Both the position numbers and the translations under genes were made by a program. The notes beneath the pieces were generated by a model. That model was not told the origin of the DNA and did not search any database. It saw only the letters and a program-made list of their open reading frames with translations. From Sulfodiicoccus acidiphilus (GTDB taxonomy: Archaea > Thermoproteota > Thermoprotei_A > Sulfolobales > Sulfolobaceae): a stretch of 64,000 nt of DNA. Shown here one piece after another: positions 1 through 64,000 of this stretch. The first letter of the stretch is position 1. Each line of letters starts with the position of its first letter. The stretch covers positions 1,971,982 to 2,035,981 of the forward strand of contig NZ_AP018553.1 in assembly GCF_003967175.1 (NCBI RefSeq), given 5' to 3'.

Positions 1-92
1 ACTCAGATTTCCTCCACCCAAGCCGAACCGATGGACGCGATTAGGATACCTCAACGAAAAGGTTATATTACTCAAGGTATTATGTATCTACA

Positions 93-1430
93 ATGGAGAA
101 ACCTAAAGAAAGTGTAGCGCAGAAAGGAAAGATCAAGTCTATCGTGGGAATCAGTGTAATTGCCTTCCTGGCGTGGACCATATCAGTCTATGACTACATA
201 CTCTTCGGAAACATGCTACCCGTTATGCAGAGTTACTTCCATTGGACCGATACGCAGTCCAGCCTACTGGCGACGTTGGTCTCCATTGGTATATTACTGG
301 TATCGTTCACGGTGGGTCCTATGATAGATAGGTTCGGAAGGGTGAAGGCCATAGCCATTACTACGGCCGGAGTCGCGATAAGTTCACTCCTAACTGGTAT
401 TGCTGGGCTACTTGTCGCACCCATAGCCTTCGTGTGGATCGCGGTGGTCAGAGCCTTTTCGGGCTTCGGGTACTCCGAGCAGGCCGCCAACTCCGCTTAC
501 CTCACTGAGATTTACAAAGAGAAAGTTAGGGGAACGATATACTCCTTCGTTCAAGGAGGGTGGCCCATAGGCGTCCTACTGGGCTCTGCGTTCATAATTC
601 TACTGCTAGGCAAGGTCCCTTGGTACGCTATCTTCTGGTTCGCTACTATACCTGCCGTGGTGGTCGCGCTACTAGCCCTCTTCCTACTCCCTGAGACTGA
701 GAGGTACTTCCACATAAGGACGGTGAGGGCCTACATCAAGGCGGGGAAGGTGGAGGAGGCTAAGTCTCTCATGGACAAGTACAAGGTTGACATAGACGAA
801 GCCAAGAAGATGACCTACGGACAACTGTTCAGCTCCAAACTGAGGAAACACACTACGTTCCTCTCGCTATCGTTCCTGACCAACTGGATGGGAATAGAAG
901 TGTTCGTGGTACTGATCACCCTTGTCCTCACGACTGCGAAGGGGATATCGTTTACTAGTACTCTTACATGGCTCATAATCGCTAACGCCCTCTCCTACAT
1001 AGGATACGTAGCTCACGGTATCTTAGGTGACAGGATAGGCAGAAGGGACACCATATTGATGGGGTGGATCGTTGCGGGACTGGCCGGAATAGGTATGATG
1101 TTAGCTCCATCCTCTGACCCGCTGCTGGTCGAGATCCTCTACGTCATTACACTGTTCTTCATAATTGGTCCGTACTCGGCGCTGTTCTCCTACATGGGTG
1201 AGTCGTTCCCCACTAGGGCTAGAGGGACGGGTGTGGCGTTCGTGAACGCCATGGGTCCCATAGGGGGACTAGCGGGAGCTGGTGCGTTAACCGCAATTCT
1301 CGCTAGTGGAGCCAGTATGACTATCGCCGCAATACTAGCAGGAGGTATACCTACCCTCGCTAGTGGCCTACTGCTCCTAGGCGCTAGGAGAATAAGGCCT
1401 GGAATGAAGTTAGAGGACATCAGCTATTAA
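93..1430 (+). CDS. MFS transporter, likely organic acid/ureide uptake
   Basis: A 445-residue protein with about twelve hydrophobic segments and the major facilitator layout. The cytoplasmic loop between helices 2 and 3 carries the MFS signature (GPMIDRFGRVKA, near residue 80), and its second-half echo GDRIGRRD lies near residue 315. Charged linkers fall between helices 6 and 7 as usual. The ATG start is preceded by an AT-rich TATA-like stretch about 30 bases upstream. It opens a group of genes for amide, imide and ureide hydrolysis, so the substrate may be such a compound; that is inference from position only. Family assignment is secure, substrate unknown. Confidence 0.9.
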   Translation: MEKPKESVAQKGKIKSIVGISVIAFLAWTISVYDYILFGNMLPVMQSYFHWTDTQSSLLATLVSIGILLVSFTVGPMIDRFGRVKAIAITTAGVAISSLLTGIAGLLVAPIAFVWIAVVRAFSGFGYSEQAANSAYLTEIYKEKVRGTIYSFVQGGWPIGVLLGSAFIILLLGKVPWYAIFWFATIPAVVVALLALFLLPETERYFHIRTVRAYIKAGKVEEAKSLMDKYKVDIDEAKKMTYGQLFSSKLRKHTTFLSLSFLTNWMGIEVFVVLITLVLTTAKGISFTSTLTWLIIANALSYIGYVAHGILGDRIGRRDTILMGWIVAGLAGIGMMLAPSSDPLLVEILYVITLFFIIGPYSALFSYMGESFPTRARGTGVAFVNAMGPIGGLAGAGALTAILASGASMTIAAILAGGIPTLASGLLLLGARRIRPGMKLEDISY

Positions 1431-1468
1431 TGAGTCAATTATTAAAGTAATAAACTTTTCTTATGTTC

Positions 1469-2677
1469 TTAGTCGGATAATTCCATTATTACTTCCTTAA
1501 GTAGCTTCACCCCCTTCTCTACCTGCTCCCAATCGGTATATTCGTCAGGTGCATGGCTAACTCCACCCTTGCTGGGAACGAAGATCATGCCGACTTTAGC
1601 CACGCTTGCCATTACTTGCGTATCGTGGAGCGCCCTGCTTGGCATCCTCATATATGAGAGCCCAAGTTTCTTAGCAGAGGACTCTATCTTTGATACAACT
1701 TCTTCAGAGCACTTGACTGGCTCCTCAAACAGCTCTTTGTAGCCAACCTGGACCTTCTCCTCAGCGGCCGCCTCGGTTGCTTCGTTCAGTACGGCTTCCT
1801 TTATTGCCTTCATGTCCTCGGCTTCAAGACTCCTTATGTCTACACCCACCGTCACTTGACCACTGATGACGTTCATTACGTTGGGAGTGACGTCCAATAG
1901 TCCCACCGTACCTACTGCCTCCTCCACTTTCTTGGTCTCTCGTCTCACCGCCAATATGGTTCTTGCAGCAGGTATCATGGGATCCCTACGCATATTCATG
2001 GGAGTCGTTCCGGCGTGGGACTGTCTTCCCTTGAAGGTGATCCACAACCTCTGGACTCCTACTATTCCGGTGACAACTCCAATTTCCTTGCCCATCGATT
2101 CGAGTACTGGGCCCTGTTCCACGTGAAGCTCCACGTGATGAGCCACGTTACCTACGAATCTGTCGATCCTGGTGGCCTTAGTTCGTTTGGAGAACTCCTC
2201 AAAATCCTTAGGGAAGGGATTACCAGAGTAAAGTCCCCTAAAGCCCTCTAAGTCTGTGGGTCTCAGAAGCCCCGCGAAATACTTGCTTCCCAAGAACGGA
2301 GTGTATGCGTTTCCTTCCTCGTCGGTGAAGACTATTACAGCAATGGGTCGTCTGGTTCTCACCATATCCTCATTGAGCTCTCTCACCACCTCTAAGGCCC
2401 CCATAACCCCCAGAGCTCCATCGAATATCCCCCCGTTCATGACCGAGTCTATGTGGGAGCCAGTGGTGACAAATGGACCATCAGATTCACCCTCTCTGAC
2501 TCCTATCAGGTTCCCAGCAAGATCATAAAATGTCTTAAGGTGTAGTTCTTTCATGAGTGATACTACAAATTCCCTAGCCTCGAGGTCCGGAGTTGACATT
2601 GAGGGCCTGCTTACGCCACCTCTAGGGTCCTTACCTATTTCCCCTAAAGCCTCTAGGTATCTTCTAATCTGACTCAC
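1469..2677 (-). CDS. M20-family N-carbamoyl-amino-acid hydrolase / allantoate amidohydrolase-like
   Basis: 402 residues, normal for the hydantoinase/carbamoylase branch of M20 zinc amidohydrolases. Visible metal-site motifs are TGSHIDSV (His75), GGIFDGALG (Asp86) and TDEEGN (residues 118-123), followed by HVELHVEQGP and, near the C-terminus, a GGVSHAPDEYT motif with the last metal His. The family removes the carbamoyl group from N-carbamoyl amino acids, ureidopropionate or allantoate, giving ammonia and CO2. Start is GTG. The adjacent dihydropyrimidinase- and imidase-like genes supply plausible N-carbamoyl or ureido substrates. Exact substrate cannot be told from sequence. Confidence 0.9.
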   Translation of the reverse strand: MSQIRRYLEALGEIGKDPRGGVSRPSMSTPDLEAREFVVSLMKELHLKTFYDLAGNLIGVREGESDGPFVTTGSHIDSVMNGGIFDGALGVMGALEVVRELNEDMVRTRRPIAVIVFTDEEGNAYTPFLGSKYFAGLLRPTDLEGFRGLYSGNPFPKDFEEFSKRTKATRIDRFVGNVAHHVELHVEQGPVLESMGKEIGVVTGIVGVQRLWITFKGRQSHAGTTPMNMRRDPMIPAARTILAVRRETKKVEEAVGTVGLLDVTPNVMNVISGQVTVGVDIRSLEAEDMKAIKEAVLNEATEAAAEEKVQVGYKELFEEPVKCSEEVVSKIESSAKKLGLSYMRMPSRALHDTQVMASVAKVGMIFVPSKGGVSHAPDEYTDWEQVEKGVKLLKEVIMELSD

Positions 2678-2735
2678 GAGAAAGTATTTGGTAATGGAAA
2701 TTAAAATTGTTTGCTGAATTGCTGTAATAGATCAG

Positions 2736-3752
2736 CTAGGGTACCAAGACCGCTCTTCCCTCCACACCCCCGTCCCTGAGCTTATTAAAAGTGTCGTTGA
2801 TCTCCTCGAAACTGATCCTCTGTATCCTTGACCTTACCAAGCCCATCTCAGCCAGCTTTACGACTTCAGTCAGCTCAGTTAGGGTTCCCCAGCTACTGAA
2901 AGTTACGGCTATTTCGGATGCCACCCTCGGAGAGTACTTCATTGTTCCTCCGGCCTGTCCCACTATTACCACTATGGACTCCCTGCCCGCCATTCTCAAC
3001 GCCTGATCCATTGTGGAGTCGGTTCCCACCAGATCTAAGACTCCGTTTACTCCCTCCCTTCCTGTGAGATCCATAACCGCTTCAACGGGATCTTCAACAG
3101 AGGCGTCAACAGTAAGGTCAGCACCTAGGTCCCGAGCTTGTCTTAGCCTACTCTCCTTAACGTCAACAGCGACGAGTTTTGAGTAGGGAGCGAAGAGTCT
3201 CAAATATTGCAGCGCGAAGGACCCCAAGCCCCCGATCCCTAGGACTACAGCAATGGTTCCTGGGAAGAGGTAGGAAAGCATCTTCTTTATCGCCCTATAT
3301 GGAGTCAGGCCTGCGTCGGCCAGTGGAGCCGCTTCCACAGGATCCGCGTTGAGTGGGACGAGGTACCTATATGAGGGGACGAGGACGAATTCAGCGTACC
3401 CTCCGGGCCTTCCAACTCCCATCCATCCGGATGGGTCGGAGAGGTTGCCTTCTCCCCTTATACTGTGTCTATCCGTCCTCTCGCTCCATGCCCCGTAGAC
3501 CACGACTCTTTCCCCTACACTTACTCCTTTGACGCTCTCACCAACCCTCTCCACGTACCCCGCCACCTCATGCCCTAAGGTGAAGGGGAGCGTAGGTAGA
3601 GTGGCGATCTTCCCCTCGGCTATATGAAGGTCGGTGTGGCATATTCCGGCTCCTCCTACCCTAACTAGAACTTCCTCCCCCCTCGGAGTTGGTGTGGGAA
3701 CTTCCCTTATTTCGAGCGGCCTTCCGTAGGCCATTAACTGGATGGCCCTCAT
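2736..3752 (-). CDS. Zinc-dependent alcohol dehydrogenase (MDR family)
   Basis: 338 residues with the medium-chain dehydrogenase plan: GroES-like catalytic domain with GICHTDLHIAEG and GHEVAGYVERVG (residues 37-75), then a Rossmann domain with a GIGGLGSFALQYLR motif near residue 172. The catalytic zinc ligands Cys and His-Glu are present. The structural four-cysteine zinc loop typical of many ADHs is absent; the corresponding stretch reads SERTDRHSIRGEG. It resembles the NAD(H)-dependent ADHs of Sulfolobales. ATG start. It lies on the same strand as the M20 gene, 58 bases upstream of it, so the two may share a transcript; its link with amide catabolism is only positional. Confidence 0.9.
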   Translation of the reverse strand: MRAIQLMAYGRPLEIREVPTPTPRGEEVLVRVGGAGICHTDLHIAEGKIATLPTLPFTLGHEVAGYVERVGESVKGVSVGERVVVYGAWSERTDRHSIRGEGNLSDPSGWMGVGRPGGYAEFVLVPSYRYLVPLNADPVEAAPLADAGLTPYRAIKKMLSYLFPGTIAVVLGIGGLGSFALQYLRLFAPYSKLVAVDVKESRLRQARDLGADLTVDASVEDPVEAVMDLTGREGVNGVLDLVGTDSTMDQALRMAGRESIVVIVGQAGGTMKYSPRVASEIAVTFSSWGTLTELTEVVKLAEMGLVRSRIQRISFEEINDTFNKLRDGGVEGRAVLVP

Positions 3753-3925
3753 AAGTCTTACTACTCATTCAGGACTAAATTCCTTAACTCTGGACACGAA
3801 GGTCCAATTGACAGTTTGAGCCGTTTCGATCCATCATTTGGTCCTTAATTCTGAGATATAATCGGTGATAGAACGGCGATCCGTCGAGTCGGCAAAAACA
3901 CTATCTAAACGTCGGTAGTTGAGGT

Positions 3926-3964
3926 GAGTAAGTTTAAATATTGTGATAAGGTATATGGGTAGAC
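3926..3964 (+). promoter_or_regulatory. Probable TATA promoter of the imidase-asparaginase pair
   Basis: An AT-rich core GTTTAAATATT lies about 27-30 bases before the GTG start at 3965. That spacing fits an archaeal promoter for a transcript that begins at or very near the start codon. No Shine-Dalgarno-like sequence is seen between them. Confidence 0.5.
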
Positions 3965-4906
3965 GTGAAAGAAATATTCGTGTCCATAGGGGCAGACGCA
4001 GATAGCGTGGCCGGCTGGCTAGGTTCCTACGGAGGACAGGACTCTCCCCACGACATATCGAGGGGAGTGTACGCCTCCGAAGTCGGCATCCCCAGGCTCT
4101 TGTCCCTTTTTAAGAGGAAGGGAATAAAGGTGACCTGGTTCCTTCCAGGACACACTGTGGAGTCCTTCCCTGAGGAGACGATGATGATCTACGAACATGA
4201 GCACGAGATAGGGGCCCATGGTTACTCCCACGAAAACCCAGTGAGCATGACCCCAGAGCAGGAGGAAGCGGTGTTAGTTAGGTCCATAGAACTCATAAGG
4301 GACTTGACGGGGAAGAAACCTGTGGGTAACACGGCGCCCTGGTGGGAGATGTCTTCAGTGACGGTAGAGCTACTCCTGAAACACGGTTTCAAGTACGATA
4401 GAAGCATGGCCGACAACGACTTCCAACCCTTCTACGCCAGGGTGAACAGGAGGTGGACCAAGATAGACTACTCTAAGCCGGCCAAGGAGTGGATGAAGCC
4501 AATATACTTGGGTGACCTGGTGGATTTGGTGGAGTACAGCGCTAACTGGATGCTGGACGATCTACCACCCATGATGTTCAACAAGCACGCGTGCAACAGC
4601 TACGGGTTCACCAACCCTAGAGACATTGAGCAGATATGGAGGGACGAGTTTGACTGGATGTATAGGAACTACGATTACGCGGTCTTCCCCTTGACCATTC
4701 ACCCAGACGTGAGCGGTAGGCCGGAGGTGGCGCTCATGCTTGAGAGGTTCATAGATTACATCAACACCTTCCCAGGCGTGAGGTGGGCCACGTACGAGGA
4801 GGTGACGGAGGACTTCAGGAGGAGGAAGCCCTTCCAGAAGGCGCTGGAGGAGTACAAGGCTAGGCAGCAGAGGATCGCGGAGTACCAGAAGAAGCTCTCC
4901 AAGTAG
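3965..4906 (+). CDS. PuuE/HpPgdA-like polysaccharide-deacetylase-fold imidase or allantoinase
   Basis: 313 residues of the NodB-homology (polysaccharide deacetylase) fold in the branch that includes HpPgdA, PuuE-type allantoinases and cyclic-imide hydrolases. Visible motifs are an early acidic GADADS (Asp residues 9-11), VTWFLPGHT (residues 57-65), the metal-binding [11 protein letters not shown] (about residues 82-92), GNTAPWWEM, and a late [11 protein letters not shown]. This branch acts on cyclic imides, allantoin or hydantoin-like rings rather than on sugars in several studied members. Only 14 bases separate it from the following asparaginase-like gene, which suggests co-transcription. 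I infer ring opening of a cyclic imide or ureide; the exact substrate is open. Confidence 0.85.
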
Positions 4907-4920
4907 ACGCGTGATCTTCC

Positions 4921-5910
4921 TTGACCCTTCCCAGAGTCTCCGTTATAGCGCTAGGTGGTACAATTTCCTCAGCGGGGAAGGCGGGAGGAGGTGTTACAGC
5001 AACGCTGAGAGCCGAGGACTTGGTAGCCTCTATTCCTCAGGTGACTAAGGTAGCTGAGGTCTCGACGTCCACGTTTAAGCTAGTGGCGGGGCCTGCGCTC
5101 ACCTTCGACGACCTCTTGCAACTGAGGGATCTCATAGTGGAGCAGGTTAGGAACGGAGCGCAGGGTGTAGTGGTCACTCAGGGCACGGACACAATAGAAG
5201 AGACGTCGTTCTTCCTAGATTTGACGCTCAACGTGGACGTACCAATCGTAGTAACTGGCGCTATGAGGAACCCAACGCTACCCGGAGCGGAGGGTGCAGG
5301 TAACCTTTACGATGCCCTACTGGTGGCATCTAGCCCAGAGGCCAAGGGTATGGGGGTGATGGTAGTTATGAACGATGAGGTTCACCTGGCCAAGTACGTA
5401 CAGAAGATGCACACTAGTAACTTGGCCGCCTTTAAGTCACCCCTGCTAGGGCCTGTAGGGTGGGTGACGGAGGACAGGGTTACCATAGCCCTTAGGCCCG
5501 CGAGACCTCACCCAACCTTCGAAGTGGATAGAAACGAGCCAGAGAGAAAGGTGGCCCTGTACACGGTATCGATAGATGACGATGGAGAGCTTCTGAGAGG
5601 ACTTAAGGGCATGGGATATCACGGGCTAGTGATTGCTGGAACGGGGGGTGGGCACGTGACCTCAAAGATGGCAGACCTAATAGGGGAGTTGGCCAAGGAG
5701 CTCATAGTCGTAATGAGTACTAGGACCAGATCTGGTGAAGTTCTCAGATCCACGTACTCCTTCAAGGGAGGGGAAATATACCTCATATCTAAGGGAGTAA
5801 TCCCGGCCAAACACTTGGATCCGTTCAAGGCTAGGATCCTGTTGTACGTGATGTTGAGGGCAGGGAAAAACGTGGAGGAAATAAAGAGGACTTTCGACGA
5901 GTGGGTGTGA
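4921..5910 (+). CDS. L-asparaginase/amidohydrolase family enzyme (candidate half-amidase)
   Basis: 329 residues, the usual length of type I/II asparaginases. Both catalytic threonine motifs are present: IALGGTISS (Thr14) and VVTQGTDTIEE (about residues 83-93), and GAMRN with a later STRTRSGEV. There is no signal peptide, so it is cytoplasmic. TTG is the best start, because it yields the complete first strand before the GGTI motif. The gene directly follows the imidase-like gene. Imidases release half-amides such as succinamate, and asparaginase-type enzymes hydrolyse exactly that kind of side-chain amide; using it as the half-amidase of an imide pathway is my inference. It could also be an ordinary asparaginase. 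Confidence 0.88.
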   Translation: MTLPRVSVIALGGTISSAGKAGGGVTATLRAEDLVASIPQVTKVAEVSTSTFKLVAGPALTFDDLLQLRDLIVEQVRNGAQGVVVTQGTDTIEETSFFLDLTLNVDVPIVVTGAMRNPTLPGAEGAGNLYDALLVASSPEAKGMGVMVVMNDEVHLAKYVQKMHTSNLAAFKSPLLGPVGWVTEDRVTIALRPARPHPTFEVDRNEPERKVALYTVSIDDDGELLRGLKGMGYHGLVIAGTGGGHVTSKMADLIGELAKELIVVMSTRTRSGEVLRSTYSFKGGEIYLISKGVIPAKHLDPFKARILLYVMLRAGKNVEEIKRTFDEWV

Positions 5911-5913
5911 ACT

Positions 5914-7299
5914 TTACACTGTCGGGTTGCTTCCGGGGACGTAGGAACCTGATCCCTTACTTCCTATCACCTGACCTTCCTGGAACACGACCTCTCCCCT
6001 CCTTATGGTCATTACGTTCCAACCGGTGACAGTCACGCCGTCGTATATGGTGTAGTCTATGTTGCTGTGAAGTACGTCTGGAGTTATTTTGACAGTCAAG
6101 TTGGGATCTAGGACGGCGAAGTCAGCGTCGCTGCCTATCGAGAACGTTCCCTTCCTCGGGAAGAGTCCGTACAGCCTAGCTGAATTGTAGGACGTAACAG
6201 CAACCATTGTCTCCGGGGAGATCAGTCCCTTCCTGACTCCAAAGTGGAAGAGTATGGGGAGTATGGTCTCGGTCCCGGGTACGCCGTTGGGTATCTCGTT
6301 GAACGGAGGAACGGTGTCCTTGAACCTCCTCTTCTGCTGGTCTGAGTAGACGCAGTGGTCGCTCCCCACCGTAAATATCTCCCCGGACCCCAGCCTATGC
6401 CAGAGCTTGGTCCTCTGTTCGTCGCTCCTGTACGGAGGGCTGCACACGAACCTATGGCCGTCAGGCCTCCTCAGGGCGTCCACGTTGAGGACTAAATAGT
6501 GGGGAGTAGTCTCGTTGAAGAACTTGTACCCCTTCCTCCTGTAGGAGCTCATCACGTCAACTGACTCTCCAGTAGACGTGTGCACTATGTACATCTTAAC
6601 GCCCTTCCCTAGTACACTTCCTATGGTCGCCACCCTGTTGGTGGCCTCGACCTCCAGCTCCTCGGGCCTAGTGTAGGAGTGATACACTGGCTCCACTTTC
6701 CCCTGTCTCAGGTACTCCCCCACTAGTTCATCTATTACTTCCCCGTTCTCCGCGTGCACTCCCACCACCCCTCCGTTCTCGGAGATCTTCTTGGTCAACC
6801 TGTAGATTTCACCGTCAGTCAACATCAACTCCCCCTTGTAGGCCATGAAGAGCTTGAAGCTCACTACCCCCTGTCCTATTAACGTAGGTATCTCTTCCAA
6901 GGTAGCGGGAGTCGCCTCCCTCACGATCATGTGCAGTCCGTAGTCGGAGATCACCTTGGGGTCTGCGTTAGACCTCCACGTCTTATAGGCCTCCAGCAAG
7001 GAACTCCCCTTTGGAGGTGTGATGAAGTCCACTATGGTAGTCACTCCTCCAGCGACCGCCGCCCTAGTTCCGTGGAAGAAGTCGTCGGCCGTGACCGTCC
7101 CCATGAAGGGGAACTCCATGTGGGTGTGACCGTCAACTAGGCCGGGAAAGACGTACTTACCGGTGAGGTCAATTACCTTGGAGGCCTGTTCCTGTAGGTC
7201 TCCCGCCACCTTCGTGACTTTTCCGTCCTTTACCGCGACGTCGCACTCCACCGGACCTGCCGGAGTGAAGACCTTCGCGTTCCTTAAGAGGAGGTCCAT
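5914..7299 (-). CDS. Dihydropyrimidinase / D-hydantoinase family amidohydrolase
   Basis: 461 residues with the cyclic amidohydrolase layout. The first metal motif is GLVDGHTHMEFP (His58, His60), followed by VSFKLFMAYKG, whose lysine is the carboxylated metal bridge in the family, then VGVHAENG, MYIVHTSTG and TVGSDHCVYS with the remaining His and Asp. It is expected to open hydantoin, dihydropyrimidine or allantoin rings to N-carbamoyl products. The upstream nitrilase-family ureidase ends only 8 bases before this ATG, so they form an operon and probably act in sequence. Substrate among hydantoin, dihydrouracil and allantoin cannot be settled. Confidence 0.93.
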   Translation of the reverse strand: MDLLLRNAKVFTPAGPVECDVAVKDGKVTKVAGDLQEQASKVIDLTGKYVFPGLVDGHTHMEFPFMGTVTADDFFHGTRAAVAGGVTTIVDFITPPKGSSLLEAYKTWRSNADPKVISDYGLHMIVREATPATLEEIPTLIGQGVVSFKLFMAYKGELMLTDGEIYRLTKKISENGGVVGVHAENGEVIDELVGEYLRQGKVEPVYHSYTRPEELEVEATNRVATIGSVLGKGVKMYIVHTSTGESVDVMSSYRRKGYKFFNETTPHYLVLNVDALRRPDGHRFVCSPPYRSDEQRTKLWHRLGSGEIFTVGSDHCVYSDQQKRRFKDTVPPFNEIPNGVPGTETILPILFHFGVRKGLISPETMVAVTSYNSARLYGLFPRKGTFSIGSDADFAVLDPNLTVKITPDVLHSNIDYTIYDGVTVTGWNVMTIRRGEVVFQEGQVIGSKGSGSYVPGSNPTV

Positions 7300-7307
7300 A
7301 GACCCAC

Positions 7308-8105
7308 CTACAGTCCATAGGAGGGTAGCCTCTTCTTTAGGAAAGGCCTCCTGATCCTGGCCTCAGCGACCTTCTCCACTGAGACGTCCGCGTAGAGGAT
7401 CTCCTCCTTGCTTCCCGCTCTACTCACCACATCTCCGGTGGGGGATACCACCAGCGACTCGCCGAAGTATGGGTTCCTCTGGCCCTCGTACTCCGAGCCC
7501 ACCCTGTTGAGACCGACCACGTAGGTCGTGTTGAAGACCGCGTGAGCTCGCATCTCCAGCTCCCAGATCTCCCTGTACGACGCTACGCTTGGGATAGCCA
7601 CCAACCAGGCCCCATTCACTGTCGCCGCCCTCACCGGCTCTGGGAAGTGCCTGTCGTGACATATGGCCACCCCCAGTTTAACTCCCTCCACATCGAAAAC
7701 CGGGAAACCTAGGTTCCCTACCTTGAAGTAGTAGTACTCGTTGAAGCCCGGCTCCTGAGGGAGATGGGTCTTCCTGTACTTGCCTACCACCACCCCCCTG
7801 TCTATCACGAAGGCGGTGTTGTAGAAGTCCCCTCCGTCCCTCTCGAATATGGGTACAACCACCGCCACACTCCTCTCCTTAGAAACCTCCTTGAACTTGG
7901 TGATCGTGTAGTCGTCCTCGGTCTCGGCGAACTTGAAGTGTTCTGGGTTCTGCTCGAAGGGGAAGTACACGGTGGGAGAGAGCTCGTCCAAGATTATCAG
8001 CTTAGCGCCGTTGTCGACTGCCCTGTTGACTAGCTCTACTTGTTTATCCACGTTCTCCTTCCTGTCCCACCCCATCGAGGTTTGAACTGCCGCGACCCTA
8101 ACCAA
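7308..8105 (-). CDS. Nitrilase-superfamily carbamoylase (beta-ureidopropionase-like)
   Basis: 265 residues with the complete Glu-Lys-Cys triad: LDELSP (Glu41), KYRKTHLP (Lys112) and AICHDRHFPEPVRA (Cys149). The Cys context with DRHFPE matches ureidopropionase and N-carbamoylputrescine/N-carbamoyl amino acid amidohydrolases. Start is TTG. It is the first gene of a two-gene operon with the dihydropyrimidinase. With that enzyme it would convert a cyclic ureide to a free amino acid, ammonia and CO2, the reductive pyrimidine route being the textbook case. No dihydropyrimidine dehydrogenase is visible in the window. Confidence 0.9.
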   Translation of the reverse strand: MVRVAAVQTSMGWDRKENVDKQVELVNRAVDNGAKLIILDELSPTVYFPFEQNPEHFKFAETEDDYTITKFKEVSKERSVAVVVPIFERDGGDFYNTAFVIDRGVVVGKYRKTHLPQEPGFNEYYYFKVGNLGFPVFDVEGVKLGVAICHDRHFPEPVRAATVNGAWLVAIPSVASYREIWELEMRAHAVFNTTYVVGLNRVGSEYEGQRNPYFGESLVVSPTGDVVSRAGSKEEILYADVSVEKVAEARIRRPFLKKRLPSYGL

Positions 8106-8521
8106 ATTTCATCGTAATACTAATCACCTTGTTAAATATAAAAGTGATCTTTAAACAGGAGGCTTTATCAATTCCCTCACTCCAGTAAAGATCGTCCTAA
8201 GTTGGGCTAGGGTGAGGCGAAATAACCGAAGGAGGAGATATAGCGGATTGAGCCGTCTGCTACCTCTCGTAAGCGTGGTACTCAGGTCGTCTGGTCCCAC
8301 GAAGCACTCTCCTGGGCGTCGCTCCAGCGTTTCTTCAATCGGCGTAAATATTGCGAAAAGGTGGAAGGCTCCTGGGGAGCAGCCAAGACGAGAAAGGATA
8401 CTGCTCTCCTGAACGTCCAAACTCCCCCAAGCATGGTAATCTAAAGAATTTTAGGAGAATGCCCTCCGCCATGGGATCGCTCCCCATGACAGACTCTGAC
8501 TCGATACCTCCCACCCTCGCT

Positions 8522-8550
8522 GGCTACCCCGCCGTGAAGGGCGGAGCTTC
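8522..8550 (-). repeat. TnpB-type right-end hairpin, type B (decayed copy)
   Basis: Read on the minus strand this is GAAGCTCCGCCC-TTCA-CGGCGGGGTAGCC. It matches the hairpin that ends the TnpB pseudogenes at 32007 and 49060. A second hairpin (GAAGCTTCTCGTTTTTCGAGAAG-like, CTTCTCG/CGAGAAG) lies directly beside it. No tnpB gene is attached. Confidence 0.6.
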
Positions 8551-8731
8551 TCGTTTTTCGAGAAGTTGTGGCTCCACCGAGGGACACTTCGGCCCCGACG
8601 CAGATATAGTCGTTGCTTACGAGTCGTGAGTCGAGACGGAGACATTTCGCTTACTCTCACCTCGACCAAGGCGCCTAGGGAGCGCTCATCCCCTCTATGA
8701 CTGTGGCTAAAAAGAGCACTACAAACTTAGC

Positions 8732-8760
8732 GAACTACCCCTCCCTCACGGACGTGGAGT
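8732..8760 (-). repeat. TnpB-type right-end hairpin, type B
   Basis: On the minus strand: ACTCCACGTCCGTGAGGGAG followed by GGGTAGTTCG. The stem, the GTGAGGG loop side and the TAGTT tail agree with the type B ends elsewhere in the window. No coding region adjoins it. Confidence 0.6.
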
Positions 8761-9418
8761 CCTCGCGGTGAGTCCCGCTCCTCGGAGCGATATCGATCTC
8801 CTTACGTAGCGGAGGTTCAGTGGAACCGTCCTGTGAACAGTACGGAAGGGGGATCGCGGAGGGTTTCCTCTCCACGGGCGTGAGTTCCCCCAGTCCCGAG
8901 GGTGCGACCCAGCTCTTTCAGTTAGGTCTAGAAGACGTTGGAGTCTCATTAACGTTTTTATAAGAGGGTATCAGTCCTCACGGAAGGGGACCCCCTTAAC
9001 CCCCATAGGGTTAAAACTCCACAAAAGGGGCCATCTACCTCGAAAGGCGATCCTCTTCGAACCTCCTTCTTCATAAAGGACTGTTTTCGTGAGTAGTCCT
9101 GAATGTCGTTGTAGTGGATTTTAGGATAACGAATGGGACACACTCAAGATGGAAAAACATCTTTTTCCGTTGAGTAAAATAGTGGAATTATTGACGTATC
9201 GAGTGCATCTATTATAGTCCTTCTGCATATATAGCGTCAAGTAAAATAGATTAAGACAGCTTCTACCTTAGTCAGTATGGATATAAATCAACAGTATCTA
9301 TATTGTACAGAAAAATTTTCTATATATATGCTATTTTATCTTAATAGGGGATGGGGACCCCTTCCGTGGGAGAGGGAACCGTCCCTTCACCTTCAAACCC
9401 GAGTTCACGAACGCCCTA

Positions 9419-9455
9419 CTTATGCCAGACGTGAGATTTGGGGTTTGGGCTTCAT
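9419..9455 (+). pseudogene. First codons of a type B tnpB, truncated
   Basis: The sequence TTATGCCAGACGTGAGATT reproduces the start of the TnpB pseudogene at 30813 (ATGCCAGACGTAGGGTTAGG). The frame gives MPDVRFGVWAS and then stops, where the intact copy continues. The remnant is cut off next to an oppositely oriented TnpB fragment, so one element probably interrupted the other. Confidence 0.55.
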
Positions 9456-9787
9456 AGGATTTCATAATATTTAATATCAATCCTCAACCCTTGGGCTTCA
9501 CCAGAGTCCCGGGATAACCCGTTCACACCCCTCCGCTCCTTTAGCGGGATAACCCCGACCCACACCCGCGGTATTTCACGGACGTGGGGAAACCCGCACA
9601 TCTTGAGGTAGATATTCAGTGATGCGTTTAGTTGTCTGTCTAGGGTGAACCCGCACCTCTCGCAGTTAAAAGTCCTGCCGACCTTTCGGGAAACCCGTCC
9701 ACATCTGGGGCAGGACTTAGACGTGAGGTATGGGTTCACCTCCTTTACGAAAGAACCGTAAAGGGGAGCCTTATATTTTAGAACGCT

Positions 9788-10291
<504 letters not shown>

Positions 10292-10320
10292 GTTCCTTCT
10301 CACGGCGGACGGAAAGAAGT

Positions 10321-10336
10321 TGACAAACATTTGTCA
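10321..10336. promoter_or_regulatory. Inverted repeat operator upstream of the AsnC-like regulator gene
   Basis: TGACAAA-CA-TTTGTCA is a perfect 7-base inverted repeat with a 2-base centre. It lies 35 bases before the TTG start of the following regulator. A further TTGACAG occurs at 10340 and at the start codon itself. Position and symmetry suit binding of a dimeric winged-helix protein, possibly autoregulation. Confidence 0.55.
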
Positions 10337-10370
10337 CTTTTGACAGAAGGCTTAATAGTTAACAAATATA

Positions 10371-11351
10371 TTGACAGACTGGAATCAGGCCGCGTTGATA
10401 GTTGATAACCTGTCTAGGGACGTCTTAAGGGCACTTCACTTTCCACAGGAGGGAGACGATTCCTTCAAGCCACCCACGGTCTCCGGAATTTCCACGTCAC
10501 TCAACGTCAGCTTCTCCGCAGTTGCGAGTAAACTGAGGGAAATGAGGGAAACTGGACTCATCCCAAAGAAACTCTCCATGGCGATTAATGGGGCCTACAT
10601 CAAGAGGACTGAGTACTTGCTCTTGGGGCTTGTAGACAGACGTGGTGCCTCGGAAGTTGAGGAGGCGATGCGCACTGATCCACCGAGGTATGTGCTCACT
10701 TTCCACCGGGCCAACATGGGTACTCCTAACACTGCAATAGTTCTGGTGTTTGAGCTTTTGGCGGAAGAGACCGAGCTTGAGGCTAGGGCCAGGGAACTGG
10801 AGAGGAGCTTCCCTTCACTCAGGCTTCTGCCGGGGAGGGCCCAGAGGCTCGAGTTCCCAACAATAGAGCCCTCTGACTCCTACGAGAAGAGGGTGGTTAG
10901 GAACCTCTCGGTGGCTGGGTCCTTCGAGAGGAGGGTACTGAGAGCGCTGTGGGAGGACACCGATTCCACCGTCCCCGAGTTGACGGACAAGGTGGGTGGG
11001 AAGAGCTACAGAACGGTGAAGAGAGTGTTAGACGCCATGGTGAGGGTCAGGGCCTTCTGGCTCTTTCCAGAGATAGACTCGGCCGCCATGCAAGACGGAA
11101 GCATGTTCGCCATAACGGTTCAGCTCGAGGGTTCCTCAAGGGACGGCACTATAATGCTACTGAAGGAGCTCCTCAGGGACGACTACGTGATGTACAGGGA
11201 CTACTACGCCGACACGGTGCCCTTCGGTTGCGTTTACAGGTCTAGGAGGGAATACGAGTCAATCTTGAATAGGTTGAACTCATCTGGTCTCCACTTCGTC
11301 GTGTTTGACGACTTCAGAGGTTTTTCCACCAAAAACTGTCCACTCGACTAG
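10371..11351 (+). CDS. Two-headed AsnC/Lrp-like winged-helix transcriptional regulator
   Basis: 326 residues holding two winged-helix units. The first spans about residues 28-62 (VSGISTSLNVSFSAVASKLR) and the second about 183-225 (VPELTDKVGGKSYRTVKRVL). Each is followed by an alpha/beta stretch of about 100 residues. The same architecture is seen in the protein at 55671. No membrane segment is present. TTG is the start that leaves both units complete. A palindrome lies just upstream, so self-control is likely. It is isolated between two tracts of IS debris, so its targets cannot be guessed from neighbours. The fold class is well supported, the exact family less so. Confidence 0.75.
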   Translation: MTDWNQAALIVDNLSRDVLRALHFPQEGDDSFKPPTVSGISTSLNVSFSAVASKLREMRETGLIPKKLSMAINGAYIKRTEYLLLGLVDRRGASEVEEAMRTDPPRYVLTFHRANMGTPNTAIVLVFELLAEETELEARARELERSFPSLRLLPGRAQRLEFPTIEPSDSYEKRVVRNLSVAGSFERRVLRALWEDTDSTVPELTDKVGGKSYRTVKRVLDAMVRVRAFWLFPEIDSAAMQDGSMFAITVQLEGSSRDGTIMLLKELLRDDYVMYRDYYADTVPFGCVYRSRREYESILNRLNSSGLHFVVFDDFRGFSTKNCPLD

Positions 11352-11538
11352 TGAGAATTGACTGGTTCCCGAAAGGTTAAGAACGCGGAGGGACTGCTTT
11401 CATCTGAAAACGAGGAAGAGAGGGTCCGCTAGAGGCCTCTGTGGAGTGACGCTCTAGTTCCATCCTCTACGTCAGTTAACGATGGGCTCCAGAGCGAAGC
11501 GGACAATGTAACTTCCCTAATCTAAATTTTAGGGATAG

Positions 11539-11833
<295 letters not shown>

Positions 11834-12027
11834 TGAGCCTTCCCAGCCTCAGTCCTAGTGCCCCCGTGGACACTTAACGTCTCTGAATTCCACAGCCATT
11901 TAGATAAGGGCCAAAACTCAGAGGGAGGGTAATGTGACCTTAACTTCGTCTTAGTTGGTTTCAAGTCCCCTTTACCGATCCGTCCCATTACCACAGCGGA
12001 CCCGGTCTCCAAACCTAGGTCCAACGG

Positions 12028-12060
12028 GTAAACTACCCTCGTCCACGAGGGTGGAGTCTC
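12028..12060 (-). repeat. TnpB-type right-end hairpin, type B
   Basis: On the minus strand it reads GAGACTCCACCCTCGTGGAC then GAGGGTAGTTTAC. The tail TAGTTTAC is identical with that of the right end at 49060. No tnpB gene precedes it. Confidence 0.6.
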
Positions 12061-12189
12061 TTGCGAATGTTAGACGATTCGTGTGTCATACTCGCTTCGT
12101 AAAGATCTTTTACTACTTGTGGGGACTTTCTTCTCTCACATTCCCTGCCCTCCAGTACTTTGGACTAAACGTGGTCCGGGTCTCACGTT

Positions 12190-12424
12190 TCCCTCACTTC
12201 CAGGGGTTACTCGTTCTCACCGTCGACTTTGGGTTTACATCTCACATTCAGTGGACAGTGAGGGGCGTCGGAACTCACTCCTCACGAAAAGGGGACCTTT
12301 CATCAATAGCCTCTACTCCCTGTGAAAGAGGGAAGGAAAACTCTGTTTGCTTCTCAATCCTATCGAGCCCTCAATCGAGCTGTGGAAGAGCGCGATTAAC
12401 ATTACTAAATGATTCTAAAAACCA
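12190..12424 (-). repeat. Type A IS-derived repeat, decayed copy
   Basis: Minus-strand motifs TCGCGCTCTTCCACAGCTCG and GAGATGTAAACCCAAAGTCG align in the same order and spacing with the copies at 50093-50362 and 54104-54352. The terminal hairpin has decayed in this copy. There is no open frame across it. Confidence 0.5.
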
Positions 12425-12709
12425 AATAAGTGAGAGAGCTAGCCGTCCCTTAACCCCCGCTCTTCTGTAAAGGCGTTCTATCCTACCCCTCAACTAGGGG
12501 GAGAAGAAGGAGCTCGGCCAGCAGGTACCCTGCAGGACCGCCTAGAGCTGAAGGTGCTCGCGGGCGTCAGCTAGGGCATTAACGTGAGTGATCGCGTGCC
12601 CCCAACTTCCAGTAAGTAGAAAAGGCGCAATATTGTTCTAGGGACCCGCTCTACCCTGGCAGGTGACGGCACAAAAGCTTTTTTGCTCGTATCAGTGAAA
12701 AACTTCATC

Positions 12710-13066
12710 ATGATTAAAGTGAAACGTATATACGATGAACCTTCTCCTGAGGACGGTCTCAGAGTCCTGGTAGACCGGCTTTGGCCTAGAGGAGTCAAGA
12801 AAGAGGTAGCCCGCGTAGATGTGTGGCTCAAGGAGATCGCTCCTTCAGACGAACTAAGGAAGTGGTTTTCCCACGACCCGGGGAGGTGGGAGGAATTCAA
12901 AGTGAAGTACAGGGAGGAGTTGGAGGGCAACCCTAACCTGGCCAGGTTGGCTCAATTGGTTAGGGAGAACAACGCGGTGACTCTCCTCTACTCGGCCAAG
13001 GACAGAGATAGGAACAACGCGGTGGCGTTGAGGGAGGTCCTAGAAGGTTACTTGTCGCGAAGCTGA
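12710..13066 (+). CDS. DUF488 family protein (YeaO-like)
   Basis: 118 residues from the ATG at 12710; upstream in-frame TTG (12683) and GTG codons would add up to nine residues but a DUF488 protein normally begins at this strand ([11 protein letters not shown]). Family hallmarks are [11 protein letters not shown] near residue 20, [15 protein letters not shown] and [15 protein letters not shown], and the closing [13 protein letters not shown]. The family is a small soluble fold of unknown function found across bacteria and archaea. The gene stands alone in decayed DNA, so context gives no clue. Confidence 0.88.
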
Positions 13067-13281
13067 GGCTGACCCAGATTCGCTCTAACCTCCCCGAATT
13101 ATCCCCTCTTTCCGTTAGGAACTTACCCAACTCACTTACCTTTCCTCTACTTGTTGTTTGGACCAAAGGAGTATCCCATTCTAACGTCCAGAGCGTCGAC
13201 TTCCCAATAACCTTAGTGAGCCCCTAATAGATTAGGGATAGATTTCAAAACGATGACGTAGAGAAGAGGTTTGGTGGGAAC

Positions 13282-13731
13282 GTGATGGCGAAAGCAGAGT
13301 TAAGTTTCAGGCCCCCATATTCTGTGGTCGTACTCTCGAACACTAAGAGATTGACGTCCAGGATGCTTCAGGTGGAGCTGGGAGGCGTCACAGTCACTGT
13401 GGCTGCCCTATCAGGCCCGTTGAGCTACGTTTCCGCGGATAGAAATAACGTCTACGTGAATGGGTTGGACGAGAGGGAAGAACTCAACCTAGCTAAGGAC
13501 ATCGCGGAGTTACTCGCGTTCGAATTGTTGGGGGAAGATTACGATGCCGCCAAAACGAGCGGATGGAGGCTCGCGAAGGAGGACCACGAAAGGGACTCAC
13601 ACACCTACACCTCGAGGATATGGAGCGACACCTCCGGCTCAATTTCCCTCTCGTTCAGTCTAACGGTTTATCACTCAAACAGGAGCAGACCAAACCCATA
13701 CGTGATCCTGAACGCGCAGCTGGAGCCCTAA
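13282..13731 (+). CDS. Hypothetical protein
   Basis: 149 residues, not recognised. It looks coding: codon use resembles neighbours and residue composition is balanced, with alternating strands (SVVVLSNTK, VTVTVAALSG, SISLSFSLTVYHS) and one helix (ELNLAKDIAELLAFELLG, residues about 75-95). There is no signal peptide or membrane segment. GTG at 13282 or ATG at 13285 could be the start; the sequence before it, TTTGGTGGGAACGTG, has a weak GGTGGG ribosome site. A similar upstream sequence near 11520-11575 may mark a lost second copy. Confidence 0.6.
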   Translation: MMAKAELSFRPPYSVVVLSNTKRLTSRMLQVELGGVTVTVAALSGPLSYVSADRNNVYVNGLDEREELNLAKDIAELLAFELLGEDYDAAKTSGWRLAKEDHERDSHTYTSRIWSDTSGSISLSFSLTVYHSNRSRPNPYVILNAQLEP

Positions 13732-13866
13732 GGTAAATGTAGATAGACTTCATAGAAAGTCATAATTTAAATTTCTATATCGTTCTAGGAAAAATCAAGT
13801 CTCAATCTGAGCACGGTAGTGCGATGGAATTCTCGACCTAAGAAAAGGAGATTTGTATTTTCCCAA

Positions 13867-14289
13867 CTAGATGTTCAGAATGTTTTCCATTAACGAGTCC
13901 ATCTTTTTGAGGATGTCGTTATTTTTTATACCGTACTCTTTCCCTATCTCGCTTGGTTTCCTAAAGCCCACATAGGTCTTCCCGGACGACGTCCATACGA
14001 CAACTCTCAATGGAAGCTCATAGGCTATCTCCCTAACTTCCTGCATTAATATCGTCCCAACTTTGGGATTACCGAAATAGATGACGACGGTTGGCTCCAG
14101 CTCCATCCCAACTTTCTTGGCGTTCGTCGAGTGGTCGATCTCAGCTAGAACTTCAGCTCCCAGTCCGTACATCTTTTCCTTAAGTCTCTTCACAGTTTCG
14201 TCGAACGAATAGGGGGACTCTACAGTTATCATGGACAGTCGTGCGTTGGCCAACTGTGTCGATAATAAGTCTTTTCCCAACTTAGACAC
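13867..14289 (-). CDS. DUF302 family protein
   Basis: 140 residues. It has the DUF302 pattern: SPYSFDETVKRLKEKM at the first helix, an AEIDHSTNAKKVG loop, then VVIYFGNPKVGTILMQ (about residues 70-86) and LPLRVVVWTSSGKTYVG. Proteins of this family are small, soluble alpha/beta folds seen near redox and sulfur genes; function is not settled. It precedes a type B right-end hairpin. ATG start; the reading frame is intact. Confidence 0.88.
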   Translation of the reverse strand: MSKLGKDLLSTQLANARLSMITVESPYSFDETVKRLKEKMYGLGAEVLAEIDHSTNAKKVGMELEPTVVIYFGNPKVGTILMQEVREIAYELPLRVVVWTSSGKTYVGFRKPSEIGKEYGIKNNDILKKMDSLMENILNI

Positions 14290-14305
14290 CTGTGGCCTCC
14301 TTTCG

Positions 14306-14334
14306 AGCTACCCCCACCCTTAAGGGTGGAGTTT
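14306..14334 (-). repeat. TnpB-type right-end hairpin, type B
   Basis: Minus strand: GAAACTCCACCCTTAAGGGT followed by GGGGGTAGCT. It abuts the start of the DUF302 gene by 17 bases. Sequence further inside (14340-14470) has no open frame but shares CCGTGCAG-GTGCAC with the tract near 11790. Confidence 0.55.
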
Positions 14335-14744
14335 CCTTCTTCACAGTCCCCTCGACCTGGGGGCGGACACTTAGGGTGACTCCCGTCCAGGAAATATACA
14401 CGTGTCGTCACTCCTACTGGGGCCGCCGGCTGGTGCACACTGCACGGACTTCAGCCTCGACCAGGGGCGTTTAGGTGGGACTCGCCCAATCAGCCAGCGT
14501 GAAGACGTTTTACGTCGTTTAAACCCTCCGCAAAGGGGGGCCTTCCAACGGTAAGGGCCCAGGCTCTCAGTCACATTCTAACCTCGTCCTTATATAATTC
14601 TCACCACGGGCCTGCCGAAGAAAGTTGGGTCTACCACTGAAAGGCAGATGTGTTTCTATCAAGGTGGGGAACCATATCTCCCGTCATTATCACCTTCTCA
14701 GATCGGGGATCGCCGGAGCTTCCCGTTTCTCTAGGTAGAGAGCA

Positions 14745-15350
14745 AGAAGATAAGTGAAGTTCAGAAAGTTTTAGCAGGGCATGAACGAAGGAGGAGTAGG
14801 AAATTGAAATTATTGTATGATAAGAGGAGTAAGTTTCTGAAGCATGTTTTGAACAGCATAGTAAGGGGAGTGATGGAGGAGTTGAGGAAAGGGGAGTGAT
14901 GGAAGTCGTCGTGGGGTATCCTAAGGAGATATCACGAAATCGCGGTAACAAACGTAATAAACTTACTGTGAACTTCTGGAATTACGGTTATGCCATTAGA
15001 CGTTTTGAGGAAGTCAGGGATGAACTAGGGACGAGAATAGTTATGGTGGACGAGCACTACACTTCTAAGACGTGCTCCCTATGCGGGGAAGCCCACGAAA
15101 GTGGGCGTATTAAACGTGGTTTGTTCAAGTGTCCCCGCATGGGGAAAGTTGTAAACGCAGATCTTGAGCAATAAATATCCTACTCATCCCCGAGTCCCTA
15201 GGAACCGTGGGCAGAGGGCTCCCCACGGCGAGGGATAGGGGTAACGGGCCGAAGGCCCAGCCCGTGGTCTACCTCTGGACGAACGGAGCGGGGTGGGTAG
15301 TTCCCACCAGCTATGAAGTGATGAAGGTGAGGGAGGTAAACCACGAACCC
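14745..15350 (+). pseudogene. TnpB remnant, type A, with several frame breaks
   Basis: Coding traces run from KISEVQKVLAGHERRRSRK at about 14747 through a TGA and a phase change near 14898 to NKLTVNFWNYGYAIRRFEEV and the zinc ribbon SKTCSLCGEA, FKCPRMGK. The frame ends at 15172 just after NADL because of a small deletion; the homologous copy at 9788-10273 continues through this point. The downstream frame gives the expected tail (NGPKAQPVVYLWTNGAGW). It is thus a longer but more damaged sister of the 9.8 kb copy. Confidence 0.75.
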
Positions 15351-15400
15351 GTGATCCGCCCTAAGGGAACCTTCGTCCTTCAGGGCGGGGAGGAGGTCAG
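15351..15400 (+). repeat. TnpB right end, type A (omega-RNA 3' scaffold candidate)
   Basis: GATCCGCCCTAAGGGAACC then CCTTCAGGGCGGGGAGGAGG and TCAG. It is almost identical with the end at 10241-10290; differences lie in the loop, where some keep pairing. The outside DNA that would be a guide begins at 15401. Confidence 0.65.
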
Positions 15401-15960
15401 CAGATGCTAACTCTAGAGACCGAGACGGCCTCGCAGTTAATTGCCTTCAAGAACGCGGATCGTCACAAGCAGTCTGACCCCTCTTAAGTCTGGAGGGAAC
15501 GAGGCACGGGGATTTCTAACTAAGTTTCGACTCCATTTTCATTATCCCTATGTAGTTGGTGAAGTAGTTGCGACCACGGACGGCCTCCAGTCGGCATTGG
15601 TGGAGGGACGAACTACGCGACAGTATTGCTGGCGAGGGAATTGGACGTGAGGTTCGTCAGCGGGCGCGACGCAATTGAACCTCGCTCGGAAGGAAGACGG
15701 CTAACTGTCGCTCAGCCCGTCGAGGCCTAGGACGTGGCAGTTATTTCGGGCCTGTAAGTCTTGAGTTGTTTCCCCCTTTGTACATATTGGGAGGGTTGTT
15801 GAGGCCAAGCGGCATTTTCTCGAACGACGCGTAATGGGATCCCCGTCTAGAAAGGGCGAGGAGGATCGTCATACAGTTTGAAGATACGGGATTTTACGTC
15901 CCCGATGTTTCCTGAACACTGCGACTGATAATCCCTTAAACTTAAGGGGTATCATCTTTA
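15401..15960. other. Gene-free stretch with a possible decayed CoA-transferase-like gene
   Basis: One frame from about 15580 to 15760 reads YATVLLARELDVRFVSGR, then LTVAQPVEA, a stop, and DVAVISGL. This resembles the region of family I CoA-transferases before the AxPDVAxIHA motif. The match is short and broken by stops, so I record it only as a possible relic. Nothing else is recognised. Confidence 0.25.
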
Positions 15961-15982
15961 ATGGAGGAGTTCGACTCCACAC

Positions 15983-16465
15983 TTGATGAGAGACGTGGAC
16001 GAAAACAAGGTTTCCTCGGTCATGATCTCGGACCACGCGGAAGAGGAGGACCTCCTAATTCAAGTGGAGGAGGCCGTAGAGAGGGGAGAGGACGCGCTCC
16101 CGAAGTTCGAAATCCTCGAGGCCAACCTCAAGAGGCACATATACGCCGAGGAAGAGATCCTTTTTCCTCGGATAGAGGACGGGAGTTGGCGCCCTGTCGT
16201 GGAGGAGCTGATGAATCAACATTGCGCAATTTGGGACGGACTACGGGAGTTCAAGTCGAACGTGGGAACTAGTGAGGCTCCAAAGGTGTTGAACAGACTC
16301 TACTCCCTCCTGAAGGTTCACAACTCAATAGAGGAGGGAGGAGTGTACGGGGCAGTGGACGACTCGATGACGACGCCGTTAGACCTCGAACGTGTTGAGG
16401 TACCTCTGGGGTGGGAACCCCTCTTCACCATCAACGGCGCGGGGTTAAGGAGCAGGAGATATTGA
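15983..16465 (+). CDS. Hemerythrin-like (HHE domain) iron-binding protein
   Basis: 160 residues. The predicted helical bundle has iron-ligand histidines in ISDHAEEEDLL (about residue 19), LKRHIYAEEEILFP (about 51), MNQHCAIW (about 80) and VHNSIEEGGVY (about 113), with the paired glutamates characteristic of HHE proteins. Start is TTG at 15983 or ATG at 15986. Such proteins bind oxygen or nitric oxide, and the YtfE/RIC group repairs iron-sulfur centres. The next gene, one base downstream, is a MIP18-family Fe-S assembly protein and an NnrS-like protein lies nearby, which supports a role in NO or iron-sulfur stress. That role is inference. Confidence 0.88.
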   Translation: MMRDVDENKVSSVMISDHAEEEDLLIQVEEAVERGEDALPKFEILEANLKRHIYAEEEILFPRIEDGSWRPVVEELMNQHCAIWDGLREFKSNVGTSEAPKVLNRLYSLLKVHNSIEEGGVYGAVDDSMTTPLDLERVEVPLGWEPLFTINGAGLRSRRY

Positions 16466-16466
16466 G

Positions 16467-16820
16467 ATGTCGAAGACGGAGTGGAAGAAAAGTATACTGG
16501 ATGGACTGAGGGAGGTCTACGATCCCGAGATACCCATTAATGTGGTGGACCTCGGGCTGGTGTACGAGTTGGAGGTCAACGAAGAGGGAGACGTGTATCT
16601 CAGGATAGGGGCTACGACGCCCTCCTGTCCGGTGACTGAGGACTTGGTCTATACGGTGGAGCTGGTCGTCAGGGAGAGGGTGCCGGCAAGGAGTGTGCAA
16701 GTTGACCTCGACTTGGAAACCAGGTGGACGCCGTTCATGATGACCCCAGAGGGTAGGAAGGCGTTTCAGAGGTCCTTCGGATACGATATAGTGGAGAGAT
16801 GGTCAAGTAGAGCGAGGTGA
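16467..16820 (+). CDS. MIP18/DUF59-family iron-sulfur assembly protein
   Basis: 117 residues with the family hallmarks: LREVYDPEIPINVVDLGLVYEL (start of domain, residues about 13-34; DPEIP and DLGLVY are the key parts) and TTPSCPV near residue 52, whose Cys is the conserved reactive residue. The family (PaaD, SufT, yeast Cia2) serves in Fe-S cluster maturation. The ATG follows the stop of the hemerythrin gene by one base, so translation is coupled. Together they look like a two-gene Fe-S repair unit. It meets the minus-strand regulator end-to-end with no gap. Confidence 0.92.
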   Translation: MSKTEWKKSILDGLREVYDPEIPINVVDLGLVYELEVNEEGDVYLRIGATTPSCPVTEDLVYTVELVVRERVPARSVQVDLDLETRWTPFMMTPEGRKAFQRSFGYDIVERWSSRAR

Positions 16821-17434
16821 TTAGTCCTTCTGTATTCCCTCCAGGAAGTCCTCTACGACCTTTTTCAGGGCCCTCCTCAGGAGTTCCTGGGCTGACGCTG
16901 GAGCCACTCCCAGAGTCCGCGCTAGCTCAGTGAGGGTCGCTTCCCTATCGACGTCGAAGTAGCCTTTCCTGAAAGCTAAGAGGAGTGCCTGAAGTTGTCT
17001 AGGAGTTAGATCCTTCCTCCTCGGCTTCGCAGGAACGGACTTCGTGACTCGCGGCCTGAGGCCGAGCCTGTCCAGCTCCCTCAGCACGTCTCTCACGTTT
17101 CCCACTGACGGGACGAGAAGCCTGTAGACTATCTCGTTCTGACTCAGGGGCCACGCGTTCAGAGTGAGGACTTCGGCGCTCGAGAGGAACCTGCAGGCTG
17201 AACAGCTGGGTGACCTCGCCCAAACCCACTCATCCCCTAACCTCACCACCTTCACTCCCACGGACTTCATAGCACTTCTAGTCTGTGGGTCCAAGTCCTT
17301 CACCCTGATGAGGTGGTCACTGACCTCGCCCTTTGGGATGACCCTCTCTATTACAGAGTGTCTCCCCCAAGGAGGTGCATTACTCTGCAGTCCTCCCTCC
17401 TGACGTAGAGTTCAACCTGAATGGGTTGTTTCAC
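16821..17434 (-). pseudogene. Bacterio-opsin-activator (HTH_10) family regulator, split by a frame change
   Basis: The C-terminal HTH_10 domain is complete (LTPRQLQALLLAFRKGYFDV, then ELARTLGVAPASAQELLRRA). The frame carrying it begins only at a weak GTG at 17303. A better beginning is GTG at 17434, giving VKQPIQVELYVRREDCRVMH, typical of the family N-terminus, which leaves phase at a run of five G (minus strand, 17364-17368). Adding one G joins it to HSVIERVIPKGEVSDHL and makes one protein of about 204 residues. The start overlaps the end of the NnrS-like gene, which places it in that operon. It is either a pseudogene, a sequencing slip, or a frameshifting gene. Confidence 0.8.
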
Positions 17435-18524
17435 CCTTAAAAGTAAGGGAGGCTCTTTTTTCAACCTTTCTCACCTGCCTTAAGACTTGCGTCAGGGTGG
17501 AGGCGAAGAAGTAAAGTATTCCTAGGCCTTGAAGAGGTGCAGCGGAGAAGACTATGGGGAAACTCAGTCCAAAATCGAAGGCAAACCTGAGAACTAGGCC
17601 GAAATTGAGTAGAACCAAAGGGACGTAGGATGGCTTCAACCTAACTCTCGTACCAGTGAGCGAAAGTAGTGCGTCTGCTAGTACAGAGTCCACCCCGAAC
17701 ACAACGTTAAAGAGGAAACCTACCGCCAAGGAGTGAACGAAGACGTCGTAGTTCCGCGACAGGATCCCGCCTAACAGGAGCCAACTCCACGCCATAATGA
17801 GGGACAGTCTAGGGTACAACCTCCCCCTAGAGCGAAGCAATCCCGAGCCGTGAAGGGAGAGAGCCCATCCCGCGACGAGGAAGAGGGACGAGACCTGAGG
17901 AATTGTATATGTTGTGATTCCAATCAGGACCAGGAGAAAGGAGACCGCAATCTCTCCTCCCTTGATCCTTCGCCCTCCCAACACCAGACCGATGTCCCTC
18001 ACTACAACCGAGAAGACCGTAAGCACAGGGAAGGACAACGAGAGCCACGGCAGTTGCACCACGGCCTCAACGCTTGCGACGAAGGCCGAAAACTCCAAGG
18101 TGAGGAAGAGGAGGTAGTTGTGAGGGCGGGGCTTAAGGCCCATCGCCGACGAAGAGAGATAGACCTTCGAGTGCCAGAGAAGTAGGACGAGGGCGATGTC
18201 GACGAGGTAGAACGGGACCTCAGGTACTCCGAAAATGGAGGAGAGGTTTGCCGCAAGGACTACGGCACCGAACGAAACCACGAACAGATCTGGGGCGGGA
18301 GAACCTCGCCACTCCACGCTCAGGGACACGAGCACCTCGTTTCCTATTAGAGTCAGAAAGAACCCATAGACCATGATGAACCAGTGAAACCTGAAGAACG
18401 TCGTAGGGAGTTGTAGTGGGAACCCTTGGAGGTCCATGAAGTTGAACACGGCGGGAATTCCACCTAAGAGGAGTAATCCCACACCCTCAATGAACAAGAG
18501 GAGCCCGGCCCTCATCGCCCTCAC
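17412..18524 (-). CDS. NnrS-like polytopic membrane protein
   Basis: 370 residues, about 11-12 hydrophobic segments and almost no soluble part. Motifs resemble NnrS: FRFHWFIMVYGFFLTLIGNE near residue 45 and FVHSLAVGFLFNVVFGVDS near residue 262, both with a histidine inside a helix. NnrS proteins are haem- and copper-binding membrane proteins that protect against nitric oxide. The similarity is to the pattern, not to a long stretch, so I hold the name loosely. The start overlaps the end of the preceding membrane-protein gene by four bases. The hemerythrin-MIP18 pair on the other side of the regulator supports an NO theme. Confidence 0.65.
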   Translation of the reverse strand: MRAMRAGLLLFIEGVGLLLLGGIPAVFNFMDLQGFPLQLPTTFFRFHWFIMVYGFFLTLIGNEVLVSLSVEWRGSPAPDLFVVSFGAVVLAANLSSIFGVPEVPFYLVDIALVLLLWHSKVYLSSSAMGLKPRPHNYLLFLTLEFSAFVASVEAVVQLPWLSLSFPVLTVFSVVVRDIGLVLGGRRIKGGEIAVSFLLVLIGITTYTIPQVSSLFLVAGWALSLHGSGLLRSRGRLYPRLSLIMAWSWLLLGGILSRNYDVFVHSLAVGFLFNVVFGVDSVLADALLSLTGTRVRLKPSYVPLVLLNFGLVLRFAFDFGLSFPIVFSAAPLQGLGILYFFASTLTQVLRQVRKVEKRASLTFKGETTHSG

Positions 18525-19234
18525 ATGTGAAGGAGGGATGGTAGGAAGCGTTGGAGAACCTCCGTGCCTAGAAGGAACGCAAACATTAGTCCCGTCCTCC
18601 TGGCCCCAGCCTTACCTAGCCTCCTTATTTCGGTACCTGAGGTCAACTTTGGTCCAGGGCGAAGGAACCTGAGGGTTGGCTCCACCAGTGACAACCACAG
18701 GATTGGAAACGGACTCGTCAACGGGAGGAACACGAAAAGGAAGGCCAACCACGTTCCCCTGAGCCACCAACTCCCAACTCTTCTGTGCGGGAGCTTGTAC
18801 TCGACGTAGAGCGCCTCCACGAGTCCGTAGGCCCCCCACAGCAAGTAGATCCTCAGGTCTAGTGGGGAGATCGCGCCGACTATTGAGACCCATGGGAGGT
18901 AGAGTAGTGGGAGGCCGGCCGTGCCAAGGACCTGAGGTAGGACGCTGAACCTAGCGTACGACAGGGCTATCGCTAAAAGGAAGATGGAGGCGGGGACGAG
19001 CACGTAGGGAGTGAGGAGGAATAGATAAGGAAGTCCGTTGATCGTTAGGAGGGCCCAGTCGCGAAAAGACATCTTCCTAGAAAGCATCCTACTGTAGGTT
19101 AAGTCGACAGTGAGTCCGTGGAGTAACGCCAAGGGCGGAAGAACGAGTGCGATCAGCTTCCTTCCCTCCGCTAGGGAGAGCCCCAAGGTGAAGAGGACCA
19201 GAAGGTACGCGGCCCTATTCCTCCTTCTTTCCAT
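18521..19234 (-). CDS. Polytopic membrane protein, unknown (YwiC-like at best)
   Basis: 237 residues with about seven hydrophobic segments, Arg-rich loops (MERRRNR at the N-terminus, RRVGSWWLR) following the positive-inside rule. I do not recognise a specific family; the short helices with GLxxL and the PHRRVGSW loop faintly recall YwiC-like proteins. It is the first gene of a block with the NnrS-like gene and the HTH_10 regulator, all tightly overlapping, so a shared function is likely. ATG start. Confidence 0.7.
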   Translation of the reverse strand: MERRRNRAAYLLVLFTLGLSLAEGRKLIALVLPPLALLHGLTVDLTYSRMLSRKMSFRDWALLTINGLPYLFLLTPYVLVPASIFLLAIALSYARFSVLPQVLGTAGLPLLYLPWVSIVGAISPLDLRIYLLWGAYGLVEALYVEYKLPHRRVGSWWLRGTWLAFLFVFLPLTSPFPILWLSLVEPTLRFLRPGPKLTSGTEIRRLGKAGARRTGLMFAFLLGTEVLQRFLPSLLHM

Positions 19235-19293
19235 GGTGTCGAAGGAGGCTAGCCCTTATAAATTAATGTGACCTAAAAGATTAGGGGACTAAA

Positions 19294-20115
19294 TTACAGT
19301 GCCCTGACAACGAACTCGAACACCTGGAACTGGGGTTCCCCCTGGAACTGGACGAACACTACGTTGTTGTTGATCTGCCCAACGACGTAGGTGACGTTCC
19401 CAGTTAGTCCCTGAGTTGTGAAATTGAAGTAGTGAAAGCCATCTAAGGTTCCGTTCCTTGCCCCTCCTTGGGTGGCGCCGTAGAAGTAGGAGTAGAGGGT
19501 GGTTGCGTTAGGTCCCTGGAACACGCTGAGCTGCACGGCTGACGTGGGCCCTAAAAGCTGCTCGGCCGACTGAGTGAAGTTTCCGTAGGGCGTGGTGATG
19601 TTCGACAGCTCGAAGCTAGTGAGGTTGAGGTTCTTGGACTGTGGATAGAGAAAGGACGGGAAGGACAACACCACTCCGTCCCTCTGTGTCATGACCGCTT
19701 GCTCCTCTTTCAAGAAAGGTTGAAGATCTACCGGCGTAGTATTACCGGTCACATTTACCGCAAGCACGTACCTGCCATAGGCCAGGTTAGGGATTGACTG
19801 ATTGAACTCGACCTTTCCAGGGAAGTGTATGACCCATATCACCAGCGTCGAGTTTCCATTTTCTGCGACCTCTTGGTAAACTGCGTCGGAGCCGGGGAAC
19901 ACCTGATCCACGGTCTGAGAGTAGTTGAACTTAGCCAAAGAAATCACCTTCCAGCCCGGAGAAACGGAGGATACCTGTCCCTGCGTCGGGAGGTATACCT
20001 GAGGGGAGATCCCCGGAGTAACTCTCGTTGGGGAGGTGAGATATATCCCCGCAGCCACCACTGCCGCAACAACTACAACCGCGACCACGGCGGCATACAC
20101 GATTCTTTTCTCCAT
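19294..20115 (-). CDS. Membrane-anchored extracellular glycoprotein, unknown
   Basis: 273 residues. A single N-terminal hydrophobic segment (residues about 6-28, valine- and alanine-rich after MEKR) would anchor or export it. The rest is an outside domain rich in Asn, Gln, Thr and beta-type strands with at least nine N-x-S/T sites, as expected of a glycosylated Sulfolobales surface protein. No cysteine or catalytic motif stands out. It ends 59 bases before the membrane-protein operon and may be co-transcribed. Family unknown. Confidence 0.75.
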   Translation of the reverse strand: MEKRIVYAAVVAVVVVAAVVAAGIYLTSPTRVTPGISPQVYLPTQGQVSSVSPGWKVISLAKFNYSQTVDQVFPGSDAVYQEVAENGNSTLVIWVIHFPGKVEFNQSIPNLAYGRYVLAVNVTGNTTPVDLQPFLKEEQAVMTQRDGVVLSFPSFLYPQSKNLNLTSFELSNITTPYGNFTQSAEQLLGPTSAVQLSVFQGPNATTLYSYFYGATQGGARNGTLDGFHYFNFTTQGLTGNVTYVVGQINNNVVFVQFQGEPQFQVFEFVVRAL

Positions 20116-20152
20116 AGTCGTGGTGAAACTTCCCAGCTTAAAAGGGTGGGAG

Positions 20153-21061
20153 TCAAGTGCTAGAGTGATTCTGGCGTTCAGAGAGTCTCTGGTAAACCTT
20201 AACTAAGGCCTGGGTGCCCTTTTCACCTAAACCCATGGCGTTAAGGGCACTGTACAGCTGCAGGACCACGGCCGTTCCAGGGAGGGGAACGTCGAGCTTC
20301 GTGGCCACGTCGATCGCGTACTTCAGGTCCTTTCTAAGGTGAGCAGCTCTGAAGCCTGGCTCCATGTCACCCTTCATTACCTTGGGCATGTAATACTGCA
20401 CCGTGAACGAGTTGGCGGCCCCGGTGCTCAACACCCTAAAGAGGACTTCGAGGTCTATCCCAGCCTTCCTGGCTAACGCTATGGCCTCGATCATGGCCAT
20501 CATGTTCACCCCCACGACAACTTGGTTGAGCAGTTTCAGCATCTGGCCCGCGCCGACTTCTCCCGCACGCACTATGGTCTTACCCATAGACTCCAGTACA
20601 GGCCTCACCCTCTGGAAGACTTCCTCCGCTCCGCCCACCATTATAGTGAGCGTCCCTTCCCGCGCACCCTTATCTCCTCCTGTCACTGGGGCGTCTAAGA
20701 ACTCAACTCCTCTCTCGGAACAAAGATAGTGGAACCTCTTAGCGTGATCAGGGGAGTTGGTGCTCATGTCTATCACGACTGAGCCCTTCGCCGCTCCCTC
20801 CAGCACTCCATCCTTTCCTGAGAGCACTTGCTCCACGTCGGGGGCGTCCGTTACCATAATTATCACTACGTCGGAACTCTGCGCCACTTCCCTAGGAGAG
20901 GAGGCCACTGGCACTCCTTCCTTCCTGAAGGTATCGGCCTTGGACCGAGTCCTGTTGTAGACCACCAGAGGGAACCCGGCCCTCCTAACGTTGGCAGCCA
21001 TGGAGGAACCCATGAGGCCGAGGCCTATGAAGCCTACCCTGAGAGCCATAGGAAATGTCAA
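20153..21061 (-). CDS. 3-hydroxyisobutyrate dehydrogenase-family NAD(P)-dependent oxidoreductase
   Basis: About 298-302 residues. The N-terminal Rossmann motif is VGFIGLGLMGSSMA, followed by VYNRTRSK, which suggests NADP preference because of the Arg after Asn. The substrate motif is LDAPVTGGDKGAREGTL (about residue 120), and the catalytic lysine lies in LKLLNQVVVGVNM (about residue 175). The family reduces tartronate semialdehyde, glyoxylate or succinic semialdehyde, or oxidises 3-hydroxyisobutyrate. ATG at 21049 is a better start than the TTG at 21061, since GFIG normally begins within eight residues. Substrate unknown. Confidence 0.92.
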   Translation of the reverse strand: MTFPMALRVGFIGLGLMGSSMAANVRRAGFPLVVYNRTRSKADTFRKEGVPVASSPREVAQSSDVVIIMVTDAPDVEQVLSGKDGVLEGAAKGSVVIDMSTNSPDHAKRFHYLCSERGVEFLDAPVTGGDKGAREGTLTIMVGGAEEVFQRVRPVLESMGKTIVRAGEVGAGQMLKLLNQVVVGVNMMAMIEAIALARKAGIDLEVLFRVLSTGAANSFTVQYYMPKVMKGDMEPGFRAAHLRKDLKYAIDVATKLDVPLPGTAVVLQLYSALNAMGLGEKGTQALVKVYQRLSERQNHSST

Positions 21062-21127
21062 AACAGGTGGGTAATAAGCTACTCACTTTCGCCTCGCTCC
21101 CACTTTCTCTTCTTGAGACAACTGACC

Positions 21128-21247
21128 ATGGAGGTCGTAAAGGCAAAGAAAGGTGACCTAGTCATACACGACGGCAGGGTCTATTACGTTGAGGAGGTGG
21201 AGGAACGAGAGGGTCGTACAGTACTAGTCCTGAGTCAAGGGGATTGA
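21128..21247 (+). CDS. 39-residue small protein, unknown
   Basis: ATG at 21128 to TGA at 21247. The sequence MEVVKAKKGDLVIHDGRVYY continues with VEEVEEREGRTVLVLSQGD. The alternating pattern KGDLVI-GRVYYVEEV-RTVLVL predicts a small five-strand barrel, like an SH3-type domain. Codons favour G/C-ending use as in neighbours. It overlaps the 3' end of the minus-strand HTH_10 regulator by 86 bases, and one of the two tails must be coding by chance. I think this one is real because the strand pattern is so regular. Confidence 0.55.
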   Translation: MEVVKAKKGDLVIHDGRVYYVEEVEEREGRTVLVLSQGD

Positions 21248-21875
21248 GCGCTCCTAGTTCCCTCGCTGCCAGTTTTCCTGATATCCTCCTGAGATGTTGA
21301 GTTAGTGAGACCTTGCTCATTCCAAGGCGAGCCGCCACTTGGGAGGCGTTTGCCCTCCTAGGCGAGGAGAAGTACCCCATCCTCAAAGCCGTAGCCAGCA
21401 CCTCTCTCTCCCTCTCCGTGAGTCTGGCCGAGTTTCCCTTGAAGTAGGAGAATTTAGTGGCAGAGACCTCTTCCACTTCAGCCACAGACTCTATGGACTC
21501 CCTCAACTTGCTGACCCTAGTGCTGGGGACAACCGCTATCCAAGTCTCCTTTCCGTTCTCCACTAGCTCCCTAAACTCGTAGGCCTCCCTTACCATCAGT
21601 TGAGTCACGCTCCCCTCTAAGCGGGTCTTCAATCTCAACATCGCCAGCCCCTTCTCCGACAGGAGTTCGGCTATCCTGACTTCTTCGATCCTTGGATGAC
21701 TTTTCAACTCTGCCAGAAACTGGGTTAGCTCACAGGACCTACCTTCTAATCGTACAGTGTCTAGGATGAAGCTTCCGTCGACATATGTACTACGCTTGAG
21801 TACCTTGACGTCGTACTTACCGGTCAGCTGGGTCCAGTCTTCGTGGCTCAACCTGAACTTGGTGACTGTAAGCAT
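21162..21875 (-). CDS. HTH_10 (bacterio-opsin activator-like) transcriptional regulator
   Basis: 237 residues. The N-terminal 145 residues form an unassigned sensory or oligomerisation part. The DNA-binding HTH_10 segment runs from about residue 150 (ARLTEREREVLATALRMGYF) through ASQVAARLGMSKVSLTQHLR to residue 205. The family normally stops soon after this helix; here about 28 more residues follow, ending PLVPPPPQRNRPCRRV, which lie opposite the small gene at 21128 and look like accidental read-through. ATG start. Its targets are unknown; it neighbours the oxidoreductase and the carotenoid genes. Confidence 0.85.
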   Translation of the reverse strand: MLTVTKFRLSHEDWTQLTGKYDVKVLKRSTYVDGSFILDTVRLEGRSCELTQFLAELKSHPRIEEVRIAELLSEKGLAMLRLKTRLEGSVTQLMVREAYEFRELVENGKETWIAVVPSTRVSKLRESIESVAEVEEVSATKFSYFKGNSARLTEREREVLATALRMGYFSSPRRANASQVAARLGMSKVSLTQHLRRISGKLAARELGALNPLDSGLVLYDPLVPPPPQRNRPCRRV

Positions 21876-22467
21876 CGTGTGACAATGTCAGAGCGGCGAA
21901 GTAAAAAACTTCACTGAATGCGTTTCACACCAATAGCGTCTTTCTAACCCCCGGATCTCAAAAGTTCCTCTCGTCCCTGGAGTTACGTCTCCTGTTCAAA
22001 AAGTGTAGAAAGAGTTCACTCGAAATGTTCTGCCCCCGAGGGCGAGGAGTTGTTCACACTCCAAACCAATTGACATCGACTCCAGCCCCGGGGGTTCCCC
22101 TCATCTATCAGTGACTTCACCTCTGAGGGGGGTCCTGACCCCCGTTGAGGTCAACTACAGCAATGACATCACCGTCGTTCTAATAACTACAACTAAATGT
22201 AACTTACGGGGAGGACTCCCTCTCGAGCTTGTCTACTTTGGTCCCGCAAAACTAACGTTTGTTCAGTCCACCCTTCCTAGAGAGACTCAACGAATCCCGA
22301 TTCAAGTTTCTTCAGTATAGATGAAAGCACACGAGTCCCATTTACGCGTACCTCTTTCGTTACTCTCGACCGTATCTACGGCAGACTCAATAGTTAGAAC
22401 TTCAAGGATTACAGAGCGAAACGGGAAGAGGTGAAGAGCACGAAGGAGAGACTTAAAAGTGATTTAT
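21876..22467. other. Gene-free stretch with IS debris
   Basis: No intact gene. A hairpin-like CCCCCGAGGGCGAGGAGTTG at 22032 and CCCCGGGGGTTCCCC at 22086 recall the TnpB ends. From about 22369 one plus-strand frame reads RIYGRLNS, stop, NFKDYRAKREEVKSTKERLK, a helical fragment that could be the middle of a decayed TnpB. The T-rich run at 22471-22480 may terminate transcription. Confidence 0.35.
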
Positions 22468-23915
22468 CTAATTTTTTTGATTTTTCAGTATTAATCCACT
22501 GACCAATTGAGCCGAAATGACCACCATAGGCACCCCGACTCCAGGATGGGTGTATTGGCCGACGTGATAGAGATTACGTAATCTCCTGTTCCTAAGGGGC
22601 GGTCTCAAGGAGGCGGTCTGAGAGAGTGTATGAGCTAGCCCAAATGCTGTACCCATGTAGGCATGGTAGTCCCTCTCGAAGTCTTCTGGCCCGAATACTT
22701 TGAGGAACTCTACGTCCTCAACCTCGCCTAAGAAGTCCTGAACGGCCCACCACGCCAACTTCAGTTCACGTTCTCTATCGCGAAGACCTGGGGCCACCGG
22801 AATTAGGAAGAAGAGTGCTTCCCTGTCCTCGGGACACACCGTTGGGTCGCTCTTACTCCTGACGCTGACGTAATAAGAGATAGAGCTAGGGGGTGGCCAC
22901 CTCTTCTGCCCGAACAGGGAGTTGAAGTGTTCCTCCCACTTCCCATTAACTACGATGTTGTGATGGGGGACGTCCAACTTCCTCCTCAGTCCCACGTAGG
23001 CCAGCACAGCGGAAGGAGCCAGGGTCTTCTCTTCCCAGTATTGGGGACTGAAGTTCCTGTAGTTGTGAGGCAACATGGACTCCGCGTGAACATAATCGGC
23101 GTTGAACACGAACACGTCTCCTCAACCCTCCTTTTACTTGTCCTCACCGCAGACATCCTATCCCCCTTTACTTCTACACCTACTACTTCCTCCTCGTAAG
23201 AGTAGGTGACTCCCAACTCTGTTCCCAAACTCACCAACGATTCCACGACGTTTCCGAAGCCCCCCTCCGGGTAGAAAACCCCCTGACCCAGGACAGGGTA
23301 GTTGACTAGAGCGTATAGCCCAGGTACCCTGTAGGGATCTCCGCCGAGGAAGACCGAAGAGAAGTCGACCAGTTTCAGAAGTAAGTCGGAGGAGAAGAAC
23401 TTCCTGTTGAAATTGTGAAGCGAAGAAAGTAGGTTGAGGGATCTTACCTCTTTCAATATTTCAGGATCTATGATGTCTATCAAGCTCTCGAAAGGCCTGT
23501 AGAGCAGCTTTTTGAGGGCAAGGTCGTACATCTGCTTCACCGTCGATATATAAACAGACATCTTGCTACCCGCCCCTCGTTCCACTCTGTGTACAACTTG
23601 CAGTAGTTCCTCCACGTTAGAGGGAACTTCCAAGTCTCGCTCACCCACTTTGAGCTTAAAGGAAGGGTTCAGTTTCTTTAACTTGAAGTAGTCGGACGGG
23701 TCCCTGCCCAGCTCCCTGAACAGTCCATGCATCACCTCGGGCATGAGGTACCACGACGGTCCCATGTCAAACTTATATTCTCCCACCCTCAGAGTCCTAG
23801 CCCTGCCCCCAGGTGATGAGAGTTTCTCCAGGACCTCGACCTCCACTCCACCCCTAGCTAGGAGGGCTGCTACAGACAGCCCTCCTATACCCGCTCCAAC
23901 CACCACAGCGCGCAA
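22468..23915 (-). pseudogene. crtI: Phytoene desaturase (crtI), split by a one-base phase change
   Basis: The N-terminal frame (from 23915) starts MRAVVVGAGIGGLSVAALLA, the FAD-binding motif of CrtI, and continues with GGRARTL and GPSWYLMPEV. It loses phase at about 23115-23122 after KRRVEE. The other phase continues at once with DVFVFNADYVHAESMLP, the expected next CrtI segment, and runs to the closing GVGVPMVVISAQ. One inserted G (GAG-GAG-GAC) would restore a 480-residue enzyme. Here the site is GAGGAGAC, not a long homopolymer. CrtI dehydrogenates phytoene to lycopene, so the cluster needs it. Either the gene is broken, the base is a sequence error, or it frameshifts. Confidence 0.88.
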
Positions 23916-23920
23916 CTACT

Positions 23921-24379
23921 TCACGCCCTAACTTTCCTCTCAGGAAAGTGGTCTAATCCTGGAATGATCAGAAGGAAACCCCAGTTCCCCTCCCCTTCCT
24001 CGTGATGTAGGTCGTGCACTTGAATGAGCCTTCTAAGGTAGCGATTGTTAATGCCCCGCCTTCTCAATCTGGCGTGCCTGTCGTGTATTATCATGTCGTG
24101 CACAGTCAAGTAAGATGCGCCGTAGGCCGCCATCCCCAAGGCCACGGCTAGGAGGTAGTAGTCCCCCGTCCTGAACCAATACCAGACCAGGGTGGTGGCG
24201 ATCCCGGCGAACATCAGGCCGAAAAGATCGTTCCTCTGGAAGGTGGAGTTCGAAGGATAGTGATGGTCCTTATGCAGGCTCCAGAGTACCCCGTGCATGA
24301 CGTACTTGTGCGTCCCTCTGGCCACGAACTCCATTCCGACGAACGTCGTTAGCCCGACAACCAACAGCTCAACGTCCAT
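23921..24379 (-). CDS. crtZ: Beta-carotene hydroxylase (CrtZ type)
   Basis: 152 residues, a short member of the fatty-acid-hydroxylase-like di-iron family. All histidine boxes are visible: HKYVMHG (about residue 24), HKDHHYPS (about 36), HDMIIHDRHAR (about 93) and HDLHHEEGEG (about 120). Three or four hydrophobic segments hold these boxes at the cytoplasmic face. It hydroxylates both beta rings of beta-carotene to give zeaxanthin. It lies directly upstream of crtI on the minus strand, five bases apart, and is divergent from crtB. ATG start. Confidence 0.95.
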   Translation of the reverse strand: MDVELLVVGLTTFVGMEFVARGTHKYVMHGVLWSLHKDHHYPSNSTFQRNDLFGLMFAGIATTLVWYWFRTGDYYLLAVALGMAAYGASYLTVHDMIIHDRHARLRRRGINNRYLRRLIQVHDLHHEEGEGNWGFLLIIPGLDHFPERKVRA

Positions 24380-24475
24380 AATTTAACGTCGTTTAGTAGT
24401 GTTTATAAAACTGCGTTGAAAGGAAGTTAAGGGAACTTCTTTACTACTGTAGAGGGCGGTCTAACAGGTGAAGGG

Positions 24476-25339
24476 TTGTCCGACGAGGAAGAACTGCAGA
24501 CCATATTCAAAAGGGGAAGCGTCACCTACTTCAACAGCAGTGTGTTCTTCCCGATTGGGGTGAGGAAAGACGCGACAAGGCTCTATGCCTTCGTTAGAGT
24601 GGCGGACGACCTAGTGGATTCGGTGCCGCAAAAGAAAGAGAAGTTCTACGAATTCGTTGAGAGTTTTAGAGAGGCCAGGAATGGTAAATACGTGAAAGAC
24701 GTGGTAGTAAACGAGTTCGTCGAACTGGAACGGAGGAAGAAGCTCGACCGAAAGTGGGCTGACGATTTCCTCAAGTCCATGGAGATGGATCTGGGGAAGA
24801 GTGTCTACAAGACATTCGACGAACTTTGGTCCTACACGTGGGGATCAGCTGAGGTAATAGGACTCATGATGGCGAAGGTGATGGACCTTCCTTCAGAGTC
24901 TTACCCGTACGCGACAGCGCTGGGAAGAGCGATGCAGTTCCTCAACTTCATAAGGGACGTCATGGAGGACGTGTCGATGGGAAGGCAATACCTTCCACTG
25001 AGGGAGATGCATAAGTTCTCCCTGAGCTCGTTGTGCCCAGCTGAAGTTGCGGAAAAGCCGGAAGAGTTCAGAGAATTCCTTAGGGAGATGGTGAGGAAGT
25101 ACTTAAACATGCAAAGGGAAGCGGAAAAGGGATACAAGTACCTTCCACTGAGGTATCTTGTGCCTATAAAGACGGCGTCAGATATGTACCTGTGGACCGC
25201 AAAGAAGATCTACGTGCAGCCGGAAGTTGTTTACAGACTAAAGGTGAAACCAAGTAGAGAGAGGGTATATTCGAGGGCCATAAGGAACTTCGCGGGGTAT
25301 TCCCTTTGGAGGTTCTTGCTCCCCACCTTGCGTACTTAG
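24476..25339 (+). CDS. crtB: Phytoene synthase
   Basis: 287 residues of the squalene/phytoene synthase family. Both aspartate motifs are present: FVRVADDLVDS (about residues 41-51) and LNFIRDVMEDVSMGRQYLP (about 155-173). It condenses two geranylgeranyl diphosphates to phytoene, the first committed carotenoid step. The TTG start at 24476 leaves the domain complete; no better start occurs. It overlaps the following lycopene cyclase gene by 34 bases, so the two are translated from one message. It is transcribed away from crtZ-crtI, with the promoter between 24380 and 24475. Confidence 0.95.
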   Translation: MSDEEELQTIFKRGSVTYFNSSVFFPIGVRKDATRLYAFVRVADDLVDSVPQKKEKFYEFVESFREARNGKYVKDVVVNEFVELERRKKLDRKWADDFLKSMEMDLGKSVYKTFDELWSYTWGSAEVIGLMMAKVMDLPSESYPYATALGRAMQFLNFIRDVMEDVSMGRQYLPLREMHKFSLSSLCPAEVAEKPEEFREFLREMVRKYLNMQREAEKGYKYLPLRYLVPIKTASDMYLWTAKKIYVQPEVVYRLKVKPSRERVYSRAIRNFAGYSLWRFLLPTLRT

Positions 25340-26034
25340 AGGTAGACCTAGCGATTGCTGTGCCTGGGATAGTTTCCTGCGCAGTCCCCGCACTAAGGAG
25401 GACAAGGTCATTCAGGGCTCTAGCGGTAAGTTCTCTGATTACGGCAGCACTGTTCATTCTTTGGGACGAGCTGGCGGTTAAGTTCGGGACCTGGAGTTTC
25501 GACGCGAGGTGGGTACTCCCTTACAGAGTGGGGAATCTGCCAGTGGAGGAGGTGCTATTCTTCTTTGTGGTGCCATTCAGTTCCCTCCTATTCTACGACG
25601 TATTGAAGGATAGATTGAGGGGGGAGTTCAGCTTCTCTAAGAAGTGGGTGCTGCTTTCCGTGGGAGTAGAGTTGATGATGGCTTTACTATTTAGAGAACA
25701 TAGTTACACGTGGGTCGTACTAACCTACCTGGCTCTCGGCACTCTGATATCTCTCAAGGTGGACCCTGAGCTCATGAAGTCGCACGCGTTCTGGGCCTTC
25801 GTCGTCCTGACTTACTTTCCTTTCCTGTTCTTCGATTACTTGCTCACGGCGATTCCGATAGTAGCTTATGGGAAGAACGCCACGTTAGGATTGAGAGTGG
25901 GAACCATCCCGATTGAGGACTTCATCTACTCGCTTGCCATGTTCATGTTCTACGCCGCTCTCTATAGGTCCGTCTCGAGGAGGATTGCGAACCAATGCGG
26001 GGAGACTACTACAGCGACGACACCAGGAGTGTAG
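25306..26034 (+). CDS. crtY: Lycopene beta-cyclase (CarR/CrtYcd type)
   Basis: 242 residues, seven or so membrane helices, with two repeats of the small CarR/CrtYc-CrtYd module fused in one chain, as in archaea. The repeat signatures are ILWDELAVKFGTWSFDARWV with NLPVEEVLFFFVVP (first half) and FDYLLTAIPIV with GTIPIEDFIYSLAM (second half). It makes the beta-rings of beta-carotene. TTG at 25306, inside the end of crtB, gives the usual YLEVDLAIAVPG N-terminal helix. It overlaps the next gene by 40 bases. Confidence 0.92.
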   Translation: MEVLAPHLAYLEVDLAIAVPGIVSCAVPALRRTRSFRALAVSSLITAALFILWDELAVKFGTWSFDARWVLPYRVGNLPVEEVLFFFVVPFSSLLFYDVLKDRLRGEFSFSKKWVLLSVGVELMMALLFREHSYTWVVLTYLALGTLISLKVDPELMKSHAFWAFVVLTYFPFLFFDYLLTAIPIVAYGKNATLGLRVGTIPIEDFIYSLAMFMFYAALYRSVSRRIANQCGETTTATTPGV

Positions 26035-26927
26035 TGGAGTTCTACTCCAACTTCCCCGACGGGAATGCCCTAGTCGAGTGGATGAGGGAAAGACCGCGGG
26101 CCTCCATCAGAGTGCTCAAGGTGGAAGGGGGAGACGTCGCGGTAGTGGTCCCTACGGCAGACGCACGAGGATCCCTAGCAAGAAATGCGCTCAGGGTGTT
26201 CAAGGGCGCCACAGTATTCTTGGTGGAGAGCAGCGGTCTGAACTTCAACTACGGGAGGAGCGTGAACTTCGGGCTCGAGGAGGCCATTAGAGAAAAGCCG
26301 AAGTGGGTGATCGTGTCAAACGACGATGTCCTCGAGGTTGACCCCTTCGTGAACCTACTTGACAAACTTTCAACTCTCGATCATAAGAGGGAGGTTTTAG
26401 TCCACGCCGTCCCAGGAATCTACCATTCCTATCCTACAAGGATCTTCAGGATCTCCCCCTCCTTCCCTCGGGCTATGTCGATCTTCGGAAGGCTGTCTAG
26501 GAACGTAGTGATCAGGGTACAAGGACAATTATACAGTAGGTACGGAAGGAAGCTCGGGGCAACCCACATAGTTCTCCCTGAGGAGATGATGGGCCCTCTC
26601 AAGGGTAGACTGTCCTCGTTGGTGGGGGAGGAAGAGTGCCGGTTCCTTAACGTGGGTTCGTTCGGGGTAATGTCGAGGGCTTTGGCGTCCTCAACTAAAA
26701 TGGACGAGACCTTCTTGAACTCCCACGAGGACGTTCTACTGTCTCTCATTTCCACCCCAGAGGTGGTGTGGTTTCGAATAGGAGAACGTGTCGGGGCCTC
26801 CTTAGGCACTTCTGCCGCCAGGTACGCTAGGGCCTTCGCCAACGAGGTGTACTTCAGCTCCATCGCCAGAGAGAGGGACCTCTGTGAAAGGTGGAGAGTA
26901 GTTGAGGGAACTAGTTTTTTAAGGTAA
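25995..26927 (+). CDS. GT2-like glycosyltransferase, candidate carotenoid glycosyltransferase
   Basis: 310 residues with the GT-A pattern: FNYGRSVNFGLEEAI (about residues 88-102) and the metal motif VIVSNDDVLEVDP (about 112-125), followed by a later EDVLLSL that could hold the catalytic base. No clear membrane helices. The gene begins within crtY (40-base overlap), so it is in the carotenoid operon. Sulfolobales carry zeaxanthin glycosides, and this enzyme is the obvious candidate for adding the sugar; that is inference from position. The classical bacterial CrtX belongs to a different fold (GT1), so this would be a distinct solution. Confidence 0.82.
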   Translation: MRGDYYSDDTRSVVEFYSNFPDGNALVEWMRERPRASIRVLKVEGGDVAVVVPTADARGSLARNALRVFKGATVFLVESSGLNFNYGRSVNFGLEEAIREKPKWVIVSNDDVLEVDPFVNLLDKLSTLDHKREVLVHAVPGIYHSYPTRIFRISPSFPRAMSIFGRLSRNVVIRVQGQLYSRYGRKLGATHIVLPEEMMGPLKGRLSSLVGEEECRFLNVGSFGVMSRALASSTKMDETFLNSHEDVLLSLISTPEVVWFRIGERVGASLGTSAARYARAFANEVYFSSIARERDLCERWRVVEGTSFLR

Positions 26928-26946
26928 CGAAGCGACAATTAATGTA

Positions 26947-27120
26947 GTGAAAGTAAAGGTAGATGAGAGAGGAAGGATAACCATCCCCAAGGCGATGAGG
27001 AGGAAACTCGTGATAGAAAGGACGGTAGATCTGAGGGTGGAGGAAGGACGGATCGTCATCTACCCCGTGTCCAAAAGTAGAAAACAAACTACCCTAATAG
27101 AGAGCTCCAAAGAGGTTTAA
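26947..27120 (+). CDS. AbrB/SpoVT-like swapped-hairpin DNA-binding protein
   Basis: 57 residues from GTG at 26947. It begins VKVDERGRITIPKAMRRKL, the exact AbrB/MazE pattern (strand, turn RGRITIP, helix), then VIERTVDLRVEEGRIVIYPV. A short Lys/Ser tail follows. These are dimeric regulators or antitoxins. It follows the glycosyltransferase gene by 19 bases and precedes the S9 peptidase promoter. No toxin-like partner gene is visible, so a stand-alone regulator, perhaps of the carotenoid operon, is more likely. Confidence 0.82.
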   Translation: MKVKVDERGRITIPKAMRRKLVIERTVDLRVEEGRIVIYPVSKSRKQTTLIESSKEV

Positions 27121-27144
27121 ATAACGGTTAATACTACTTATCCC

Positions 27145-28857
27145 ATGGGACTTAGAGCTTCGAAACTGGCGGAGGTCTTAGAGAGGGTAATCTCCCTACC
27201 TCAATACACCCTCCTCGGTGCGAAGGGAGGTAGACTGATTTACTACGCGTGGGAAAAGGGAGAGAGGTCGCTGTTCTCGTGGGATGGGAGCGAGCGGGTG
27301 ATGCTCGCCTCTAACGTCGTCGAAACGTCTCTCGCCGTGAACGGGAGGGTAGCTTACACTTTAGACGTGGAGAGGGGTAGGGAAATACATAGAGTCTTCC
27401 TAGTGGACGAGAAGGGGAACACTCTTGAGGTGGACTCGCCCAGACTCAGGGTGTGGAACCTCTCGCTAAGGGATCGCCTCGCCTTCGTTGGAACCTCAGA
27501 TACTACCGACCTCTACGTGACAGACGGCCAGAAGGCAGTGAAGGTGACCCGCCTAACTCCGCTCTCGTGGGTCGGCGACGTCAGAGGCGACGTAGTTGCT
27601 GGAACCGAGTTCAAGGGGGACGGCTCGTCTAACCTCTTCTTCCACTACCTTGGGGAGGGGAGGACCGAGAGGTTCACCCCAAGGGAGGGATCTAACAACT
27701 ACGGGTCCCTCCTCTTGGAGGGGAGGGCCCTCTTCATGAGCGACTTCGAGGGGGCAAGCAAGATCTACGAGCTCGACCTACGTTCCAAGGAGCTAAGGAA
27801 GGTCATGGAGGGGGACGTCTCCTACTCCTTCCTGGACGTCCAGGACGGAAAGTTGATCGCCGTGGGAGTCAGAGACGGAAGGTCGAGGGCCTACGTTGAG
27901 GGGAGGCCTCTGCGAACCCCCGAGGGAACGGTCACCAACGTTTTCCTCGACGGACGAGATACTTACATCACGTTCACTTCAATGTCGACTCCCCGCTCGA
28001 TACTGAAGCTATCGAACGACGGGTGGGAAACCGTTTTGGGGGTAGGCAAACTGGACGTGGGGGAGGTCTCCTTCCATAGGTTCAAGTCCTTCGACGGAGT
28101 AGACGTACCCACTTACACAGTTATGTCCAAGGGTTCTACTGTCCCGGGACCTGCTGTAGTATATCTACACGGAGGACCTTGGGGAGAGGTGGCGGACGAG
28201 TTCGATTGGTTCATCGCCTCCATATCAATGATGGGGCTCCACGTCATCGCTCCCAACTTCAGGGGTTCCACCGGCTACGGCGAGTGGTTCAGGAAGCTCG
28301 ACATTGGAGATCCTGGAGGTGGAGACCTCAGGGATGTGGTGGAAGTGGTCAAGCAGACCTCTTCCCTTCACACCGACGTTTGTGCAGTGGGTTACTCCTA
28401 CGGTGGGTACATGACGCTCATGGCCCTCGGAAGGTTCCCTGAACTCTGGAAGTGTGGAGCTGCTGGAGCCCCGGTGGCGGACTGGGTGGAAATGAGGTCG
28501 CTCGCTGACGACGCATTCAGAGGTTTCGTGGACCTCCTACTTAAGGGAGACGTGAACCTCATGAGAGAGAGGTCCCCCATCTCGTACGTTAAGGACGTTA
28601 AGGTGCCGCTGTGCATAGTTACGGGACAGAACGACTCTAGGACCCCAGTCCAACCAGTGTTGAGGTACGTCCAGGGATTAGTGGAGGGTGGAAAGACCTT
28701 CGAGTTGCACGTTCTCCCTGGGGCTGGTCATCTTCCGTATACTGAGCAGGAGGTGACCAAGGTTATCCTTCCTATGTTATTGTTCCTAGAGGACAACCTA
28801 AAGTCTCCTCCTCCTGGCCAGGAGGACGGTTCCAGACACCAAAGCGGCCAGCACTAA
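27145..28857 (+). CDS. S9 prolyl oligopeptidase-family serine peptidase (acylaminoacyl peptidase-like)
   Basis: 570 residues. A beta-propeller-like N-terminal part (to about residue 320) precedes an alpha/beta-hydrolase domain. The nucleophile is in VGYSYGGYMT (Ser about 418), the acid in TGQNDSRTPV (about 496) and the base in GAGHLPY (about 529). The oxyanion strand YLHGGPWG is near residue 340. No signal peptide, so intracellular cleavage of peptides or acyl-peptides is expected. The domain naturally ends at FLEDNL; the last 20 residues (KSPPPGQEDG and on) lie opposite the 3' end of the next gene and look like read-through past a lost stop. ATG start with a TATA-like TTAAATAAC before it. 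Confidence 0.93.
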   Translation: MGLRASKLAEVLERVISLPQYTLLGAKGGRLIYYAWEKGERSLFSWDGSERVMLASNVVETSLAVNGRVAYTLDVERGREIHRVFLVDEKGNTLEVDSPRLRVWNLSLRDRLAFVGTSDTTDLYVTDGQKAVKVTRLTPLSWVGDVRGDVVAGTEFKGDGSSNLFFHYLGEGRTERFTPREGSNNYGSLLLEGRALFMSDFEGASKIYELDLRSKELRKVMEGDVSYSFLDVQDGKLIAVGVRDGRSRAYVEGRPLRTPEGTVTNVFLDGRDTYITFTSMSTPRSILKLSNDGWETVLGVGKLDVGEVSFHRFKSFDGVDVPTYTVMSKGSTVPGPAVVYLHGGPWGEVADEFDWFIASISMMGLHVIAPNFRGSTGYGEWFRKLDIGDPGGGDLRDVVEVVKQTSSLHTDVCAVGYSYGGYMTLMALGRFPELWKCGAAGAPVADWVEMRSLADDAFRGFVDLLLKGDVNLMRERSPISYVKDVKVPLCIVTGQNDSRTPVQPVLRYVQGLVEGGKTFELHVLPGAGHLPYTEQEVTKVILPMLLFLEDNLKSPPPGQEDGSRHQSGQH

Positions 28858-30555
28858 GAACTCCCAAAGTTGTAGGGAGGGAGGACCTCGATAGACCGCT
28901 ACGATCGTCACGTTCTGGAAGGTAGGAGAAGGTGTAACCTCCACGAAAGAATCGTTGACTTCGACTACCCTTCCATCAACGACAGTCTCGATCTTGACGA
29001 GCTTATAGGTGAGGCCGTGGGAGGTGAAGTTAGGTGGAAACTCCAATACGAAGGGGGACCTTAGGTAAAGGCTGTAAGCTTTCGTCCAATTGACGACTGT
29101 AACGTACGTCGTAGGTACCGCGGGTGAGAAGTGGTCGGTCAGGAAGTAGTTAAGTGGGACTCCAGGCACTAGGACCACCAATCCGTTGGCTGATAATAGC
29201 TGTCCCACGCCTGTGGCCCCCTCTAATGTGTCCAGACCGACCCCGTAAACGGCGGGGAAAGGAGTTATGCCTTCATTGTAATAGAACAGTGCCAACCTAA
29301 CGTCGGAAGCCAATATTTGAGAGACGTCACCGCCTGAGATCCCCCCTACGACGAGTTCGGCATCCTCGGCGCTCCCGTCGCCGGCAGTAAAGGGAGATAC
29401 GGTCAATTCACCCCTCACCGGAACGAAGACCCAGGCGAACCACCTTTGAATTGGCGGTACTAGGTCTCCGTCCTGGAGGATGACGTAACCGAAGGTCACG
29501 TTGGTACCTCCCTCGACAGGAGATTCCTTTACGTCTAAGTACCCAGCGAACGGTAGATGATAGACTATGGGGTATGTTGAACCTGCGAAAACCCTCTGTC
29601 CCTGGGTCCCAAGGACGAAGCTGCCCGTCCCTTTAACTCCACGGAGGGAGGCGTTGGGGGCTGAGGCGTTCCAAACGTTGAAGTCCAAGTAAGTGGTCTG
29701 ATTTCCTGTGAGAAGGGACAGGACGTCCTGTAACCAATACTGCCCGCTCCCATTGAGCATAACGTTGAGCTGTATGGTCGCGCCCCGAACCTGAGGGTCG
29801 TCCAGTTCAACGGCCTCCAAAGTTGACACGTTGAAGAACCCCAACACCTCGTCTGTGGTCACAGTGTAGGGAACCAAGGTCCCACTGTAGTTGTAAAGTC
29901 CTAGGGCACTTACCCCTACTGGAGGGAACTGGGACTCCTGTTGGAAGAGAAGGTTCAAGAGAACCGGGTACTGGGGAAGAAGGGTGAAGTTGGCCCGCGT
30001 CACGTTCAGTGCGACGAAGACGTACGTACCTGGCCCCACATCCACGGTGTTCCTTCCAGGGAGGAGGGTGAAGTTGTAGGACGGTTGGGCTGGACCATCC
30101 ATCTCCCAAACTTGAAACTCGGGTTCTGTGAAAGCGTATAGCTCGGTCTTAGACCCCACGCTCACCTGAACAGAGAAGTAAGGGGCTACGTAGAGTTCCT
30201 CCACGCTCCAGTAGGGCGTAAGGTTTAGGGTGACTTGGTTGGGCTCAGCCCTCAGGACCACTAACGTGTAGTTACCTCTAGACAGGTTGAGCGTGTTAAC
30301 TCCAGGAGATAGACGCAGACTCAACAAAGGCTCAGCCAGCCCTCCAGCAGCCCACTCGACGTATTGGTAGGGGGTGAAGACGTAGAGAACTGTGGAAGAG
30401 TTCAAAAGAACGCTAACTTCCGTCAGTGCTGGAACTTGGACGTTGAAGTACGCCCAGTAACAGGAACCACCAGGAGGAGGGACGTCTTCGGAGTGCAGAG
30501 CAACTGGGACACTGAGGAGGACCAAGAGGAAAAGCAGGACGTGAACGGGCTTCAC
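28798..30555 (-). CDS. Large surface/secreted glycoprotein with C-terminal membrane anchor
   Basis: 585 residues. An N-terminal signal peptide (hydrophobic residues about 5-20, VLLFLLVLLSVPVA) precedes a long beta-rich part with repeated blocks that pair a strand ending YVF/YAF with LSPGVNTLNLSRGNYTLVVL and LLPGRNTVDVGPGTYVFVAL, two clear internal repeats near residues 79-105 and 160-185. More than a dozen N-x-S/T sites occur. It closes with one hydrophobic helix (WEFLVLAALVSGTVLLA) and RRRRL. The design is a wall-side protein anchored at its C-terminus. Function unknown. Its 3' end overlaps the peptidase gene by 60 bases. Confidence 0.82.
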   Translation of the reverse strand: MKPVHVLLFLLVLLSVPVALHSEDVPPPGGSCYWAYFNVQVPALTEVSVLLNSSTVLYVFTPYQYVEWAAGGLAEPLLSLRLSPGVNTLNLSRGNYTLVVLRAEPNQVTLNLTPYWSVEELYVAPYFSVQVSVGSKTELYAFTEPEFQVWEMDGPAQPSYNFTLLPGRNTVDVGPGTYVFVALNVTRANFTLLPQYPVLLNLLFQQESQFPPVGVSALGLYNYSGTLVPYTVTTDEVLGFFNVSTLEAVELDDPQVRGATIQLNVMLNGSGQYWLQDVLSLLTGNQTTYLDFNVWNASAPNASLRGVKGTGSFVLGTQGQRVFAGSTYPIVYHLPFAGYLDVKESPVEGGTNVTFGYVILQDGDLVPPIQRWFAWVFVPVRGELTVSPFTAGDGSAEDAELVVGGISGGDVSQILASDVRLALFYYNEGITPFPAVYGVGLDTLEGATGVGQLLSANGLVVLVPGVPLNYFLTDHFSPAVPTTYVTVVNWTKAYSLYLRSPFVLEFPPNFTSHGLTYKLVKIETVVDGRVVEVNDSFVEVTPSPTFQNVTIVAVYRGPPSLQLWEFLVLAALVSGTVLLARRRRL

Positions 30556-30812
30556 GGGATCAGGTTGTGAGGAGGTGTATAAAAAGTACCCCTAACGAGG
30601 TTGTCCTTAAAAGAAGGGCTTTCTCCATAATTACTCGAAGTAGCTACACATTGGATTTTATGTGGATGTGTATTAGGGGGACCGAAAGCTTCGCTCCAGA
30701 TTACTCAGGTCCTTATATCTTTACGGGGGTTGAGGGGGCGGAGAACGTAGTGAGGGTGGGGATGGATAGCCCTCCCTATATTTAAATACACCTTTTTCAA
30801 ATAATTCTATTA
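30556..30812. other. Spacer and probable left end of the following TnpB element
   Basis: No gene. Bases 30730-30812 with GGGGGTTGAGGGGGCGGAGA and the AT-rich ATATTTAAATACACC directly before the tnpB start probably make up the element's left end and promoter. Confidence 0.4.
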
Positions 30813-32002
30813 ATGCCAGACGTAGGGTTAGGCTTTAGAGCACGCACAGACGGACAGACGTTGAGGACGTTGAAAGCCCGAGTGAAGTTAGCGTGGAGCG
30901 TACAACACCCTACGCTGGGCGGACGTGTACTTTCACGAAAGGGATGGAAGAGAGTTAACCGAGACGGAGTTGAGACGACTCGCTCTAGACATTAGGAAAC
31001 AAATGAACACTACCAGCAACTGTATTCCCAAACGCTGCGACAGTTCACAGATCGCTTCTACGGAGCTAGACGGAGGTTCCTCGAGGGGTTTGCACTTTTC
31101 CTCAAGTAAAAGAAACAACACAAGTGGTTCCCTAGTCTACCTTCAGTCGGGGTGGGAAATACTGAGTGCTAAGGAGGTCAGGACGAGGAGGAAGAAGATG
31201 ACGACGTTAAAGCTGTCCAACCTAGGAGTCAACGTTATCGTGCATAGGAATTTCCCGCTCGAAGAGGTGAAGAGAGTCGCAGCGAAATTGACACCTTTAG
31301 GGAGAGTGTACATCGCCTTCGTCGTCGATCACGAGTACCCTCGACTCCAAAAGACGGGTAAAGTGGTAGGTGTGGACGTAGGCGTGGGGAAACTTCTCAC
31401 CACCTCCGACGGGGAATACGAGCCGGACACGAGACCTCACGAGAAGGCATTCAACAAGACAAGTGAACTTCACAAAGCTCTTTCGAGAAAGAAGTTCTTG
31501 TCGCTCAACTAGTAAGGCGAAAACTAAACTTGCGAGGGCTAACGGGCACGTGAGGAACATCAGGATGGACCTGTACATGAAACTCGGGAAGTGTTTCGCC
31601 GAGCATCACGACGTCCTAGTGACGGAGGACATTCATGTTAAGCAACTTGTCGGTAAGTCCCTCCGAAGGATGAGGCTACATGACGTCACCTTCCACGAGC
31701 TTAGGAGGATCACGGAGTACCAGTTAGAGAAGTGCGGTGAGGAGATCGTTTTCGTGAATCCCGCTTTCACTTCGACGACTTGTGCTAGGTGCGGTCACGT
31801 CAAGGGGGATCTGACGTTAACTGATCGTGTGTTCGGCCGTCCCAAATGTGGTTGGGTCACAGACCGCGACTACAACGCTCCCCTCAACGTCCTGAGGAGA
31901 GCGGGGTGGGAAGCACCCTTAGTGCCTGTGGATCCCCGCCCTCTACCCATTGGACAAGGTGGGACTGTGATGCAGGAAGCCCCGTCCGTTAGGACGGAGT
32001 AG
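30813..32002 (+). pseudogene. TnpB (IS200/IS605 OrfB), type B, multiply frameshifted
   Basis: The element begins MPDVGLGFRARTDGQTLRTL, moves to a second phase near 30925 (YFHERDGRELTETELRRLAL) and a third near 31490-31510 (after [11 protein letters not shown]). RuvC-I survives as [17 protein letters not shown], the RuvC-II Glu as [12 protein letters not shown], and RuvC-III as [11 protein letters not shown]. The zinc ribbon is damaged: TTCARCGHV is intact but the second pair reads GRPKCGW, with one Cys lost. Joined up it would be close to 390 residues. Internal deletions around 31020-31160 also occur. It cannot make an active nuclease. Confidence 0.85.
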
Positions 32003-32007
32003 TTCAC
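31976..32007 (+). repeat. TnpB right end, type B (omega-RNA 3' scaffold candidate)
   Basis: GAAGCCCCGTCCGTTAGGAC followed by GGAGTAGTTCAC. The stem pairs CCCGTCC with GGACGGA across a GTTA loop; compared with the end at 49029 both sides of the stem change together. It overlaps the last codons of the tnpB pseudogene, as usual. A possible guide begins at 32008. Confidence 0.65.
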
Positions 32008-32090
32008 TTCCAGACCATAAAATCCAGGACTGGTCTTTTTTAGTGAACTCGAAATTAACTTTTAAAAAGGGGGTGCGATAAGTTCCCTAC

Positions 32091-32627
32091 ATGACTGTAG
32101 AACTGGCTACTTTGGGAGGAGGGTGCTTCTGGTGCACTGAGGCGATTTTCTTGAGGGTGAGGGGCGTGAAGGAAGTCACTCCAGGATACGCTGGAGGTCA
32201 CGTACCTAACCCAAGCTACGAACAAGTATGCTCTGGTACTACTGGCCACGCCGAGGTCGTGCAGATCTCCTTCGACCCAAAGACGATTTCCTATAAACAA
32301 TTGTTGGACGTCTTCTTCGAGATCCACGACCCAACTTCCTTGAACAGACAAGGGAACGACGTGGGAGAGCAGTACAGGTCGATAATACTTTACCACGACG
32401 AAGAGCAGAGGAGGATCGCCCTGGAGACAATAAGGGAGGTTCAAGGTAGGTACACCAAACCTGTGGTGACTCAGGTGGTCCCCTTCACCTCGTTCTACCC
32501 AGCCGAGGAGTACCATAGGAGGTACTACGAAAAAAACAGGAACGCTCTATACTGCAGGGTGGTGATAACCCCGAAGGTGAGGAAGTTGCTGGAACACTTT
32601 CCGACGTTGGCGGTGGGAATGGGTTAG
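32091..32627 (+). CDS. msrA: Peptide methionine sulfoxide reductase A
   Basis: 178 residues. The catalytic motif [12 protein letters not shown] places the reactive Cys at residue 12. [20 protein letters not shown] and [11 protein letters not shown] are family hallmarks, as is [20 protein letters not shown] with the acidic sites, and a late [13 protein letters not shown]. Reduces methionine S-sulfoxide in oxidised proteins. No second resolving Cys follows at the C-terminus, so recycling must use another Cys, perhaps Cys49, or an external thiol. ATG start with AT-rich TTTTAAAAAGGGGG about 25 bases upstream. Confidence 0.96.
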
Positions 32628-32731
32628 TGCAGTTTAACTCGGTTTTCGAGGTCGGGATGGCTAGGCTGACTTCAAGAATAAGGAGTTTGTGAGAGGAAAC
32701 GTTATGAGTGCAATACTCTTTCCCCGATTCC

Positions 32732-33225
32732 TCACTCGCCCTCCTGAAGGGCCAGGCTTTCCTCCCTCTCCTTTGTGACGCCGGTGGAACTGGATCTGCT
32801 AGACTTGAGATTCGCCCTCTCTTTAACTGGACCGACCCAGATGACGGCGGCATAGGGCTTAGGAGTTGTGGAAAGTGTGCTAGCACTCGAGTAGGACGTA
32901 AAGTATAGGAGGCCTTTCAAGGCAACCCCAGTGGCGGAGTTGGTCGTCACGTCGATCGTCCACTTCATTGGACTTACGGTTACGTAGTGCGAGTTCAACA
33001 ACTTGTTGGCCGTCTTGGTGAACTAGACCTCAGAACAAATATCTAGGGTGTCTCACAGTCAAGTGGAGGGTCGAACCGGGCCACCTGTACTCGTAACCAT
33101 CGAAGGAGGGCTTTCAGTGTCCCCCTTTCAGATCCCTGCGCTCCACTTTGTCCTTCAGTAGCTTATACGTTCCACCTTGCCACCCCAACTCTACGTCTAA
33201 CCCCTCGATCTTCAATGGGCTTTTC
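32732..33225 (-). pseudogene. Decayed gene for a beta-rich (possibly secreted) protein
   Basis: Minus-strand coding traces run in order across several phases: LKIEGLDVELGWQGGTYKLL (about 33200-33140), DGYEYRWPGSTLHLTVRHP (about 33100-33045), FTKTANKLLNSHYVTVSPMK then WTIDVTTNSATGVALKG and PYAAVIWVGPVKE (33020-32820). Stops and phase changes separate them. The composition is like an extracellular beta domain. I do not recognise the family. The region 32640-32732 downstream shows nothing clear. Confidence 0.5.
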
Positions 33226-33253
33226 GGATAGGGGACTCCCTCCCTGCTCATCG

Positions 33254-33523
33254 TCAATAGGAAGCGAAAATCCTGACGATTTCGCCGTCGGAGAGGGTGA
33301 GCTCCAACGTATATGTCCCCCTTGGGAGTCCCGGCAGCGGACCGAATCCTACCTCCAAATAGTTTTCTCCAGGCTGCAGGACGGCGGGATTCACCGAGGT
33401 CGCGTTCCTAATTCCTGACGTAGTCCACATTCTCACCGAGGTCACCGACACGGAACGCGATGAGTATAGCTTCACCCTGGCCACACCGTCCTCTCCTACC
33501 GTACCTCCCCCTAGTTGATACAC
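33254..33523 (-). CDS. C-terminal beta domain belonging to the DUF973 protein, in a shifted frame
   Basis: 89 residues beginning VYQLGGGTVGEDGVARVKLY, with SVTSVRMWTTSG and LQPGENYLEVGFGPLPG. It is an immunoglobulin-like strand pattern that in Sulfolobales DUF973 proteins forms the C-terminal part of the same chain. Here its GTG overlaps the stop of the membrane part in a TAGTG junction. One extra base in the CCC just before the stop would read GGP-VVYQLGGGT as one protein. It may be made by stop-start coupling, or the gene is broken. It has no promoter of its own. Confidence 0.65.
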   Translation of the reverse strand: MYQLGGGTVGEDGVARVKLYSSRSVSVTSVRMWTTSGIRNATSVNPAVLQPGENYLEVGFGPLPGLPRGTYTLELTLSDGEIVRIFASY

Positions 33524-34257
33524 TACGGGCCTCCCGGCTGCGGTGTGGCCCTCAGCTTGTCCTGTACGTTGCCTAAGCCGAAGTAGAGGAGGAATGGCGC
33601 CACGACATTAACGAAGGGTATTATGGTGAGTATCGCTCCCACCTTAACTAGTCCCTCACTGTAGTAAGATCCCAAATTGAAGAAGGCCACCAATACGAGA
33701 ACTTCCCCTACGAAGCTCAACAGGGCTCCCACTACGAGAAGTACTACTCCCCCTAAGATAGGGCCCAAGAGCTGAGCCCTCACCGGGACGTTGCTAGAGG
33801 GTAAGCCTATAGGGATGGTCGTCCCGCTGGTTAGTATCGAAGTCTGAGGTGCTGTAATTCCCGTCGTCATTCTCCCCGAAGCTCCTAAGACGACGAAGAG
33901 TAGAAGAATGATCAAACCTACTCCGAGGAAAACAAGGACCAACCCCACCACGTACAACGACGTTCCCGTCACACCTACACCCGCGTTCCTACCCGCCCGA
34001 ACAAGGGAACTGAATCCCCTCCTTAGGAGGACTATGTAAGCCAAGCCCAAGGCCAACGAAATCGCCAGGAGTAATACGACCAGAGGTAGTTGAGCGGCGA
34101 TAGTTCTGAAGGACATAGGGGAAGGGATCGTAGGGACTAAAAGGGGAGCTATCCTTGTGATCAAGTATAGGGGAATCGACAACACGGCCGATACGATGGA
34201 GATCAGCGAAGCTGTCTTCAGATCTGAAATTCCCTTAATTTCTAATTGCGAACTCAC
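33523..34257 (-). CDS. DUF973 family membrane protein (membrane part)
   Basis: 244 residues with five or six hydrophobic segments in the order of DUF973: an ISDLKTASLISIVSAV start helix, LVVLLLAISLALGLAYIVLL, a long pair around residues 100-125, a Ser/Thr/Pro-rich outside loop (about 130-160), then LVLVAFFNLGSYYSEGLVKVG and a final VAPFLLYFGL. It ends in a proline-glycine linker (TPQPGGP) exactly where the C-terminal beta domain normally begins; that domain follows in another phase. Function of the family is unknown. Confidence 0.85.
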   Translation of the reverse strand: MSSQLEIKGISDLKTASLISIVSAVLSIPLYLITRIAPLLVPTIPSPMSFRTIAAQLPLVVLLLAISLALGLAYIVLLRRGFSSLVRAGRNAGVGVTGTSLYVVGLVLVFLGVGLIILLLFVVLGASGRMTTGITAPQTSILTSGTTIPIGLPSSNVPVRAQLLGPILGGVVLLVVGALLSFVGEVLVLVAFFNLGSYYSEGLVKVGAILTIIPFVNVVAPFLLYFGLGNVQDKLRATPQPGGP

Positions 34258-34410
34258 ATACGAGCCTAAATCGATGTCTTAAAATACTTTTCCCAGTCCA
34301 CCGGTTAAGTTGTTTTCAGGGGTCACAGTTCTAAACCGAGTATTAACCTCCAAGTGGGTGTGTAGAAGGACCGAGACTTCTCTACCAATATTGTCACTAG
34401 CGGAAATCTC

Positions 34411-35250
34411 CTATTCTACACGCACTGCATCCTCACCTACCCTCTCCATCAATCCCTCCACGTCCACCTCGTAGGCCATCAGCCTGACCCTCCCCTGCTC
34501 CGTCAGTAACTTGGCAATCACGTCGCCCCCGGTGAAAAGCTTACCCCCCTTCATCATCCTCATAGTTCCAAGTTCTCCGTTTTTCACAAGTAATGTGGCC
34601 CTGAAGTCTTCTCCAGCTGCGGATATGACACCGGTGACCATACCCTTTGAGAGCTCCCTTAGCTTCGTCAAAAGTTGGGACGCGTCAACCTCTAACCTAG
34701 CTACCTCGACTTTACTTACTTCAAGTTCCCCTCCTTTGAGGTAGAGCTTTATGTAAGGTATGATGTGATCGGTGACGAAGTGTTGTGCCAACTGGAACGC
34801 ACTCCTTCCTAACAATTTATCTAGGGTACCCGACCTGTACTGGACGTCCAGAGCTATCCTCACTTCGGTCTCTCCCCTATCGGCGCTCACCTTGAAGTCC
34901 GCTCTCCACTCGAACTTACCGTCGTCTGTCTTGCCTCCGTAGCTGACTCCAGCAGGAGAGAAGTCCGGTCCCAACATGGCTCCCAACATTACATTGAGCT
35001 TGGTGTCAGGAGTGCCGAAGACGTAGAGCACCCTGTAGTCCCTTCCAGGTTCCTCAAGGGAACCGGGAGCCACGTACTTTCCCTTCTTGACATCCATGAC
35101 TTGCAGGACATTTATATGGCCTATCACTCCGGTGAAGACGAACGGGTCCAAAAGAAACCCCATTACTCTTCCTTTGCTGGCCGACGTCTTCACGTCGAAG
35201 GTATACATAAGTCTCAGGAATGGAACTTCCACCGCCTTAAGAACATTCAT
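34411..35250 (-). CDS. Two-domain protein, SRPBCC/START-like N-terminus, unknown function
   Basis: 279 residues. The first 165 residues follow the SRPBCC (START-like, Sulfolobus STK_08120-like) pattern: KGRVMGFLLDPFVFTGVIGH at the start, VLYVFGTPDTKL, RADFKVSADRGETEVRIAL strands and a long final helix AFQLAQHFVTDHIIPYIKLY. Residues about 180-275 make a second small domain (VTGVISAAGEDFRATLLVKN, then GGKLFTGGDVIAKLL and VRLMAYEVDVEGLM) similar in shape to DUF4388-like modules. Soluble. The gene is single and flanked by noncoding DNA. Domain naming is by pattern and only moderately sure. Confidence 0.65.
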   Translation of the reverse strand: MNVLKAVEVPFLRLMYTFDVKTSASKGRVMGFLLDPFVFTGVIGHINVLQVMDVKKGKYVAPGSLEEPGRDYRVLYVFGTPDTKLNVMLGAMLGPDFSPAGVSYGGKTDDGKFEWRADFKVSADRGETEVRIALDVQYRSGTLDKLLGRSAFQLAQHFVTDHIIPYIKLYLKGGELEVSKVEVARLEVDASQLLTKLRELSKGMVTGVISAAGEDFRATLLVKNGELGTMRMMKGGKLFTGGDVIAKLLTEQGRVRLMAYEVDVEGLMERVGEDAVRVE

Positions 35251-35424
35251 TAAAATCTAATTAATGAATCCTACCTCCATCAGAGGAGGTTAAGAACAAC
35301 GACAACGTAGGAGAGCGTTTCATGGGTATATAGTAGTACCAAGCTTCCTTTCCTAAAGGTCCTAAAGGTGAGGGGTTCTCGCATAGCCGACTTCGCCCTG
35401 AGGGCTTTTTATTCTTTTTACGGC

Positions 35425-36782
35425 TTAGGGACCACGGAAAAGGGGTCTCAGGGTATAGTAAAGAGACTGAAAGAGCCTGTAATATTCAAGGTGGGAAGAC
35501 AGGGATGGGTCGGGATCTATCTTGCTCGAGGGCTCCGGCAAAACTTCCGTGATCCGCCTGTAGGTCAAAGTCCCGATCGAATTCCCCGCCACGAGGGCCG
35601 CCCCTAGGGAACTGGGAGAATACCTCAACTTAAAGTGAGGTATACCTGTAAGGGAGGCACAAAGCCGCAGTAACGATGAGAACGAGGCACCTCCACCGCT
35701 CCTGACCGAGTTAAACTCACTCTCGCTTTGGAGAGTGGAAATCATCATTGCCTCCATGTAGGCCATGGAGTGGACCGCCGCCCTCATAACGTCAGACCTG
35801 GAGGTCTCCCAACTTAATCCGAAGAGGACACCAGCGGCCTTGGGGTCCATGAAGGGACTCCTCTCCCCCTTCAAGAAAGGGAGAAGCAATGGTAGTCCGG
35901 GCCTCAAGTCCACGTTCTCGACATCGATGTCCTCTCCCAAGAGTTCCCTCACCTTATCTAAGACGTCCGAGAACTGGGAGTTGCATCCATTGGGAAGGAA
36001 AAGGTCGTCGAAGTAGAGGTCGTTATATATACCAGGGACCTTAGACGGAGATCTAGATGGGACGCCTAAACAAAGCGTAGAGCCCATGGAGGCGAACCCC
36101 TCTTTTCCTTCAATGCCCACAGATCCCAAGGCAGCTGCCACCGAGTCCACTGTACCTATGGATAACGCTTTCCCGTAAAGTTCAACCCAGTGCTCTGGAG
36201 ACACCAAGGGAGGGAGGAGGTGCAGGTCACCGTCCAGAAACTCCCCCATGGTTCGATTGAGGGCCACCTGAAGGTTCCCCATTCGAAGGCGGTGATCTTG
36301 TCCTGCACCAACTCCTCTAACCTCTCCCCAGCGATCACTCCGAAGATGTACCCGTTGAGGTCAACAACCTTGGAGACTTTGTGGTACACATTGGCTCTCT
36401 CCTTCCTCAACCAAAGCAACCTGTGAGGTAGCATCTGTGAGCTGGAGGGATTGAGGGTGGCGGCCCTAATTTCCTCCTCCGGGTAATTCAGGAGGTCGGC
36501 CCCCAAGGTTGAGCTGTAGTGGAACGCCACCAAGGGGTTCATTTCCCTATCCAACATGACGTGCACGGGGGCCATTGAAGTGAGTCCGACTGCCTCGACT
36601 TCTGGGTCGTGGAGGAGGCCTGAAACAATTCGTTGGACCACTGTCGCTAAAGAAGAGACGTCAACGAAGTCCCCTCGAATTCTGAAGGGGTAGGGGTGCC
36701 TCTCCTCCGTCAAGGATCTGCTCTCCAAATCAAATCTAGTGACTTTGACTCCGGAGGTTCCCACATCAACTCCGGCAATCAA
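35425..36782 (-). pseudogene. FGGY-family carbohydrate kinase, split by a frame change
   Basis: The N-terminal phase begins IAGVDVGTSGVKVTRFDLES (phosphate-1 motif with DVGTSG) and runs to FEWGTFRWPSIEPWG. It loses phase at a run of five G on the minus strand (36243-36247). The second phase continues EFLDGDLHLLPPLVSPEHWV, then GSTLCLGVPS and SVRSGGGASFSSLLRLCASL, which matches the FGGY C-terminal ATP motif GGGA-S. One protein of about 450 residues results if one base is changed. TTG start overlaps the stop of the polyol dehydrogenase by four bases. Family members phosphorylate xylulose, gluconate, glycerol or AI-2; substrate unknown. Confidence 0.85.
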
Positions 36783-37825
36783 GGAATTACCACCGACTTC
36801 AGCCCCTCCTGCGACTCGGCGAACTCCAGAGCTTTCTTAACTTCTGAGAGAGAGAAACGGTGAGACACCAGTCCCCGAAGGTCCACCTTCCTCCCCGAGA
36901 GCAACCTGTGCGCCTCCCTGTATTCGTTTACGGTAGTTCCAGTGGATCCCGTGAGGGTGAGTTGGCCGTAGTGTACCTTGTTTGCGCTAACGTGGAGTGG
37001 AACGTCCAGGGTCGCCCCTCCAAATATGACCATCCTCGTACCAGAGGTCATCAACGACATGGCCTCCGCCACGCTCTCCCGGTTACTCACTGTGAGGTCT
37101 AGGACGTCGACTCCCTCGTTAAGCAGGGAGTTGGACTCGTTTTCTAGTTCGTTTACCCTTATCACTCTATCTGCCCCGAAGTCCATCGCTGCTCTGAGTC
37201 TGTGATCCTTCATTCCCACCACGACCAACTTCCTCACTCCGAACACCCCTTTCAACAGTTTCACGTGGATTAGGGCGTTGGGCCCATCTCCCACCACCAC
37301 TACCAAGTCCTGGCTCCTCGGCCTCACTAGTGAAAGCGCGTGGAGGCTAACTGCCACCGGCTCGATCAGTGCTCCCTCCTCCCACGAAACTTCGTCTGGC
37401 AAGGGAAGGACCAGCCCCCTGTCGAGGAACTCCCTAGGTACCCTCATCATTTCCGCGTACGCTCCATCTACGTTCATACCTATACTTAACATGGAGGTAC
37501 ATATGTTCTCGAGTCCCCTCCTGCAGTTGGAGCACGTGAGACAGGGAGCGTCGGCTGCCACGTTCACCCTCGTCCCCACCTGGAACGCGGGATCCTTACT
37601 CTCCACCACTTCCCCAGAGACCTCGTGCCCTAACACTATAGGAGACCTGACGGAGTTTGAGCCCCTCTTGTATATCTTGACGTCAGTGGGGCACACTCCC
37701 ACCGCTCGCACTCTTATTAACACCTCACCTTCATCTATCTGAGGTGCATCAACTTGTTCAACTGTTATCTTTAGTGGACCTCTGTATACAGCAGCAAGCA
37801 CAAGTAGGTTAGGCAAACTGAACAT
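36779..37825 (-). CDS. Zinc-dependent sugar/polyol dehydrogenase (sorbitol/threonine dehydrogenase type MDR)
   Basis: 348 residues. VGVCPTDVKIYKRG carries the first zinc Cys and GHEVSGEVVES the His-Glu pair. The structural zinc loop is complete (PCLTCSNCRRGLENIC, four Cys, about residues 93-108). The Rossmann glycine motif is VVVGDGPNALIHVKLL. This set is typical of sorbitol/xylitol dehydrogenase-like enzymes. ATG at 37825 is possible, but GTG nine codons later gives the usual short start before LAAVYRGP. It overlaps the FGGY kinase gene and faces the aldolase gene across a 74-base shared promoter. Confidence 0.9.
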   Translation of the reverse strand: MFSLPNLLVLAAVYRGPLKITVEQVDAPQIDEGEVLIRVRAVGVCPTDVKIYKRGSNSVRSPIVLGHEVSGEVVESKDPAFQVGTRVNVAADAPCLTCSNCRRGLENICTSMLSIGMNVDGAYAEMMRVPREFLDRGLVLPLPDEVSWEEGALIEPVAVSLHALSLVRPRSQDLVVVVGDGPNALIHVKLLKGVFGVRKLVVVGMKDHRLRAAMDFGADRVIRVNELENESNSLLNEGVDVLDLTVSNRESVAEAMSLMTSGTRMVIFGGATLDVPLHVSANKVHYGQLTLTGSTGTTVNEYREAHRLLSGRKVDLRGLVSHRFSLSEVKKALEFAESQEGLKSVVIP

Positions 37826-37899
37826 AAAAACTTTCGCTATTTAGAGCTCAGAACGAGGCAGCTTATTAGTTTCCTAACCTTTTCAGAACACGATAAACC

Positions 37900-38649
37900 G
37901 TGAAAAGTGTAAGGTTAGGAAAAAAGAGGAGGTTGAATAGATTATTTCGAAAAGATAGAGCCCTCATTCTGGCCTTAGATCACGGCTTTCCGCTGGGTAA
38001 CGTGAAAGAGATCGAGGACGTTCCTTCCATACTGAACTCCGTGAGGGGGGTTGTGGATGCTTTAATCTTGAACAGGGGATTGATCCTGACCCTAGACTCT
38101 GAGCTCCTTGGGTTCGAGGTCCTGTACAAACTCAACGGAATAACGACCATGGCTCCTAACCCATACGGGTTGGTGACGATCGGTAGTGTGGAGGAGGCGG
38201 TGTCCCTCGACGCAGTGGGGGTCTCGTTCGAGATGTATGTGGGAGGACCTCAGGAGGAACAGCAGTTGAGAGAGTTATCGTCAGTTTTGAAGGAGGTGCA
38301 GAGGTACGACATTCCGTTGGTGCTGCACGTCTACCCTCACGGAGAGTCGAGGGATCCAAAGCTGGTCTCCCACGCGATGAGGGTGGGATGGGAGGTCGGA
38401 GCGGACGTTGTGAAGACCTTCTACTACAGTGGAATGAGGTCGCAGGTGGAGAAGACAGCAGTTCCGGTTGTGGTGGCGGGAGGCCCCAAGATGGAGACGG
38501 AGGATGAAGTTGTGAACTACGTTAAGTGGGCCGTGAGGGAAGGTGCTAGGGGAGTTGCTATGGGGAGGAACCTCTGGGGCTGGAAGGACGTGAAGCGATT
38601 GGCCTCGTCCATAAGGGAAGTCCTAGACTCAAGGGAGGGAGGAGAGTGA
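37900..38649 (+). CDS. DhnA/FbaB-type class I aldolase
   Basis: 249 residues of the DeoC/LacD/FbaB TIM-barrel family. LILALDHGFPLG (about residues 26-37) is the DhnA phosphate/substrate motif; the Schiff-base lysine is in GADVVKTFYYSG (about residue 172) and the late phosphate loop is VAGGPKMETEDE and GARGVAMGRNLW. GTG start with TATA-like CTTATTAGTTTCC about 40 bases before. Members cleave fructose-1,6-bisphosphate, other ketose phosphates or, as LsrF, process phospho-AI-2. With dehydrogenase and FGGY kinase next door, cleavage of a ketose phosphate is the best guess. Confidence 0.9.
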   Translation: MKSVRLGKKRRLNRLFRKDRALILALDHGFPLGNVKEIEDVPSILNSVRGVVDALILNRGLILTLDSELLGFEVLYKLNGITTMAPNPYGLVTIGSVEEAVSLDAVGVSFEMYVGGPQEEQQLRELSSVLKEVQRYDIPLVLHVYPHGESRDPKLVSHAMRVGWEVGADVVKTFYYSGMRSQVEKTAVPVVVAGGPKMETEDEVVNYVKWAVREGARGVAMGRNLWGWKDVKRLASSIREVLDSREGGE

Positions 38650-39350
38650 ACCTCAATAGGGACCTCCTACTCAGGTTGAAGTTCATTTCCATGCTCTCCG
38701 CCTGCTCATCTAGGGCAACTCAGAAGGAGGTGTCGAACGCCATCGGGATTTCGAGGACTACCGCGAGTAAGTACATAAATGGGGCCTTCCTTCCAAGCAC
38801 GAAGAGGGCGGCTGAACTGTCGGAGGAGATCTCGCAGATGTGCTCGTTGGAGCAGTTACTCAAGGACGCGCTGAACTCAGGGGTGCTCCCCTATCCAGAG
38901 GCCCTGAATGCTACCGCGAGAAACTTCAGCCTAGTAATGTGGGCGTCCCTAGAACTGGCAGAGAGGGTCAAGGAGCTCGAGTTCGAGAAGATTCTGACGG
39001 TGGAAGGAGGAGGAGCAGTAGTTGGGTCGATAATAGCTTCACTCACCAACGTGGAGCTAGTCTATGGTCTGAGGAACGTTTACGTGGAGGAGGGGTTCGT
39101 TGAGAAGTTGAGTAAGGGTGCCAGCAAGTACTCATCCTTCATGGCAGTTCCCAAGGGAGCCTTAGCCAAGGGGGAGAGATTACTCATAGTGGACGACGTC
39201 ATGTTCACTGGCAGGACAGTTTCAGCATTAGAGAACACTGCTGAGGGGGCGAGGTGTCGTGTGGAGGGTATAGCCGTACTTGCAACCAGGGGAAGCACCG
39301 GCTTGAGGAAGTTCAAGGATAGAAAGCTCTTCTACTTGGTCTCCCTCTGA
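38646..39350 (+). CDS. HTH-phosphoribosyltransferase regulator (GfcR-like)
   Basis: 234 residues. An N-terminal helix-turn-helix (ATQKEVSNAIGISRTTASKY, about residues 24-43) is fused to a type I phosphoribosyltransferase domain with the PRPP loop RLLIVDDVMFTGRTVSAL (about residues 177-194) and an upstream VEGGGAVVGSIIAS. The same fusion is found in GfcR/PurR-like archaeal regulators; haloarchaeal GfcR activates sugar-degradation genes. GTG start overlaps the aldolase gene by four bases. It should sense a phosphorylated ligand made by this pathway and control the divergent promoter at 37826-37899. That control is inferred. Confidence 0.88.
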   Translation: MNLNRDLLLRLKFISMLSACSSRATQKEVSNAIGISRTTASKYINGAFLPSTKRAAELSEEISQMCSLEQLLKDALNSGVLPYPEALNATARNFSLVMWASLELAERVKELEFEKILTVEGGGAVVGSIIASLTNVELVYGLRNVYVEEGFVEKLSKGASKYSSFMAVPKGALAKGERLLIVDDVMFTGRTVSALENTAEGARCRVEGIAVLATRGSTGLRKFKDRKLFYLVSL

Positions 39351-40818
39351 GTTTCAGCTGCCTCTCGTGTGAGGTTCCTCAAGAGCTCGTCGTTCACTTT
39401 GGTGCTCACCACAGACTCGCCTAAATCGTTCCTCCTCGCCCTCCACCAAACGTACAATGCTCCTGCGACACATGTTATTGCGAAGAATATGAAGCCTCCA
39501 AGGTAAGGTTCGGTCAAGCTGGAGTATCCTTCGTAGAAGGAGTACGCGAATATCGCCAATCCCACCGCTGGAGCCACTACCGAAACGAAGAAGTTCCTCG
39601 GGTTGGTAATCTTCACTTTGAACCTCCTGTATATGAAGGCGAGGCTGACGTCTGGTATCATGTGGTGGAGGAACCAATACGCGACAACCATACTCCCTGC
39701 CAGGAACACCGAGTTGAAGACCCCCTGATGGTAACCGTAAAGCTGGAACATCAAGAGCTCTACAACTAACGTAGCCACCGTTCCAACTGCTAAATTCAGG
39801 AGGCCCGCGTTGGCCGGAGTCCCATACTTCGGATGTACCCTCCTGAGCCACTCGGAGTCTAGGAACTTATCCCTAGCCATGGAATAAATGAGCCTAGCTG
39901 AACCCATCCCAGGCACGAAAGCCCCGAAGGCCTGCCCCAGTAGGGCCACCACCAAGTACACCAAGGCACCGGCCAGACCTAAGTAAGGGAGGTATGCCAC
40001 GACGGCAGGGTTCCAGTCGCTGGCCAAGGAGGCAGCGTTAGCTGGATTTATGGCCACCACTTCCGAGTAGACCGCCACTATGCCCACCAAAGTGGGCACG
40101 ATGACTCCCAACACAATGCTCTTCCAAACGGTCCTAAAGGGTGCCTTACTTTCCTCGGCGAAGAAGAGGGGAACACCGTACCCCGTGTAGAATAGGAAAC
40201 CCGCCAGAATTGTTCCCAACATAACTCCCCGAGGCCCCCAGGCGCCCTAGCGGGGTTGAACGCGTCAAGCGTATTGTAAGGGGTCCTCGCTATTACGAAC
40301 GCTGCGAAGACGAGCATGACGACTAACTGCAACACACCTGAGGCTACGACCAACTTGGCCGATACGGAGAGGTTGAAGGTGTTGACGGCGTACAGGGCCA
40401 CGAGTACTGCTATTGAGAGCGCTACGAATGCCCAAGACGGTAGAGTGTAGTTGGCCAGATAGAAGAGAGAAGTATAGACGATGAACGCGAAGGCTGAAGC
40501 CGTGAGGACGTCGAAAAACACGAAGTAAATCAGGTTCAGGAGGGAAACGTATTTACCCACTGCTCTCCCGAGGCCGAGCTCCGCTAGGCCGTAGTAACCC
40601 CCAGCGAATTGGGTGAGCCTAGCGTACTCGAGGACGGGGATGCTCATGAAAAGTATGAGCAGGGCCCCTATCACCAGTATCAAGGGAGCTGCGAGACCAC
40701 CGTAACTCACGGCGGCCGCTGCGTTCGACACACCCATGGCCATGGGATAAAGGGCGGCTACCGTGAGGAAGGCCAAGCTCCACGTCCCAAGAACTCCCTT
40801 TTTGAGTTCCTTACTCAT
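39332..40818 (-). pseudogene. APC-superfamily amino acid permease, split by a frame change
   Basis: The first phase starts SKELKKGVLGTWSLAFLTVA and gives helices 1-6 to NPARAPGGLG. The second phase gives VMLGTILAGFLFYTGYGVPL and helices 7-12, ending in a soluble tail. They join at a GGGGGCCTCGGGG sequence on the minus strand (40227-40239), where one added or lost G restores about 495 residues. The pattern GYGVPLFFAEESKAPFRTVW at the join is the usual APC helix-6 to loop region. It overlaps the end of the GfcR-like gene by 19 bases tail to tail. Substrate unknown. Confidence 0.85.
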
Positions 40819-41596
40819 CTGTTATCCATACATCTATCTTTACTCAACCATTTTAGCTTTTCAAAGTTCAGTTGGGCTATATGATGCACATATTTCATGG
40901 TTCGTTAGTACAACTTGTATTTGGTCGACCGATAAGGCGTCAAGATCAAGGTGCAGATCGCTAGCGTAAGACGTGTTTTCGTGGACGTTAGGCCTCGCCT
41001 GTTCCTTGATCGGGGACTCTAGAAGTAAGGCGTCGGTCTTAGTGACTATCCTCCTTGGCTCATGTCCGTCGAGGAGAGCCTGAGGTTAGCTCTCCAATAC
41101 ATATTGCACTATTCGAGGTTAACCACGACGTCGTTTACGCTTTCCTATGGGAGCTTAACACCTGAAACCTTTCTTTGAAATTGAGCGCCTAGCTATACAA
41201 CACCGTAGAACTGTTTAAGCTCGAACCATTCTTCTCCTAAGAGACAAATCACTCAAAACGGACGTGAACCTGAAGCGGGTATGAATTCTTGATTCACGAT
41301 CTATCATGACGAGACCATAAACGTTGTCTTTTCCTATAAGGTCAATTAGGGTGACGGGTTTCTCCCTCCTACTTGATCTATCACTTTCCATGTAGGACAC
41401 AGGACCTCTTCCAACCCCGAATGAGATGACGAATAGACGTTGCAGGTCTTGAGGGAAGGTGGTGAAGTCTAGCTCTAGCTACTTCGAATCTACATGACGC
41501 ATCGAGGCTCTACGACGAGAAACTGCGACCGCCTCAGTGGCACGTTAATGGGAGGAGCTGACTTCTATGTGGCAGTGAAAGGGGTTGTCTCTGACC
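40819..41596. other. Gene-free stretch
   Basis: About 780 bases without a believable gene. One minus-strand frame at 41215-41400 reads KPVTLIDLIGKDNVYGLVMI, perhaps a relic, but it starts and ends abruptly and I cannot assign it. AT-rich DNA at 40840-40925 may contain the permease promoter. No IS ends are seen here. Confidence 0.35.
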
Positions 41597-42118
41597 TCAC
41601 ACTCCTATGGAAATTAATGAAGCTTCTATCACGCCTCCGATCACTAAAGCCAGTGCCACAATTCCTATTACTTGGATTGCCACTTTCAATTCCTTCCAAC
41701 CCTCTCCCTTCAATACGGCGTAGGTGAGAGCTATGCTCTCACTCATCATGGCCGAATAAGAGAAGAACTCCAACCAGAAGAAGGGAAGGGGAGTCTCGGC
41801 AGCTAGAAGGAACGCACCGCTTATCCCCCTGAAGGCACCTATCGCGGATATCGCGAACCCTGTGTTGTAGAGAATGCCCATTCCTATAAAGGGCCCGACG
41901 AAAGGAATGAGCATGAAGAGGGAGAGGAAAAAGTTATGACCGGCTATGTTAGTCGCCAACGTGACTACACCTCCTGAACTACTGACGGTCTGGTTCACTT
42001 GTGAGGCCACTAGTTGCCCGTAGGAGGGACTGACCGGTATCATTGAACCGATGAATGTAACTAGAAGTGAGACTCCTAGGACAGTGAAGTAAATGGTTAT
42101 CCTCGTCCTGAAGTCCAT
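41597..42118 (-). CDS. SpoIIM (stage II sporulation protein M)-like membrane protein
   Basis: 173 residues with four or five hydrophobic segments. The pattern GHNFFLSLFMLIPFVGPFIG, followed by YNTGFAISAIGAF and FWLEFFSYSAMMSESIALTY, corresponds to the SpoIIM/DUF95 layout in which a HN..... and a late LE/HG motif occur inside helices. Archaeal members have no link with sporulation and their function is unknown. ATG start. The gene is alone. Confidence 0.78.
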   Translation of the reverse strand: MDFRTRITIYFTVLGVSLLVTFIGSMIPVSPSYGQLVASQVNQTVSSSGGVVTLATNIAGHNFFLSLFMLIPFVGPFIGMGILYNTGFAISAIGAFRGISGAFLLAAETPLPFFWLEFFSYSAMMSESIALTYAVLKGEGWKELKVAIQVIGIVALALVIGGVIEASLISIGV

Positions 42119-42245
42119 ATTAAGAAACTCTCCTCACACGGTAAAAAACTTAGTCGGTGGGAAACTAGTTTCCCTCACTCTGAAGTTGCTGGAACAGTCC
42201 CACTCTAGTTGCCTGTTCTCCGAAGCAGGACTGGCCCGTACCTAG

Positions 42246-42645
42246 TCAACTCCAAGACTCTACGGTGCACGTCACTCTCTTCCCGTCACTTTCCACCTTC
42301 ACCTAGGCCTCCACCTTGGGATCCCCGAGAAGCCAACACATGAGATCGACGTCCTCAGTTCTGGCTATTGCTACTGTGTAATCGAGGAGGGAGTTGTAGC
42401 CCTGGGGCTTGGCCTTCACAACCAAGTAAGTGAGCACTTTCCCCTTCTCGGACACTCGAAACCGCCTTGTGTTGACCCCACAGGTCGTACACTCCAGCTG
42501 GGGAGGAAAGAACCTCCTCCCCACACCTCACACACTTAGCGGCCCAAACCTCCCCCTCCTTCAGCGAGTCCCAGAACTTTTCGTATCCCTTCACGGGCTT
42601 CGTAAGCTTCTGCCCGTTCTTGGACACAGGGAGACCGTAGCCCAT
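42246..42645 (-). pseudogene. DUF35 (acyl-CoA-associated zinc ribbon/OB-fold) protein, broken
   Basis: Begins GKNGQKLTKPVKGY-like helix (VSKNGQKLTKPVKGYEKFWD) and the first zinc knuckle AAKCVRCG. The phase changes at GGGG (42519-42522), after which RRFFPPQLECTTCGV gives the second knuckle and KVLTYLVVKAKPQGY the OB-fold. A TAG at 42303 stops the frame, yet VKVESDGKRVTCTVESWS follows in phase to TGA at 42246, so the domain's last strand is still there. Two lesions make this a real pseudogene. DUF35 normally sits beside a thiolase or HMG-CoA synthase gene; none is here. Confidence 0.82.
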
Positions 42646-42759
42646 GCAGCCGAGTCTACTAGAGCCAGATTGAGAGGATCAGAGATCTAGACGGCGTCCA
42701 CGACTAATTCTATAACTCCTCCACTCTCCCCATGTGAAATAAGGTTAAATTTCGATAGG

Positions 42760-43968
42760 GTGGATTTCATTGTTGTGGACGACCTAGGCTTCAGGTGGCT
42801 TGTCACTTCCAGAGTGTTGAGGAGTGTTGGTATTATCTTCGTCACTCTATCGTCCTCTCTTTACCTCTCGCTCTTGGGACTCAGTCCGGGACTTATAGGG
42901 CTCGTATTCCTTGGAATCACCGCCTACGTAGCGTGTTACTCGTTCGGAATGGGTATGCTGGGAGACAGAATAGGCTACAGAAAGACCCTGATCGTGGGGG
43001 AGCTTATATCAGGAGTCGGAGTGATCGCGTTAGGAGTTGGAAAGGGACTGGACGTAGTCGTACCTGCCATGATAGTGAGTGGCCTAGGCGGAACGGCGGG
43101 AGGCGCAAGGGGAGCGTTCTCACCGGGACTCACGGCCCTAGTGGCCAGCAACTGGGGGGACGAGAGGGAGAGAGTCTCTAGGATGGGTACATTGACCTCG
43201 GCCTCGGCGTTCTCTGGAGTCGGTGGCTCCATCCTCCTGTCAATACACGACCTGCTCCCTTTCTCTGCAGAGGAGAGCTACAGGGTCTTGTTCCTCGCTG
43301 CTGGAGCGATGTTACTAGTTTCCTGTCTGACGTTAATCAGAGTAAGGGAGTTGAGGAGACCTCACAAAACAACGAAAGTGATGAAAGCATCGAGCCTGAA
43401 GTATATTTCCAAGGTAGTAGTGACAAATTCGATCACTGGGGTGGGACTTGGGTTGGCGATACCGCTCCTCCCCCTTTGGTACAGGCTAGCGTTCCACGCG
43501 TCGTCGTTCGAGATCGGCCTGGCGTTCACGATTTCTAACCTGGCCACGGCGACGGGTTCCTTGGTTGCCACCAAGGTGAGGTTCAATGTCCTAGGAGCGG
43601 CCTCCATCACCAGGGCCCTGAACGGAGCGTTCCTGGTGGCTATGGCCCTGTCGCCCTACTTCCCGCTAGCGGCTGGACTGTACGTAGTGAGAGGATTCAA
43701 CGCGGGAATAGGGATGCCGAACAGGACGGCAGTGAACGTCAGAGGGGTTTCAGCTGAAGATTTCGGGACGGCCTCGAGCCTTCAAGGAGTAGCCACACGA
43801 GTGTCGCAAATGAGCTCTGGAGTAGGGGGATACCTTATGGAGGATAGCTTAGGCCTTCCCCTGTTGTTAGGTGGAGTCCTCCAAGGAATTGGAGGAGTCC
43901 TCTATTACTTCCTTCTCAAGGACAAGAGGTCAGCAGCTAAGGAGGTCCAGCCGGCGAGGCGTAACTAG
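42760..43968 (+). CDS. MFS transporter
   Basis: 402 residues, about twelve helices. Loop 2-3 signature is GMLGDRIGYRKTLIVGELIS (about residues 65-84). The helix-5 motif region GLGGTAGGARGAFSPGLTAL is glycine-rich, as in drug or sugar exporters. GTG start at 42760, or the in-frame GTG 15 bases later giving VVDDLGFRW. The promoter lies in TGAAATAAGGTTAAATTTCG about 25 bases upstream. Substrate unknown. No operon partners. Confidence 0.9.
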   Translation: MDFIVVDDLGFRWLVTSRVLRSVGIIFVTLSSSLYLSLLGLSPGLIGLVFLGITAYVACYSFGMGMLGDRIGYRKTLIVGELISGVGVIALGVGKGLDVVVPAMIVSGLGGTAGGARGAFSPGLTALVASNWGDERERVSRMGTLTSASAFSGVGGSILLSIHDLLPFSAEESYRVLFLAAGAMLLVSCLTLIRVRELRRPHKTTKVMKASSLKYISKVVVTNSITGVGLGLAIPLLPLWYRLAFHASSFEIGLAFTISNLATATGSLVATKVRFNVLGAASITRALNGAFLVAMALSPYFPLAAGLYVVRGFNAGIGMPNRTAVNVRGVSAEDFGTASSLQGVATRVSQMSSGVGGYLMEDSLGLPLLLGGVLQGIGGVLYYFLLKDKRSAAKEVQPARRN

Positions 43969-44117
43969 GTCCTCAGTCTCTTCATCTCCCTCCAGTATTC
44001 TGGGTGTTCCAGCCTGAGGTACTCCTCCGGGTAGTGGTTCATGTTAGGACCGCGAGTGTCATCCTTACGCCTCCCATGCAGAAGGTTAGACACCCTCTTC
44101 GCTAAGTCGCCATTCAC
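43965..44117 (-). CDS. 50-residue small protein with a canonical leaderless promoter
   Basis: GTG at 44117 to TAG at 43965. The product is basic and hydrophilic: VNGDLAKRVSNLLHGRRKDD, then TRGPNMNHYPEEYLRLEHPE and YWREMKRLRT. On the minus strand a strong TATA box, CTTATATAG, is centred about 25 bases before the GTG, the classic spacing of Sulfolobales leaderless genes. It overlaps the MFS stop by four bases. No family recognised. It could also be the tail of a lost larger gene, but the promoter argues for an intact small gene. Confidence 0.55.
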   Translation of the reverse strand: MNGDLAKRVSNLLHGRRKDDTRGPNMNHYPEEYLRLEHPEYWREMKRLRT

Positions 44118-44376
44118 ACTCCACTTTAACTTGCTACTATATAAGGTAAGTAGTTCGTTGATGCTCTAAAATAACTAAAATCTCAAGGGAAAATAGTAGG
44201 GCTTTACAGGGGGTGTAACACACTTTACCCCGAGTTCACGAGAACCCCCACATAGACCTCCTCGTTTAAAGTTCCCGTATTTAAACTATATAGTACTATA
44301 AAATCACATTCAGCCTATGTTCTACTATATATTTCAAATAGATAAAATTTAAGAACAAAAAAGTGTCGACTCTCTT
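44118..44376. other. Intergenic region with a possible IS left-end relic
   Basis: Contains ACCCCGAGTTCACGAGAAC, which resembles AACCCGAGTTCACGAACGC at 9393 next to a tnpB start. The rest is AT-rich promoter DNA for the transporter at 44377, with AAAATTTAAG about 28 bases before its ATG. Confidence 0.4.
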
Positions 44377-45747
44377 ATGCGAGATCCGTTCAAACCTCTA
44401 GACGAGGCGAAGTTTTCGTTTTTCCACGTTAAGTCTCTCGTAACTACTGGGATGGGAGTCTTCACTGATGGGTATGACCTCTCCTCCATAGGGATAGTAT
44501 TGTTCCTAGTAATGAAGGCCATGGACGTGACCCAGGGCAGTCCTCACTACGCTCTCTACACCTCCCTGATAAGTGGATCGGCGTTAGCCGGGGCGGCTGT
44601 GGGGGCCGTGACGTTCGGACTCCTCTCGAACATGGGGAGGAAGAAATTCTACGGCGTTGATGTTGCCCTTATGACTGTAGGGGCGTTACTTCAGGCCTTC
44701 GTCAACAGTCCCCTGGAGTTGATCGCAGTTAGGACCGTTTTAGGAGTGGGGGTGGGAGCGGACTACGTACTCTCCCCGATGATAATGGCGGAACATGTCA
44801 ACGCCAAGGACAGAGGAAAGACAATAGCTCTGGGATTCGGGTTGTTCTGGGGGTTCGGAGCGACCACTGCTGCACTGATATACCTACTGCTTTCAAGTCT
44901 GGGCTTACCACCGTATCTGGTGTGGAGAGTGGTGTTGGCTGCAGGTGCCATACCCTCCGCAGCTGTCATCTACCTCAGGAGGAAAATCCCAGAGACCGCC
45001 AGGTTCCTTGGGAGGATAGCAGGAGACAGCGAGGGGGTCAAGAGAGTAGTTAGGGAAGTGTCTGGGAAGGACCACCCTGTGGACATCGTGAAGGACACGA
45101 GAGGCTTCGGATACTACTTCTCTAAACAGTGGAGGGTATTCTTAGCTGCCTGCCTCCTTTGGTTCCTTTTCGACATAGTGGCTTATTCATCAATACTCTT
45201 CGGGCCAAGTTTCATAGCCAAAAGCCTCGGGTTCAACTCGGGAGTATTTCAACTCCTCATGGAGGGACTGTTCACCGTTCCTGGGGGCCTTATAGCGCTT
45301 TCCACTATAGACAGGATAGGTAGGAGACCCCTCCAAGTGGCGGGATTTGTGGTCATGGCTGTGTCCTTACTGAGTTTTGCCCTCTACAGAGATAGCGCAG
45401 GTGTCGCATTCTCTCCGGTGGCTGGGTTGTTCCTTTACGGCCTCCAGAACTTAGGTTCGCAAGCAGGACCAGGGTCGATCTCCGCCTCTGGAATGTTGGG
45501 CGTGGAACTGGCCCCTACTAAGGTGAGGGGGTTAGTGCAGTCGCTCACCGTGGCCTCGGGAAGGATAGGAGCTACCCTAACTGCGTTCGTCTTCCCGACT
45601 CTGTTGCTGGGCAGGGGAGAATCGTTCGCGATTTACTTCCTTGGGGGAGTAGCTGTACTAGCGGCAGCCCTCACTTACCTATCAGTACCTGAGACGCGTG
45701 GTAAACCACTTGAGGTCGCCTCTCGAGAAATAGCGGAAGTTGCATGA
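44377..45747 (+). CDS. MFS transporter, PHS/sugar-porter-like
   Basis: 456 residues with twelve predicted helices. TTGMGVFTDGYDLSSIGIVL in helix 1 (Asp in DGYD) is characteristic of the phosphate:H+ and sugar-porter families. LLSNMGRKKFYG (loop 2-3), GVGVGADYVLSPMIMAEH (helix 4) and IDRIGRRPLQVAG (loop 8-9), and the closing PETRGKPLE, are all sugar-porter/PHS hallmarks. ATG start. Phosphate, aromatic acids or sugars are all possible substrates. No neighbours in operon. Confidence 0.92.
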   Translation: MRDPFKPLDEAKFSFFHVKSLVTTGMGVFTDGYDLSSIGIVLFLVMKAMDVTQGSPHYALYTSLISGSALAGAAVGAVTFGLLSNMGRKKFYGVDVALMTVGALLQAFVNSPLELIAVRTVLGVGVGADYVLSPMIMAEHVNAKDRGKTIALGFGLFWGFGATTAALIYLLLSSLGLPPYLVWRVVLAAGAIPSAAVIYLRRKIPETARFLGRIAGDSEGVKRVVREVSGKDHPVDIVKDTRGFGYYFSKQWRVFLAACLLWFLFDIVAYSSILFGPSFIAKSLGFNSGVFQLLMEGLFTVPGGLIALSTIDRIGRRPLQVAGFVVMAVSLLSFALYRDSAGVAFSPVAGLFLYGLQNLGSQAGPGSISASGMLGVELAPTKVRGLVQSLTVASGRIGATLTAFVFPTLLLGRGESFAIYFLGGVAVLAAALTYLSVPETRGKPLEVASREIAEVA

Positions 45748-45824
45748 AGCGTATAGCTGGTGTCAGGGAGTCCGCCCCTTCGTTTTCATAAGTCACAACT
45801 GTCGTTGAAAAGAGGACAAGCCTC

Positions 45825-47555
45825 TCATATCTTCACTCCCATCTCATCCATTTCCTTGAGCGTCGACAACAGTTGGGCATGAACGAACGCCTGAGGGAAG
45901 TTTCCAGTGAACTCCCCCCTTTCCACGTCGACGTGTTCCCCCAAGAGGCCTAACTCACCTGCGACGTCGAGAAGGGCCCTCACCACGTTGACGGCCTCGT
46001 CTATCCTGCCCAATTTCAAGTAAACCCTAGCCAGCCACAGAGAGGTGAGAAGGAAGGGATGCCTGGCCTCACCCATGAAGTCCTGTGAATAACGCTTGAC
46101 GAAGGGCCCCACTTTGAGCTTCAGCTCCACCTCCCTAAGGGTCTCGAGGAAGAGTGGGTCTCTCACGTCTGTGAAACCGTAGAGAGGCAGGGAAAGTAAC
46201 GCCGCGTCTACATCAGTCGCCCCAGGGTACCTCACCAAGTGGCCTTGTACAACACTGTTCTCAAGGATCCAGTCCCTTAGCTCGTCCCTCTCTCGTCCCC
46301 ACCTATCCTCCTCGTCTAACAAGCTCGCCATTTCTCCTACGTCCTTGAGTGCGATCCACATCATGGCCTTCGAATGGGTGTAGTGCCTCGGAGTACCCCT
46401 CTCCTCCCACAGACTGACGTCAGGTGACCTCCAGTTGAAGGATACCCAGTCGGCCAGGTATTCCAGTTTCGGCCAGGCCTCCCTCAACATGGGGACGTCG
46501 TTAGTGGCCTTCACGTACTTCAGTAACGAGGAGACGAAGAAGCCCTCTACGTCCAGCTGAACCTGTTCTGACGCAGCGTTACCCACCCTCACGGGCCTCG
46601 AGTCCCTGTAACCCGGTAACCACCTAAGCTCCCTTTCTGGGGGCGGGTCGGAACCATCTATTGCGTAAAGTGGGTGTAGGAACGGCTTAGTAGTGACGTT
46701 CATTAGGCTAAGAAGGAAAGCGAGGATCCTCCTAGCGGAGACGTAGTCCTTCACGTCGACGAACCCCTCCGCCACTATCGCTGAGTCCCTTATCCAAGAG
46801 AACCTGTAGTCCCAGTTCCTCGTACCACCGTCGACTTCGGGAAGGGAAGTGGTTGGAGCTGCCACCACCCCTGAGGTAGGAGAGTAGGTCAGGCCTAAAA
46901 GGACCCCGTACGAGGTCCTAAGTGGATTTCTAACTGCAGCGGTCTCCCTCCTCCAGTAGGAGAGGGTGAACTTGAATGCCCTCTCTAGGTCGAAGTTGAG
47001 GGTGTATCCTTTAGTTAGGAAGCCGTGCCTCACGTTGGTGGAGTAGTTCATGTAAACCCAACTTCTTCCAGCGGGCAACCTCCAGACCAAATCGTCGACC
47101 TTCCTTCCACCTATAATCAAGGAGACACAGTCCCTTCCCCGAGGGTTGAGGAACCTAGCGTTCTCGTCAGAGTACTCAACCACCGGCCTAATCATGCCGT
47201 AGTCGAAGAGGAGCCTAACCTCCAACTCGACCTCCGAGTAGGCCTCCACCAACCTCATGAAGGAGTGCTCGCCTAGGGGAAGGAGGTCAGTGAACTTGAC
47301 TTGGTGCCCGTCCACCCTGACTTCAGTGGATAAGACGTTGGGTACGATGTAGGTTTGTCTGATTGGCTCTACTTCCCCTAGGACGGAGAGGGCACCTCCC
47401 CACCTTTTGTCCAGGAATTTATTGAAGACCGCTGGCGAATCGAACCTAGGGAAGGTCAACCAGTCCACAGTCCCATCGGGCGAAATCAACGCCCCCGTCA
47501 TCCTGTTGCTTACGAAGCCGTGCCTAAGCATAGAGAAAATCCGTATCGCTGCCAT
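45825..47555 (-). CDS. Glycoside hydrolase family 15 enzyme (glucoamylase or trehalase)
   Basis: 576 residues. The N-terminal beta-sandwich starts GFVSNRMTGALISPDGTVDW with FPRFDSPAVF. The (alpha/alpha)6 barrel carries GGTRNWDYRFSWIRDSAIVA (about residues 240-260), the GH15 signature, and PLYAIDGSDPP and LPGYRDSRPVRVGNAASEQ, which holds the acidic region. The second catalytic Glu should lie in the final third (FMGEARHPFLLTSLWLARVY). No signal peptide, so intracellular. Sulfolobales have GH15 enzymes acting as trehalase or glucoamylase; sequence alone does not separate them. Confidence 0.93.
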   Translation of the reverse strand: MAAIRIFSMLRHGFVSNRMTGALISPDGTVDWLTFPRFDSPAVFNKFLDKRWGGALSVLGEVEPIRQTYIVPNVLSTEVRVDGHQVKFTDLLPLGEHSFMRLVEAYSEVELEVRLLFDYGMIRPVVEYSDENARFLNPRGRDCVSLIIGGRKVDDLVWRLPAGRSWVYMNYSTNVRHGFLTKGYTLNFDLERAFKFTLSYWRRETAAVRNPLRTSYGVLLGLTYSPTSGVVAAPTTSLPEVDGGTRNWDYRFSWIRDSAIVAEGFVDVKDYVSARRILAFLLSLMNVTTKPFLHPLYAIDGSDPPPERELRWLPGYRDSRPVRVGNAASEQVQLDVEGFFVSSLLKYVKATNDVPMLREAWPKLEYLADWVSFNWRSPDVSLWEERGTPRHYTHSKAMMWIALKDVGEMASLLDEEDRWGRERDELRDWILENSVVQGHLVRYPGATDVDAALLSLPLYGFTDVRDPLFLETLREVELKLKVGPFVKRYSQDFMGEARHPFLLTSLWLARVYLKLGRIDEAVNVVRALLDVAGELGLLGEHVDVERGEFTGNFPQAFVHAQLLSTLKEMDEMGVKI

Positions 47556-47869
47556 AAAGACTTAGTTGTAAGAGAACACCCTAATCTGTGAAGCTAGGGA
47601 TAGTGTACGATGGGCTGCCCTCGCCCAACTCCGAGGAGGGGGCACATGCTGGAGGTGACGAAGTGCCTCAGGAAAAGCTGTTCGACGGTGTTTACGTCCC
47701 TTCAAGCCTCGCGTTCAGGAGGGCAGGGAGAAATAATTGATGGGGGGACTCGACGGTCAGGGAATACCTATGGTAGAAGACTTCTTCATCTTTCTCGCTC
47801 GAGACCCCGTCCGTAAGGGCATGAGTCAAATATAAATATTTAGAGTATATAAAAAATAGGGGACGTTCC
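47556..47869. other. Gene-free stretch, right-end relic and TnpB promoter
   Basis: GAGACCCCGTCCGTAAGGGC at 47801-47820 matches half of a type B right end. The AT-rich AAATATAAATATTTAGAGTA immediately after probably drives the tnpB that follows. The adjacency of an old right end and a new left end suggests one element landed beside another. Nothing is recognised between 47580 and 47800. Confidence 0.45.
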
Positions 47870-48974
47870 CTGAAAGCTGAAGTTAAGATAGCAATACAAG
47901 GAAAAATTTTGAACCCTAATGAAGAGAAGAGACATAAACTAAACGTAGTCCGAGAAAAATACTTGAAGGCTGTTAAATTCTTCGTCTCCTTTAAGATAAG
48001 GGATAAGGAACTCCTTCAACAGAAAGCATACAAAGAAGCTAGAAGGAGGTTTGGTCTATCTTCCACACTTACACAGACGGCGAGAGACAAGGCTGTTGAG
48101 CTAGTGAAACTAAATGATGGAAGAGAGTTTCACGTACATCAAGTGTCAATACGGGTGAACTACCGAGCGTTCAAACTCGTTAAGAGGGACACTAAATTAA
48201 CACCTTACTGGTTGTACCTTCAATTGGACGGTGATGGAGTTTGGTACCCAGTGCAATTCGGCGAGAAGCAGAAAGAGACGATAGAAAATGCGATCTCTGA
48301 AGATGGGGAATGGTCTACACAACAAGTTGAACTCGTAAAGGGAGATGGAGAATGGTACGCTTATTCTAGAAAAACCGTTCGTTAAATATGAGCCAGTAAC
48401 GCCTATAGGTATTGACCTAGGTGAAAGAAACTTAGCTACAGTAGTTGCGTTAGTTAATGAAAAACCTACAAAAGGCACTTTCTTCGAAGGGTCAAGGATT
48501 AAGGAAATTAGGCACGAGTACTTCAACATAAGGAAGAAGCTCCAGGAAAAGAAGAGGCTTGACGTAGTGAAGAGGCTAAGAGGGAAGGAAAGAAGAATGG
48601 TAAATCATGAGCTTCACGTTATCTCCAAGAAGGTCGTCGATTACGCTAAAAAGTTCCCTTCCCCAGTGATAGTCGTGGAGAAGCTCACAGGAATTAGGGA
48701 GAAATTCAAGGAGAGCAAGAAACTCGATAGGAGATTTCACTCGTTGCCGTTTAGAAGGCTACAGAGCATGATAGAGTACAAAGCGAAGATCAACGGTATA
48801 AAAGTGGTATACATTAACCCTAGAAATACTTCAAGAACTTGTCACAGATGTGGGCACGTTGCCCGCACGGACGGAAGGGAATACAGACGTAAGTGCGGTG
48901 TGGTACGTAACCGCGACTTGAACGCGTCGATCAACGTAGCCCGTGCCTCAACGAGAGGTACGGGTCGGGGGTAG
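47870..48974 (+). pseudogene. tnpB: Nearly complete TnpB (IS200/IS605 OrfB), type D, one frame change
   Basis: This is the best preserved TnpB here, about 365 codons. The open phase begins at CTG 47870 (KAEVKIAIQGKILNPNEEKR) without a normal start; the first standard start is TTG at 47909. It shifts phase at five A (48370-48374), after GEWYAYSR, into EKPFVKYEPVTPIGIDLGER (RuvC-I). RuvC-II is VIVVEKLTG, and RuvC-III is RNRDLNASINVA. The zinc ribbon is TCHRCGHV with the second pair damaged (YRRKCGVV). If the A-run is misread, the chain would be whole apart from the ribbon. A type B right end follows at 49060. Confidence 0.85.
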
Positions 48975-49028
48975 GTAAACAACCCGAAGGGGGGATGAAG
49001 GTGAACCGCGAAGGGTACCGGAAACCCC

Positions 49029-49060
49029 GAAGCCCCGTCCGTGAGGGCGGGGTAGTTTAC
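49029..49060 (+). repeat. TnpB right end, type B (omega-RNA 3' scaffold candidate)
   Basis: GAAGCCCCGTCCGTGAGGGC then GGGGTAGTTTAC, a near-perfect hairpin (GCCCCGTCC-GTGA-GGGCGGGG). It ends the element that carries the nearly complete tnpB. The outside DNA that would act as guide starts at 49061 (TGTCGACAGATCGAATCGAA). Confidence 0.7.
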
Positions 49061-49095
49061 TGTCGACAGATCGAATCGAAGGCCTAGCGTCCCAA

Positions 49096-49230
49096 CTGAC
49101 TTCCTCCCCGCCTTAAAGGTTCCCCCCACCGATTCGGGGTTACATCCCTGAGGGGCGGTCGAGAGGGTCGGAGGACCCCTCCCGTTCAGGTTAGCCGCTG
49201 CGACGTAGCGGTCGTCCTAGCGACCGCGAG
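49096..49230 (-). repeat. Type A IS-derived repeat with right end, inverted
   Basis: On the minus strand it ends AAGGCGGGGAGGAAGTCAG, the type A terminus. Inside it, GGATGTAACCCCGAATCGGTG matches CATGTAAACCCGAACCGATG of the copy at 50093. It faces the type B end of the TnpB element across only 35 bases. No open frame. Confidence 0.6.
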
Positions 49231-49404
49231 TGCACTTAAACCGACGGTGTCCTCCCTTCCGCCTTTCGCTCGCACTTGGGACGTGAGAGGGGATCTGGGG
49301 TCGACGCGTTAGACGAGGCCGCGCTTCGTAGCCCTCCACTCGGTCCGGCGCTGGACGGCTACATCAAATACGGTTCGTCGCGAAACTCCCGGTAGTTCGC
49401 TCGC

Positions 49405-49666
49405 GTCCTCGACTGCCGGCTTCCCCTCTCCCGGCCGTCTTCGCGATTCTCCCTTCCCGTGGAGTTCTGCGGGGGATCCGTCGGTTCAGGTGGGGTACTT
49501 CTTCCGCGACCCCCAGTAACTACTTCCAGCTGTGGGCGTCGCGGAGGTGGGTGAACGTGTCGGGTGTCGTACCGACGACTTCGGCCGCGTCTACGGGGAC
49601 GCCCGACTAGGGTCACCTTCCCCCATCGCTTCGAGTCCTCGACTGCCGGCTTCCCCTCTCCCGGCC
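49405..49666. repeat. Exact 32-base direct repeat, two copies 230 bases apart
   Basis: Positions 49405-49436 and 49635-49666 are identical over 32 bases, beginning GTCCTCGACTGCCGGCTTCC and ending CTCTCCCGGCC. The flanks differ at once on both sides. Such a perfect match in otherwise decayed DNA implies a recent duplication or selection on the sequence. Confidence 0.8.
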
Positions 49667-49683
49667 CGAGTTCCTCGGGCCGG
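49661..49683. other. Perfect 10-bp GC hairpin
   Basis: CCGGCCCGAG-TTC-CTCGGGCCGG. All ten pairs are G-C or A-T with a three-base loop. It overlaps the end of the second copy of the 32-base repeat. No T-run follows, so it is not a simple terminator. Confidence 0.75.
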
Positions 49684-50092
49684 AGATCTGGAGGTCGCCG
49701 GCTCCCGCCACCCCAGCTTTCGGCTCCCTGCGTCGACCGCGCCGTTTACCCTCGCTGGGGGAGCGACCCTAGGGTCGTCGTGCAGATCGCGCGCCGAGAG
49801 CGCGTCCCTACAACGGTCCTCGGCCACCTTAGAAGGTAGGTCTAACTCCTACCTCAACGTGGTGTAGAACTCCTAGTGGATTTTACCTGACACTCCCTTC
49901 TGGGTCCGGGAAGTTCTCCTTCTACCGGAAAAGGGTGGAACGCATCGCTTGAACGTAGTAGTTCGCGGGGCGACCTTCGTCGAGATCGCGGTTCCGATCC
50001 TTCGACCCTCCAGGCCATCGAGGGGTTTGGAACGAAGAGGACGTTTAAATTGACATTCCCGGCCCTAGGAGTAGGTAGGCCTTCAATCTTAT

Positions 50093-50362
50093 CTGACTTC
50101 CTCCCCGCCCTGGAAGGGCGATGGTTCCCTCCCAAAGGGATCGTCGTTCCCGCCATCGGTTCGGGTTTACATGTCTCGTTTGGTGGGCAGTCGAGTGGAT
50201 CAGAGATCCACTCCCATTTGAAGAGGAGGGGACTTTCACCCATTACGTCTAGTCCCTTAAAGGAAATTGAAGCCGCTGCTCGCTCCTCCCTCAGTCCCAT
50301 TAAACCTTAGATCGAGCTGGGGAGGAGCGTCGTTAGTACCACTAAGAGAAATTTCACAAAGA
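50093..50362 (-). repeat. Type A IS-derived repeat, best preserved copy
   Basis: About 270 bases. On the minus strand it runs from GTGAAATTTCTCTTAGTGG through ACGACGCTCCTCCCCAGCTC and CATGTAAACCCGAACCGATG to CCAGGGCGGGGAGGAAGTCA-G. The ordered motifs recur at 54104-54352, 12190-12424 and 49096-49230. There is no transposase gene, so these are miniature or decayed derivatives of a TnpB element that keep the right-end RNA scaffold. A candidate guide on the minus strand begins at 50092 and runs leftward. Confidence 0.65.
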
Positions 50363-50383
50363 AGTATAAATATGAGGGGGCTG

Positions 50384-50413
50384 TCCGTCCCCGCCGTGAA
50401 GGGCGAGGCTTTA
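50384..50413 (-). repeat. TnpB-type right-end hairpin, type B, variant
   Basis: Minus strand: AAAGCCTCGCCCTTCACGGC followed by GGGGACGGAC. The stem equals that of the copy at 8522-8550 (CGCCCTTCACGGCGGGG). It lies 20 bases outside the type A repeat. Confidence 0.5.
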
Positions 50414-50576
50414 CGCCCCCTCAACCCCCGACTTTGTAAACTTCCTTAGATCTCAGTATTGTATAAAAATCTTGATTAAACATATAAACTTTACTATTTA
50501 TCGGAAACTATTAGCGACGGTTGAGAAAGGGTGGGTTCTCCCTGGCTCTTAGCTGAGGCTAGTCTGGAGACTCCCG

Positions 50577-51035
50577 AAATGAAGCTGGTGAACTACAAGA
50601 GGAGGACGAGGCTAATGTTTGCGGAGAGATTCATAGAATGTTGAAATAGAGACGTTTCCTGGAGGAAGGTGAAGAAATACGACCTGGAAGTGGAGTGCCT
50701 GAGGTGTGCAGAATAGAAAAGCTTCGCGATGCACTCATATATCCTTCATACGTTGACGGGTTCTCGTTCGTCATAATGGAATCGCGGCCCTAGGGGACGC
50801 CAGTGGTTGCCTCCGACATACTCAGTCCGTACTCCATGCGGGTCCTCCTCCCAGACGTGAAGTTCGTGAGGAAGTTCGACGTGAAGTCCATGGCCGAGGA
50901 CATACTGAGTCTCCTCCAGTCTCCCTCAGGGAACCAGACCGCCGATTTCCGGGGTGTTCCTTCCCCGATCTCCACTCCCGGGACTACGTAGCGGGAGCCG
51001 TGAGAAACCTCATGAAGTGGCACGAAAGACCTTAA
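50577..51035 (+). pseudogene. GT4-type glycosyltransferase, C-terminal part, decayed
   Basis: Readable pieces in order are YKRRTRLMFAERFIEC, KKYDLEVECLRCAE, LRDALIYPSYVDGFSFVIME, GTPVVASDILSPYSMRVLLP, FDVKSMAEDILSLLQ and, in another phase, RDYVAGAVRNLMKWHERP ending in TAA. This is the nucleotide-sugar-binding half of a GT-B transferase (ESxAxGTPVVAS motif). Around the motif the DNA reads CGGCCCTAGGGGACG; one G more before and one less after would give SRALGTPVV, two small slips that cancel each other. Several further stops and shifts prove decay. The N-terminal half is absent. Confidence 0.7.
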
Positions 51036-51041
51036 AGCGGT

Positions 51042-51788
51042 GTGAAGTTCATGAAAATTGTGAGACCAGAAATATGGGGCCACAGGGGAGCTAGGGGATT
51101 GGCACCGGAGAACACGTTACCCGCGTTCAAGTTGGCCGCTAAATTGGGAGTAGATGGAGTTGAGCTAGACGTCCACCTCACCAAGGACGGGGAAGTTGTA
51201 GTCATCCACGACGACAGAGTGGATAGAACCACCAACGGATCTGGGTACGTCAAGGACATCACCTTCGAGGAGTTGAGTAAACTGGACGCCGGTAGTAAGT
51301 TCGGTTCCCAGTGGTCAGGGACTAGGGTTCCTAGACTAAGGGAAGTCCTCTCCAATTTAAAGGACTGCAAGTTCAAGGTGGAACTCAAGCACGGTTCTAC
51401 GGTATACGAAGGAATAGAAGAGAAGGTACTCGAGGAAGTGAAGAAGTTCTCCAGGCTAGACAAGGTGGAGTTCACGTCCTTCGACTTCGACGCCCTCCAG
51501 AGATTGAGGGAACTGGAGGCGAGGGCCTCTTTGGGGCTCATATTCATTGGTAGACCACGGTGGTTCCTAGACGTCGCTAAGAGGCTCGAGGCCACGTCCC
51601 TCAATTCAAACATCTCCCTTGTAACTAAGGAAGACGTTAAAGTGTCTAACCAGGAGGGATTCAGGCTCGGACTTTGGACCGTTAACGAAGAGTGGGAGAT
51701 GAAAAAGGCGTGGGAACTCTGCCCGGACTCGATCACGACTGACTATCCAGACAAGGCCCTCAGGGAGAGGAGGGAGTGCTCGCCTTAG
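51042..51788 (+). CDS. Glycerophosphodiester phosphodiesterase
   Basis: 248 residues of the GDPD family. Catalytic and metal motifs are WGHRGARGLAPENT (His14, His-Arg pair and Glu), GVDGVELDVHLTKDGEVVVI and HDDRVDRTTNG, followed by FKVELKHGS, and LWTVNEEWEM near the end. It hydrolyses glycerophosphodiesters, in archaea probably from ether lipid head groups, to glycerol phosphate. GTG at 51042 or ATG at 51051. No signal peptide, so cytoplasmic. Its last 29 bases overlap the MFS gene on the other strand. Confidence 0.93.
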   Translation: MKFMKIVRPEIWGHRGARGLAPENTLPAFKLAAKLGVDGVELDVHLTKDGEVVVIHDDRVDRTTNGSGYVKDITFEELSKLDAGSKFGSQWSGTRVPRLREVLSNLKDCKFKVELKHGSTVYEGIEEKVLEEVKKFSRLDKVEFTSFDFDALQRLRELEARASLGLIFIGRPRWFLDVAKRLEATSLNSNISLVTKEDVKVSNQEGFRLGLWTVNEEWEMKKAWELCPDSITTDYPDKALRERRECSP

Positions 51789-53160
51789 TGTAGGCCTCAG
51801 CCGAAAGTCTCCTCCCTAGCGTTATCGCCCTCTCCCACGTGTCCTTCCGTATTAGGGCAAGGTACCCAACAAGGAACATGGCGATGGGTATCATCATGGT
51901 GGAGAAGGCGAAGGGAGCTGGGTAGTGAGTGAAGAGGTAGCCTTGGATGAGTGACGTAAAGGAGCCCACCAAGTTGAGGAAACCGTTGTATATCCCGTAC
52001 GTGACCGCCGAGGTCCCTGTGGGAGCTATATCCACGGCGTTTACGGCCCAAGAGCCGACACTGAGGTTCATCACCGCTGCAGCTGCTGCTAACAACCCCA
52101 CAGTGGGAGCTAACATCCTCGCAGTGCCTGTGAAGTAGCTCCCCCCAACGAAAACGATCATCAACGACATTGGGAGGAGAGCACCTATCCTCCTGGCGTT
52201 CACCTTGTCGAATTTCCGTAGTAGGCCGTCATTGAATGGACCAGCTAGGGCGTATCCCACTATGAGGCCTACGTCGGCTACGGTAGAGTAGAGGCCGCTC
52301 TTCGTTACGCTGTGGGCAAAGGTCGCAAACATGAGTAACGGAAGCCACGTGAGGAAGGTCCCTAAGACGAAGGCGAAAGTTAGGAAGGTGAGCATAACTC
52401 CCCACCCCGCCTGAGTCCCGAAGATCACTTTGGCGGCAATCTTCCACGTCTCCTTGGATCCTAACGGCCTTTCTTCTTTGATGTCTCCCTCCTTCCCTGA
52501 GGTGATGTAAGACAGTTCCTCCTTACTTACCTTGGGGTGGTCCGAGGGAACGTCCCTGACGAAGTAGTACCAGACCAGAGCGAGGACGAGGCCTAGGGCG
52601 CCGAAGAAGATGAACGGTCCCCTCCAGCCGAAGAGCTGGTACAGCACAACGCCGATTAGGAGTCCCACCACAGGCCCCACTGCTTGACCTGTCCCGGCGA
52701 AGGCGAAGGACTTCGAGTAGTCCCTGACGCTGGCCCAATTCTTGGCAGTCTTGGCGTTGACAGGCCACACAGGACCTTCCCCAGCACCCATGAAAATCCT
52801 CACTAAGGTCATGGAGATGAAATTGAAGGTGAAGGCGGTTAGAATTGTGAAAGTGGACCAAACAGCAAAGAGTGTAGCCATGGACTTCCTTATTCCCAGC
52901 TTGTCCACGATCCATCCACCAGGGAAGTTCATGAGGGTGTACGCCAACCCCCAGATGAAGAGGATGAGGGCTATGGTCTGTACCGCGTAGGGTGTACTGG
53001 CGTAGGCCTGAATCGACTTGGCCCAGCCGAAAGAGTAGGCTATGGCGGGGGCGACGAGTGTGAAGATCGTTCTGTCCACGTAGTTGAAGGTTATAGCCAC
53101 GAAGAGCAGTCCCACCACTGCCCACCTGTAATTCGTTCTTCCCTTGACCTTATGTTCCAT
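51760..53160 (-). CDS. MFS transporter (anion:cation symporter-like)
   Basis: 466 residues with twelve helices. The start YRWAVVGLLFVAITFNYVDR in helix 1 (NYVDR) is the trademark of the ACS subfamily (sugar acids, phthalate, glucarate, tartrate). FPGGWIVDKLGIRKSMATLF is loop 2-3; GAGEGPVWPVNAKTAKNWAS is the helix-4 region, again typical. Likely substrate is an organic or sugar acid. ATG start; AT-rich sequence upstream. Ends opposite the GDPD gene. Confidence 0.92.
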   Translation of the reverse strand: MEHKVKGRTNYRWAVVGLLFVAITFNYVDRTIFTLVAPAIAYSFGWAKSIQAYASTPYAVQTIALILFIWGLAYTLMNFPGGWIVDKLGIRKSMATLFAVWSTFTILTAFTFNFISMTLVRIFMGAGEGPVWPVNAKTAKNWASVRDYSKSFAFAGTGQAVGPVVGLLIGVVLYQLFGWRGPFIFFGALGLVLALVWYYFVRDVPSDHPKVSKEELSYITSGKEGDIKEERPLGSKETWKIAAKVIFGTQAGWGVMLTFLTFAFVLGTFLTWLPLLMFATFAHSVTKSGLYSTVADVGLIVGYALAGPFNDGLLRKFDKVNARRIGALLPMSLMIVFVGGSYFTGTARMLAPTVGLLAAAAAVMNLSVGSWAVNAVDIAPTGTSAVTYGIYNGFLNLVGSFTSLIQGYLFTHYPAPFAFSTMMIPIAMFLVGYLALIRKDTWERAITLGRRLSAEAYTKASTPSSP

Positions 53161-53347
53161 ATAATATTCAATATAATTTAGCTATTAAGCTTTATCGGGT
53201 ACAGTTCGAGGAAGTGGACTGTGTGCTCCGTAGCACTATGGAAGTTTTACAAGGAGACGCTCTCGTTAGGTGTGTGAGGATTAAAGTGGGATCCTATGGC
53301 ACTGGCGACCTACCTGATCCCTAGGGATTCACGAAGAGTCCCAAAGG

Positions 53348-53960
53348 TTAAGTCCATGCCGAGTTGGAGACCATGAACGGCCTAGAGGTGTAGATTCGTT
53401 CAGTTGACAAGAAGAGAGCCCTAACCAACGTGGTGTTGGGAGGAGTCCTGACGGAGTACTCCAGTCCCATCTCGCTCAACTTCGCTGGAAACCTCCTGCC
53501 TTCCAAGTAGTCCTTAAGTGACTTCGACATGTTGCATGGATCTTGATTGGGCACAAGTCTGAAGGCAAGTTTGACTGAAGCCCTGTGAGGGACCACTGTC
53601 TTACTTCCCTCTCCTACGTAGCCCGAAACCATGTTATCTATGGTGCGGGTGGGCTTCCCGAAGAGCGCGCCTCCTTCAGTCTCCCTGGGTAGGAGTACGT
53701 ACTTCAACTTATATACCGCGAGGGACACCTCAGTTTGTGCTCGTTGACCTCGTAGTTCTCGAGCATCGTCCTCTCTTCTTAGCTTAATTGAACCAGGTCG
53801 TTGTAGAATCCAGGTACCTTTTCTCTTCCCCCGTCGTCCACCAACTTGTTCAGCACCTTAACTAACTCCCACGTTGTGTTGGAAGTTACGGGAGCGCTAG
53901 AGGAGTGGAGGTCCCTCTCCTCCGTCTCTAGGCCGAGTTGTACGTAGACCAACCCTTAAC
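53348..53960 (-). pseudogene. M20-family deacetylase/carboxypeptidase, decayed
   Basis: Minus-strand traces start at about 53950 with VYVQLGLETEERDLHSSSAP, then WELVKVLNKLVDDG and KVPGFYNDLVQLS, a stop, and resume at about 53660 in another phase with KPTRTIDNMVSGYVGEGSKT, VVPHRASVKLAFRLVPNQDP and SKSLKDYL. This is the order of the M20 dimerisation domain (HSS, then TIxGxxxGYxGxGxKTVxP). The upstream metal domain is absent, and the end is truncated. The decay is advanced, so it is not a sequencing artefact. Confidence 0.75.
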
Positions 53961-54103
53961 TCCTAGAACCACCAGGGGGCTTCCTCTGCGACCTATTGTC
54001 CCCCCTCCCCCCCCCCCATTAAGAGGGCGCCGGCGTTGAGTTCATTTCCATACTAACGGAGGACTTCCTCTAGGTGAAGACTACCTTTTTCCTCATTTTT
54101 CTC
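53961..54103. other. Spacer with a C11 tract
   Basis: Contains CCCCC-T-CCCCCCCCCCC at 54001-54017, the longest single-base run in the window, a likely place for assembly or polymerase slippage. No gene. Confidence 0.6.
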
Positions 54104-54352
54104 CTGACTTCCTCCCCGCCCTGGGAGGGTTCCCCTCCCAGAGGGCTCGTTGCTCCCACCGTCAGTTCATGACTGCATCCCTCGAGGAGGCAGCAGGGTG
54201 GTTCAGGGGACCATCACCGCTGAAGGAGGGATCCTCGTCAAGTACCTCCAGACCCTACGAAAGAAAAGAACTGTGTTGATACTCCTCCCTCGGTCCCATC
54301 TAGCTCTCGATCGAGTTGGAGAAGAGAAGCGCCGTTGAGGAAATTTCTAAAA
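54104..54352 (-). repeat. Type A IS-derived repeat with right end, inverted
   Basis: On the minus strand it begins GAAATTTCCTCAACGGCGCT, contains CTTCTCCAACTCGATCGAG, and ends CCCAGGGCGGGGAGGAAGTC-AG. The order and spacing agree with the copy at 50093-50362. No open frame that could be a transposase. A candidate guide on the minus strand would start at 54103 (GAGAAAAATGAGGAAAAAGG). Confidence 0.6.
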
Positions 54353-54484
54353 GACCTATTTAAACGATAGGGCTGACCATCCCCCTCATGTAAGAGGACT
54401 CTCGACCCATAAACCTTCCATCAAGTTAAATGGAATTTAACAAGACTTTTAATACATGTCCCCTAGGTGATTGGAGGTGCGTCG

Positions 54485-55233
54485 ATGAGGTTCTCCGTCG
54501 TGGGGGTGAAGGGAGGGGTGGGGAAGTCGACCCTCTCCGTGGCCCTCGCCAAGCTCTTCGCGAGGTCTGGAAGGAGGGTGCTCCTAGTGGACAGGGACCT
54601 GATAGGGTGGAGCTCCCACCTCCTGGGCCTCCACGGGGGGAGCCTGATAGGTGCGGCTGCTGGGAGGGAGGAGCCCTTCCACCTCACAGTGGAGGAGGGA
54701 AAGGGGAGCGTCACCGTGGTGAGGGTGAACCCGGACCCGCCAGAGTTCGGCAGGTACTTCTCTAGGGCCTCGGAGGGGAGGGTGGAGGAGCTCTACGTCG
54801 GCCTCTTGAGGGGGAGCGAAGTGCAGGTGGTGGACAACCCCTCCAACGTGTTCTTCGACGACCCCCTAGTGAGGGTGGAGCTGAGGGCCTACCTCTCCGC
54901 CCTGCCCGGGGACAGGTGGTACAGGGTCTACGTCTCGGACCCTTCCGAGAGGGGGGTGGAGGCGACCCTGAAGTACGCCGAGGCCCTCGAGGCCTCCGCC
55001 CCGGGGGAGAGGCGGGGGCCTTCGTGGTGAACATGGTGCCTCCGCTGCCTGAGGAGTACGCACAGGCCTCGTCGAGGGTCGGGGAGCTGAAGTTCCCGGT
55101 GAGGGCGGTGGTGCCGTTCGACGAGAGGCTCTACACGTACGGCTCCTTCTGGGATTTCGGGGAGTTCCCGGAGCAGGTGGCGAGGCTGGGGAGGGTCCTG
55201 CTGGACATGCCCACCACCGCTACGGTGGAGTGA
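54485..55233 (+). pseudogene. ParA/MinD-like ATPase, split by a frame change
   Basis: From ATG 54485 the product begins RFSVVGVKGGVGKSTLSVAL, a deviant Walker A (KGGVGKS) of the ParA/MinD family, then VLLVDRDLIGWS (Walker A' Asp) and VQVVDNPSN. A GGAGGTG ribosome site lies eight bases upstream. The phase is lost in the two G5 runs (55003-55007, 55014-55018). The other phase carries on GAFVVNMVPPLPEEYAQASS and VRAVVPFDERLYTYGSFWDF to TGA at 55233, giving about 249 residues when joined. The gene is unusually GC-rich (65% in a 60-base sample) and has no ParB partner, so it may derive from a plasmid or virus. Confidence 0.8.
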
Positions 55234-55306
55234 AGTCCCCACTCTGAACTTACAATCAGTGAGTAAAAAGGCAGATAGATGGTTGGCGGCGACTAAGTGT
55301 TGAGGA

Positions 55307-55519
55307 ATGTTGGTGCTTTGCGGCAGAGACTATCCAGTCTCTATAACAGGGGCGATTCAGAGATTCGTGCGATTTCTATATGAGTGTGAAATGATTGATC
55401 CTTACGTTCTGGAAAAGGTAAATGAAAACGACGCTTTCCTCGAGCTATCGAGAACGGATGACGTGGAGATCAGGTTAAGTGCTTGGTATCTAGTTCCCGG
55501 CGGGCATGAATTCGATTAA
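55307..55519 (+). CDS. Small hypothetical protein
   Basis: 70 residues from ATG. MLVLCGRDYPVSITGAIQRF continues with a helix LYECEMIDPYVLEKVNEN, then ELSRTDDVEIRLSAWYLVPG. Base composition is lower in GC than the adjacent parA. No family recognised and no clear promoter or ribosome site. It may be a fragment of a larger lost gene. Confidence 0.4.
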   Translation: MLVLCGRDYPVSITGAIQRFVRFLYECEMIDPYVLEKVNENDAFLELSRTDDVEIRLSAWYLVPGGHEFD

Positions 55520-55670
55520 GAGGGTAGATGACAGAGTATCCGGTGTTTTCCTCAAATAGCTCCAACGGGTTGGGTGTGACCGTAAATGCTCCCTTAAGAG
55601 GGTGCCCTTGACGTATTTGGAAGTAGAAAGTAAGGTAGAGTTACGCCGAGGGTAAACGCTTGATCCCTCT

Positions 55671-56498
55671 ATGAAAACGATTTATAGAGGACTTTACATA
55701 ACTAAGTATATGGATAGCCTCTATTACGACATTCTCAGGTACCTTATGGAGGACGGGAGGACGCCGAAGAGGAGGATTGCGTCGATGTTGAACGTCGATC
55801 CATCGTCAGTGGAGGTGAGGTTCAAGAAAATGATGGAGGAAGAGATTATAAAGAGGTTCGCCCTCTACGTCGACTACTCCGCCCTCGGCCTGGAGAGGGC
55901 CTTTGCGTCATTTAAGGGGCTACCCGAAGAGAGGATCAAGGAGCTCAATGGAGTGGTGGCGTACTTCACTTGCGCTGAGGGAAACACCGTTATGGAGGTA
56001 GTCGCCAGGAGGAGGGACGAGTTGATGGAAACAATAAAGGTGGCGGGACAACCTTGGAAGGTCTGGATTCAACCCCCGTCCCCTAGCCCACTACCTTCGA
56101 TTGACAAGTACCTCCTAAAGGTCCTTGCCGAGGATCCGCGTGCCAAGGAATTCAAGGTCGCTGAGGCCCTTAAGGTGTCAGCTCGGACAGTAAGGCGACA
56201 CTTGAGGCACCTCAAGACAAAGGGGGTGATGAGGGTGATACCAATCGTGGATCTAAGAAAGGTGCAGGGGATAATGTTCTCAGTCCACACTAAAGCTGCA
56301 GACGAAGTGAAGAAGGTGGTACGTGCGAGGCCCTTGTGGGAAACTTCGAAGGGAGAGACAGTTACAATGAACTACTTCGTTAAGGACGTCGCCGAGGTCA
56401 GGAAAGTCTCAGAGCAAGTTGTCAAGCTGGATCCAGATGCCACGGTGACAATAAAGACCTCATATGACGTGAAGACCCCCAGCTGGGCCTTGGCCTGA
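55671..56498 (+). CDS. Two-headed AsnC/Lrp-like transcriptional regulator
   Basis: 275 residues with two winged helices: residues about 17-60 (GRTPKRRIASMLNVDPSSVE) and about 143-185 (FKVAEALKVSARTVRRHLRH), each followed by an alpha/beta segment ending in short strands. The same plan occurs in the protein at 10371, though sequence identity is low. ATG start. An inverted layout with a tiny hydrophobic-basic open frame and an alcohol dehydrogenase downstream on the other strand. Targets unknown. Confidence 0.78.
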   Translation: MKTIYRGLYITKYMDSLYYDILRYLMEDGRTPKRRIASMLNVDPSSVEVRFKKMMEEEIIKRFALYVDYSALGLERAFASFKGLPEERIKELNGVVAYFTCAEGNTVMEVVARRRDELMETIKVAGQPWKVWIQPPSPSPLPSIDKYLLKVLAEDPRAKEFKVAEALKVSARTVRRHLRHLKTKGVMRVIPIVDLRKVQGIMFSVHTKAADEVKKVVRARPLWETSKGETVTMNYFVKDVAEVRKVSEQVVKLDPDATVTIKTSYDVKTPSWALA

Positions 56499-56564
56499 TC
56501 ACCTTCTCCTCCAAAGAAGCCTAAGCAACCTGAGGAGTAACAGCAGCTTACCCCACTTCCTCAT
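56499..56564 (-). CDS. Putative 21-residue cationic hydrophobic peptide
   Basis: ATG at 56564 to TGA at 56499, directly abutting the regulator stop. The product is MRKWGKLLLLLRLLRLLWRR plus one final Arg: a Leu-rich helix flanked by Arg/Lys at both ends. A GGTGGGAGA ribosome-site-like sequence lies just before the ATG. Such leader-like or membrane-active peptides are easily missed. Without comparison to relatives it could be a chance frame. Confidence 0.3.
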   Translation of the reverse strand: MRKWGKLLLLLRLLRLLWRRR

Positions 56565-56689
56565 TCTCCCACCGATTGATCCTTAGCAGTTATTAGAATA
56601 AAAACACAGGATCAAGCCCGTTCTTCTACCTCACCAATTCGTGGCTGAGTGGGGTTGGAAAACTCGCTGATTGGAAAGGTACTATAATT

Positions 56690-57679
56690 CTACGGTTCTA
56701 TGAATATACGGCCATCTCTCTCACTAGAGCGTAGAGCGGATAGGGCCGTAGCTCCCTCTGCCAAGGGGTAGATCTTCCAAGTCTTCACCTTCAATCTGGG
56801 GGACAGCCTAGCGAGCTCCATTAACTCGGCCCTCGTCCCTCCAGTCGTCCCTACCAAGCTCAGATGTCTACCATAGAGTGCGGAGAGGGAAAGCTTCAGT
56901 TCGTCTCCACCTATAGCTCCGAACGTGACCACCTTACCTCCGGCCTTCAACCAACTCATCGCCTCGTTAACGTGAGCAGCGCCGAGGGTTGCCACCACTA
57001 CGTCCACTCCTAGCCCATCCGTAGCCTTCTCCACCTGTCCTTTCGCTCCAGAGTAGTTGGACACATAGTCGGCGCCGAACTCCTTAAGCCAAGATTTGGA
57101 GGAAAGAGCTACAACAGTTGCACCCATTAACTTAGCTAGCTGTACGGCGAAAATTCCGGTGTTTCCCGAGGCACCTATGACAGCAACCGCCTTACCTGGG
57201 GAGACTCCCGTTACCTTGAGAGCGTGATAGGAAGTGAGGGCAGCCACGGGCAAAGACGCGGCCACATCCCAACCCACCTCAGGGACCTTAATGAGGTTCC
57301 ATTCTGGAGCCACCATGTACTCCGCGAATCCCCCATTTGTCACTATGCTCATTATGCCTCCGTTTCTACACTCCATTTCCATCCCGGAGGCGCACATGTC
57401 ACAGTTCCCGTCGAAAACCCTGTTATACAGGACTACCTTGTCGCCTGGCTTCAATGACCTCACATGTTGTCCAACTTCCTCCACCGTGCCTGCCACTTCG
57501 GCTCCCGGAACGTGAGGCATAGGCTTAGCGAAGTTACCTGTTACCACGGAATAGTCTACTGGGTTGACCCCAGCCATCTCTACACGCAACAAAACTTCGT
57601 GGGCCTCGGGCTTGGGTTTAGGTAGATCGACTACCCTCAACTTATCCAGACCAGGAGAATCGAACTGCAGAGCTTTCAT
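56690..57679 (-). CDS. MDR-family NAD(P)H:quinone oxidoreductase / alcohol dehydrogenase
   Basis: 329 residues. The start KALQFDSPGLDKLRVVDLPK and AGVNPVDYSVVTG are quinone-reductase-like; HVPGAEVAGTVEEVG replaces the zinc-binding GHE with GAE. However a four-Cys loop survives (NCDMCASGMEMEC, three of four Cys). The coenzyme motif is VAVIGASGNTGIFAVQLAKL (about residue 163). Without the catalytic His-Glu it is more likely a zinc-independent reductase. ATG start. Lies near the winged-helix gene on the same strand, 54 bases downstream of it. Confidence 0.88.
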   Translation of the reverse strand: MKALQFDSPGLDKLRVVDLPKPKPEAHEVLLRVEMAGVNPVDYSVVTGNFAKPMPHVPGAEVAGTVEEVGQHVRSLKPGDKVVLYNRVFDGNCDMCASGMEMECRNGGIMSIVTNGGFAEYMVAPEWNLIKVPEVGWDVAASLPVAALTSYHALKVTGVSPGKAVAVIGASGNTGIFAVQLAKLMGATVVALSSKSWLKEFGADYVSNYSGAKGQVEKATDGLGVDVVVATLGAAHVNEAMSWLKAGGKVVTFGAIGGDELKLSLSALYGRHLSLVGTTGGTRAELMELARLSPRLKVKTWKIYPLAEGATALSALRSSERDGRIFIEP

Positions 57680-57732
57680 AGGTTCCTTACTTCCCGCTCC
57701 AATTTAAAACCAAACAGGTTTCCGTTGGTAAA

Positions 57733-58059
57733 CTAGCTTGACCTCAGGTGGGCGACTATCCTTCTCCCTTCCTTGGTTAGCTGATAGTAACGACCTCTAG
57801 GTGATCCGTCCTTGGCCTTCACCTTTAGCCAAGGTTTGACGGAGGACGTCGGTGACATCTTGGGAGGGTGTTTAACTCTCTGTATCAGGCCAGCGTCCTG
57901 CAATCGACGACAGGCCAGTTCCACCTCCTCAGGGTCTAGGTTTGGAAACCAACCCGACTCACCATTTAGCCTTCTCGCCATGTACCACGGATCGTCAGGT
58001 CCGTAGCGGTACAAATGGAGGAGTATAGACTTCTGCAATGGAGTGAGGTCTGTGTTCAC
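57733..58059 (-). CDS. Small winged-helix protein (DUF2250-like)
   Basis: 108 residues. The pattern LTPLQKSILLHLYRYGPDDP then WYMARRLNG, EEVELACRRLQDAGLIQRV and a wing ending YYQLTKEGRRIVAHLRS is a MarR/PadR-like winged helix; archaeal DUF2250 proteins share the YGPDDPWYMARRL segment. GTG start. The loop between helix and wing (KHPPKMSPTSSVKPWLKVKA) is longer than usual. It may regulate the oxidoreductase downstream. Confidence 0.8.
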   Translation of the reverse strand: MNTDLTPLQKSILLHLYRYGPDDPWYMARRLNGESGWFPNLDPEEVELACRRLQDAGLIQRVKHPPKMSPTSSVKPWLKVKAKDGSPRGRYYQLTKEGRRIVAHLRSS

Positions 58060-59177
58060 CTAGCTCACTCCTCCGGTGTGAACTTCCGTGTCCTCAAAGG
58101 ACGCTGTCTTGTGCGTACCTCTACTGAGGGTAAGTATTGTTTCGACCTCAGTCTTCCACCGCCTAGGGTGTCGTCGGAGTCCAGAGGAGTTGGCTTTTAA
58201 AATCAAGTAATCGAACCACATAAAGTCCTCTATGTGGGAACGTCCAAGGTGCCTCTCGACCTCTCTTCCTGAATCCTCGAGGTGGAACTTGATGACCTTG
58301 CTTCCTTCAAATAAGACCGCATCTACTGAGCTGGATCTCAGCTTGCTTGACGAACTACACAAATGTTTCGCGTTGCAGTAGGTTACCCTTGTCCTGCCCC
58401 ATGGGAACAATTTTCGGTTTCACATATGAGTCTCTCCTAAAGTCCTTAAAGTGTGTACATGACTTTGACTTAGAACAAATTCCAAGGGAGGATCCACGGA
58501 GTATGTCATTAATTAGTAACATGGTCAAGTACTACTAGACAAAGATGAAGAAGTTTCCCCGCTTTACCGCCTTCACGTACTCCTCGTGTTTATACAAGAC
58601 GTTTTTCAGTAAAGGGAGTTTCTGATAAGATGAGTGATGCCCGCGGTGAAAGTTTTTAGGAGAGATCCAGCTTTTCTCCACATAGAATCGTTTTCCGGTC
58701 AACTTAAGGAGGATTACGGACCGATCTCCCGCAATGCTAGCGGAGGGAATCCGGTAACTGAGTTCGAGGCGAGACCAAAGAGGTTCGCTACTGCCCAAGG
58801 AGGAAACTCTGGAGATTCGCGGCCACATCTGCCAAGCTCTTTAACGAGTGAGAAATACAGTTACCTGCAACACGTACTACGTAAGGGGGTGCCGAGAGTC
58901 AACGTATGGGTAGGCCTAGATCAGGACTGAGACCTCCCTCGCCCCACTGAGTTGAAGAAAGAAGGTACATCTTCCTCCCCCGGTCCTTCCAGTACTAAGG
59001 CGGGGAGAAAAACTGATCGTTGCTTGGGGTGAGACAGGTACGTGGTGGACGAGGAGGATCGTGAGATAATTACTCAATGGCTTTCATCCGGAAATCGAAT
59101 TCGCGAGCGCAGTTGAGTTGGATCTGGGGATATACTAGAGACCGTCACAGCCTGGTACACCGGACCGTCTCTGGTAG
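58060..59177. other. Gene-poor stretch with fragments
   Basis: About 1.1 kb without a gene I can defend. The 116-codon minus frame at 58060-58410 has an atypical composition (many Ser, Thr, His) and no visible motif. On the plus strand MGTIFGFTYESLLKSLKCVH (58400-58538) and AVKVFRRDPAFLHIESFSGQ (58636 on) look weakly coding and may be relics of one lost gene. CTTCCTCCCCCGGTCCTTCC at 58970, with AAGGCGGGGAG, recalls a type A end, but pairing is poor. Confidence 0.35.
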
Positions 59178-60476
59178 TTATGTTCTCTCCTCCGCCTGCT
59201 GGGAAGCCAACTCCAGTGGCACCATGTTAACATCGTAACCCACCTTGTACCACCAAGCACTAGCCCCTGTTCCCAAGGCCCAGAGGAATAGGTTGAAGAC
59301 GACGAACCAAAGCAGCGGCCATGAGGAAGTGAGGTACTCCGAGAGGGCGTAGGCAGTTATGGGCACTGTCCTGACTAGCCCTATCATGAAGGCCCTAACG
59401 TTGGTCGGCATCAGCGTCGGTTCCTGTATTGTCCTGCTGGCCCAACCCAACTCACTGAAGGCCATGTTGAGGAAGAGCAGTAAGTAGAAAAGGTATATGT
59501 CTGAGATGTAGTTCAGCGCCAAGATTATGGGTACCATGGTCAGGGTGCCTCCGAGGAACGAGGCCAAGGTGAACTTCCTTGAACTCAGTTTACTTATCAA
59601 TTTCAGAGCGGCGAAACCTGCGACAGAAGCTCCCAAATTCGCCACTAGAACTATTACGTCCAGGGTCACTCCCGTGAAGTAGAAGTCCGCCACCACAAAT
59701 GCCATGAGACCGTACGTTAGGTACTGAGAAAGTCCTATTAACGCTAGGAAAATGAACCTGTCCCTGATGGAACTGTATTTAGATGGTGTCTTTTCCTCGA
59801 TTTTTCCTCCGTTTGAGGAAGCCAGCTTCTTCACCTCCTCTCTAGCTCGACTCTCGTCTCCCTTGGCCTCCAGCCACCTGACGGACTCGGGGAGTCTATA
59901 TCTCACGAAAAGGGCCACACCCATTGTGGCGGCCGCGAAAGCCCCCAACGCTACGGCCACAATATAATAGGAGTTGGAAAGAGAGTACACTGCTAAACTG
60001 AGCGCTGCTGCCACCGTCGCACCAACGTTGTCGAAGTTCGGGGTAGCCACCAACACTTGGTCCCTCCACTTCAGTGGTATGGTCTCAGCGGACATGGAGA
60101 GGGCAACCGGCACCTCACCATCCACCCCGAACTGGGCAAGTAGTAGACCTGCCGCGACCGCGAAGATGTTGGCCCGAAGGAACAGGGTGGCTAGAACCAC
60201 CAAGAGAGATCCCCCACCGTACATTCCCATTGTCAAGAAAAACGTCCTTTTCCTACCCAAATTGAGGTCGGAGAGCTTAGCCATGACAAGGTTGCCCGCA
60301 AGCGACGCCGCAGGTGGAAGTATGATGAAGAACACGTTGTGGTAAGTTGGATAAACCAGGTAGGAGATGGAGGAGATCACACCCCACATGAAGTAGCCCA
60401 GGGAGAGGGACGCCACAATAGCCGTATGGGTGGGAGTCCATCTAGACGAATCTATTAGCTTCCCTAGTTCAGGCAT
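59178..60476 (-). CDS. MFS transporter
   Basis: 432 residues with about twelve helices. Helix 1 has LGYFMWGVISSISYLVYP; loop 2-3 reads AKLSDLNLGRKRTFFLTMGM, with an Asn-Leu insertion in the usual D-x-x-GRR signature. The helix-4 motif is LLAQFGVDGEVPVALSMSAE, reminiscent of sugar porters (R/E pair). The central loop holds an acidic-basic linker (residues about 195-225). ATG start; diverges from the SDR gene across 134 bases. Substrate unknown. Confidence 0.9.
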   Translation of the reverse strand: MPELGKLIDSSRWTPTHTAIVASLSLGYFMWGVISSISYLVYPTYHNVFFIILPPAASLAGNLVMAKLSDLNLGRKRTFFLTMGMYGGGSLLVVLATLFLRANIFAVAAGLLLAQFGVDGEVPVALSMSAETIPLKWRDQVLVATPNFDNVGATVAAALSLAVYSLSNSYYIVAVALGAFAAATMGVALFVRYRLPESVRWLEAKGDESRAREEVKKLASSNGGKIEEKTPSKYSSIRDRFIFLALIGLSQYLTYGLMAFVVADFYFTGVTLDVIVLVANLGASVAGFAALKLISKLSSRKFTLASFLGGTLTMVPIILALNYISDIYLFYLLLFLNMAFSELGWASRTIQEPTLMPTNVRAFMIGLVRTVPITAYALSEYLTSSWPLLWFVVFNLFLWALGTGASAWWYKVGYDVNMVPLELASQQAEERT

Positions 60477-60610
60477 GAAACCAAATTGTAATAAGTCACT
60501 TATAAACCTTGTTATAAAACCTCAATTTGACTCCCAAGGTCACGAGTTTCCGTACGGGAGAGACGGGGAATGGGACCCAGAGTTATTAACCCGTCTAGGG
60601 AAGAGAGCGT

Positions 60611-61339
60611 ATGAGGCTCCAGGACAGAAAGGTGTTGGTCGCTGGGGTAAGCCGGGGACTAGGTTACAGCGTGGCCTACCTCGCACTAAAGGAAGGAGCG
60701 TATGTCACCCTGAACTCTAGGGACGAGAGGAAACTCTCCCAACTCAAGGAAGAACTGTCGAGTTACGGAAAGGTCAACACAGTTCAGGGCGACCTCTCAA
60801 CTCCTCAGGGCGCCAAATCGGTGGTGGAAGAGGCAACGAAATTGATGGGTGGGTTAGACCACCTGGTCATAACTGTGGGTGGATACGTAGAGGACACAAT
60901 AGAAGATCCGTCGGGACTAGAGGAGATGCTCACTAACCACGTCAGAGTGCCCGTATACTTAGTGAAAGCGGCCTCAAAGTACCTTAGAGAAGGCTCGTCC
61001 ATAGTAGCGGTGAGCTCCATGGTCGCCTTAGGCGTGGCCGATCCGGCTCAACTCTCCTACGCAGCTGCTAAGACGGCGCTCGTGAAGTTGGTAGAGGTGT
61101 TGGCAGCAGAACTCCTGCCACGAGGAGTGAGAGTCAATGGTGTCGCACCTTCATTCATAAAGGGAGACTTCGAACCGGGAAGGGAGTGGAGGAAGATGAG
61201 GAAGTTAGGAGACGATGGAGCTCCTCCGGAGGACTTCGCATCAGTAGTGCTTTGGTTGTTAACCGACGAATCTGAATGGGTGGACGGTGTGGTCATACCG
61301 GTAGACGGAGGAGCTAGACTCAAAAAACGGGGAGAGTGA
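60611..61339 (+). CDS. Short-chain dehydrogenase/reductase (3-oxoacyl-ACP reductase-like)
   Basis: 242 residues. The cofactor motif VLVAGVSRGLGYSVAY (Gly-rich, about residues 8-23) and NSRDER suggest NADP(H). The catalytic set is the Ser of VAVSSMVA (about 136) with YAAAK (Tyr about 150, Lys about 154). The closing VIPVDGGAR is classic. The structural motif usually NNAG appears as ITVGGY, an unusual substitution. ATG start. Substrate unknown. The 3' end overlaps the ABC binding-protein gene by 20 bases. Confidence 0.93.
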   Translation: MRLQDRKVLVAGVSRGLGYSVAYLALKEGAYVTLNSRDERKLSQLKEELSSYGKVNTVQGDLSTPQGAKSVVEEATKLMGGLDHLVITVGGYVEDTIEDPSGLEEMLTNHVRVPVYLVKAASKYLREGSSIVAVSSMVALGVADPAQLSYAAAKTALVKLVEVLAAELLPRGVRVNGVAPSFIKGDFEPGREWRKMRKLGDDGAPPEDFASVVLWLLTDESEWVDGVVIPVDGGARLKKRGE

Positions 61340-62333
61340 CGTTGAGCTTTTGGACATAGGAATCGTTTAGAAAGAAGGGTGCCGAGCCATTTATAATTGC
61401 CCTCATCATCTCCAGACCGTACACTGAGAGAGGGCCGGGCTCGTTTATTAATGACACTGGCAACGGGCATCCAACCACGTAAAGTCTGTGTGGATAGTTC
61501 ACATATGAATTAATGAGATCAGTTGTGTAACTGACATTGTAGACACAGTTAGCAATTATTACGGGAGGCCTGTAGGCCAATATGGTTTCGCCAGAGACCT
61601 CTGGATAGGGGTTGGACAGGTTAGCGTAGACGTTCTTTCCTCCTGCCGTCTCAATTATCCCATTTATGAAGGAACCTCTAGAGATTGTGTAGAAGTCGTC
61701 CTGAGGGGTCCAACATATGACGTAAGCCACAGGGACCGTGGGAGTGGAATTGTATAGGAATACTTTACTCTCCATCCACTTCACTAACTGTCTAGCTTGG
61801 CTCTGCATATCGAACACCTTACCTAATAGCTCGACATCCTGATATATTCCCGTGAAGTTCGTGTCGAGATCTCCCCTGGTGAAGACTACGTTCAACCCCG
61901 CCTGCTGGAACTGTTGAAGGTACTGTCCGTCGATCCCAGCATCTGCCACCACGAGGGAAGGTTCGAGTACCTTTATCGCCTCGGAGTTCAGGGTAGGATA
62001 GGTGACGTTAGGCGGAAGGACTGTGACGTTGCTAGGAAGGACCGACGTCATGTTGAGTTCTTGTAGGAGCTGATATGAGTAATAGTCGACTGCTACCAAG
62101 TCCTTCCCAAGTCCTAACGCTACGAGGATCTGTGTGTCACTAGGTGCTAAGGACACTATTCTGGAAGGGAAGGACGAGATAGTGACGTTCCTACCCAGGC
62201 CGTCCACAACAGAGATGGGATAGTAGGGGCCTTGCTTCACGGTAACGGATGGAGACCTCTCGTATGCGAAGTAGGCTGTAACCCCTAGGACGACTACTAC
62301 CACGAGCGTGACAGCCAAGGTCGAAGTTCTCAT
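61320..62333 (-). CDS. ABC transporter substrate-binding protein (BtuF/FhuD type)
   Basis: 337 residues. An N-terminal hydrophobic stretch (residues about 6-24) serves as signal or anchor. The class III binding-protein layout is clear: ISVVDGLGRNVTISSFPSRI, VSLAPSDTQILVALGLGKDL (N-lobe start), a long central helix (LLGKVFDMQSQARQLVKWME) and GGKNVYANLS. More than a dozen N-glycosylation sites. No lipobox Cys, so anchoring is by the N-terminal helix. Cobalamin, haem or iron chelates are plausible ligands. It has its own palindromic operator three bases before the ATG. Confidence 0.92.
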   Translation of the reverse strand: MRTSTLAVTLVVVVVLGVTAYFAYERSPSVTVKQGPYYPISVVDGLGRNVTISSFPSRIVSLAPSDTQILVALGLGKDLVAVDYYSYQLLQELNMTSVLPSNVTVLPPNVTYPTLNSEAIKVLEPSLVVADAGIDGQYLQQFQQAGLNVVFTRGDLDTNFTGIYQDVELLGKVFDMQSQARQLVKWMESKVFLYNSTPTVPVAYVICWTPQDDFYTISRGSFINGIIETAGGKNVYANLSNPYPEVSGETILAYRPPVIIANCVYNVSYTTDLINSYVNYPHRLYVVGCPLPVSLINEPGPLSVYGLEMMRAIINGSAPFFLNDSYVQKLNVTLPVF

Positions 62334-62336
62334 GAG

Positions 62337-62355
62337 GCTGGATAGGCTATCCAGC
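62337..62355. promoter_or_regulatory. Palindromic operator at the btuF-like gene
   Basis: GCTGGATAG-G-CTATCCAGC, nine-base arms around a single base, three bases before the ATG at 62333. A TATA-like AACTTTTAAG (minus strand) lies directly upstream, so a bound protein would cover the transcription start. The core TGGATA-N3-TATCCA is shared with the operator at 63972. Confidence 0.8.
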
Positions 62356-62372
62356 TTAAAAGTTTAGCTGCC

Positions 62373-63029
62373 TCATGGGGCGGGTATCAGGAATCTCCTC
62401 CCTCCTCCCTCCACTTCCACGAAACGCACCCCATATAACTCTTCCAAGTCCTCTGCCCTAACTCCCCACGGTTGGCATTGCTTCATTAGTTTCCCTTCCT
62501 TGATCATAACTATCCAGTTCGCCAACGTAAGCAGGGACATGTCGTGAGTCGCAACCACTACTGTCCTCGCCGTCGATATGTCGACCACCCTTTTACTCAC
62601 AAGGAACGAGTTAGAAGGATCCAAATTCGAGGTCGGCTCGTCTAGAAGAAGTGTCTTACCCTTCGTCATGGCCTTTGCGATCATCACCAACCTCCTTTCC
62701 CCGGAGCTCAGCGTATCGAGCCTCCTGTGAAAGAGGTGCAGTACACCTAGCTCGGAGAGTGCATTTTTGGCGATCTCCACCTCTTCCCTGCTGGGTGGAT
62801 ACCAGGTATCCTCAGCTAGCATGAACTTGTCTACAGATATGGGTGCGTCGGGGAGATCGGACGGAAGATATGTAGTACCTAGGAGTGGACGCACTTCTGA
62901 GAGTGCTCCGTTGAGTATACCGTCCTTCACCCTCATCCCTGCTAGGCGTTTCAGAAGGGTTGTCTTCCCAGAACCGTTAGGGCCAACGACTACGTTCAAC
63001 CCACTCCGTAATTCAAGCCCTGTACTCAA
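62373..63029 (-). CDS. ABC transporter ATPase (BtuD/FecE type)
   Basis: 218 residues, short for this class because the first strands before Walker A are abbreviated. Walker A is VVGPNGSGKTTLLKRL (about residues 12-27), the signature LSSGERRLVMIAKAM, Walker B TLLLDEPTSNLD and the H-loop VVATHDMS. The Q-loop region is TTYLPSDLP, without the usual Gln. TTG start lies within the end of the permease gene (17-base overlap), which means translational coupling. Powers the BtuC-like permease. Confidence 0.92.
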   Translation of the reverse strand: MSTGLELRSGLNVVVGPNGSGKTTLLKRLAGMRVKDGILNGALSEVRPLLGTTYLPSDLPDAPISVDKFMLAEDTWYPPSREEVEIAKNALSELGVLHLFHRRLDTLSSGERRLVMIAKAMTKGKTLLLDEPTSNLDPSNSFLVSKRVVDISTARTVVVATHDMSLLTLANWIVMIKEGKLMKQCQPWGVRAEDLEELYGVRFVEVEGGGRRFLIPAP

Positions 63030-63966
63030 GCCCCATCGCCAACCTGATCATTATGGGGAGCACGAAGGCCGAAGTGACAGCTGTTATGGGTACTATAAAC
63101 CCGAACGTACCGTCCGAGATGTCGTTAGCAGCCTCCATCACTAGAGCACCTACAATGCACGAGGTTAGCAACACCTGTCTGAAACCGTCGGCGCCCATCA
63201 ACCTCGCCATGTGGGGACTCATTAGCCCGACGAACCCTATTGCGCCAACCTGAGAGACTAAGTAACCCACCACTAAACTAGTCAAGGTCAACCACCCCAG
63301 CCTGAACTTACCGACGTTCAGACCGTTAGCGTAGGCTACTTCGTCTCCCAGCGAGGCGAGGTCGAAGGCCCGTGCCCTCAATGTTAAGACGTAGAGGAAC
63401 ACCAGTGTCACTGATAAGAGGACTCCGACATCGGTGAAAGTTTTCACGCCCACGTCCCCGAAGAGCCAGTAGAGGGCGTTGGGAAGCTGTGGATACTTGA
63501 ATTGAAGATACTCCTCCGCCACCAGCAGTCCTGATGTGAAGGCAAAGTCGACAGTGAGTCCAGCTAATAGAAGCGACCCAGGACCTCCCTTTCTTCCTAA
63601 GGCCAATACTATTAACGACCCGAGTACGGAAAAGGCGAACGCTGCCACCGGTTGTGCCAAGATTGAGAGGAATAGCGGTACTCCCGTGAAGAATGCTATC
63701 ACTGCTCCGAAGGCCGCTCCAGCAGCAGTACCAGACACGTACGGGTCCATGAGGCCGTTTCTAAATAGGGTCTGGAGAACTGTACCTGACGCCGCTAACA
63801 CGATTCCGGTTAGGGCCGCGTAGATGACAGTTGGAAGCTTCATGTCGAGTAAGATCTCCCTGTATACTCCCGTGGAATTGAGGGGAGTGTAGACTGGTCC
63901 GTAAAGGAGCCCGAGGAGGCCAGCCGCGATCGTCGACATTACCAAAACCAAAAGAAGCCCCTTCAC
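63013..63966 (-). CDS. ABC transporter permease (FecCD/BtuC type)
   Basis: 317 residues, about nine or ten helices. Hallmarks: MKLPTVIYAALTGIVLAASG (an atypical R to T change in the usual LRLPR start), GTVLQTLFRNGLMDPYVSGT with AAGAAFGAV, and the ATPase-contact loop GAIGFVGLMSPHMARLMGAD. GTG start. It opens the operon permease-ATPase, with the binding-protein gene 39 bases further down under its own promoter. Expected to import cobalamin, haem or an iron chelate. Confidence 0.93.
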   Translation of the reverse strand: MKGLLLVLVMSTIAAGLLGLLYGPVYTPLNSTGVYREILLDMKLPTVIYAALTGIVLAASGTVLQTLFRNGLMDPYVSGTAAGAAFGAVIAFFTGVPLFLSILAQPVAAFAFSVLGSLIVLALGRKGGPGSLLLAGLTVDFAFTSGLLVAEEYLQFKYPQLPNALYWLFGDVGVKTFTDVGVLLSVTLVFLYVLTLRARAFDLASLGDEVAYANGLNVGKFRLGWLTLTSLVVGYLVSQVGAIGFVGLMSPHMARLMGADGFRQVLLTSCIVGALVMEAANDISDGTFGFIVPITAVTSAFVLPIMIRLAMGLEYRA

Positions 63967-64000
63967 GTGGGTGGATAGCTTATCCAGATATTTATAGATA
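63967..64000 (-). promoter_or_regulatory. Promoter and palindromic operator of the BtuC-like operon
   Basis: Reading the minus strand, CTATAAATATC (TATA box) is followed by TGGATA-AGC-TATCCA (63972-63986) and, six bases on, the GTG start. The half-sites equal those at 62339-62353. The operator lies between TATA box and start codon, which suits repression. Confidence 0.8.

Follow-up and report, generated by a model that had tools for sequence, protein, structure and literature searches.

The importer locus and its two operators

The window, i.e., the whole stretch of 64,000 nucleotides of Sulfodiicoccus acidiphilus DNA that was analysed, carries on its minus strand the genes of a BtuCDF-type importer in the order btuC-btuD-btuF. 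The btuC-type permease (63013..63966) has 317 residues when read from a GTG at 63966, and matches FecCD (PF01032) with an E-value of 3e-56; the btuD-type ATPase (62373..63029, 218 residues, ABC_tran PF00005) begins at a TTG that overlaps btuC, and the btuF-type substrate-binding protein (61320..62333, 337 residues) matches PF01497 with an E-value of 1.4e-17. The importer is placed in the BtuCDF type by the occurrence of Peripla_BP_2, FecCD and ABC_tran subunits together in one locus; all three subunits score below the curated equivalog cut-offs for BtuC, BtuD and BtuF, BtuC being the top NCBIfam match of the permease, and BtuF and its relatives being matched by the binding protein. That the substrate is a corrinoid is deduced from the regulon described below.

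Two promoters of this locus, both directed along the minus strand, contain the palindrome TGGATA-N3-TATCCA. The first copy of the core, TGGATAGGCTATCCA, lies at 62339-62353 in front of btuF and extends to a 19-bp palindrome with nine-base arms, GCTGGATAG-G-CTATCCAGC (62337..62355); three bases separate it from the btuF ATG (complement of 62331-62333), and on its other side it abuts a TATA-like box, TTTTAA (62356..62361), a feature that the initial annotation of this region did not mention and that is placed alike in most orthologues. The second copy, TGGATAGCTTATCCA (TGGATA-GCT-TATCCA), occupies 63972..63986 at the head of btuC-btuD, in the interval between a TATA box, TATAAATA (63989..63996), and the btuC GTG (complement of 63964-63966), from which it is 5 nt away; this arrangement is matched in another genome of the genus (G154, L144) and in genome G148 (L095). 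Both boxes were read from the sequence. The initial annotation had given the same positions for the two cores, the same arms and three-base spacing for the first site and the same placement between TATA box and GTG for the second, and all of these held when the letters were read again.

The gene order found here has an internal promoter before btuF, and this accounts for the presence of two operators on a single importer. The btuC-btuD-btuF order, with a separate TATA box and operator for btuC and for btuF, is found in this genus and in G148; most genera have btuF-btuC-btuD, usually with a single operator ahead.

The exact motif occurs only twice in the whole 2.353-Mb genome, at these two promoters. 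When up to two mismatches were allowed, 120 matches were obtained in the genome versus 102 for a reversed control, so that loose matches are mostly noise. One 15-mer at two mismatches from the operator, TGGATCAGAGATCCA, is unrelated to it; this sequence (approx. 50080-50330 in the window; L015, L023 and L026) occurs about 20 times in the genome within a conserved repeat of approx. 200 bp, one end of which resembles the end of an IS200/IS605-type element.

Conservation of the operator in the Sulfolobaceae

A scan of 31 Sulfolobaceae genomes that started from the motif found exact copies in 30 of them, 93 in total, versus 5 for the reversed control. Sixty-nine of these copies were examined with their flanking sequence, and 62 stand at gene starts: btuF (18), bluB (13), NiCoT (11), the cbiX-cbiC fusion (8), APC-type permeases (6), btuC (5) and cbiG (1). 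The target names derive from matches to BluB (TIGR02476), NiCoT, a Ni/Co permease (TIGR00802/PF03824), CbiXC (NF004449) and CbiG. The other seven comprise one copy before a decayed NiCoT gene and six within reading frames. At the decayed gene (L111:4972, genome G150), the operator and TATA box are intact and the permease behind them is reduced to N- and C-terminal remnants.

To avoid circularity, orthologues were also picked by protein search and the motif was sought afterwards. The operator was present, with at most two mismatches, at all 25 bluB orthologues (17 exact, 6 with one mismatch and 1 with two among the 24 scanned; the 25th site is exact and lies just beyond the stretch scanned) and at all 30 btuF orthologues with loci (19 exact, 10 with one mismatch and 1 with two). 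The best matches of the reversed control in these tests had four mismatches at bluB and three at btuF. The consensus of the 55 sites is TGGATA(G/A)NCTATCCA, with invariant G, G, A, C and C at positions 2, 3, 4, 13 and 14.

These data bear directly on another explanation of the palindrome, namely that it arose by chance or that it forms a hairpin in the mRNA close to the start codon. The six exact copies within reading frames (6/69), some of which are explained by Trp-Ile-x-Tyr-Pro codons, would agree with chance; on the other hand, a first-order Markov model with the dinucleotide content of the window predicts 0.07 copies per 2.353 Mb (0.002 per window) where two were found, and the orthologue tests, with 55 of 55 sites conserved, refute a chance origin. 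A hairpin would likewise be misplaced, since with leaderless starts the site would be upstream of the RNA. Taken together, this explanation is hardly credible. The initial annotation had named two outcomes that would count against its proposal, a motif frequent throughout the genome without preference for promoters and a lack of conservation at orthologous genes; the motif proved to be scarce, strongly promoter-bound and conserved throughout the family at both genes.

The regulon and its signal

A third promoter of the S. acidiphilus genome names the signal as cobalamin. Two copies of the operator with one mismatch each, overlapping in tandem with an offset of 14 bp (TGGATAGGCTAACCAGGATAGGTTATCCA, G000:C1:801394-801422), separate the TATA box of cbiG from its ATG; this gene encodes cobalt-precorrin-5A hydrolase and heads a cobalamin-synthesis cluster in which the next genes are cbiE, the cbiX-cbiC fusion, cbiH, cbiD, cbiT, cbiL and a further methyltransferase gene. 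A second genome of the genus (L146) also has the overlapping pair before cbiG. In Metallosphaera javensis, copies with one mismatch precede cobN and an APC permease. The two promoters of the initial annotation form only part of a larger regulon, and its suggestion that the downstream genes would identify the signal proved sound, given that the other targets are cobalamin genes and not iron or haem genes. The bluB gene is missing from the S. acidiphilus genome, whereas G154, the other genome of the genus, has it together with an operator; the lower ligands of the two may accordingly differ.

By virtue of the operator, the importer is assigned to corrinoids, NiCoT to the supply of cobalt and the uncharacterised APC permease to corrinoid metabolism. 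The operator-bearing APC-type permeases fall into two uncharacterised groups (L102, L126, L129, L153, L154, L161 and L231; all sites exact except that of L231, with one mismatch), and they are candidate transporters of corrinoid precursors.

Two other signals have to be weighed. An iron or haem operator of the DtxR/IdeR kind would agree with the scores of the permease and the binding protein, for which models of the FecCD and IsdE types fit about as well as those of Btu proteins; nevertheless, no iron or haem gene was found among the sites examined and the identified enzyme targets are all cobalamin genes, which leaves this reading with a negligible probability. A cobalt- or nickel-sensing repressor, whose regulon would answer to the metal and not to the corrinoid, is the other possibility: the targets include NiCoT permeases, the CbiX chelatase domain and CobN, and much of this regulon would also be expected under a cobalt sensor. 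However, the corrinoid importer and the DMB synthase bluB are also targets and neither handles free metal, nor do the salvage genes cbiP, cobT and cbiZ that carry the motif in a groundwater metagenome-assembled genome (MAG; see below); metal sensing is therefore considered unlikely, and a corrinoid is favoured as the ligand.

Regulation by RNA was addressed with the covariance model of the cobalamin riboswitch (RF00174), which gave no hit in any of the 31 Sulfolobaceae genomes and was positive in 8 of 14 control genomes. If these genes are controlled by B12, a DNA-binding protein must consequently do the job.

Promoter geometry and a model for repression

The position of the palindrome is fixed as well. 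In 28 of 30 btuF promoters the start codon lies 3–7 nt past the palindrome (5–7 nt in 27 of these), and at 41 of the 55 btuF and bluB sites the best TATA-like box ends 0–3 nt ahead of it. The usual distance from the TATA box to the transcription start in archaea is about 25 nt; the predicted start consequently coincides with the start codon, so that the palindrome would fill the region in which the polymerase is placed. This location fits that expected for a repressor of transcription initiation. The initial annotation had proposed that both sites lie where a repressor would block the start, and the fixed succession of TATA box, palindrome and start codon speaks for this placement, with repression itself as the probable consequence.

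It could be argued that a palindrome abutting the TATA box at nearly all promoters examined is an activator site, or that it aids the loading of TBP and TFB. Archaeal activators usually bind upstream of the BRE/TATA elements, whereas this site is downstream of the TATA box, where a bound protein would clash with the polymerase; such a role is quite improbable.

From these results, it is proposed that TGGATA(G/A)-N-C-TATCCA is a cobalamin-regulon operator, probably bound by a dimeric winged-helix repressor under ample corrinoid, a model that we hold with considerable confidence. When corrinoid is sufficient, the putative dimeric repressor, probably of the winged-helix fold, would most likely bind the operator. 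Transcription is presumed to be leaderless, beginning at or beside the start codon, and since the operator fills the gap from the TATA box to the probable transcription start, the bound repressor would stop TFB and RNA polymerase from initiating. When corrinoid is scarce the repressor would leave, and uptake (btuCDF and NiCoT) and synthesis (the cbi cluster, bluB and cobN) would be turned on together. In this model the repressor is proposed from the position of the sites and the corrinoid ligand from the content of the regulon.

Occurrence outside the Sulfolobaceae

The motif is also found ahead of btuF in two families of the same order (f2 and f6), and in other f6 genomes it lies between the genes of methylmalonyl-CoA mutase and a BtuF-like protein. 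A further occurrence is in a groundwater MAG labelled Euryarchaeota, between cbiP and btuFCD and again upstream of cobT-cbiZ. Its presence at B12 genes in the sister families and in the euryarchaeal MAG suggests that the operator is older than the Sulfolobaceae. Outside f1 (the Sulfolobaceae), f2 and f6, a phylum-wide scan for the exact motif gave mostly single matches, and those inspected were intragenic; a pattern scan of the genome collection gave about 30 matches, largely bacterial background. A Naiadarchaeum MAG has the motif approx. 200 bp away from a gene for ribonucleotide reductase, with a BtuR-type adenosyltransferase encoded on the same contig; this single case may be due to chance. 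In f2 (L240:2192), an operator was observed some 50 bp upstream of what looks like a gene for the B12-binding subunit of methylmalonyl-CoA mutase.

Candidates for the regulator

Three candidates for the regulator were tested and none was retained. One is a small winged-helix protein encoded in the window (57733-58059, minus strand), 4 kb from btuF and with weak similarity to DUF2250. It is conserved, uncharacterised and usually adjoins a DtxR-like gene; one copy is present in 22 of the 22 Sulfolobaceae genomes searched and it occurs in five f6 genomes, and in genome G046 it stands beside an operator. It is without an operator of its own, and it is missing from f2 and from other operator-bearing f6 genomes. 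Another, an HTH-DUF4443 protein (PF14544) with one copy per family genome searched, has no operator nearby and is missing from operator-bearing f6 genomes; its gene (L268:3528-4256 and orthologues), conserved in the Sulfolobaceae, is divergent from an argF/pyrB-type gene and adjoins a kinase-like gene. Last, the start of a woesearchaeal HTH gene (L201:5623 / L234:5024) is 10 nt away from an exact operator that has an extra half-site near it, and no specific orthologue of this gene was found in operator-bearing genomes. The short operator, near-invariant at all btuF and bluB orthologues examined, is a ready bait for the regulator, and the Sulfolobaceae are genetically tractable.

Comparison with known systems

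The cobalamin riboswitch turns off the genes of B12 transport and synthesis under B12 and is in this respect similar to the system proposed here, although it is a bacterial RNA element and the Sulfolobaceae site is a DNA palindrome. Archaeal repressors of the YtrA, Lrp and DtxR types bind between the TATA box and the start; they resemble the putative repressor in an operator placement at which the recruitment of TFB and RNAP would be blocked, and they differ from the Sulfolobaceae site in operator sequence and target genes.

The nearest relation is a predicted one. In 2003, Rodionov et al. reportedly described a 'CBL-box', the site of a hypothetical B12 regulator, in some archaea; a literature search for CBL-box gave no match. 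For Pyrococcus furiosus, a paper of 2023 includes a predicted cobalamin regulon whose regulator, CblrR, is given as 'unknown' (PMC10746257). The initial annotation knew of no described archaeal operator with such a consensus, a view that needs qualification, as the idea of a B12 operator in archaea had been predicted before (CBL-box/CblR; PMC10746257). On the strength of these two precedents, the present operator belongs with the predicted archaeal CBL-box/CblR kind, where it is placed by its targets: like the other members, it is a DNA operator at archaeal cobalamin genes with a hypothetical B12 regulator, and its sites stand at promoters of both cobalamin transport and synthesis. What comes from the present analysis are the gene-first statistics, the TATA-operator-start geometry and the targets bluB, NiCoT, cobN, the APC permease and mcm, some of which may also be in the list of 2003. 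It is possible, albeit somewhat doubtful, that the operator of the Sulfolobaceae, in its fixed position and with bluB, NiCoT, the APC permease and, in a sister family, mcm as targets, is both undescribed for these organisms and read by a new class of archaeal corrinoid-sensing repressor.
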